Positions 1 to 64,000 of a stretch of DNA of 64,000 bases are shown in pieces. The position numbers and the translations under genes were made by a program. The DNA lies in contig JAWHQI010000079.1 in NCBI GenBank assembly GCA_033032865.1, forward strand, positions 9,738,501-9,802,500, written 5' to 3'. The stretch comes from Dactylorhiza incarnata (lineage: Eukaryota > Streptophyta > Magnoliopsida > Asparagales > Orchidaceae). The notes under the pieces were generated by a model. That model searched no databases. It was not told where the DNA came from and saw only the letters and a list, made by a program, of their open reading frames with translations. Numbering within the stretch: position 1 is the stretch's first letter; every line of letters begins with the position of its first letter.

Positions 1-1375
1 ATACGAAATATGCCTGGAGGCCGTGTGTGACTAAGGCAGGAGTCGGGAAAGAGGCATCTGAGTCGCCGTTACCACAAACACTTCCCCTCACGTGAAACAC
101 GCGCATGAAGGCATAGACTTGCATGGAGACACAGACGAAGACAATCAGAACAACAAATAAAAAACAACTATGGATAACGGTTGTCGGCAAGGCCACGATC
201 TGAGATGCAGCGAGCAAAGCACAAGCCAGCTGTGAGCAGAAGGCTCAAGCGACTGCGAGCAGAGTGCTCAAGAAGCGGCGAGCAAAGAAGGCTCAAGCAG
301 CGACGAGTGAGAAGGGAGGAAGAGAAGAGCTCGGTACACAAAGAGCAGCAGCACAGAAACCATCGTCCATAGCACGCGACTAGAAGACACTACCAACACA
401 ATAACTAACACAACACAAAAAAAACTACAGCGACACTTTAAAAATATTGGAGAGGGAACGACATAGCAACAGCGGCCCAGCAGCCCAGCAGAAGAGGGGC
501 ACGACACTGTAGATCTGGAGTAGAAAAGAAGCGCCGGAGAAGAATAGCAGCGGCAGGATTGCAGCGGCAGTGGAAGGATGACAGGAGCACGACCAGCATC
601 TGCCCATTGGAGCAGACCGGTAACATGAAGCTCGACGGGATCTGGAACGGGAGAGGAAGCCATCGACGAGATCAAGAGCAGTGGGAGGCAGTAGCAGCGA
701 CGAGAACAACAACAGGTCGACTGGATTGAGGGACCAGAAGCATCGTCGAAGAGAAGATCAGGAGTCGTTGACGATAGAGTCCAGCAGGACGTCGACGGGA
801 TCCAGGAACGAGAGCAGCAGCAGGTCCCTCCTGGAAACGGGATCGAGGGAGGAGAGGAGTGGTTCCGTCGATGAGAAGGAGAGCAGTGATATCTGTTGGA
901 TCCGGCGGCGGGAGAAGAAGCGAAGGGAGCAACGATTCGGAGCAGACAAGCTCGACGGGAGAAGCTCCAGCGGAAAAGATGGCCGACGGGAACGATGTCG
1001 TCGATGGACACAGGATTCGCTCCCATCTCCGGAATCAATTGACGATTACGTCGACGGGAGCGAAGAGAGAACTGCTCGACGGGATCGAAGATAGGACCGG
1101 CTGTCGGGAACGAGAGAGAGAGGGAGAGGCGGAAATCAAAGAGAGGAAGCCACCGAGAAATTGTACGTCTCCCTAGGGCAACCAAAATTCAGGGAGGAGT
1201 CAATTCCTGCTCTGATACCATGTTAGAAATCAGGAGAAAAGAAATACTTGGTGCTATTTATTCATCCATATAGGGGACACTTTATAGGAGTACAATAAGA
1301 CACACAAACTTAACCCACGGTGTGAGACTAAACATCAGACATATTAAATATCTAAATATAATAACTCTAGCAAAC
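1..1375 (-). mobile_element. 5' part of a short-LTR Ty1/copia retrotransposon (leader, PBS, LTR)
   Basis: Read on the minus strand, this is an LTR followed by a primer-binding site and a long untranslated leader that runs off the window. The LTR starts (plus) with TGTTAG at 1221 and contains GTGTGAGACTAAACA, a string shared with the copia LTRs at 4404 and 20627. Its far edge is uncertain, near 1372-1375. The leader (1-1208) is a purine-rich, quasi-repetitive stretch with many GACGGGATC and AGCAG units. The long open frames in it have no recognisable domain and I regard them as compositional. No gag or pol is seen. Confidence 0.6.
1209..1220 (-). promoter_or_regulatory. Primer-binding site (initiator tRNA-Met type)
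   Basis: The minus strand reads TGGTATCAGAGC directly after the LTR. This is the usual plant copia PBS, complementary to the 3' end of initiator tRNA-Met, and it fixes the element's orientation. Confidence 0.8.
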
Positions 1376-3857
1376 ACTAATTGTCAATAGTTAACTGTGA
1401 TCGTGAAGTTCAATTCATTTGTTAAAAAAAATATTTCACTAAAGAATGAAGCATCCCGATGTGAAAACATCACTTCATTCGGGTTGTTGTCGAGGAAGTT
1501 AATATTCTACTTTCGAAGATTGATGTTTAAAGAACCCGCGTACATGTTGACCTAACTAATTTCAATAGAGAAATTCAAATGTTGCTTAGGCATTATTCTA
1601 TATTGTTTCTATGCTCGATTGGAATTTAAGCGAAGAGGGACGATTGAAGACTTTTTTGTGTGAAAATGTTACGAAGGCAGAATGGGGCAAGAGACAAGAA
1701 GACGAGGACACGACGCATATGCCGACGTCGGGACCAATGCGACGCGGACACGAATCTCAACTCGACGACGGATGTTCGTAGTACTGTGCACGGGTGTAGC
1801 TCACCTGTCAACCTTATCCTTTTGTTATTGCACATGTATTTCGGATCGTGGGTTATTTACCGTTTACCCTTGCATACTTTAGAATTAGGCACTATATAAG
1901 TCTATGTGTATCTCTCATTTGGAATATCCTGGAAGTATGCTAGAAATGGAACCCTAAGGGTTTTCTCTTCTCCTTTTCTCTCCCCTTCCTCCTCCCCTTC
2001 TGCCCCTTTCCCCTTCTCTATCTCGGAATCCCCGACTACATAACGGAATATATGATGGAGATCGAATGCACACCATTTGAGGATTTACTGGGTTGACACT
2101 TATTGGATCGTCGGATAGATGATCAAAGACCGTAATTGCGAACGGCTCGGTTTTTGTATTTTTCAGTGTTATATTTTGAGAGTTATGGTAAATAATTCGA
2201 TCGCTCTATCATAGCTATCAGATTTATTTACCCTTACTCCCTCACTATGTATATCTATACTATGATATTATTAGGTCATCGAGGATTCATGGTAAAAAGA
2301 ATTGGAACGTCTCGGTCCAGAGGGAGATGTGCCCGGTGCCACCGCCGCCGCTCAAACTCCCTCTCAATGTGATGCTGACTCCACAAATATCCCATTTCGA
2401 GCCTTCCATCACCTACCCACCTCTATTTCGAACCTCCAAACACCTACCCCGCCCCCATTTCGAGCTTCCAGCGACATACCTGCGACCCCACTGCCGCTTC
2501 TAGACCAACCGCCAGCTCACCTCCGCCCCTTCCTGTCCTCCTACACCCTCTACAGGTGCCGCTTACCTGAAGCCAACCCTACTCAACCACTGCCTATCCT
2601 CCCTGCACCTTCTACAACTCCACCTGGCCTACCCACTGTCCTACTCCGTATCCCATCCCTACACCCTCTATAACTACCCCCACCTGCAGCTAACCACTCC
2701 CCCCTTTCTCCCGCTATTCCATCCCCATCCAACCCCTTCATCCACCTACCACACTTCCAAACAGTCATTCCATAACCACCCTCGCACTTCTATGATAACA
2801 ACGGTACTCTTCCTCAACCACCAGATCTTCTCCTCCATAGTCGGTGTTGATTACTCGGTGAGTTTCCATTGTAACTTCATCTTCCTTGACATTTGTACGG
2901 GTGCTTCCATTTATTGCTAGTAATAAATGGCTCCAATATAATCTAACTCTTTTACTTTTAGTAGACGTGCATTTCTTATTCGTCTCGTGCTTTTAAATTT
3001 GTTTACACCCTTAATTTAATTTGCAATCGTTATCTGCTTGTCTAATTCTAATGTTTGTGATTAATTGTGATCAAATGTGCAAGCTTTAAATTTTGTTTAA
3101 CTACTTCCATGTCGGAATTTTTTGCATGGTGAATCATGAGCATCACATTATGGTTTATGAGTAGCCATCATTAGTTCATCTGATTTCGCGCGTGCACGTA
3201 TTCATTAACATCTCCATTCTACGGTGCACGTGGTTCCATTTGCATTTGCGTGTTTTCTCTCATTCATCTAGGAGGAGGACGTCGCTTGTCCTCCACTTAT
3301 AGATTTGCCCCGCGTCAATATATAAGTTGAGAATTCAAGCCAAGGTGAAGATTTATCAAGTATGTTTGGATAAATTGGTCTATTGGAGGTGAACATGTTG
3401 GTTTACTTGATCCGTTTTTGGTTCAATTGATATAAGTGTTGAAGCCCTAGGTGTGAAAATCTGTGGGCTCTCTAGTCGAAAGAGAGAAGATTTTGTTTTG
3501 TTGTGCACCAGATGAAGAGAAGGAAGAAAGCAGATAGGTTGTTTTGTTTCTTTGAGTAGGGGAGATATCTAGATGCCTTTGCTCTCCCCCTCTTTGTGCA
3601 GCAACAAGAAGAGTAGTCATTCATCATTTTCTATTTTCTCGGTTCAGCCAGAAGGAAAGAGGAATGAGAAGTTTGTTGGATTTGGGCTTAAGAGTAAGGC
3701 AACTTTGTAATCCTTTGTAACCTCACTTTCATATAGTAAATATTAATTGTCCATCTCTGGTCCAGGATGATTAATCTCACTAATCAATCAAAGCGTGTCA
3801 GTTTTTGTGTTCCTTGTTTCTGTATTTTTTCTGTATTTTTTCTGCATTTTTTCTGCT
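1376..3857. other. Non-coding stretch without an assignable gene
   Basis: I see no supported coding exon here. The stretch includes a pyrimidine-rich run at 1960-2030, a C/T-rich low-complexity block at 2330-2780 with open frames but no domain, and AT-rich DNA. If the galactosyltransferase gene starts left of the window, this is part of one of its introns. I looked for the conserved residues that normally precede the first visible exon and did not find them. Confidence 0.4.
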
Positions 3858-3875
3858 TACTTGATTGCTTCAGAT

Positions 3876-3917
3876 AGCCGACCCCATTATGGTGGGATAA
3901 AGGCTTGAGTGTTGTTG
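3876..3917 (+). mobile_element. 42-bp 3' stub of an RTE-clade LINE with 18-bp target-site duplication
   Basis: The body reads from AGCCGACCCC to TTGTTG and matches the 3' end of plant RTE LINEs: the ADP..VG stop C-terminus followed by a short GTT-repeat tail. It is bracketed by perfect 18-bp direct repeats TACTTGATTGCTTCAGAT at 3858-3875 and 3918-3935. The duplication shows a true target-primed insertion that was truncated almost immediately. It lies 123 bp upstream of a galactosyltransferase exon. Confidence 0.8.
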
Positions 3918-4039
3918 TACTTGATTGCTTCAGATCACATCATTCACAGAACAGACCCTATTGTTAGTTATCCTTATTTAATCATCATTATTAATTACTT
4001 GTTTTAACACTTATTTACTATTTTTTCTTGAATTTCCAG

Positions 4040-21264
<17,225 letters not shown>

Positions 21265-21670
21265 TCCCTTTATAACTCGGAGCATACTGTTTGTTTGTTG
21301 GTGTGTTGTGTTGAACTGGGATATAGGATCATAGTTGTTCACTATATATTGGGATGAGAGGGCTTCTTCCTTTATTTTTTTAAATTTTTTTGGGGAGAGG
21401 GGACTGTCCCTTGCTACAGCGAGAGAAAACTGGATGCCTATACAAGGAGAGGAAGAGGCAACTTGCCTCCCTCCCACTTTCTTCTACCTATGCTTTTAAT
21501 GAGCAATTTGTATTTTGTAGAAACTGGTTTAAATGAATATATGCTGATTTTCATTAATGATTTTGTAACTTATAGCCAATGTTGAGATAATGATGATGTT
21601 CAATATGCAGTTACTATCTTAGTCTTATTTTAGTGTCTCACTGTGTTGGGAATAAAACAAAAAATATTAT
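21265..21670 (+). other. Probable 3' UTR and flank of the B3GALT gene
   Basis: T-rich non-coding DNA. An AATAAA is present at 21651-21656, and a poly-C run of 23 nt begins at 21671. Which poly(A) site is used cannot be told from the sequence. Confidence 0.45.
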
Positions 21671-21693
21671 CCCCCCCCCCCCCCCCCCCCCCC
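21671..21693 (+). repeat. Poly-C23
   Basis: A 23-nt C homopolymer downstream of the B3GALT gene. Confidence 0.9.
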
Positions 21694-22198
21694 AAGAATC
21701 AACTAAGTGTGCAGAAAAAGAAGCATTATCACTCATCTGCATACCTCGGAGCTAAAAACTACCAGGAAGGAATCAATAGGATTGGACTGTTGAAATAATT
21801 AATACCCGTAGTCTTTCGGTTCGGAACAAATGGATGCGCTCACAATCACTCCAAACTTCTACAACAGTTGGACCACCGCCGAAAATTGCATGTGCGCTCC
21901 AACCTTGCCGTGCTACCCTCACAGTAGGCCAGCAACTCACATTCTGTTAATTAATTACTGAGTGCTAGCTTTTGTTTGATCATCTGCATAGAATAGTTCA
22001 GAACCAGTGCAGTTCTAAAATTTATAGGATGATGTTCAGAACGAAATTTATCTGTAGGTATTATCTTATGTTTCCTTCCTATTAATTCCATTGAATCTTT
22101 CAAAAAAAAAAAATTTATATGTTTCATTTAATTTTACTCATAGATAGATATATCGATTATACCTACAAGTCTGGAAATCTATCTCTTTGCATCCTCCC
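21694..22198. other. Intergenic DNA, nothing recognised
   Basis: No coding signal or element is recognised. Confidence 0.4.
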
Positions 22199-22407
22199 CC
22201 CTCTTCTCCGAGGAGAGCTCTCTTGCACAGTAGTTCAACTGTCACGTGAAAGTTCACTGCAGTCCCTTCACCCGTCCTCCTCTAGGATGCATGCGGCTCG
22301 CACGTGCAGGACGGTCCCTCCCCCCCCCCCCCCCCCCCCCCCTCTTCTCCGAGCAGAGCTCTCTTGCACAGTAGTTCGAGAGTCGCGTTCACAACAGTCC
22401 CTATAGG
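22199..22407 (+). repeat. ~70-bp direct repeat pair separated by poly-C23
   Basis: CTCTTCTCCGAGNAGAGCTC and TCTTGCACAGTAGTT occur in two copies (about 22199-22270 and 22339-22407). The spacer ends in 23 C (22320-22342). The pair abuts the left LTR of the next copia element. Confidence 0.75.
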
Positions 22408-23310
22408 GATATAACCCACTTGCAAATCTAAGCACACTAGAAGATAAAATTAAACGCAGTAATACACAGAACACAGAAACACAATCATGGGACAATGAAT
22501 TTTACGTGGATAACCCTCTCTAAAGCAATGAGGGAAAATCGACGGGGCGAGGAACACAAACAATCCACTATAATAACAATAACGGATTACAACAAACAAT
22601 CTAGGTTTGCCCAACCTAGATCCCCATTGGATTCACAAATTGAATCCCTCTTCCCAACCACGGTAAAATAACTTTTCTCCAAACAAAGAGCAAGAACTCA
22701 AATCTCTCTTCAAGCACAAAAGCAAACGAAGACGAGAATAAGCAAAAACACACTTACAGCAAAGATGAAGTCACCGATCTGTGAAAAACTGTTCTTCCTC
22801 CTTGAAGAACTCCTCCAGCAACAATGGCAGCAAGCACTTCTTCTGTCCCACGATTTTTCACCGCGACGGCTCTAAAAAGAACGAACTACTTCTGCCAAAC
22901 CGTTTCTGCCTATTTAGGGTAAATAGACGAAGTGATCTTGGCCATCCAAGACACTTCCAAGACAATCAGATGGCTCCCGAACGCTGCTTAACGAAACAGG
23001 TCCCGCGCGCTAGCGCTAGCCACTACCGCCCGCGGTAGCAAACACAACGATATCGATGACACAGATCACCTTCTCGACGACACAGGTGATCTTCTCGATG
23101 ATACAGCTTGCCTCTCGACGGCACAGGTGATCATCACGACGATACACCATCACGACGGTGTGAAGAGCCGCTAGCGCCGGCGGTAGCGCTACCGCCCAGC
23201 GCTAGTTAACAGAACTCTAAAAATACTGCTCCCAGCATTCAACAATTCCTGCAGCAGCTCAGCTCCACCCTTGATTTGTTTATCCACTCATTAGGGGTTG
23301 GACCCCAACA
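22408..23310 (-). repeat. LTR (3' LTR) of the old Tork/Tnt1-like copia element
   Basis: The minus-strand polypurine tract GGAGGGGGAGT (near 23312-23322) abuts TGTTGGGGTCCAACCCC, the LTR start in element orientation, so the right edge is at 23310. The left edge near 22408 is approximate. It carries dense GCTAGCGC/GGCGGTAGCGC palindromic motifs (22989-23035, 23164-23212). Confidence 0.7.
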
Positions 23311-23339
23311 AACTCCCCCTCCAGACCGTAAAGAGGAGT

Positions 23340-25128
23340 TTCCCAACCTGACACCTTCAGGTGGGCTTCAAGCCGATCAGCATCCGACACAACTCGTGCT
23401 TTTCCCTTGGCACGACCTTCGTCATAATATCCGAAGGATTTTCATCCGTGTGGACTTTCTCCACCTTCAACAACTTCTCCTCGATAGCGTCTTGTATCCA
23501 ATGATACCTTATATCAATATGCTTTGTCTTGGAGTGGTAGGCGGGGTTCTTGGCCAGAAAATTGGCGCTTTGACTGTCACTGTAAACAGTGAACACCTCT
23601 TGCTGGAGTCCAAGTTCAAGCATGAACTTCTTCATCCACAAGATGTCTTTAGATACTTCCGTTAGCGCAATATATTCTGCTTCCATCGTCGATAGTGCCA
23701 CGCACTTCTGCAACCTCGACTATCACGACACAGCTCCCCCTGCACAAGTAACGACATATCCAAATGTGGACCACCGGGAATCAACTTCTCCTGACATATC
23801 TGAGTCAGAGTATCCCACCAGCATTGACGACCCTCCACCAAACTACAAGCACATGCTTGTGGTACCTCTGAGATATCGGAGTATCCACTTCACCCCATCC
23901 CAATGGATCATCCCTGGATTCGCTAGATATCTGCAGATGCATAAGTTATGTCTGGCCTCGTGCAGACCATATCATACATCAAACTCCCTACTGCAGATGC
24001 ATAGGGGATCTGGCTCATCTCCTCCACTTCCTTCTCAGATGAAGGGCACTGAGAGCTAGATAGCTTGAAGTGTCCACCCAACGGAGTAGCTACCACCTTG
24101 GCCTTCTCCATCATAAACCTCTTCAACACCTTCTCTATATACTCAGCTTGAGATAGCCATAACAGACCCACACTCCTATCCCTGATGATCTTCATCCCTA
24201 GGATCTTCTTTGCTGGTCCCAAGTCCTTCATCTCAAAGGAATCACAGAGCTCTTTCTTCAGCTCAACAATACTGGTTTTGTCATCACCGACAATCAGCAT
24301 GTCATCCACTTACAGCATCAGAATTGTAAAGGTCCTTTCAGTCCTCTTCACATAAACACAGTGATCAGTCATGGTCCATTGGAACATGCTCTTCAGCATG
24401 ATGGAGTCAAACTTCTTATACCACTGCCTGGGTGCCTGCTTCAACCCACAAAGACTCTTCTTGAGTCGGCAGACCAAATGCTCCTTGCCCTTGGCCTCAA
24501 AGCCTTCGGGATGCTCCATGTACATCTCCTCCTCCAAATCTCCATGCAGAAAAGCAGTCTTGACATCCATCTGCTCAACTTCAAGATTCATGGAGGCAGC
24601 CAACCCCAACACCAGTCTGATAGAAGACATTTTCACTACTGGTGAAAATATCTCATCAAAGTCTACACCATGTCTTTGACTGAACCCTTTGACTACCAAC
24701 CTTACTTGTACCTGGGCCGGGAGATATTTTCATCAGTCTTCAACTTGAAGACTCATTTGTTCTTCAAAGATTTCCTCCCCTTTGCTAGTCTGACCAAGTC
24801 ATAGGTCTCATTCTTTTGGAGCGATTCCAACTCCTCCTCCATCGCTGCTGCCCAAGACTCTCTGTCTTCAGATCTCTGAGCCTCCACAAAAGACTCAGGC
24901 TCACCACCATCAGTAAGCAAGATATAATCTTGCGGTGGATACCTGGTGAGGGGCCTGCGTGCTCTGTCAGACCTCCTGAGGGGCACCTCCACCATCGGTG
25001 GAACATCAACAGGCAAAGGTCCCCCTTCATCTGGAATCTCATCCTGATCTGGAATATGTACATCTACTTCTTCAGCACGACATTCATCAGCACCAGCATT
25101 CTCTGGCTCAAAAACTGCATCAGAACAA
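23340..25128 (-). pseudogene. Old copia pol, part 1: RNase H, RT and integrase C-terminus
   Basis: Minus strand. RNase H (23357-23713) has ALSTMEAEYIALTEVSKDIL, YSDSQSANFLAKNPAYHSKT and HTDENPSDIMTKVVP. RT (23923-24699) has QMDVKTAFLHGDLEEEMYME and LKKSLCGLKQAPRQWYKKF. The integrase-to-RT linker is at 24753-25128 (RRSDRARRPLTRYPP). The sequence style is that of the Tork/Tnt1 lineage. A TAA stop (24310-24312) replaces the Tyr codon of the YVDD box, directly before an intact VDD. The frame is further cut by the element inserted at 25129. Confidence 0.88.
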
Positions 25129-28043
25129 TGTAACAACCCTAAAAATTAAATAATTAATAGAAAGGGCTATCCGCAGCCCAAGCCCCTCCCCTGTTAAATC
25201 CCGAGCCATCCCCCTTTATTTTCCCAGCCGAGCCCCCCCTCCCTCGATATACCTCCTTACGGATGGCTAGGGCTCGCAATCCGCGCGTCTCCCGCTCTCG
25301 TTCCCGACTCCCGCGTGCAACACGCAGCGCCGCCTGCCGCTTCTCCTCCCTCCGGCGCCTCCTCCTCCTGCAGTGCCAGACGCCGCCTCCTCCTGCTCAG
25401 GACGACAACCTCTTGCTCTTCCTCCTCTAGGGCCGGCGCCTCCTCCTCTTGCTCTGGCCGGCGGATTCCTCCCCTCCAGAGATCATCCAGGAAGCCCTCC
25501 CCCTCCTCCTAGGAGTCCGGCAGCAGCATCTCCTACTTCTTCTCCAAGCCGCAATAGCCAAGCCTCTCCTTCTCGTGGACAACAACCCCTTCTTCTTCTC
25601 CAAGCCGCAGCAGCCAAGCCTCTCCTTCTCGTGGACAACAACCCCTTCTTCCCTCTCCTCCAAAGGAGCCGCCTCCAGCATCTCTTCCTCTGGCCGATCT
25701 CCAGCAGTCGACATTCCCCTTTTCCCCTCCTCTAATGGCCGGCAGCCCTCTTCTTCTCCGTTTCCGCGTAGGGTTTTGCTCGAACCCTCCTCCTCGGATT
25801 TTGGACTCGGATTTGATGAATATTGCAGGATCTCTCCAAAACCCTCTCTGATTTAGGGTTTCTCCAAGCTTAAGCGCCGCCAAATCTCCGGTCTCCGCGT
25901 TGTAATTCCTTCTCCCCTCACTTTTGAGGGAGGTAATTCTGCTAAACCCTCTTTGTTTAAATTTTGCGTCATAAAATGTTTGTATTAGCGTAGTAAATTA
26001 TGCTTTGTCGCCTTCGTTGTTCCTGAACAGGTTCGAAATATGATTTCAGATTTTTGCTCGCGCTATTTGGCCGCCCCCGTCAGCTTCAGCTTATTTAAGG
26101 CAAGTAGAGATCCTTCTCTCTTGCAAACATTGAGCTGTAATTCATGTGTTTGTTCTTATAATTATATGTTTCACCCTTGAATCCATGTTTCATCGAATAA
26201 ATTTAGATCTTAGATTCCTGATTTGACTTGTTTATAAATTGAGGTTTCACGTGTTTGAAATGACATGAAATCGTGAACATGAATGATGTTATTTTGATTA
26301 GTCACCTAGATGAATGAATTCCTTATTTGATGGATAATTCAAGGAGTGGTAGATTGTTGAGCATGTGCAACAAGCGTCATGATAATAATAGTAATGATTT
26401 CTGGTTAGCAAGTATATGATCGGTGTTTTTCTATCATATTCGGATCGTACACATGTTTACTTAGAAGTTAATCGTGTCTTGAAATGGATCAACCTGAATG
26501 AATGCTTGGTATCCTTGAAAATGATATATAGTAATCTTATTACTCGTAAATACTTGAATCCGCAAGCTTCAAAACTCTCTATCGAGTTCTTTGAGTCATC
26601 GAATCTTGTTTCTTATGCCTGTCTGGTTCCAAGACTTGGTTAAATAACGTTCTATAACTTGATTCCTCCTGTTTCACATTTATAAAATATACGCTTGTAT
26701 ATCTAAATCAGAATCTTGGTTACATGTCTTGATATGCTAGAATCCATGAAATCCTGCACTAAGTCAATAATAACGTAAGTTAACATTGAAAGGTAGGGTT
26801 TAATTGATGAAACTCCTTGACTTGGGTTCCCTCTTGAATCCCTAATGGGAACAAAGGACCGGTCGTAGCGAGCTTGAATTTCTGAATCACTAAGGTCCTG
26901 TGTGTCATAAGTAAATCTTGGAAGCTAGGGTTTAGGTGGTGCATCGTCTTGATTGCATGGTCACGGTAAGCGGGAAATACTCTTATTCTAGTAAGCCTTA
27001 CACCCGGACATGAGTGTGAACCATGTGTGCCCACTATAAAAACCTACGCATTTCATTGATTACAACTTATGATATTACATGATCTTTTATCTGCTTATTC
27101 CTGAATCTCCGGCAAGTCTTGAATCTGAACCTGTATCTGAACCTGAATCTGTCTGAATCATGAATCCTTCAGTTCATTTATGTGCTTAGCAATCATTGAA
27201 AGGTAGTGTTAAATTGATGTGACGCCTTGAAGCGAGTTCCCGCTTACCTTGTAACGGGAACCAATAATGTCATAGCAAGACCAATTACTTTGATAAGCCT
27301 TGCATTTAGACTCCTGTTAGAATCCCGTGCATCAGAAAGAAACACTTGCACCTTTCAATGATTACAACTAATGACATTACATGACTGAATCTTTGTTGTG
27401 CTTCGGAATAGCCTAATAATTCTGATTATTTCTACTCGTCTTGCTTACTGTCTGCCTTGCTAGTTTTGCTTCTGATAAAACTGGTACTTATACATTGCTG
27501 TTTCCCTTGTTAGTTTGTAATTTACCTTGCTTATGTTATCAATGTTCTGAGGCTTTTCCTTCTTGTTTTGGATTTGCCTTAGTGTTTGCGCATGCGCCGC
27601 CTGCTCGCTGAAGCCGATCTGCATCAAGCTTCAGGTTTTGTGTTTATGTTTCATTCCTTTTACAGTCGGATATTCTTTTTATGTAATAATTATAATCAAC
27701 CATTTTCTCCACTTTCATGGACAACTGCTAGGCTAAATATTATTATATGTACTAGAATTAGACATGTTTGCATGTTCATTCATCTGAGATGATCACTGCA
27801 TAAAAATATGTTTCAAAACTTGTCATGAGCTTTTACTAAAATGCATATGCACTTGTTTCAAGTTATCATGTTTTAAAGCTTCCGCAATAAATCAACCTGT
27901 TTTAATCAAAAGTAACTCTTTTAAAACTATTTGTAGTATTTTTGTCTCCGCCTAAGCAGACATGGATTTCTTTCCGCTCATGCCTGTGGCATCACGGCCC
28001 GCCCCGAAGCGCACTCTGACTCTTGTCGAGACGGGTCGTGACA
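25129..28043 (+). repeat. Left LTR of the LARD-like element (2915 bp)
   Basis: It aligns throughout with 29171-31990 and 37771-37885. The first ~700 bp is C/T-rich, GC-rich and repetitive; its proline-serine open frames are compositional. The remainder is AT-rich with an internal diverged duplication (26786-27064 against 27193-27368, sharing ATTGAAAGGTAG and GATTACAACT). Confidence 0.88.
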
Positions 28044-29170
28044 GTTGTTATCAGAGGGAGGTTTGTTTCTAAAGATAAAGTATTTTACAATTATCAAACA
28101 TTTTGAATCTTATTTTATAAATATATATACATGCATCAATTCTTCACCCATCTTGTCATTATGTGTTGTTCGCGGCTGAAACACACACACACACTCACTC
28201 ATAAGCATGAGTAGTATGCACACGAATGTTAAGGGAGTATGGGCAAACTTAACATTTTTATGCATATGAATTTCCACTAGGAATTGCACCGCTTGCGGAT
28301 ATTAAATTGTATGGGCGGTTTAATATTTTCAAGTGCGTTGGCATTAGAGTCTCAATATGCATGACATGTTAAGTGATATGGGCGCTTAACATGGCATGTG
28401 TATCCATTCATTGCATTCATATCATAAATCATTGCACAAGTGTGAAGCCAAGAACAACAATAATGATTGTACACGCATGGTTTTACTATTTGCTTGACAT
28501 CGCACATGATCTCATGGTTGCACTTGCATGATCATTACCTAGAGTTGTCCAATGAAAATGCTGTAATTATTACATAATTTATGTACCTGACAGTAGGAAA
28601 TGTGTTAGAATCTCTAGATTCAAATCTCTGATATTCGTGTTCAGTGCTTCTTGTTCTGCTTGTCTATCGATCTCATCTGATTCTCCAGTATCCCCTTCTA
28701 GTCAGCTCTTAAGCGTCAACATCGCAAGTTGCCCCTTTGTGCAATGATTTTTTGCTCCCGAATTCTTGAGTCTTACCTCTCAATTCCGAGCTAAGTGAAG
28801 CAATTCTTGTGTTCCCTGGATCCAATCCTTCGTACCTTGCCATACCCGCTAAGATCGTAGAGTATCTAGTATGCAAGCTTTGAAAGAAAAACATCCTTAT
28901 GATAACTGTGTTTTGAATGCATGAAAAGTCTGTATAATTTTCTCGAGAACTTGAATCTGATATGCGAAGCAAGAATCCGCAAATTTTCTCTTGATCTTGG
29001 TAAGTCTCCGTGCTTGTTTTCCTTTCTGTTTCAGCAAATTCATAGTTAGCTTCCATGCCTTGATTTGAAAACCTTGTTGGAAAGAATGACATCTGAATCT
29101 TCGCCATGAGAGGTCCCATTCAGAGAATTCACAGAAAGTTTCGGGACGAAACTTCCTAAGTAGGGGAGAA
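28044..29170 (+). other. Non-coding internal domain of the LARD-like element
   Basis: It contains a PBS-like start, a short CA repeat (28180-28200), inverted segments around GTTAAG...CTTAAC (28370-28395) and a polypurine tract at the end. No domain is found in any frame. By analogy with LARDs it would need proteins supplied in trans. Confidence 0.75.
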
Positions 29171-31990
29171 TGTAACAACCCTAAAAATAAAATAATTTAT
29201 AGAAAGGGCTATCCGCAGCCCAAGCCCCTCCCCTGTTAAATCCCGAGCCAGCCCCCCCTTTATTTTCCCAGCCGAGCCCCCCTCCCTCGATATACCTCCT
29301 TACGTACGGCTTGGGCTCGCAATCCGCGCGTCTCCCGCTCTCGTTCCCATCTCCCGCGTGCAACATGCAGCGCCGCCTGCCGCTTCTCCTCCCTCCGGTG
29401 CCTCCTCCTGTAGTGGCAGACGCCGCCTCCTCCTGCTCAGGACGACAAACTCCTGCTCTTCCTCCTCTAGGGCCGGCGCCTCCTCCTCTTGCTCTGGCCG
29501 GCGGATTCCTCCCCTCCAGAGATCATCCAGGAAGCCCTCCCCCTCCTCCTAGGAGTCCGGCAGCAGCATCTCCTACTTCTTCTCCAAGCCGCAGCAGCCA
29601 AGCCTCTCCTTCTCGTGGACAACAACCCCTTCTTCTTCTCCAAGCCGCAACAGCCAAGCCTCTCCTTCTCGTGGACAGCAACCCCTTCTTCCCTCTCCTC
29701 CTAAGGAGCCGCCTCCAGCATCTCTTCCTATGGCCGATCTCCAGCAGTCGACAGTCCCCTTTTCCCCTCCTCTAATGGCCGGCAGCCCTCTTCTTCTCCG
29801 TTTCCGCCTAGGGTTTTGCTCGAACCCTCCTCCTCAGATTTTGGACTCGGATTTGACGAATATTGCAGGATCTCTCCAAAACCCTCTCTGATTTAGGGTT
29901 TCTCCAAGCTTAAGCGCCGCCAAATCTCTGGTTTCCGCATTGTAATTCCTTCTCCCCTCACTTTTGAGGGAGGTAATTCTGCTAAACCCTCTTTGTTTAA
30001 ATTTTGCGTCATAAAATGTTTGTATTAGCGTAGTAAATTATGCTTTGTCGCCTTCGTTGTTCCTGAACAGGTTCGAAATATGATTTCTGATTTTTGCTCG
30101 CGCTATTTGGCCGCCCCCGTCAGCTTCAGCTTATTTAAGGCAAGTAGAGATCCTTCTCTCTTGCAAACATTGAGCTGCAATTCATGTGTTTGTTCTTATA
30201 ATTATATGTTTCACCCTTGAATCCATGTTTCATCGAATAAATTTAGATCTTAGATTCCTGATTTGACTTGTTTATAAATTGAGGTTTCACGTGTTTGAAA
30301 TGACATGAAATCGTGAACATGAATGATGTTATTTTGATTAGTCACCTAGATGAATGAATTCCTTATTTGATGGATAATTCAAGGAGTGGTAGATTGTTGA
30401 GCATGTGCAACAAGTGTCATGATAATAATAATAATGATTTCTGGTTAGCAAGTATACGATCGGTGTTTTTCTATCATATTCGGATCGTACACATGTTTAC
30501 TTAGAAGTTAATTGTGTCTTGAAATGGATCAACCTGAATGAATGCTTGGTATCCTAGAAAATGATATATAGTAATCTTATTACTCGTAAATACTTGAGTC
30601 CACAAGCTTCAAAACTCTCTATCGAGTTCTTTGAGTCATCAAATCTTGTTTCTTATGCCTGTCTAGTTCCAAGACTTGGTTAAATAACGTTCTATAACTT
30701 GATTCCTCCTGTTTCACATTTATAAAATATACGCTTGTATATCTAAATCAGAATGTTGGTTACATGTCTTGATATGCTAGAATCCATGAAATCCTGCGCT
30801 AAGTCAATAATAACGTAAGTTAACATTGAAAGGTAGGGTTTAATTGATGAAACTCTTTGACTTGGGTTCCCTCTTGAACCCCTAATGGGAACAAAGGACC
30901 GGTCGTAGCGAGCTTAAATTTCTGAATCACTAAGGTCCTGTGTGTCATAAGTAAATCTTGGAAGCTAGGGTTTAGGTGGTGCATCGTCTTGATTGCATAG
31001 TCACGGTAAGCAGGAAATACTCTTATTCTAGTAAGCCTTACACCCGGACATGAGTGTGAACCATGTGCGCCCACTATAAGCACCTACGCATTTCATTGAT
31101 TACAGCTTATGATATTACATGATCTTTTATCTTCTTATTCTCGAATCTCCAGCAAGTCTTGAATCTGAACCTGTATCTGAACCTGAATCTGTCTGAATCA
31201 TGAATCCTTCAGTTCATTTATGTGCTTAGCAATCATTGAAAGGTAGTGTTAAATTGATGTGACGCCTTGAAGCGAGTTCCCGCTTACCTTGTAACGGGAA
31301 CCAATAATGTCATAGCAAGCCCAATTACTTTGATAAGCCTTGCATTTAGACTCCTGTTAGAATCTCGTGCATCAGAAAGAAACACTTGCACCTTTCAATG
31401 ATTACAACTAATGACATTACATGACTGAATCTTTGTTGTGCTTCGGAATAGCCTAATAATTCTGATTATTTCTACTCGTCTAGCTTACTGTCTGCCTTGC
31501 TAGCTTTGCTTCTGATAAAACTGGTACTTATACATTGTTGTTTCCCTTGCTAGTTTGTAATTTACCTTGCTTATGTTATCAATGTTTTGAGGCTTTTCCT
31601 TCTTTTTTTGGATTTGCCTTAGTGTTTGCGCATGCGCCGCCTGCTCGCTGAGGCCGATCTGCGTCAAGCTTCAGGTTTTGTGTTTATGTTTCATTACTTT
31701 TACAGTCGGATATTCTTTGAAAGGAGGGTACATTCTTTTTATGTAATAATTATAATCAGCCATTTTCTCTTGTTTCATGGACAACCGCTAGGCTAAATAT
31801 TATTATATGAACTAGAATTAGACATGTTTGCATGTTCATTCATCTGAGATGATCACTGCATAAAAATCTGTTTCAAAACTTGTATCATGAGCTTTTACTA
31901 AAATGCATGTGCACTTGTTTCAAGTTATCATGTTTTAAAGCTTCCGCAATAAATCAACCTGTTTTAATCAAAAGTAACTCTTTTAAAACT
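29171..31990 (+). repeat. Right LTR of the LARD-like element, part 1
   Basis: Closely similar to 25129-27950. Its last five bases AAACT (31986-31990) are the left target-site duplication of the inserted element; the LTR resumes at 37771. Confidence 0.88.
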
Positions 31991-32286
31991 TGTTGGGTAT
32001 TGTAGCCACAATTACCTTGATTTGAAGAAGTGTTCCTTTGAACTAAGTTGAATTGAGTTGTATTTGATGTTGTTCTCTAGTTATGTGTTTGCAGGTTCTA
32101 AATTGCTAAGTGCACACCAAAGTCAGGTTGCAATGGATCACCAAACACAGTTCTAGACAATGTAATCCCTCATTGTATAGAACAAAGTGTTGGTCCATGT
32201 GTAATCTCTCTTTTGGAGTACACTTCATATACTCATAACTGAAGGTTTTCAAGGTTGAGGAGTGAAGTAGGCTTTCAGAAGAAAAG

Positions 32287-32645
32287 GAAATTTCTGCCAA
32301 GTCCATTCGTCGAGATGACTCGGGTCATTTCGACGAATCCCGACGAATGCTGACAGAGGTCTTTTTGGCTGAGTTGTGAAGAAATTTCTGAAGCCAAGTC
32401 CATTCGTCGAGATGACTCGGGTCATTCCGACGAATCCCGACGAATGCTGACAGAGGTCTTTTTGGCTGAGTTGTGAAGAATTTTCTGAAGCCAAGTCCAT
32501 TCGTCGAGATGACTCGGGTCATTCCGACGAATCCCGACGAATGCTGACAGAGATCAATTTTGTCTAGGTTCTCAAGAAAACTCTGCAGCTAAGTCAATTC
32601 ATCGGATGCTCTCGTGTTCTCCCGACGAATCCCGACGAATGACGG
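32287..32645 (+). repeat. ~95-bp tandem repeat in the LTR upstream region
   Basis: Three and a half copies of a unit with CCATTCGTCGAGATGACTCG and CCCGACGAATGCTGACAGAG. The same array occurs in the right LTR at 36507-36865. Its place upstream of the TATA box is where LTR enhancers usually lie. Confidence 0.9.
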
Positions 32646-32777
32646 GCAGACGGATTTCATTTCCTCGTTTCGTTTTTGAAATTTAGGGTTAGCCGACATG
32701 TACTGTACACGTGGCAATCCCTCCTTGTTTGTCGCCCTTCTCGTTGCTCTCGTTTATAGCCGTTGGAATGGATAGGC

Positions 32778-32786
32778 TATATATAG
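32778..32786 (+). promoter_or_regulatory. LTR TATA box
   Basis: TATATATAG about 790 bp into the 1555-bp LTR. The right LTR has the same box at 36998-37006. Transcription would start shortly downstream, which would place the stem-loop array in the RNA. Confidence 0.6.
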
Positions 32787-33174
32787 CTAAGGGTTAATTC
32801 CGTTTAACGATGAATCGTGAATCCAAGAGGAAAGACGTTGCTCTCTTCGTCCATCGGACGACCTTTATCGCAAATCAACTGCTCCTTGCCGACAAAGCTT
32901 TTCACGATCCCTCTTGAAGAAAGGAGAATACTAGATCTCTGATTTTAGATCTGTCAAGTTCCTTTCAGATCTAGTTTTCTCCTAAGTGCTAAGTTCAAGG
33001 TTTTTCAAAGTAAGATCTATTCTTCCTCTTTTAGATCCAGATTTCAGATTTCTATTTTCAAGGAAGAAGAAGATCTTTTGTTTTAGATCTGAAGAAAAGG
33101 ACTCCTCCAAGAGTTCCTAAGTAGATTGTTTCTCAATCAAAGATTTTGTAAGATTTCTTTACAATATTCTTGTA

Positions 33175-33327
33175 GGAAGCTTGCTTCCGAGTTGTAGGAG
33201 TTATACTCCGAGTTGTAGGAGCGTTGTCTCCGAGTTTGTAGGAAGTTTTCCTTCCGAGTTTGTAGGAGAGTTTGTTCTCCGAGCTTGTAGGAGTTGTATA
33301 CTCCGAGTAGTAGGATTTGTTTGATCC
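33175..33327 (+). repeat. Seven tandem short stem-loops with compensatory stems
   Basis: At 21-25 bp spacing: GGAAG/CTTCC (33175), GGAGT/ACTCC (33197), GGAG/CTCC (33218), GGAAG/CTTCC (33241), GGAGA/TCTCC (33265), GGAGT/ACTCC (33290), GGAT/ATCC (33313). Most units are preceded by TTGTA and all are followed by GAG. The stems differ between units but stay complementary. The array recurs in the right LTR at 37395-37547. Confidence 0.85.
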
Positions 33328-33547
33328 GAGTTCAGTGAAGTAGCCTAGTCTAGCCGGTCATGCTAGATAGGTGAGGTGGAAAGTGGACTACCCAAGATCG
33401 GGGAACCACTATAATTCTCTGTGTTGTGCTGTGCTCTTTTGGATTCTGTGTGCTTTTATTTCTAAGTTTTTTATTCCGCGAAAAGACATAGAATCCACCT
33501 ATTCACCCCCCTCTAGGTGATTTAGGTCGCAACTAGATACTTTCAAT

Positions 33548-33559
33548 TGGTATCAGAGG
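33548..33559 (+). promoter_or_regulatory. Primer-binding site
   Basis: TGGTATCAGAGG two bases after the left LTR, complementary to the 3' end of initiator tRNA-Met with one mismatch at the end. Confidence 0.8.
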
Positions 33560-33623
33560 GAGGTTGTTCGCTATAAGGTTAACACCTTGAACAAGATCTT
33601 TAAATCTAGTTGCAAGAGCAAGT

Positions 33624-35768
33624 TTGTCTGAAATGGAAAAATCCAAGGATTCTCTCAAGATGCTCGTTTGTTCTAAGGAGAACTTCCCTATGTGGAAGGA
33701 AAGAATGAAGTTCTACATGGAAGCCACCGACCCAAGAATTTTTCAGATAGTAGAGGAAGGTCCCCATGTTCCTATGAAGCCATCGTCTATAAATTCAGCT
33801 ATTATGATTCCCAAGAAAATGTTGGAGCTAGACAAAGATGAGATTGCCCTCGTCATCTTGGACAAGAAGGCAAAGAACATTATTGCTGGTGCAGTGGACG
33901 ATTCAATGCTACAAAATCTTATACACTGCAAGTCTGCCAAGGAAATGTGGGACTCCATAGTTGTTCTTATGGAAGGAACCGAAGAAGTAAGGGATGATCG
34001 AAGATCATTGCTGAATCAAGAATATGAAGCATTCAAGCAAGATCCAAGAGACTCCATTTCTGATACTTATGAGAAGTTCTTTAAGATCGTCAATGGTCTT
34101 AAGAACTATGATCGGGAATTCACCGTTGGAGAACTAAATGACAAGTTCTTGAGATCCCTAACGAAAGAATGGGATACCAAGGCTATTGCTATCCGGGAAT
34201 TCGGAAAGTTGGCTACGATGGAGCCACAAATTCTGTTTGGCAAGCTCTTATCACATGAGCTCAAGCTGAGTATTAGAAAAGCTGAAGAAGAGGGATGCTC
34301 CACCTCTGGAAGAGAGAAGACCGTGGCACTGAAGGCCAAAGAATCAAGAAGACATAAGGCCTCGTCTTCTGTCAGAAGAAAATCCTCAGATGAAGATGAT
34401 GAATCAGATGCTTGCCCCTCAAGCTCTGATATGTCTGATGGAGAGTTCTCTTCTCTCTCCAAGCAATTCAAGAGATTGCTCAAAAAAAGAAGCCAGAGGA
34501 AAAGTCAATCCTCATCAGATCATAGAAGATCAAGGGGTGATGATGAACATCACAAGAAGGAACACAACAACGACAGGTATAAATCTAAACCAAATAAATA
34601 TATTTCGACTGATATTATTTGTTTTTGTTGTAATAAGCCAGGACATTTAAGCACGGAATGTCCATACAAGAAGAAATCCTTCAAGAATAAGAGGAAAGAA
34701 GAAAAGAGCTTCTTGGCAAAGGAGTCCAAGACTCTTAGTGACAGTGACTCAGGGAAGTCAAGCTCAGATGAAGAAGCCTATTTTGGGCTTATGGCACATT
34801 CAGATGAGGAAGGAAGTGTCTCCTCATACAAAGGGAAGGTAAACTCGCACACTCCTCTTTCTGCATCTGAAACTGATTCCGTTGAAAATGAAGGCTATTC
34901 TTCAGAGGAAGACTTAGATCTAATGGTTCAGTATAAAGCTATGTTGGAGGGATTTGACAAATGCCGCAAGGTAGTCAAATCTCAAGCACATGAGATTGCA
35001 TCTCTCAAGATGGTGGAATCAGCTTTGAGGGAGGAAATTAAACAATTGACTCCTCTCAAAGATGAAATCCAACCCTTGAAAGATGAAATTAAAAGCTCCG
35101 CTGAATTATTAAATCTTAAGGAGAAGTTTATCAATGATTTAGAAGAAAAGTTAGTGGTGGAAAGGAAGATAGTTGAAAGCTTCTCCAAACCAAAAACTAT
35201 CCTTCCAATCATTGAAAGATTTTCTGCTCCTGCGAAGGTTAGTGGTCTTGGTCATAAGGCTGAAAGTAGTAAGGCTGCTAAGAAAAGAGTTGTTAAAGGT
35301 AAGGGCAAGGTTGACCAAAATCAAACCCGTCCCCGATGCTTCGAAACAACTGCTTTCAAGGGACCTTATGAAAAAGTAATCCCCAAGGATTATGGTTCAT
35401 TTGTACATGGATCAGTTATTAAGAAAGCACCAAAGATTAAATCAATTGTTGCTAAATCTCATGAAGAGAAGAAGGAGTCATGTGTGTGTTGCAACCACGA
35501 GACTTCTACTTCTAAGAATTTTGCTCCTGCTAAACTCCTCGTTCAAAAGTTAAAACAGGAAAACAAGAGAAGATACAATCGATTTGATTGTTGGTGTTGT
35601 GGCAAGATTGGTCACTTCGCCATAGATTGTTGGTTTAACCCCAGAAATGTCAAGACTCCACGGGTTAACAATGTAAGAATGACCCCTTGCAATGTTAACA
35701 CTCCGAGTGGTGTTAATCTAACCAGAAACCTAGGACCCAAATCCTTTTGGGTTCCTAAGGGAAATTAA
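33624..35768 (+). CDS. gag: Intact Sirevirus-type Gag, 714 aa
   Basis: A single open frame from ATG at 33624 to TAA. The N-terminal third is a UBN2/Gag_polypeptide region (FPMWKERMKFYMEA, residues ~20-35; KEMWDSIVVLMEGT, ~105-120). Basic and acidic serine-rich linkers follow. A zinc knuckle CFCCNKPGHLSTEC lies at ~333-346 and an acidic block with EAYFGLMAHSDEEG follows. A likely coiled coil lies at ~450-530 (heptad-like K/E/L repeats), and a second knuckle CWCCGKIGHFAIDC at ~656-669. The C-terminus FWVPKGN is typical of Sirevirus Gag just before protease. Gag packages the element RNA into cytoplasmic particles. Length and the two knuckles fit Sirevirus Gag. Unlike all other retrotransposon genes here, it is undamaged. 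Confidence 0.9.
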   Translation: MSEMEKSKDSLKMLVCSKENFPMWKERMKFYMEATDPRIFQIVEEGPHVPMKPSSINSAIMIPKKMLELDKDEIALVILDKKAKNIIAGAVDDSMLQNLIHCKSAKEMWDSIVVLMEGTEEVRDDRRSLLNQEYEAFKQDPRDSISDTYEKFFKIVNGLKNYDREFTVGELNDKFLRSLTKEWDTKAIAIREFGKLATMEPQILFGKLLSHELKLSIRKAEEEGCSTSGREKTVALKAKESRRHKASSSVRRKSSDEDDESDACPSSSDMSDGEFSSLSKQFKRLLKKRSQRKSQSSSDHRRSRGDDEHHKKEHNNDRYKSKPNKYISTDIICFCCNKPGHLSTECPYKKKSFKNKRKEEKSFLAKESKTLSDSDSGKSSSDEEAYFGLMAHSDEEGSVSSYKGKVNSHTPLSASETDSVENEGYSSEEDLDLMVQYKAMLEGFDKCRKVVKSQAHEIASLKMVESALREEIKQLTPLKDEIQPLKDEIKSSAELLNLKEKFINDLEEKLVVERKIVESFSKPKTILPIIERFSAPAKVSGLGHKAESSKAAKKRVVKGKGKVDQNQTRPRCFETTAFKGPYEKVIPKDYGSFVHGSVIKKAPKIKSIVAKSHEEKKESCVCCNHETSTSKNFAPAKLLVQKLKQENKRRYNRFDCWCCGKIGHFAIDCWFNPRNVKTPRVNNVRMTPCNVNTPSGVNLTRNLGPKSFWVPKGN

Positions 35769-35813
35769 TCTGTGATTGCAGGTATGTCCAAAGGCCAACC
35801 AAAACTCTAATCA

Positions 35814-35857
35814 GGCACTTGGACAAGTGGATGCTCATGGTACATGACCAGAACATA
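35814..35857 (+). pseudogene. Decayed protease active-site trace
   Basis: The frame after gag reads GTWTSGCSWYMTR, which resembles the copia protease block around DSGC but with Thr in place of the catalytic Asp. This suggests the element arose from a full-length copia by loss of nearly all of pol. Confidence 0.6.
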
Positions 35858-35916
35858 GAAGAAATATAGTAAGGCTGTTGAAAAGCTTAGGAAATCAGTC
35901 CAGGCACTGAATTTCT

Positions 35917-36210
35917 AAGGGGGAGATAAGTCTAAGGGGGAGAAAAGATTGAGGGGGAGCTTTGAGCTCTCATGCTTTTTCTTCCCTATCTGAAGTAGTC
36001 AGAAAGGGGGAGAGAAGTTGTATTTGCAAGAGAATTTGAAGTTGGGAGGAATTGGCAAAGTTAGATTTGGCAAAGTTGAAAGAGAAAGTTGAAAGGGAGA
36101 GAAAGTTGAAAAAGTTAAGTTTTTAACTCTCCTTATCTATTTGATATATATTTATTTAAGTGCAATTCAACTCAGTACATAGGTTCTGACTTCTTCAAAT
36201 AGGGGGAGAT
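35917..36210 (+). promoter_or_regulatory. Repeated polypurine tracts (AAGGGGGAGA type)
   Basis: AGGGGGAG-type tracts occur at about 35917, 35934, 35951, 36004 and 36201; the last one abuts the right LTR. Multiple such tracts before the 3' LTR are a known Sirevirus trait. Confidence 0.75.
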
Positions 36211-37765
36211 TGTTGGGTATTGTAGCCACAATTACCTTGATTTGAAGAAGTGTTCCTTTGAACTAAGTTGAATTGAGTTGTATTTGATGTTGTTCTCTAG
36301 TTATGTGTTTGCAGGTTCTAAATTGCTAAGTGCACACCAAAGTCAGGTTGCAATGGATCACCAAACACAGTTCTAGACAATGTAATCCCTCATTGTATAG
36401 AACAAAGTGTTGGTCCATGTGTAATCTCTCTTTTGGAGTACACTTCATATACTCATAACTGAAGGTTTTCAAGGTTGAGGAGTGAAGTAGGCTTTCAGAA
36501 GAAAAGGAAATTTCTGCCAAGTCCATTCGTCGAGATGACTCGGGTCATTCCGACGAATCCCGACGAATGCTGACAGAGGTCTTTTTGGCTGAGTTGTGAA
36601 GAAATTTCTGAAGCCAAGTCCATTCGTCGAGATGACTCGGGTCATTCCGACGAATCCCGACGAATGCTGACAGAGGTCTTTTTGGCTGAGTTGTGAAGAA
36701 TTTTCTGAAGCCAAGTCCATTCGTCGAGATGACTCGGGTCATTCCGACGAATCCCGACGAATGCTGACAGAGATCAATTTTGTCTAGGTTCTCAAGAAAA
36801 CTCTGCAGCTAAGTCAATTCGTCGGATGCTCTCGTGTTCTCCCGACGAATCCCGACGAATGACGGGCAGACGGATTTCATTTCCTCGTTTCGTTTTTGAA
36901 ATTTAGGGTTAGCCGACATGTACTGTACACGTGGCAATCCCTCCTTGTTTGTCGCCCTTCTCGTTGCTCTCGTTTATAGCCGTTGGAATGGATAGGCTAT
37001 ATATAGCTAAGGGTTAATTCCGTTTAACGATGAATCGTGAATCCAAGAGGAAAGACGTTGCTCTCTTCGTCCATCGGCCGACCTTTATCGCAAATCAACT
37101 GCTCCTTGCCGACAAAGCTTTTCACGATCCCTCTTGAAGAAAGGAGAATACTAGATCTCTGATTTTAGATCTGTCAAGTTCCTTTCAGATCTAGTTTTCT
37201 CCTAAGTGCTAAGTTCAAGGTTTTTCAAAGTAAGATCTATTCTTCCTCTTTTAGATCCAGATTTCAGATTTCTATTTTCAAGGAAGAAGAAGATCTTTTG
37301 TTTTAGATCTGAAGAAAAGGACTCCTCCAAGAGTTCCTAAGTAGATTGTTTCTCAATCAAAGATTTTGTAAGATTTCTTTACAATATTCTTGTAGGAAGC
37401 TTGCTTCCGAGTTGTAGGAGTTATACTCCGAGTTGTAGGAGCGTTGTCTCCGAGTTTGTAGGAAGTTTTCCTTCCGAGTTTGTAGGAGAGTTTGTTCTCC
37501 GAGCTTGTAGGAGTTGTATACTCCGAGTAGTAGGATTTGTTTGATCCGAGTTCAGTGAAGTAGCCTAGTCTAGCCGGTCATGCTAGATAGGTGAGGTGGA
37601 AAGTGGACTACCCAAGATCGGGGAACCACTATAATTCTTTGTGTTGTGCTGTGCTCTTTTGGATTCTGTGTGCTTTTATTTCTAAGTTTTTTATTCCGCG
37701 AAAAGACATAGAATCCACCTATTCACCCCCCTCTAGGTGATTTAGGTCGCAACTAGATACTTTCA
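36211..37765 (+). repeat. Right LTR of the gag-only element (1555 bp)
   Basis: Same length as the left LTR and nearly identical; by eye the differences correspond to positions near 32330, 32604, 32869 and 33417 of the left copy. Confidence 0.92.
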
Positions 37766-37770
37766 AAACT

Positions 37771-37885
37771 ATTTGTAGTATTTTTGTCTCCGCCTTAGCA
37801 GGCATGGATTTCTTTCCGCCCATGCCTGTGGCATCACGGCCCGCCTCGAAGCGCACTCTGACTCTTGTCGAGACGGGTCGTGACA
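37771..37885 (+). repeat. Right LTR of the LARD-like element, part 2
   Basis: It resumes the LTR after the inserted element and ends GACGGGTCGTGACA, matching 27933-28043 of the left LTR. Confidence 0.85.
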
Positions 37886-38464
37886 CTGTGGCTCAGCAAC
37901 ACTTTACTCACCAATAATTTGGTCTTCCACGAAGACCACATCCCTGCTTCTGATGAGCTTCTTCTTCACTGGATTCTAGAGTCTATAGCCAAAGTCTTCA
38001 TTTGTGAATCCCAATAAGATGCACTCACGGGACATCTCAACAAGCTTCGATCTCTCCTCTTTGGGGACATGAACATGTGCCCTACAACCGAACACTCGCA
38101 CGTGTCCATATGACACCTCCTTCCCGGACCAAACACGCTCTGGGATATCTCCATCCAAAGGTACAGAGGGGGACAGATTGTTCAAGTGCACTATAGTCTG
38201 TACACCCTCTGCCCAGAACTGCTTGTCAATACCTACTTGAGAGATCATACACCTGATCTTCTCAACAATCGTCCTGTTCATCCTCTCCGCTAGACCATTC
38301 TGTTGCGGTGTTATCGGGAATGTCTTCTCATGCACGATGCCATGCTCCCTGCAGTAGGCATCAAAGGCACCAATGTATTCACCCTCATTATCAGATCTTA
38401 CCCGTTTGTTCTACTTCCCGGTCATCTTCTCTACCTTTGCCCTGAACTCCATGAACTTTGACAA
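37886..38464 (-). pseudogene. Old copia pol, part 2: integrase core
   Basis: The minus-strand frame 37976-38335 reads TFPITPQQNGLAERMNRTIV, CMISQVGIDKQFWAEGVQTI and VFGCRAHVHVPKEERSKLVE, i.e. the integrase catalytic Glu region and downstream. It continues the element at 23340-25128. It is bounded on both sides by later insertions. Confidence 0.88.
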
Positions 38465-39541
38465 TGTTGGAACATGGTCTTCCGCATCTCCTAGGTTTGA
38501 GAATAACTCCTATGTGTATTTGATCTTGTGTGTTTAAGTATGTAGGAAACAAAATCCATATGACTCAAGGATGACATAAGAAGGTTGCGCCCAAATTTGA
38601 GCCAACAAATCCAACATGCCCACTAGCGACGGCGGTATCACCTAGCGCCCGACGCTAGCGATGATTAGCGCAATCCCGAGAGTAACTTTAGAAGGAGCTA
38701 GCGCCTGGCGGTAGCGGATAGCGCAGGCGGTAGCGCGGAGCACAGAAGGCAAGGTAGAAATGTTTACTCGGATTGAAGATTCTCCCGCGCAGAATAATGC
38801 CTAATCCGGGATAGCAACGACGGTAGCGCTAGCGCAGGCGCTAGCGCTGAGGCTATAAATAGGACCCCTCTTCTCTCTTTTTCGGTACACCCATCAAAGA
38901 GAGGTTGAGTGCTAGAATTCCAGAGCCTGATTTGGCCGAAAGTTGATCTCCCACCAAAGCTTTGCGAATTTCTGAAGGAGGACTTCTTCACGCCGAATCC
39001 AAACGACGTCCGCTTCAACAACGCTCATCCTACAGCGGATCATCGTCTCTAACTTCCGAAGTTCTTCAAGAGGGAGTTTTTATTTTTATCATTTCATATT
39101 CTTTGTAAACCGTTAGAGAATTCGCCTCGTGTTGGCGACTAGGTCTGGGTAGGACTTATGGCTGAAATTCGCCTCGTGTTGGCGACTAGATCTAGGTTAG
39201 GTCTAGGGGGTGCTCAAGGACATATCCGGGGTTGGATTGGCTAGAATGGCTTGAGGCCGAATCCGGGGAAGGATAGGCTAGGGCCACCGGTTTGTAGGGA
39301 TGCGAGTCGGGATAGAAAACAAAAAGAGTTTATTATTATTCGCCACCGATTTCTAGCGTTATAGAAATCAATTTTTGTAAAACTATATTTCATATTAATA
39401 TAGCATGTCTCTACTTTATTTCACTTGGTTTGTTTGATTTCTCACCTTCTTAATCACGTATTATTTCAAGATAATCAAAATATAAGAAAAAGTTTTAAAA
39501 CCCTTGTTCACCCCCCTCTAAGGGTGCCTACCGATCCAACA
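38465..39541 (+). repeat. Left LTR of the Sirevirus-like element
   Basis: It contains a TATA box TATAAATA at 38854-38861 (51165-51172 in the other LTR), dense GCTAGCGC/GGCGGTAGCG motifs upstream of it (38622-38852), two copies of TTCGCCTCGTGTTGGCGAC (from about 39120) and TTCACCCCCCTCTA near the end. Confidence 0.9.
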
Positions 39542-39591
39542 AATGGTATCAGAGCTAGGTTTTATTCCAATCGGCTTAACAACCGGGAATA

Positions 39592-41520
39592 GTGGCGTCT
39601 CATGATCTCGCTTTTCTGGAGGGTCAGGGTGTTAGTCAACCACCTCTTTTTTCTGGGTCAGATTTCAACTACTGGAAAAATCGAATGATGTGACTTCTTA
39701 TGACCATGGATGTGGAAGTATGGAACATGGTAGAAGTTTGATACTCTCCTCCTACAATTGTAGTGGTAGAGGATACATTACTAAAACCTAAGGATAAATG
39801 AGATGATAACGATAAACTAAGGTGCAAAAATAATGCTAAGGCGATGAACGCTTTATATTGCCCATTAAATAGAACTGAGTTTAATAGAATTTCTGCATGC
39901 ATAACTGCTTATGATATTTGGAATCAATTGGAAGTTACTCATGAAGGAACATCGCAGGTGAAAGATGCAAAGCTATTCTAATTGGAATCTGAATATGAAA
40001 AATTCAGGATGGATACCGAAGAGGACATCAACTCAATGTACACTCGCTTCACCAAGATCGTCAACGCTTCAAAAGAACTTGGAAAGATCAACTCAGATAA
40101 GGACTTGGTCAGGAAAATTCTTCGCTCTTTACCTCCAAGGCTCAATCCGAAGGTGACGGCCATCTCGGAGTCGCACAACCTAAGAACGCTCCAGATCGAG
40201 AACCTTATTGGGAATCTCAAAACCCATGAGGTAGAACTCCAGATTCAACACGATAGATACAACAAAGAGCCAAATAAAAAGGCGCTGGCACTAAAATCAA
40301 AGAAGGAGAGCATCGAAGATGATGATGAAGATGAAGAAGGTCTCCCGGTGAAGAACTTCAGGAAGTTCATTAGGAATCCGGAGAGAAGGAACACCTTCCG
40401 AAAATACTTCCAAATGGATGCTCGACGAAAAGGATCTTCCTCTTCATCAAAGAAAGGAAAAGGAAGCGAAGATGAAGAAGAAAGACCACCACCAGAGTGA
40501 TATCAATGCAGAAAGATCGGGCACATTCAGAGCAAGTGCCCGAAGTATCAAAAGGAGCAAAAAGAACAATACAAAGCGATGGAGAAAAAGAAAGTATTGA
40601 AAGCCGCAACTTGGGATGATTCTTCCTCTGAAGAATCAAACGAATCTGAGTCAAGCAACGAGGAGGAAGCAAACTTATGCTTAATGGCAAAAAGCAACGA
40701 TGACGACACCAATGTTCTTAGCAACACTGAGGTAACTCCTCCAACCTTCGAAGAACTCTATGATGAATTTGTTCAAACTTGCAAATCCTATAATCAAAGT
40801 ATAAAAGACAATATTATTTTAAATCGTGAAAATGAATCTATCATCAAAGAGAATCATAAGCTTACTAAAAAATTGATTTCCCTTGAAAAGAGAAAAGTTT
40901 CATGTCAAGAGTGTGAGCACTCCTTATGTAAGTCAAAAGAACATGAAGTTTCTCTTTCTAAGGCCCTCTCACAAATCAAAACTATTGCAAAAGAAAAGGG
41001 GGACTTAGAGAGAAAACTAAAAACCTCTCTCTTACAAATTGAAAATAACAAAAAGGGTGTTGAAAATAAATGTGTTATGATTGTACAAGAAAATACATCT
41101 CTTACAAAACAAAATCATGATCTCAATATGGCCATAAAAAAATTCGGAATAGGTGAATAATCCCTGGATATGATTTTGGGAAACCAATGTTATAGTTCTG
41201 GAAAGTTTGGGCTCGGATATCAAAGTGAGCCCTACCGCCCGGCGCTAGCCACTAACGCCGGCGGTAGCTCAACAGTTAAAAAATCTCATATTTTTTCTAA
41301 AATTCAAACATCATCTAGCAAGAGCAATATAGAAATTCAGAAAAAGGTCTCAACCCCCTTTATTTCTTGTGCAAATTGTCTTAAGTTTGGACACACATCT
41401 AGCTCTTGCAGAAATACAAAACAACGATTTTTAAAACAATTTTGGGTACCTAAGAAATTCACTTACTCTATGGGTGGTACCTCTTGGGTATCTGGATCTT
41501 TACTCTCATCTTCTTTCTAG
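39592..41520 (+). pseudogene. Sirevirus-like gag (several stops)
   Basis: The frame begins at the position of a lost ATG (now GTG, 39592) and shows the UBN2 block FRMDTEEDINSMYTRFTKIV (40010-40065). The zinc-knuckle remnant YQCRKIGHIQSKC (40501-40540) directly follows an in-frame TGA. It continues with an acidic EEANLCLMAKSNDD block and a long coiled-coil-like segment (40730-41150), then a second knuckle CANCLKFGHTSSSC (41370-41412). Its architecture parallels the intact Gag at 33624. An unusual GC-rich palindromic insert-like stretch (41231-41268) lies in it. Confidence 0.85.
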
Positions 41521-41550
41521 ATTTGCAGGAAGGCTAAGGAAACGGAGGAC

Positions 41551-41880
41551 GTGTGGTACTTGGACTCAGGCTGCTCCAAACACATGACAGGCAACAAAGC
41601 AAAGTTCCTTTGCCTAAAAAAGAAGAAAGGAGGGATCGTAACGTTTGGTGATAGCGGTAAAGGAAGGATCATGGGAGTAGGTACAGTGGGTAACGAATCC
41701 TTTCTTATCTCAAATGTTCTTTATGTAAAAGGATTCAAACATAATTTAATATCTATAAGCCAACTGTGTGATAAAGGATTAGATGTATTATTTGAATCAT
41801 CCACTAATCTTTGCAAAATATTTAATCCAAAACAAAAGATGTGTTACTACTTGCACCTAGAATTCACAATGTTTACATAG
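41551..41880 (+). pseudogene. Copia protease region
   Basis: WYLDSGCSKHMTGNKAKF with the catalytic Asp intact, then FLISNVLYVKGFKHNLISIS. The frame ends with a stop at 41880 before the GAG-pre-integrase segment. Confidence 0.85.
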
Positions 41881-43050
41881 TTTCATTTCATGATCTTTCC
41901 AAATCATCTATAAAATGTTTTATAACCAAAAATAATGAATTAGAACTATGACATAGACGTTTAGGTCACGCTAGTATAAAGCTCATTTTAAAACTAGCAA
42001 AAAAGGAATTGATTAGAGGATTGCCTAAATTGAATGGAAATATATCTTTACTATGTTCTCCATGCCAAAAAGAAAAATTTACAAAATTATCTTTCAAAAG
42101 CAAAAATGAAATTTCCACTTCAAAACCATTGCAATTAATTCATATGGATCTCGTTGGTCCTGTTAGCACCGCAAGTCTTGGTGGTAGAATATATACTTTC
42201 GTTCTAATAGATGATTTCTCGAGATATTGTTGGACTTTATTTCTCTCTTCCAAATCTGATGCATTTTGCAAATTCTCAAAATTATGTACTCGTATTTAAA
42301 ATGAACTAGATTTAAAAATAAAATGCATTCGCTCAGATCATGGAGGAGAATTTGAAAATGAAAATTTTAAATCTTTTTGTGAAATGTTAGGAAGCATGAG
42401 TTCTCCGCTCCACGCACACCTCAACAAAACGGTGTTGTAGAAAGAAAGAACAGGACAATCCAAGAACTAGCACGCACTATGTTATCTGAATATAAATTAC
42501 CTAAGTCTTTTTGGGGCGAAGTCGTAAGCACATCATGCTATGTAATGAATAGAGTCATGCTTCGCCCATCTCTAAATCTCACACCGTATGAACTATATTA
42601 TCAAATGAAACGTAACGTATCATATTTTAAAGTATTTGGTTGCAAATGTTTTATTCTTAATACAAAAGATTCGTTAGGAAACTTTGATGTAAAATGTGAT
42701 GAAGGAATATTTCTTAGATACTCTTCAACCAGTAAAGCCTATATAATATTTAACAAAAGATCGAGTAAGGTTGAAGAGTCTATTAATGTTAAATTTGATG
42801 AATTTATTCCGTGTGCAGAAAGACTTCCTACAGGTACAAATGATGAACCCTTGCCATCTTTGGAGCACGACGAAGAGGACCATTCCAAAGAAGAGGAGGA
42901 GAAGGCCAAGGAAGATGAATATGTGCCCCCAAGCATCTTGAACTTCTCAAAAAATCATCCAAAGGAGCTAGTCATTGGGGAACCATCTATTGGGGGTAAG
43001 AACTCGATCCTCTCTTCACGAAATGTTTTCAAATATTTGCTTCGTTTCTG
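41881..43050 (+). pseudogene. Copia integrase region
   Basis: HRRLGHASIKLILKLAKKEL and LLCSPCQKEK (zinc-binding HHCC region), then IHMDLVGPVSTASLGGRIYT with the first catalytic Asp, IRSDHGGEFENENF, and a frameshifted VVERKNRTIQEL region at ~42420-42480. The C-terminal half (42479-43051) has KSFWGEVVSTSCYVMNRVML and VFGCKCFILNTKDSLGNFD. Interrupted by stops and at least one frameshift. Confidence 0.85.
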
Positions 43051-43079
43051 AAATTGAACCTAAAACGTTTCAACCGCTT

Positions 43080-44373
43080 TAAATGACGAATTTTGGTTTT
43101 TGGCTATGAATGAAGAGTTAGATCAATTTGAAAGAAATAAAGTTTGGAACCTAGTAGATCGCCATCTAATCATTCTGTTGTTGATGTAAAATGGATCTTT
43201 AAAAATAAATTAGATGGTGAATCTAGGATTACAAGAAATAAAGCTCGCTTAGTTGCTCAAGGTTTTCTCAAATCGAGGGGGTAGATTTTGAAGAAACTTT
43301 TGCACCCGTTGCTCGCTTTAGAATCTATACGAATATTTTTGGCATTTGCGAGTTTTAAAAAGATACAATTATTTCAAATGAATGTTAAAGTGCTTTCTTA
43401 AACGGGTTTATAAAAGAAGAAGTTTATGTAGAACAACCCCCCGGTTTTATAAATGAAAAATTTCCAAATCATGTTTATTAATTAGAAAAAGCACTTTATG
43501 GTGTAAAACAAGCGCCCCGTGCATGGTATGATAGACTTACATCATTTTTATTAAAGCACAGTTATGTTATGGGAAGTGCCGACAACACACTCTTCATTAA
43601 GCATAATAATAATGATTTAATTATCTTACGAATCTATGTTGATGATATAATTTTTGGAGCCACTAATGAAGAGTTGTGTAATGAAGTAGTCTTAGTAATG
43701 AAAAATGAATTTGAAATGAGTCTTGTAGGAGAACTATCATATTTTCTTGGTTTTCAAATTTCCCAACGAAATGATGGTATATTTATTTGTCAAACAAAAT
43801 ATGGTCACGATATGCTTAAGCGATTTGGATTTGAAAACCTTAAACAAGCTTCTACTCCTATGAGTGCTTCTTTAAAACTAGGAAAAGATGAATCTGGAAT
43901 TTCCATTGATCAAACTTTATATAGAGGAATGATAAGATCTCTTCTTTACTTAAGTGCATATAGGCCAGATATAATGTTTGTCATATATCTATGTGCTCGC
44001 TTTCATGCCAATCCAAAAGAATCTCATTTAAAAGCAGTAAAACGTATTTTTCGTTATCTATTAGGGTCATCTAAATTAGGATTATGGTACCCACACAATG
44101 ATTCATTTACACTTCACGACTATTCCGATTCGGATTATGCCGGTTGTTCACTAGATCGAAAAAGCACTAGCGGTACTTGTCACTTTTTAGGACCCTCATT
44201 AGTTGCTTGGTCTAGTAGGAAACAATCTTCGGTTGCACTCTCCACCACAGAGGCCGAATACATTGCACTTGGAAGTTGTTGTGCACAAGCATTATGGATG
44301 AGCCAAACTCTAGAGGATTTTGGATTTCATCTAAAAAACATTCACCTTAAATGTGACAACAAAATTGCCATAA
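43080..44373 (+). pseudogene. Copia RT and N-terminal RNase H
   Basis: After broken upstream RT sequence, an open frame from 43569 includes the intact catalytic IYVDDIIFGA, GELSYFLGFQISQRNDGIFI and the RNase H region YSDSDYAGCSLDRKSTSGTC with LSTTEAEYIALGSCCAQALW. It stops at the solo LTR inserted at 44374. Confidence 0.88.
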
Positions 44374-45649
44374 TGTAAGACCCCCCCTCCCCAAAACTGA
44401 ACCGGGTTTAGGGAGGGGGGATCTTACTGCCCAAGGACGGCTACTAGCGCTTCCCGGGTGGCTACGATCCACCCTCTCAAGCACTGAGCGGTCACCTTGT
44501 CAGGCACAAGAATCACAACAACACATCAGATTCACATAGCGGAAGCATTAGAACTAGGAAACTAAGCACACACCTTATATTTACATAAAGGAAAAAGGCC
44601 GAAGCCTATTGTTTACAACATCTGCCTTGGAGGCTACATATAACTATAACGAAATGATCTTAAGATAGTCCTACACTCTAGGACTCACGTCGCGGAAGAC
44701 AGGGGGCGAGGATGGAGTATCTGATCGGGCCATCTCTAAGGCCGGTAACTCATCCTGTGGTGCGGGGGCTTCACGCTGTCCCGTCTCCTGTGATTGGTTA
44801 TAAGAATAACTGTTAGTCACAAAGCTAAGTAGAAAACACATCCCCTCCCCCGATCCGTATCTTGGGGGCGGGCTAAAGGACAGCAATAAATAGCCGAAGA
44901 AAGGTAGAGGGTTAGCAGCAGGTAAAACATATATACGTATATATATCTATAATGCCTACCAACCATGATTTCCACGAGGTGACATAAACGTGTGGTACGA
45001 AATGTCAAACAATACTATCTCATGCATACCCACACTCAGGTATTCAAACCTGTACACACAAAAACTCTGTGTCGACACAGCTTGGACCGCTTTGCTTTAA
45101 GCGGGGTTGCGAACCCCGCGGGCCTCACCGATGTGGCCGTCGGTGACAGTGGCCAGTCCTGCCACTTCTGAATGTAGTCGTACCATATCACTCAGGCCCT
45201 CCCATACAACTTGGTGTACTAACTGGATGTGAGCGACATCCGGCGATTCCGAGATTTAGGCCGACCAGCGGAGACAAAACTGCGGGTTCGGAGTGGTGAT
45301 AATCCGCTGTGCACATCTCCCTGTCGCCATGAGTCATCAACCCACCCGCATCGGTAAGAACGGTCTGCAGGCATGACCGATCCGCCACTTCCAAAACAAT
45401 CTTCAAAAGCTTAAACACAGAGCAAGCGCTTTAATACTTGACGCGACATTCTTACTCGACCGGTCACTCGACTCTTGACTGGGAGGCTCGGCGGTAGGAG
45501 GGCTCCTTATTTGGGGCTAACTTAGGAGGAGGGACTCAACTCCAGGTTTTCCCCAACTAAGGCCTCACAGAAAGGAGGAGAAGCATCGCTTGCCAGCATA
45601 GGACTGCGGTTAGCACTAAAATATAAATAAAGTGCAACATAAGCAGAAA

Positions 45650-46015
45650 GAAAGGCCAGAAGCAGGGGCCGAAATATCAGGACCAGTACGAGACTGGAGA
45701 ATTGAATGTACAGAAAGCTGTAAATAAAGGACCAGTGCGAGACTGAATTACTGGAAATGAACGGACAGAAATATAAGTAAGGGGACCAGTGCGTGACTGG
45801 ATTACTAAAAGCATAAATGGAAAGCAAAAGTAGGGGGACCAGTGCGAGACTGGATTTAAAGAATAAATGCCAAAAGTAAAAGCAGGGGGACCAGTGCGAG
45901 ATTGGATTTAAAGAATAAATGCAGAAAGTAAAAGCAGGGGACCAGTGCGAGACTGGATTTAAAGAATAAATGCAGAAAGTAAAAGCAGGACCAGTACGAG
46001 ACTGGAGAGCATAAT
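45650..46015 (-). repeat. Tandem array (GGACCAGTGCGAGACTGGAT units) in the solo LTR
   Basis: About six copies of a ~50-60-bp unit, each with GACCAGTGCGAGACTGGAT and AATAAATGCAGAAAGTAAA. CCAGT...ACTGG makes each unit a small hairpin. Confidence 0.85.
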
Positions 46016-46768
46016 AAATAAAGGGTTAGTAGTCCAATCACTCCATAACAGGAGGATTCAATGCCGACTCCGTTCTTAGGAGGAAGATCAGTTCGATCCC
46101 CGTTCATAGGGGTCTTTTCTCCGTTCTTAGGAGCTTTCTTATATTTCATGAAATTCCTTATTTCCGTGTGCCTTGGGTTCACATTTTAAATATTTGGACG
46201 TTTAATGAATTGACGGTGTCGCCTCACGATTGCTACCCGAATTGCGCGTTGATAACTTTTAACTTAGTCGATTCCTTAGATCGATACACATCATTTTGCT
46301 ACGTAACAAAATATGCGTCGCGAGTTTTGCCAATTTATCCCAATTAATTTCGCTTGCTTTTGGGCGTTTATTTTGCTCGTAAAATTTTTTAAAGGACCTA
46401 AAGAAAAGTCACACCTGCACACTTTGATAGACATTGCAAAACACCCTAAATTAGAGCCTATAATTTTTGGGGATTTTTCCAAACTCATTTGGGCTTTTAA
46501 TTCCTTAAAATAAACCTTGTAGAGGAAATTAAAAATAGTAAAACTTCTCCTAAAAATCTCAAAAATTTATAGGAGGTGCCCCTCTGAGTGTGGAACATTT
46601 TTCATGTTGGGGGTTTTAGCCAAAAATGCCCCATATTCCCTCAGAAAAATAAAACAGGGGTACAAATAGAGGAAAGGAGGGAGCAGGGGGCGCTGCACCG
46701 TGCGCCCTCCTGGGGTCCCCACAGCGGATCTGCGGCGGATCCGCTGTGGGGGGCACATATGTGGAGGC

Positions 46769-46796
46769 GGGGGGGGGGGGGGGGGGGGGGGGGGGG
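46769..46796 (+). repeat. Poly-G28 in the solo LTR
   Basis: A 28-nt G run; shorter runs of 17-18 G follow at 47561-47578 and 47824-47840. Confidence 0.9.
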
Positions 46797-48486
46797 AATA
46801 GGTTAGGGGAGCCGCTCGATCTCCTGGAGAAGATAGGACGGCTCCCGCTATCCCAGCGGAAGGCGGCCGCTGCCGCCACCGGGCAGCGGCCGGCGCCGCC
46901 CCCGGTCGGTGCGCCGGGGGCCGGCGACTACTCCGGTGGTGGTCCGGCGGCTTGGAGCCGCCGACCACCGCCGGGAAATAGAGGGAAAGGGGGGGGGGGG
47001 TGGGGGCAGGGGCAGGGGCGCAGCCTGCATGCGCCATGCAGGCTTGCTGCGCCGCTGCCTCTGCTGGGGGAGTCTCCCCTGCCGCCCCTATCTAGGGCGT
47101 CGGGGAGGGGGTAGTCCTCCTGCGGGGTTCCGGTGGCCTAGCGCCGCCGGGGAGGCCCTTACCCCATATAGGAAAGATGGGGAGGGAGGGGGAGAGTGCG
47201 GGTGACGCCGGAGGCGCATCCTCCGGCGGCCCTGCCACCTCCTCCCGTCGGAGCTCGGGTCCCCGGGTGGGGACCTGCTCCCCCAGCGCCACCACCGGCG
47301 CTGGGGGTGCAAGGTTACGACCAGCTCCCCCACCCGAACCTGGGCAAGGTTTGGGGTGGGGCTGGCGGCGCTCCGGCGACGTGGACGCGACTGGCTGCCT
47401 TAGGGGAGTAGGAGGGAGGAGTAGAGGGTCTCTACCAGTAGATGAGGGGCTCGGGAGGTGGAGGGGTGGCTCGCCAAGGTGAGAAGGTGGTGGCGGCGGC
47501 TTGGCTTTGAAGGGTTTTGGCAGAGGGAGGGGGGTGCTGGCATGGGAGGAGGGGGCTGATGGGGGGGGGGGGGGGGGGTTGTGCATCCAGGAAAGGAGGC
47601 TGGACCCCTCCTTTTATAAGGGAAGAGGGAGGCCTCCCCTCTCCCTCCCTTTCTCCCACGTGGGTTAAAGGGAGGGATGGGTGGGGGGAGATATTTTCTC
47701 CCCCCCCCCTCCCTTGCCCTAACAGGGGGCTGCCTATTAATGGGCAGCCCCCTCCCTCCTTGAGGGAGGAGATTCTCTCTCCTCTCCCCTTTTTCTTTTC
47801 TTTTCCCAAAGACTTTCATGCTTGGGGGGGGGGGGGGGGGTTTGACCAAGGTCAACTTAGGGGCGGGGTCCTCCATGGTCCAGAGGGTCCACCAAGATTT
47901 ACTTGGGCCGATTCCGAGTTTGTGCGCTTCGTATTTCGTGCGTTGTGCCGAGGCGGTCTCCAAAATGAGCATATTCTCCGTATGACCTCGGATTGACAAT
48001 TAACGAGTTCCGTGACGTTCGTGTGGACTATACAAGTCTAACGAAACTGACGGAACTCAAATCGGAGTACGTTCAGTCACCGTACCCCAACGACTTATTT
48101 GCGGCGCACAATAGTACTCAAAACGGTCGTTTTCTCCAAACGACCTCGGATTGGAATGAAACGAGGTCCATTACACTCGTGTTGATTGTACGAGTCTAAC
48201 GAAGCTGACGAAAGTCAGATCGGAGTATATTTGGCCACTGTACCCCAATGACTTAGTTGCGGCGCACAATAATACTCAAAACGGTCATTTTCTCCAAACG
48301 ACCTCGGATTGGAATGAAACAAGCTCCATTACACTCCTATCGATTATACGAGTCTAACGGAGATGATAGAAGTCAGATCGTAGTCCCCTAGTTCATAATC
48401 CTATATCGGGTTATTTCCTACTACTCGGGCCTTCTTTTATTGGGCTCACTAGGGTCTAGTGACCCAATAAAAGTCGGGATGTTACA

Positions 48487-48701
48487 CATAGACCTTACAA
48501 ATAATCCCGTACACTACTCTAGATCCAAACACATAGATGTTCGCCATCATTTCATTAGGGATCATATTAAGAAAGAGCATGTAAAAGTAAGCTTCATTGG
48601 TACAGACTCTCAACTCGCTGACATATTTACTAAACCTCTTCCCGATGCAAGATTTCGATTATTACGACTTGAGTTAGGTGTCCTAGATCTTTCGAGTTAA
48701 A
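48487..48701 (+). pseudogene. Copia RNase H C-terminus (continuation of 44373)
   Basis: DLTNNPVHYSRSKHIDVRHH, IKKEHVKVSFIGTDSQLADI, FTKPLPDARF and a stop at 48699-48701. It completes the RNase H interrupted by the solo LTR. Confidence 0.9.
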
Positions 48702-50779
48702 ACACATTCATAAATGCAATTATGCAATTTTTAACCATCTAAAACATCTCCTAAAATTCTGAAATTTCTGCATGAAACTACTATTGGGACACTTAATCAA
48801 GATCAACAATTAAAAATTTCAAAATCATCCAAAATCGTGTACTGTTTCCCGCGTTAGCGCTAACGCCGGCGCAAGCGAGCCTATCTATTTTTTCTGTATT
48901 TTAAAATTTTGAAATTTTTTTAAAAATATATTAGTCTATATGTACTACATAGTTTTGTAGTTATATTTTGAATTGATTTTTGAAAAATTAAAACCAAAAA
49001 ATATTAGTACAAAAGCCAAAATTACAAAAAAAATTCTTTTTTTTGTTCATTAGTTTAAGTTCTATTTCTAAATGCAAAAATCAAATACAAAAATATAAAA
49101 CACAAAAACTAACAAAAAAACTGTATGGAATTTATTGTGAATATCAAACATGTTTTAAACTATCTTTAGAACTTCTACAATGTTCCAATTTATCTTGACA
49201 AACTACTTTGAACATTGTTATTTTCATGCTTTGGTATATCTATTCATATGTGCATCAATTATATTGTAAAAGTAGTGTAGAACCTAGCTTAGCATGCATC
49301 TAAGTATGAGGCAATGTTTTATGGTTGATAATGATATTTCTTCACTCACTTTTTGGCTAAGTCTACTTATGTTTTTAATCTAAAGATGCTTGCTTTTGTA
49401 TTGTAATTGTACAATAAATTATATTTGCACATGTATCTTACCTACACTACATTTATTTGCACTATTAAATATAAAGAAAAGTGGTTGTACTTTCAAAAGT
49501 CAATTGGTTTGCAAAGCAAGTGTAATCGGAGAACTTTGTACAAGAAAATCATGAAATAAATTGACAAAGATAACTCCACCAAGCACTACTTGAACCTCCT
49601 GATTAGTCTTAATAAGCGTTGTGAGGTTGAGCACCTTGGAACGATTAGTAAAGTGTCTTGTGCAAACCTCCATTTCTTAAAAAAACCACTTATTCTTAAG
49701 TACACCGGATCAAAAACAAAAATGAAAAAAATAAAATTGTGTGATCCCCCAAGCACTACTTTGCACCCTGATAAGTCTTAATGAGCATTGTGTGTGCAAA
49801 GCACCTAGGTAGTTGTACATTGTTTGTGCATAAAAAGTGTGTGGAAGTAATCTTATTTGTGTTTTATTGTGCACTTTACTCTACATTTATCTTGTATTTT
49901 TGATTATAACATTTGTTTACTCTTTTCAAAATACACTTTTGTGCACATCATTATCTTTCATAACACTTCTTCTCATGAGTATTGGATTCTAATGCTAATT
50001 CTATAATACTTTTTATATCTAAATGGACTAGATAACCTAGCATGCTCTCTACAATGTTTGGTATGTTTTGACTTTATGAATTAGAATAACATTGTAGTAG
50101 TCTCTTTTTCATACATCTCTTTTATGCTTGGTTACTTCATGATAATCTTTTCAAAGAAAAATGATTTACAAATATATCTTTTATATTCTATGAATCATCA
50201 TGTCTTACAAAAAGATGTTTGTTGTATTTTTATATAAGTCTTCCGCAACATTTCGTTTACCTTGTATTCTTTTCATGCTTATCTAAAACTCAACATTTTT
50301 TTTGTAAACTTGCATGGCAAATGCTATATTATTTCTTTTAATGCTAAAAACTCTGATTTATTTTGATGAACATACTTATGCTAAAACCTCTGATTTATTT
50401 CTATGAAATTATTCTAAAACTCCTTATCATTTTCCTTCTCTCTCAAAGCTCGATCATGCCTTTATCTTATTATCAAAACTTTTCTGTGTTTTGCTTCCTT
50501 ACCCACTTTTGCTAATAACAAAAGGGGGAGAACTAACATGATAAATATAATCTGCTATCAAAATGGAAAACTAACATGATTAATTAAAATGATAGCTTAC
50601 ATATTAGGGGTGCATTCACTTAGGGGGAGCATGTATTTAGGGGGAGCAATTATAAATACTAAAATCGATAATTATCCTAAGTCATCACTCACACACACAC
50701 ACAAGTAGGTTTCATCATGCTTATATATTAATACTCTGATTTATCATTAATGGATTTGTTATTATCAAAAGGGGGAGTT
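48702..50779 (+). other. Non-coding 3' region of the Sirevirus-like element
   Basis: AT-rich. Some Sireviruses carry an envelope-like frame here, but none is visible. It contains a direct repeat with CCAAGCACTACTT and GATNAGTCTTAATNAGC (49577-49640 and 49747-49810), a GTTAGCGCTAACGCC palindrome (48852-48866), and AGGGGGAG-type tracts at 50523, 50622, 50639 and 50770 before the right LTR. Confidence 0.7.
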
Positions 50780-51849
50780 TGTTGGAACATGGTCTTTCGC
50801 ATCTCCTAGGTTTGAGAATAACAAATCTTATGTGTATTTGATCTTGTGTGTTTAAGTGTGCAGGAAACAAAGTCCATATGACTCAAGGATGACATAAGAA
50901 GGTTGCCCCCAAAATTGAGCCAACAAATCCAACATGCCCACTAGCACCGACGGCATCACATAGCGCCCGACGCTAGCAATGATTAGCGCAATCCCGAGAG
51001 TACATTTAGAAGGAGCTAGCGCCTGGCGGTAGCGAATAGCGCAGGCGGTAGCGCGGAGCACAGAAGGCAAGGCGGAATGTTTCCTCGGATTGAAGATTCT
51101 CCCGCGCAGAATAATGCCTAATCCGGGATAGCTCCGGCGGTAGCGCTAGCGCAAGCACTGAGGCTATAAATAGGACCCTCTTCTCTCGTTTTCGGTACAC
51201 CCATTAGAGAGAGGTTGAGTGATAGAATTCCAGAGCCTGATTTGGCCGAAAGTTGATCTCCCACCAAAGCTCTGCGAATTTCTGAAGGAGGACTTCTTCA
51301 CGCCGAATCCAAACGATGTTCGCTTCAACAACGCTCATCCTACAGCGGATCATCGTATCCAACTTCAGAAGTTCTTCATGAGGGAGTTTTTATTATTATC
51401 ATTTCATATTCTTTGTAAACCATTAAAAAATTCTCCTCGTGTTGGCGACTAGGTCTGGGTATGACTTAAGGATGAAATTCGCCTCGTGTTGGTGACTAGA
51501 TCTAGGTTAGGTCTAGGGGTGCTCAAGGCCATATCCGGGGTTGATTGGCTAGAGCTGCTTGAGGACGAATCCGGGGAAAGATAGGCTAGGGTCACCGGTT
51601 CGTGGGGATGCTAGCCGGGATAGAAAACAAAAAGAGTTTATTATTATTCGCCACCGATTTCTAGCGTTATAGAAATCAATTTTTGTAAAACTATATTTCG
51701 TATTAATAAAGCATGTCTCTACTTTATTTCACTTGGTTTATTTGATTTCTCACCTTCTTAATTACGTATTATTTCAAGATAATCAAAATATAAGAAAAAG
51801 TTTTAAAACCCTTATTCACCCCCCTCTAAGGGCGCCTATCGATCCAACA
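50780..51849 (+). repeat. Right LTR of the Sirevirus-like element
   Basis: 1070 bp with many substitutions and small indels relative to 38465-39541, consistent with an insertion clearly older than the gag-only element. Confidence 0.9.
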
Positions 51850-52118
51850 GCCAAGACATCACTCTTATGCTTTAAGACATAAGTCCAGACCTTCCTTGAG
51901 TGATCATCTATGAAAGTGACAAAGTAAGCTGCCCCGCCCACTAACTTGGGCTCAATAGGACCACACACATCAGTGTGTATCAGGTTAAGCAGCTCAACTT
52001 TCCTCTTTGGTTCAGCCTGCGCAAAGGATACTCGTCTCTGCTTTCCAGCCAAGCAGTGAGCACAAGTGTTAGGAAGCTCTCCTGACAACTCTGGAAGAAC
52101 CTTGTTCTTCACTGTTGA
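51850..52118 (-). pseudogene. Old copia pol, part 3: GAG-pre-integrase and integrase N-terminus
   Basis: The minus-strand frame reads LPNTCAHCLAGKQRRVSFAQ, LNLIHTDVCGPIEPKLVGGA, YFVTFIDDHSRKVWTYVLKH. It includes the HHCC cysteines and the first catalytic Asp, and joins the piece at 37886-38464. The rest of the element (protease, gag, 5' LTR) is not in the window. Confidence 0.88.
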
Positions 52119-52785
52119 AACCGAAATCTCGGTCTCTGTGGTGTTCGGGGTCCCAAAAAAGGGGTGACCGCGCACTTACTACGCTCAAGTAAACGATCTA
52201 GACACAAGACTAGGAACTCGAAGTACAGATCCAAGGTCTCAGCATGGAGGTCCCACCGCACACTCGGAAGACTAACTAACTCTTCCCCTCCTAAGCCAAA
52301 AGCTGAGCTAAGGCACCTTTGGAGGGCTCTCTTGGCCGGCCAAAATATCAGAGCCGACCCCTTCCTCTCCATAGGTGCACCTCCCTGGATCTATGTAAAG
52401 CCTTTTTTGTTCGGTCGACCAATATCATACTCCCGCCTAACAGTTTTACTATACATAGACAAAATGGGGCTGCCAACAGCGTGACTCCGCTGTTCCGGGA
52501 GTCTATTAGCTAACCCTCAGGGGCTACAAAGTAAATTTCCCTCTGGGCCCCCACCGTGCAAGGGGTCCACGGGGACTCCACTTGACTACGATTGAAAAGA
52601 TAAACAAAGTACATGCGTCACATATTACAGGAATGTGAATTCCATACTTCGGCTCGCAGGTCGGCAATATAAATAAATAAGGCCTTCTCGAATAGGCAGG
52701 CTAAGTACTATAATGACAAGCACTGAAACATCATGTTCTCCATCAACGACTAGGTTTACTTGAAGATCAAATCATTCAAAGGAGT
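52113..52785. other. Unclassified, possibly LTR-derived DNA
   Basis: It begins TGTTGAAACCG right at the break in copia integrase, as an LTR would, but no matching end or partner was found. The minus-strand frames over it have no domain. It could be an LTR fragment of another gypsy element, or rearranged DNA between the old copia element and the chromovirus end. Confidence 0.35.
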
Positions 52786-52792
52786 ATCGAGA

Positions 52793-53173
52793 ATCCAACG
52801 CTTGAAAAAGCTAAGTCCGAGGTACTTGGGACCATTTGAGGTCTTGTAATGCATCGGTGAAGCTGCCTATCAGCTTGATCAATCTATAGAGCTAAGCGGT
52901 CTGCATGATGTGTTCCACATTTCTGTATTGAGGAAGGAAGTTCAAGAGACTACTCAAATAGTTGCGGTCGACAAAGTACATGTTGATGGTGGGCTAAAGA
53001 CGAAAGTCAAGTCTATTTACATCTAAGACACTGAAGTCCGACAATTGCGGAGCAAAGAGATCAAAATGGTCAAAGTCCATTGGGACAATTGCGGGAGAGA
53101 GGAGGTCTTTTGGGAGAGAGAGCAAATGATGAGTACGTTGTACGCCGAGCTATTTCTCTCAAGTACAAGTTAA
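52793..53173 (+). pseudogene. Ty3/gypsy chromovirus integrase C-terminus (chromodomain region)
   Basis: KLSPRYLGPFEVL, then a stop, IGEAAYQLDQSIELSGLHDV, FHISVLRKEVQETT, VRQLRSKEIKMVKVHWDN and EEVFWEREQMMSTLYAELF before the final stop at 53171-53173. This is the GPF/Y module and chromodomain-like end of chromovirus integrase. Two internal stops make it non-functional. The rest of pol is absent. Confidence 0.85.
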
Positions 53174-53725
53174 ATTTTGCAATTTACTATTCTTAAAATT
53201 TCGGGAAAAAATTCTTCTAAGGGAGGTGGAGTTGTAACACCCTATTTCTCAATGGTAAGAAAGTTAGTACTTATCGACTAAAAAGTCTATGTATATCGAC
53301 TAGATAGTGTGTGCATATCGACTAAAAAGTCAGTACTTATTATTTGGAATTTAATCTCCAATATTCCTGATTTGAAGAAGAGCATTAACATAATAATAAA
53401 CTTAATGTGTTTGATGCATTCTTAATTAGGCTTGAGACACGTACCTTTAATCCATGTCTAGTTAAATATAGGAAATTGTAAGCAGAGCTCGCAGCATATG
53501 TACTTCGAATCAACTTCCATCAGTTGCTTGGAATCTTATAATTGATACGAGTGCAATGGAACTCATTTTGCCTTGATCCGAGGTCGTTTAGAGAAAACAA
53601 CCATTTTAAGTATCGCAGCGCGTCACGACGTCGCCGTTTTATTATATTGAGCATACGTGCTCTGAATCGACTTCCGTCAGTTGCATTAGAGTCATATAGT
53701 TGATGCGAGTGCAATTAAACTTGCT

Positions 53726-54930
53726 GTGAAATTTTCCGAAGATCTAGGAGCGAGCAGGAATAGAACAACTCAAAGCAATAGCCAACAACCAGAAGCACAT
53801 GAAAAACATCAAACTTTATTGTTACTTGCAGAAATTTTCATTACAGAGCGAGGTATACATGACGAGACATGATTTCGCCAGTACACAAAAATAGAAGAAA
53901 AAACAAGCTGAGAAAGATAACCAGCGGTCTGCCCACTGAGTCCGCCTAACCGCCCGACCTGCGAGTTCGCACGACTAGAACACGAGACCGCCCGAACTGT
54001 CTGCCCGCGAGAACAACACCAACCGAGAACTCTGCGACCTCCACTGATTCTCCTGAACTACAGCAACCCGCACTGTAAGCCGCGAGACCGCCCGAACACC
54101 CTAGAAGAAGAGGTGACCGCTGCTGCCCGCACAATCCGCAGAAGCTGCACAAAAGAAGTTCAATCAGCAAATCGCCCGGTCACAAGAAAATGAGACCGCA
54201 GGAACTAGCCGCGAGCTCTGCTTACACTTGGTGCGATATATTTTGCTACTACAGTGACTCCTATTTATAGGCGTGCGACCTGATCCAGTCACCACCCTAT
54301 GAGATAGAGTCACCGCCTTCTGACCGCACGACCAAGATTGGTCAACCCGCGCGGTTAGAAGATCGCTCTGCGCCTGTGAGCTCGCCGACTTCAAACCTGA
54401 CCAGGAGAATGCCACTCCTGCAAGAAGCCGCGCGATCATGACAACTCGCCCAGTCATGACGCTCACCACCTGTGTTCGCCACCCGACCTCCTCCAGAGAC
54501 CGCGAACACACCAGGTCGACTAGGGCAACAGCCCGCCAAGTCGACCAAACACCAGTGACCGCATATACCAGCAGATCACCGAAGGACCAGCTATGCGAAC
54601 ACAAACCGGAGACCGCGCGACTAAGAATACTAGTCGGCGCGCACCACCAAGAACCCGGACAACCACCAGACTGGACTGCCAATTCTAGAACAACCCTGTG
54701 CGGTTAACAGCTTAACCCGCACAGTTCAGCACAACCCGCCATGCGGTCTCACAAGCCAGACCGCGCGACCTCACCTCGGCACCTTGGACAGAAGGAACGA
54801 CGGTCAATCCTAATGGATCTGCGGCTAGACCAAGAGAGCAGACCGCAAATGGAGACTGCAAGACCGCGCGGTTTTCCAGACCGCACGACTTCCCCCCAGA
54901 CCACCAACTTCCACTTCAATATTTTCAACA
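53726..54930 (-). repeat. 3' LTR of the copia element
   Basis: 1205 bp. The minus-strand TATA box TATAAATA is at 54262-54269. Over a dozen GACCGC/GCGGTC motifs are spread along it (53925-54895), many extended to GACCGCGCG. Confidence 0.92.
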
Positions 54931-56592
54931 CTCCCCCTTGAAGTGGGAAGTTGAAAACAGCCCAAGTAAACTCCTTAGCCGAGTGAACGGCCCCTTCGCC
55001 AGCGCCTTTGTGAATATGTCAGCAATGTTGTCCTGACTCCGAACATGCTCGACCGAAAGAGACCCCTCTAGCACCTTCTCACGAATGAAATGATGCTCGA
55101 TCTCGATATGCTTGGTCCTCGCGTGACAAACTGGATTATTAACCAGTTTGAGTGCACTCTCATTGTCGCCGCGGAGCAGAGTTAGACCCTGAACCTCCTT
55201 ATGGACGTCTCCCACCAACCTCCTAAGCCAGATGGCTTCTTGAGCTGCCAAGGCCGAAGCCTTGTATTCCGCTTTCGTGGTAGAGATAGACATGGAATCC
55301 TGCTTCTTACTGCACCATGATATAGCCATAGGGCCCGCCATGAAGACGAATCCAGACGTCGACTTCCGATCATCCGAATCTCCCCCGTAATCAGCATCCA
55401 TGTACCCATACACCTCGAAGCCCGCATCCCTCCTGTAAAGGAGACCCATATCCGAAGTCACCTTGACATACTTCAATATATTCTTGGCCGCTAGTAGATG
55501 AGGCATCCGTGGTTCCGCCATATAACGGCTCACCCTGCCAACCGCATATGCAATATCCGGCATAGTGATCGTCAGATAGATCAAGCTCCCAACTAGAGCT
55601 TGGAACACAAGCGGATCTTCCAGAATCCTCCCCTCATCCTTCCGAAGTTTCATGGCCTTCTCCAGAGGTGTGGAAATGCACTTCCCTTACTTCATGCTGA
55701 ATCGCTCCACGATTTGCTCCGCATATCCAGCCTGGGACACCAACACTCCACTTTCCTTCCTCTGCACCTCGAGTCCAAGGAAATGGTGAAGCTCACCCAA
55801 GTCCTTCATCTCAAACCTAATAGATAGCTCAGCCCGAAGCTTTGCTACCTCCTCCTTCGAATTCCCCGTCATGATCATAACGTAGACGTAAAGCAGCACG
55901 ATGACTTGAAGCTCCCCGCTCTTTTTGAGGAACAAGCTCGAGTTAGAGTCTGAAGCACCGAATCCACAGAATAGGAGATATTCTGCAATCTTTCCGTACC
56001 ACGCCCTCGGTGCTTGCTTCAACCCATACAGGGCCTTCTTCAACTTGCAGACATGGTCAGGAAAATCTTCAGATACGAAGCCTGGCGGCTGGACCATGAA
56101 GATGTCCTTGTCAATCTCGCCATACAAGAACGCATTCTTTACGTCGAGCTGCCAAATCTCCCACCCCCAAAACACCGCTAAGGCAATAACGAACCGAACT
56201 GAAGTCATCGTTACCACCGGACTGAATGTCTCTTCATAGTCTTCACCGTATTGCTACGAGAATCCATGAGCCACAAGGCGAGCCTTGTATCGCTCGATAC
56301 TGCCGTCTGCCTTCTTCTTGAGCTTATAGACCCACTTGCATGTCACAGGGGTGATACACTTGGGCTTGGGCACCAGAGACCAAGTCTCATTCTTCTCAAG
56401 AGCGGCCATCTCTTTTTCCATAGCCGAATCCCACTGCTTCACGCCTTTGGCCTTCTCAAAGCTCACTGGTTCCCGCTCATTCAGGGGACCAGCAAAGAAA
56501 CATGAGACAAAGCTCACCATGTTTCCTCCTGTATAGCGATCAGGGGCTATGATCGTTCGCTTCGATCTCCTCAGCTCCTTCCCCTGACTCAC
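54931..56592 (-). pseudogene. Copia RT and RNase H, catalytic box destroyed
   Basis: The frame 56254-56592 has TCKWVYKLKKKADGSIERYK and ends in a stop. RT 55687-56217 has LDVKNAFLYGEIDKDIFMVQ, CKLKKALYGLKQAPRAWYGK and LHHFLGLEVQRKESGVLVSQ. The box normally YVDD reads YVYV (55879-55890), so both catalytic Asp residues are gone. RNase H 54931-55653 has YMDADYGGDSDDRKSTSGFV and HVRSQDNIADIFTKALAKGP and is otherwise long and open. Stops separate the three frames. Confidence 0.9.
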
Positions 56593-56603
56593 AACATCCT
56601 CAG

Positions 56604-58772
56604 CTACTTCTTTTCTAGCTCCCCTTCCAGACGTACTAGGAGCATCGCTCCCCTCCTTCCTGATCCAGAAGCCTCTGTCCTAGAACTAGAAGTAGATGGA
56701 CTACCTGGTGACACATGCAGCTCCACCTGAAGATTTTCCACAGCTCTCACCGGCTCCTCCACCCTGCTTTCTGGTAGTTCAACACCAGAACTTCCCTTGT
56801 AAGGCGTCACCTCGTCGAACACGATGTCGCGAGATACAACAAATCTCCACGTCTCTGGGTCCATGCACTTCCAGCCATTCTTCCGATCATCATATCCCAC
56901 GAAGACCAGCTTCCTTGCTCTTGCATCTAGTTTCATCCGAAGCGCATCTGGAACGTGCACATAGCAGGTGGAACCGAACACCCGAAGGTGTGCCACACTT
57001 GGATTTTCTTTGAACAACATCTCATGTGGGGTCAACATGTTGATGGAACTGAGAGGCATCCTGTTGATGACGTATGCAACACAAGACATTCCCTCCGCCC
57101 AAAAGGACCTTGGGATACTCTTGGCATGCAACCAACACTTGCAGGTCTCCGTCAGATGACGGATCTTCCGCTCTGCAACTCCGTTTTGTTGTGGAGTATG
57201 CGCACAAGTAAGCTCCCTCCGGATGCCCGCCTTCCTGCAAAAACTAGAGAACTCACCAGAGGTGAACTCCCCCCCGTTGTCAGTCCTCAGATTCTTAACC
57301 TGCAGGCCTAGCCGACCCTCCACAAGCTCCTTGAACTCCACGAACTTGGCAAACGCCTCCGCCTTCTCCTTCAGGAAATAAACCCAGACATATCTGGTGT
57401 AATCATCGATCAACACCAGCATATACCTGCTGCCTCCGAGGCTTGGGGTAGCAGTCGGTCCCATCAAGTCACCGCGGATGCACTCCAACGACACACTACT
57501 CCTTGTCTGCGACTTATCAAACGACAGTCGATGAGACATGCCGAACTGACATCCCGCACAAATGTGACCGTCACCGTAGGAAGATAGGCTAGGCAGGCCC
57601 TTGACCAGACCTTTCACCGCCATAGCCTTCAGGTTGTCCATCCCTACATGCCCCAACCTCTCGTGCCATATAATGGCACTATCATTCGTCCTCATCATGT
57701 CGACATAAGAACTTGTCGATAAAACGAACAAGTCTTTTGCCTTTCTCCCGACATGAACAACCTCGGCCTTCACCGCTTCAATGTTTCTTAGAAACTTCAC
57801 TTCTATTGGGCCTAATAGAACGTGATACCCAGCGTCAACAGCGTTGGTCATGGAGAATAGGTTTTTCCTCATGTCAGGCACATGATAGACACTCTTCAAA
57901 GTTAGTGGCCCTCTATCACTGCCCAAGGAAACAACCCCCACCTTCTCGACACTATGCACGATATTATCAGCAGTTATGATGGCATCATTACCTGAGTAAG
58001 GTTGCGCTGAAGTAAGCCTTGACTTGTCCCCGGTGAGGTGATGACCACACCCCGAGTCCACGATCCAGTCCTCCTGATAGTTGAGAGGAGCCGCAACTCC
58101 AACAGAAGCCGAGAATGCTCCTCCCCATCCTCCATCATTCTGCCTGGCCTCAGCTTCCTCCTTTCCTGCAGCAGCATGCCCTGGCTGAAGATTCACCCGA
58201 CAATCCTTCCTGATGTGACCAAGCTTTCCACACCTGAAGCATTTTGGTCCTTCTCCCTTCTTCTTCCCTTCAGCCTTGGGAGCATAGCCCCTCTCCCGCT
58301 GTCCAGAAGTTGAAGGCCCATAGCTTCCAGCGGTCTTCTTCTTCTTATCCCACTTCTTCTTCTTTCCCGTGAAGAGAACCTCGCCATCTCCCTCAGACAC
58401 TGACACCCCCGCCATCTGCCTTGCCAGACTCTCCTGCGACGCAAGCTGATTCTCCAGCTCCAGCAGAGACGGTTGATTTGCCCAACCCTGCACCGACGTC
58501 ACAAATGCCACATACTCCTTCCGCAAGCCATGGATGATGTGCCTCTTCAGCTTCGCCTCAGAAATTGGCTCATCAGGATCCAGTGCTGAAATCTCAGCGC
58601 ACAGGTTCTTCATCTTCAAGAAGAACGTAGAGATAGAAAGATCACCCTGAGCCGATCTAGCCAGCTCATTTTCCAGGAATTGAAGTCTTGCCACATTCTT
58701 TTTGTTAAACAGCCCATCTAGGGCTCTCCAGATCTCCGCAGCTGATCCACACCCCATGATGTGATCGAACAT
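56604..58772 (-). pseudogene. Copia gag C-terminus, protease and integrase (722-codon open frame)
   Basis: UBN2 region (residues 1-115; QFLENELARSAQGDLSISTF). Zinc knuckle CFRCGKLGHIRKDC (178-191), protease DSGC (239-242), GAG-pre-integrase HERLGHVGMDNLKAMAVKGL with CAGCQFGMSH. Integrase core has LIDDYTRYVWVYFLKEKAEA, LRTDNGGEFTSGEFSSFCRK and TPQQNGVAERK. It ends after a frameshift near 56640. The true gag start lies upstream near 58995, but the stretch 58773-58995 has two in-frame TAG stops and a frameshift, so this long open frame lacks a proper N-terminus. Confidence 0.9.
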
Positions 58773-59072
58773 GTCAGGTGATATTGCCCTTTTCAGAGCA
58801 AACTCTGCTTTGCATTAATCCACCTCCAGTTCCTCACCTCATGACCATTACCCCCAACCGAGACAACTTCCTCCGTACTATCTCCTCCAACCACCTCCTA
58901 GAGGTCCTCGCCTAGAAGATAACTCTGCATACACGACTTCTACTTCTTAAAGTTAGTCGAGTTAAGCATCTCAATTCCAAGACCTCTTGCTTCCATGGCT
59001 CTACAACTGGTTCCTTCTTCACAAAGGCGATAACAGCTTTGAGTTATTCACTACTCTATCCACTCCAACCTT
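58773..59072 (-). pseudogene. Copia gag N-terminus, broken, and leader
   Basis: From an ATG near 58995 the minus strand reads MEARGLGIEMLNSTNFKK, then a TAG stop, SCMQSYLLGEDL, a second TAG and further on a frameshift. LNSTNFKKW-type openings are usual for copia gag. Both TAGs stand where related gags typically have Trp. Confidence 0.75.
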
Positions 59073-59084
59073 CCTCTGATACCG

Positions 59085-60291
59085 TGTGAAATTTTCCGAA
59101 GATATATGAGTGAGCAGGAATAGAACAACTCAAAGCAATAGCCAACAACCAGAAGCACATGAAAAACTTCAATCTTTATTGATAATTGCAGAAATCTTCA
59201 TTACGGAGCGAGGTATACATGGCGAGACATAATTTCGCCAGTACACAAAAACAGAAGAAAAAACAAGCTGAGAAAGATAACCAGCGGTCTGCCCACTGAG
59301 ACCGCCTAACCGCCCGACCTGTGAGTTCGCACAACTAGAACACGAGACTGCCCAAACTGTCTGCCCGCGAGAACAACACCAACTGAGAACTCTGCGACCT
59401 CCACTGATTCTCCCGAACTCCAGCAACCCGCACTGCAAGCCACGAGACTGCCCGAACACCCTAGAAGAAGAGGTGACCGTTGCTGCCTGCACAATCCACA
59501 GAAGCTGCACAAAAGAAGTTCAATCAGCAAACCGCCCGGTCACAAGAAAATGAGACCGCAGGAACTAGCCGTGAGCTCTGCTTACACTTGGTGAGATATA
59601 TTTTGCTGCTACAGTGACTCCTATTTATAGGCGTGCGACCTGATCTAGTCACCACCCTATGAGATAGAGTCACCGCCTTCTGACCGCGTGACCAAGATTG
59701 GTCAACCCGCGTGATTAGAAGATCGCTCTGCGCCTGTGAGCTCGCTGACTTCAAACCTGACCAGGAGAACGCCACTCCTGCAAGAAGCCGCGCGATCATG
59801 ACAACTCGCCCGGTCATGATGCTCACAACCTGTATTCGCCACCCGACCTCCTCCAGAGACCGTAAACACACCAGGCCGACTAGGGCAACAGCCTGCCAAG
59901 TCGACCAAACAACAGTAACCACATATACCACCAGATCACCGAAGGACCAGCTATGCGAACACAAACCGGAGACCACACGACTAAGAAGACTAGTCGGCGC
60001 GCACCACCAAGAACCCGGACAGCCACCAGACCGGACTGCCCATTCCAAAACAATCCTGTGCAGTTAACAGCTTAACCCGCACAGTTCAGCACAACCCGCC
60101 ACGCGGTCTCACAAGCCAGACCGCGCGACCTCACCTCGGCACCTTGGACAGAAGGAATGACGGTCAAGCCGAATGGATCTGCAGCTAGACTAAGAGAGCA
60201 GACCGCCGATGGAGACCGCAAGACCGCACGGTTTGCCAGACCGTGCGACTTCCCCCCCAGACCGCCAACTTCCACTTCAATATTTTCAACA
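59085..60291 (-). repeat. 5' LTR of the copia element
   Basis: 1207 bp, clearly homologous to 53726-54930 with many transitions. Several GACCGC motifs of the other copy are GACTGC or GACCAC here, as expected from CpG/CHG decay. TATA box (minus) at 59622-59629. Confidence 0.92.
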
Positions 60292-60296
60292 CTTGC

Positions 60297-61075
60297 TTCG
60301 CCTCGATCCAATATTATTTTGAGAAAATGACCATTTTGAGTATCGTAGTGCGTCCCGACAACGCCATTTTAGTATTTTGAGCATACATGCTTCGAATCAA
60401 CTCCCGTCAGTTGCATTTGACTCATATTGTTGATACGAATGCAACAAAACTTGTTTTGCCTCGATCTGAGGCTGCTTAGAGAAAATGACTATTTTGAGTA
60501 TTGTAGCGCGTCACGACGACGCCGTTTTAGTATATTGAGTATACGTGCTTCGAATCAACTTCTGTTAGTTGCATTAGACTCGTATAGTTGATACGAGTGC
60601 AATAGAACTCGTTTCACCTTGATCTGAGGTTGTTTAGAGAAAACGACCATTTTGAGTATCGTAGTGCGTCAAGGCGACGCCGTTTTAGTATATTTGGCAT
60701 ACGTGCTCCGAATTGAGTTCTGTCAGTTGCATTAGACTCATATAGTTGATACAAGTGCAACAGAACTCGTTTCGCCTCGATCCGAGGTCGTCTAGAGAAA
60801 ATGACCATTTTGAGTATCGTAGTGCCACTACGACGTTGTTTTAGTATATTGAGCTTACGTGCTCTGAATCGGCTTCTGTTAGTTGCATTAAACTCTTATA
60901 GTTGATACGAGTGCAATGGAACTCGTTTTGCCTCGATCCGAGGTCGTTTAAAGAAAACAACCATTTGATTATCGTAGTGCGTCATAACGTCGCCATTTAA
61001 GTGTATTAAGTAAATGAACTCGGAATTGGCCTTAGTTAGTTGCATTGGACGTGTATGGTCAATTCGAGAGCAACA
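60297..61075 (+). repeat. ~165-bp tandem array in the gypsy LTR
   Basis: About five copies here, plus about one and a half before the inserted copia (53480-53725). Unit landmarks are GCATACGTGCTCCGAATCGA, AGTTGCATTAGACTCATATA, GATACGAGTGCAA, CCTCGATCCGAGGTCG, GACCATTTTGAGTATCGTAG and GCGTCACGACGACGCCGTTT. The reverse complement of this unit is also present in the solo LTR at 47990-48390. Confidence 0.88.
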
Positions 61076-61579
61076 AAATTTGTTACGCTGAATTCCGACA
61101 CTGTTTGGTCGACTAATAAAAATACAATGCATAAAAATGTACGACATCTTGAAAAACATGAACGTTTGAGTTTGACCCTGACGTATCAATAATAGCTCGG
61201 CACTCAACGACTAAGACCTACATTGACCTTGACCCACCTAGGGGACCCACCCTAGGGTTGACTTTTGTCAAGCCTCTCTAAAAAGCCTTATTTTGGATTC
61301 TTCAAAAAAAGGGACCCTCCACCATGGGCCCAATATCAGCTTAAATAGGCTTTGGTTTGTGCATTATTGGCTGAACCCTAGGTAGAGAGAGGAAGCAAAT
61401 GGGCCACTCTCTCTCCCTCCCTCTTTGCCCACATGGTGAAATAGGCTAGGCTTAACCCTATAGGCAAGTACACTCCTCCTATAGAGGAGTGACAGCTGCC
61501 AACCATGGTTGGGAACCCGACCATGGTTCCGTCCTCCCCTTGGCTGAGAAGAGAGGAGGGATGGGCTATCCCCTCCCTC

Positions 61580-61587
61580 TATAAAAT
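61580..61587 (+). promoter_or_regulatory. LTR TATA box
   Basis: TATAAAAT just downstream of CCCTCCCTC and upstream of the GC-rich transcribed part. It corresponds in context to TATAAAAG (minus, 47612-47619) in the solo LTR. Confidence 0.55.
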
Positions 61588-61987
61588 AACCCCTCACCCT
61601 TTTCTTCAGCCCTCACCCCTCTTTCCAGGATAAGTCGAGCCCAAGCCACCCCCTGTCGGAGCCCCGCCTCACCGGAAAATGCGAGCTGAGCTCCACCACC
61701 TTCCATAGCAGATCTCGCCAAGAGTTCCTGGAGGCCTCCAAGCTAGGTGGGACCTCTTCTTCTCCTTCCACCCTACCTTTTGGATGTGCCACATGTGAAC
61801 TCTGGATGCCGGAGCGCCACCGCCACCCGCTCTCCATTCCGAAATTAAAAAATAGCTCTGACGGTGGCAGGCGCGCCAGGCCACCGGACCACCGCCGGAG
61901 GGAAACCTGGCCCCGAGCAAGCCGGTCGTGGGTGGGGCCACGACTATCCAGCGGCAAGAGCCGGGGGGGGGGGGGGGGGGCGTGTAC

Positions 61988-63130
61988 AGGAAACTCTATT
62001 TAAAAAAAATAATTAATAATTACATTTATTAAAGCATTTGTATTTTTTGGGCCGTATAAGGAGTCTAAATGCAAAAAACGTTGAATATGAAAGTTGTGCA
62101 TATCTGTGAGGAGCATCTCCAAATTTTTTTTGAGATTTTTATGTCATAATTTAGTATTTTTAATAATTAAAATACAGAGATATTTTAGGTTTTTGAATTA
62201 ACAAAGACTCTTAATTCTGAGAAGCAAATTCTGGAAAATTCGAGGTAATGAAAAGGGCTTAGTTTTACCCTCTGTAATTCTTTGAGATTTTTTAACAATT
62301 ATGTGTCATTTTGGCGATTTAATTAATATAGTCCCCTTCATTATAAAAATTCCAGGGAAATAACTGCTAGATTAAAACTTTTGAAATATTTATATACTGA
62401 TTATTAGAGGATGACATAGCCCTTGAAAAAGAATCAGATTTTATTAAGAAATCCTGATATTTTTATAGATTTAAATGAGATAGAAATTACTGGTTTAATA
62501 ATATCAGAGGCTTTTAACTTTGATATAAAAATATGAGCAAAATTTTGGGATGATAGTGGATCTGTTGTTTACCCACTGGAAAAGTTTGGTGATTTATCGA
62601 AGGGTTAACTATTTTTGAGAAATTAATTTGTGGTCTCTTCATTATTTTAAATATTCCAGAGAGCTCCTACTTGGGGAAATGAGTTTGATAAAATTATGGA
62701 AGCCTCCTTGTTTTAGTAAAAAACCTCATTCAAAAGTTGGCAATGTTTGGATTAGCAAAAGTATTTTTGGTATTTTAATATAATGGTTTATTTGAAGCGA
62801 AAAATTTATCGGAGGCCAAAACAAGCTTAAAATCATTTGAGAAAATTATGGGGATTCTGTTAGGGCAAATACAACCCCAGGTTCAAGTTTCTTAAATTTC
62901 AGACTCTCTTTGGTATTTGTTGAATAAAAGAGGTTTAAATCGGAAGAATTAATATCGATTGTAATACAAAAACTTGATTTGCCCTGGTGCAAATAATTGA
63001 GGTTAAAAGAGTTTGTGTTAAACCTATTACGGAGATTTAGAGTCTCAATAATTAAATCGGGTGTTTATTATAATGAGGCTTGGTATTATAATAAGCCTCG
63101 ATTGAAATCTTGTAATCTGATAATTCTCCC
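61988..63130 (+). other. AT-rich middle of the gypsy LTR
   Basis: No gene or tandem repeat is visible. It lies between the GC-rich module with its G18 run and the ~42-bp array. Confidence 0.5.
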
Positions 63131-63214
63131 AAAACGGTGCAACTAAAAGTAATAATTGGATACAATCAATCAGGCGGACCCCAACTTGGTAAAATACTAA
63201 GAACTTGTCGCAGA

Positions 63215-63400
63215 ATTGTTAACTTGCCTCCTTGGAATGGAGAAGTCTCCTATGAACAGAGTTGCCTCCTTGGAATGGAGAAGCCTCCTATAAACGTAGT
63301 TGCCTCCTTAGAATGGAGAAATCTTCTATGGACGGAGTTGCCTCATTGGAACAGAGAAGCTTCCTGGGAATGGAGAAAAGAACTGAACTCGCCTCCTTAA
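63215..63400 (+). repeat. ~42-bp tandem array (TTGCCTCCTTGGAATGGAGA units)
   Basis: About four to five copies, each with CTCCTTGGAATGGAG able to fold on itself (CTCC...GGAG). The open frame over it is a by-product of the repeat. Confidence 0.82.
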
Positions 63401-64000
63401 ATGGAGAGGGAACTGGAAAACTGAGTTAATTCTTATTATGTTTTTATTCAGTAATTCAGTTACTTCACTACATTTCAGTAGTGCTCTTATTTCAGTTCAG
63501 TATTCTATTTACAACAGTTCATTTTAGTACTTCAATTTTTGTACTTTCCTTACAACAGCTTTCCTTTACCGCATATTAATTACTGCAATTTACTAACGAT
63601 TTCATTCTCGCACTTTTATTTCGGGTCCCGCTTAGATAAGCAGTTCATCTGGTTGAGCATTAGTTAGGGATATCTTGGAGATGATTTGCTCCTCCAAGGT
63701 TAGCCCTAAATAATAGGCTCCCTCGATTGCTACGCTCCTTGTCTAAAGTTGAGAGGTACGATCAAGCTCTACGGTCACCTGCCCAAATTATTTCGTGTCG
63801 AGTAAGACAAGCCACCGCAAACCCTGAAGGTGCCAGTTGGTTGCATTATTGAAATAATTGTAAATTGCTTGCGGTGAAAAGTAGCAGGTCGGTCATGCCC
63901 GCAAACCGATCATACCAGTATGGGATGGTTGACGACTCTAGGCAACAGGGAGAAGTGCACCCAGGGAGCTCGACTATGTTTTATGCCCCGCTGGGTCCCT

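Follow-up and report, generated by a model that had tools for sequence, protein, structure and literature searches.

Tandem hairpins with covarying stems and constant flanks in the presumed RNA leader of Sirevirus-like Copia retrotransposons of Dactylorhiza incarnata

LTR retrotransposons constitute a large part of many plant genomes. To our knowledge, little is known about how these elements select their RNA. In retroviruses, the leader holds a few unlike hairpins rather than tandem, like units with conserved linkers. As described in the accounts consulted, the TAR, polyA and packaging hairpins of HIV-1 resemble the array considered below in being structured RNA in R/U5 and the leader, with TAR and polyA found at both RNA ends. 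The packaging signals of STNV-1 are reportedly stem-loops with a shared loop motif. In the part of the STNV-1 study considered here (PMC6475782), several short, degenerate signals, which in this respect resemble the array, are proposed to guide packaging and are said to have no discernible role in vivo; the loops of the array vary, however, while its flanks are constant. Among plant Copia elements, BARE is credited with conserved dimerisation and packaging signals (PMC3735527), and the same paper describes packaged RNA as little known outside BARE; the words “stem” and “hairpin” are absent from its main text, which mentions no hairpin array.

Sireviruses (Bousios et al. 2010, PMC2829016) share with the element described here multiple polypurine tracts, a CA/ATTGG junction with the primer site TATCAGAG, a polyC integrase signal and, as judged by eye, possibly the type of palindromic repeat in U3. 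As defined in that article, the Sirevirus repeats lie upstream of the TATA box, with one palindrome per element, whereas the present array is found downstream of the TATA box and combines differing stems with constant flanks. In the main text of the article, “hairpin” and “stem-loop” occur 0 times. Judging by titles and the openings of abstracts, no account of such hairpin arrays was found in the literature, and a hairpin array in Sirevirus-like leaders is apparently undescribed so far.

The stretch of DNA that was analysed (64 kb, referred to as the window) holds a young LTR retrotransposon, the 5' and 3' LTRs of which differ at 4 of 1555 positions (99.74% identity), none of them inside the hairpin array. 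The element is composed of the following features, in coordinates of the window.

31986..31990 and again 37766-37770, no strand: target site duplication AAACT (from empty-site comparison)
31991..33545, + strand: 5' LTR, TGTTGG...CA, 1555 bp (from alignment to the 3' LTR)
32296..32641, + strand: U3 tandem repeat, 97 bp x 3.6, Sirevirus RM-like
32778-32785, + strand: TATA box TATATATA (by eye)
32811..33632, + strand: presumed RNA leader, nearly ATG-free (start assumed ~30 nt past the TATA box)
33503..33520, + strand: U5 hairpin TCACC..GGTGA, the polyC-rich “integrase signal”
33546..33559, + strand: ATTGG and primer binding site TATCAGAGG, Met tRNA type
33633..35768, + strand: gag ORF of 711 aa, intact, of Copia type and with a CCHC knuckle (PF14223, E 9e-19)
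35769..36210, + strand: 3' internal tail, a short protease-like remnant (by eye) and then five GGGGGAG polypurine tracts
36211..37765, + strand: 3' LTR (from alignment to the 5' LTR)

A second, duplicated segment of the window displays the empty site, at ~27924-27928. The definition of the RM repeat and the name “integrase signal” are taken from PMC2829016. In a protein search, gag was matched best by a sequence of the orchid Platanthera zijinensis, with 52% identity over 93%, and no pol follows gag. The presence of LTRs, a primer binding site, a polypurine tract and gag in an element that lacks pol corresponds to the gag-only non-autonomous type, named TR-GAG in the literature consulted. The element is a young Copia retrotransposon that has gag only and bears hallmarks of Sireviruses. 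The last of the five GGGGGAG tracts at 35769-36210 adjoins the 3' LTR at the attachment site, where it is followed by AT and then TGTTGG. The Sirevirus junction CA/ATTGG with primer site TATCAGAGC is represented by CA followed by ATTGGTATCAGAGG at 33544-33559, in which the last primer-site base differs, and the polyC signal at the LTR end by TTCACCCCCCTCT at 33502-33514. Upstream of the TATA box, the 97-bp repeat of U3 contains the palindromes ATTCGTCG..CGACGAAT and TCGG-N6-CCGA, the latter, by eye, a candidate for the CGG-CCG type of Sireviruses. The large gag of 711 aa (PF14223) also corresponds to the Sirevirus pattern, with a CCHC pattern at residues 329-344 for which the Pfam score, 20.7, is just below the cut-off of 20.8. 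In one full-length relative with LTR arrays ~10 kb apart, integrase (rve) is followed by reverse transcriptase (RVT_2), which is the Sirevirus order, and an ORF after pol, such as some Sireviruses possess, matches PF20167 at 35 bits, i.e., below the cut-off of 45.

Additional observations concern the LTRs and their surroundings. The U5 polyC segment ACCCCCCTCT (33505-33514) is 90% complementary to AGAGGGAGGT (33555-33564), which overlaps the primer binding site, and a U5-PBS helix is possible. At one locus (L023, G000:C743:5578500-5584500), three tandem LTRs of the window type are spaced by 1774 bp and separated by ~216 bp of internal sequence. At another (L026, G000:C222:22095500-22098500), an LTR of the window type has 65 differences, 64 of which, in window numbering, do not extend past 32858, with the remaining one at 33513; this distribution looks like a swap of U3 that left R/U5 and the array intact. 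The window holds a second Copia element with LTRs at 38465-39543 and 50780-51849 (93% alike), the 5' LTR of which has a tandem leader hairpin, TCGCC-TCGTGTT-GGCGA, at 39122 and 39169, 47 bp apart; the GTA-stem-GAG unit described below is absent from this element. A GC-rich palindrome array, GCGGGCTTCGCCCGC with spacer AACCAA and variants such as CACGGGCTACGCCCGTG, is found at 6150-6420 and adjoins an AT-rich tract with TATATATGTACATATA, and a tandem repeat region with internal inverted segments at 60287-61073 is related to 53493-53715.

The initial annotation of this locus had described seven short inverted repeats at a spacing of 21-25 bp, with differing stems and 3' arms that exactly complement the respective 5' arms. 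Both observations were reproduced. Seven tandem units of the form GTA[stem-loop]GAG occupy 33172-33330, with starts at 33172, 33194, 33215, 33238, 33262, 33287 and 33310 (spacing 22, 21, 23, 24, 25 and 23), the 3' arm exactly complements its own 5' arm in 7 of 7 units, and the array recurs in the 3' LTR. The array and the neighboring elements of the leader are as follows.

32933..33090, + strand: AGATCT palindrome cluster in the leader
33124..33138, + strand: upstream hairpin GATTG/CAATC
33146..33164, + strand: upstream hairpin TTGTAA/TTACAA
33172..33191, + strand: unit 1, GTA[GGAAG-CTTG-CTTCC]GAG
33194..33212, + strand: unit 2, GTA[GGAGT-TAT-ACTCC]GAG
33215..33234, + strand: unit 3, GTA[GGAG-CGTTGT-CTCC]GAG
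33238..33258, + strand: unit 4, GTA[GGAAG-TTTTC-CTTCC]GAG
33262..33283, + strand: unit 5, GTA[GGAGA-GTTTGT-TCTCC]GAG
33287..33307, + strand: unit 6, GTA[GGAGT-TGTAT-ACTCC]GAG
33310..33330, + strand: unit 7, the last, comparable across lineages, GTA[GGAT-TTGTTTG-ATCC]GAG
33400..33415, + strand: block GGGGAACCACTATAAT, poly(A)-signal-like, 70 nt past the array (putative role)
37392-37550, + strand: identical seven-unit array in the 3' LTR

The distance from the TATA box, previously estimated at 400-550 bp, was measured to ~394-552 nt after TATATATA, and the upstream hairpins mentioned in the same context are present, i.e., GATTG/CAATC at 33124-33138 and AGATCT/AGATCT at 33071-33090.

Within the window copy alone, the evidence for cognate pairing is moderate. 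When the 3' arms were re-dealt among the seven units, the observed pairing was matched in 4 of 5040 permutations, but the seven stems are not independent (units 1 and 4 share a stem, as do units 2 and 6), and with the five distinct stem types only, 2 of 120 permutations reach the observed pairing. At stem positions 4-5, Watson-Crick pairs are found in 12/14 cases in the own register, compared to 3/12 in the shifted register and 22/84 over all non-cognate combinations, by which shifted-register hairpins with GAGUUGUA as the loop were rejected. Protein coding through the array was also rejected; the open frame at 33121-33321 yielded one candidate but no match at E up to 10. Known RNA families were rejected on the basis of Rfam searches, which yielded two rows at E 2-2.7 for the leader segment 32700-33700, both far under the gathering score, and 0 matches for five relatives.

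Stronger evidence was obtained from relatives of the array in the window's own genome (3.27 Gb, 3184 contigs), i.e., all evidence is from one genome, with covariation judged by shuffles, non-cognate controls and tree simulation. In a direct search the best 40 places all showed 100% identity, and among these, 11 contigs including that of the window share an LTR spacing of 4213-4221; diverged copies were therefore sought by pattern. A two-unit pattern fixing GGA/TCC gave 27,061 matches compared to 7 for the reversed pattern; with ~39 arrays among the 100 matches listed, the genome may, as a rough estimate, hold perhaps ten thousand arrays. Units were parsed by their flanks alone, requiring exact GTA and GAG, so that pairing was not built in. 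The first sample consisted of 39 distinct segments found through GGA..TCCGAG units, several of them of the window's type and with identical segments dropped, and contained 214 units, 94 of them distinct. Watson-Crick pairs at stem positions 1-5 were found in 84, 90, 91, 85 and 66 of these 94, while non-cognate arms of the same arrays were paired in 80, 94, 96, 57 and 33%; because non-cognate arms also pair well at positions 1-3, the covariation signal resides at positions 4-6. The summed stem was 394, as compared to 264.7 upon shuffling (sd 9.3, maximum 304 of 5000), and 948 as compared to 672.9 when shuffled within arrays (maximum 739 of 5000).

The other samples extend this result to lineages with different stems. 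The A-T basal form, GTAAGA..TCTGAG, gave 12,918 + 13,222 = 26,140 matches genome-wide compared to 2,207 + 2,244 = 4,451 for the reversed pattern, and from this search 25 arrays were parsed, of which 8 share at least two cores with the first set and 17 are not of the first type. The stems of these deeper lineages, e.g., GGGC/GCCT, AGACC/GGTCT, GGATCAG/CTGATCT and AGCTC/GAGCT, resemble those of the window little, but they reside between the same GTA and GAG. The longest array comprises 16 consecutive parsed units over ~360 nt (the parse needs at least three in a row). In this second type, which comprises 17 arrays with 90 distinct units, pairs are formed at position 3 in 85, at position 4 in 84 and at position 5 in 79 of these units; the corresponding values for arms combined from different units of one array are 59.5, 48.9 and 46.9%, and the summed stem is 448 compared to 296.9 upon shuffling (maximum 334 of 5000). 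A third, stem-blind pattern, TTGTA..GAGTTGTA..GAG (TTGTAN{12,17}GAGTTGTAN{12,17}GAG), gave 28,108 matches against 334 reversed; from 68 distinct strings among the 100 matches listed, 96 distinct units were obtained, of which 75 have at least four contiguous pairs (G-U allowed) and 21 fail, with a summed stem of 434 compared to 275.1 (maximum 318 of 5000). Own-register pairing is thus above every one of 5000 shuffles in each of the three samples (94, 90 and 96 distinct units), which partly overlap; because the units and copies are related, the shuffle counts are not probabilities. A chance origin of the pairing was rejected by the permutations in the window copy together with these family-level shuffles, and tandem duplication with drift alone was rejected because the arms of different units pair far less at positions 4-6. 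The earlier proposal that hairpins in a transcribed leader are kept by compensating changes is thereby supported by many relatives. In viral contigs, 14 single pattern matches were found, none similar to the LTR or the internal part, and gag searches of these contigs gave 0 confirmed relatives.

The kind of mispair that is tolerated distinguishes RNA from DNA. If only a DNA palindrome were maintained, G-T and A-C would be equal failures; the two are observed at unequal frequencies, which favors RNA. Counted upward from the base of the stems in the first sample, the ratio GU:AC is 46:4 for cognate and 272:178 for non-cognate arms (Fisher p 3.4e-6, with units that are not independent and relatedness uncorrected). 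At positions 3-5 of the second type, 8 GU and 1 AC are found in 270 cells, while non-cognate AC amounts to 12-15% per position. Genome-wide, the A-C basal form shows no excess (2,087 compared to 2,786 reversed), but some of the 100 matches listed are plainly array units, i.e., A-C is rare rather than absent. The basal pair itself is weak covariation evidence. TCCGAG holds a CpG, the decay of which feeds basal G-U. Within the second type, basal G-U is found in 53/90 cognate cases compared to 66% non-cognate, and since the 3' U is nearly fixed there, basal G-U alone proves nothing.

The last unit, compared across 38 arrays (L062 was dropped from the 39 segments), shows a basal pair of GC in 31, AT in 4, GU in 3 and AC in 0; stem positions 2-4 are presupposed by the pattern, which leaves only 1, 5 and 6 as informative positions. 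On a tree built from the flanks, with ties broken towards paired states, these arrays display four both-sided changes of the basal pair. In simulations of independent change that kept the same expected number of changes per side, at least four both-sided changes arose in 11 of 20000 runs; when the absence of an AC tip was required as well, this number fell to 1. A looser criterion (at least four AT tips, no AC tip) was reached in 416 of 20000 runs. Between the LTRs of eight presumed 5'/3' pairs, on the other hand, 5 one-sided and 0 both-sided changes were found in 234 stem pairs, with changes per site of 1.1% in stems, 1.8% in loops, 1.7% in flanks and 0.25% in linkers, all from small numbers. 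Changes after insertion are only one-sided, and the compensations therefore belong to replicating lineages. Collectively, the data favor sense-RNA pairing over DNA palindromes or template switching, and selection at the RNA level is very likely. Of the two causes offered initially, selection on RNA pairing is thus favored over template switching, on the basis of the GU excess, the AC deficit and the both-sided lineage changes. Stem mismatches at neutral rates, named at the outset as the outcome that would speak against selection, are seen only between the LTRs of one insertion, which are copies that no longer replicate, and not across lineages.

Conservation of the flanks was determined for hairpins picked by their stem within array spans, counting only those with 4-9 pairs. 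Among the 137 hairpins of the first type, G, U and A are found at positions -3 to -1 in 118, 124 and 118, and G, A and G at +1 to +3 in 119, 111 and 112; for the 81 hairpins of the second type the numbers are 64, 69 and 66, and 63, 63 and 68. The overall conservation, ~78-91% of the hairpins, is somewhat inflated because the spans were found through the flanks. GUA and GA occur together in 109/137 first-type and 56/81 second-type hairpins. TGTA precedes 108/137 of the first type but only 44/81 of the second, in which the base before GTA is G in 10/57. This more variable base, together with GAGGTA linkers, indicates that the constant part of the unit looks like GUA/GA rather than UGUA. We take GUA/GA flanks to be the signature of the bulged-G (sarcin-ricin/loop E) motif, which serves as a lead only: the unit shares with this motif a helix preceded by GUA and followed by GA, but the outer helix is absent or at most one pair here, and the comparison is made at the level of sequence.

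Thermodynamic folding using ViennaRNA does not favor seven separate hairpins in the window array, because arms of different units also pair. For the isolated array the lowest pair probability of each cognate stem is 0.54, 0.02, 0.00, 0.53, 0.36, 0.41 and 0.88, and with a span limit of 40 nt units 2 and 3 are still near 0.06. The single hairpins are weak (-2.9 to -5.3 kcal/mol). Relative to shuffles, z is -5.6 for the antisense and -3.2 for the sense strand, and a 16-unit array of another lineage is mildly unusual (z -2.3). Either the RNA folds locally during transcription, or a protein and non-canonical pairs of the flanks contribute, or the model is wrong here.

The leader around the array is poor in ATG, from which it follows that the RNA is probably scanned and translated. 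In the window leader there is 1 ATG compared to a mean of 7.9 in dinucleotide shuffles (3 of 2000 as low), and across 39 leader stretches (23,264 bases) ATG occurs 32 times and CAT 185 times, or 13 and 72 times in the 13 stretches with both a TATA box and a primer site; these counts include copies of one lineage repeatedly, and for the lineage of the window itself the two triplets occur at similar counts (2 and 2). AGATC is found 9 times in the window leader compared to 1.7 in shuffles (0 of 2000 as high). A strong inverted repeat, AGGAGAATACTAGATCT / AGATCTAGTTTTCTCCT (94% complementary), lies at 32922-32983 amid the AGATCT palindromes. On the 3' side of the array there is a GGGGAACC..TATAA[AT] block, and variants of GGGGAACCACTATAAT occur 57, 15, 14, 1, 1 and 1 times in the loci examined.

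The array thus constitutes, in this genome, an RNA feature of the whole clade. That it functions as an RNA structure in a clade of Sirevirus-like Copia elements, where it would serve as a multivalent Gag-binding platform, comes close to an even call; packaging or dimerisation through such a platform, taken as the function itself, is a tentative assignment that falls somewhat short of probable. The data show the array, its covariation, its spread in one genome, the conserved flanks and the shortage of ATG; Gag as the protein partner and a role in packaging are our inference. Selection would act on sense-RNA pairing and on the flanks while the stem sequence would drift in compensated pairs, and the number of units, which varies between lineages, presumably changes by tandem gain and loss. 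Its position in R/U5 places the array in the leader of the full-length RNA and, if a poly(A) site follows, near the 3' end too. The repeated array would bind the zinc knuckles of Gag and thereby select and dimerise genomic RNA, and, given the weakness of each single hairpin, ribosomes would still be able to scan through it. A more specific version, which is doubtful, is that each unit could be a bulged-G module capped by a drifting stem, in a tandem, modular Gag platform with a unit count that would tune RNA selection and with gag-only copies that would ride the particles of their relatives.

These proposals have to be weighed against a role in 3'-end formation, where UGUA linkers and hairpins, located shortly before the conserved poly(A)-signal-like block, would together act as a far-upstream element in repeated form and determine where R ends. 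UGUA is used by the far-upstream elements of plants and by CFIm, and both the TGTA before 108/137 first-type hairpins and the recurring close variants of GGGGAACCACTATAAT, 70 nt past the array in the window, are consistent with such a role. It would, however, not need complementary arms, and it does not account for the scarcer TGTA (44/81) and the G before GTA (10/57) in the second type, for a GAG side about as conserved as GUA or for the ~360 nt of one 16-unit array; this alternative is unlikely. Control of translation, in which the array would shape scanning, shunting or initiation on the long leader, is quite unlikely: the leader is ATG-poor and so probably scanned, but the shortage of ATG is a property of the whole leader rather than the array, and hairpins of -2.9 to -5.3 kcal/mol would hardly halt scanning.

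It is very unlikely that the array is a mutational by-product, in which the hairpins would themselves give rise to tandem copies and reverse transcriptase, switching template by fold-back, would rewrite an arm on the template of its partner. Tandem palindromes in U3 as well, both-sided changes that occur between lineages and not between the LTRs of one insertion, and the single LTR with 64 of 65 differences at or before 32858, which resembles a swap of U3, agree with such a process. Fold-back would, on the other hand, produce perfect arms with G-U equal to A-C, at variance with the 46:4 compared to 272:178 above; in addition, stems within the 4-9 pair range cluster at 5-6 pairs (154/218), and GUA/GAG is conserved while the loops vary. 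A role at the DNA level, through palindromes bound by transcription factors or through cruciforms within the transcribed DNA, is highly improbable, since there is no common palindrome, the stems change while pairing stays, and G-T cells are tolerated more than A-C; palindromes in the U3 of Sireviruses are thought to be regulatory in the part of PMC2829016 considered here.

The array provides a structural marker for relatives of Sireviruses. Its natural variants in unit number and stem make cis-recognition, dimerisation and 3'-end control directly testable. If the bulged-G Gag platform is correct, it would represent a new architecture for genome recognition in retroelements.
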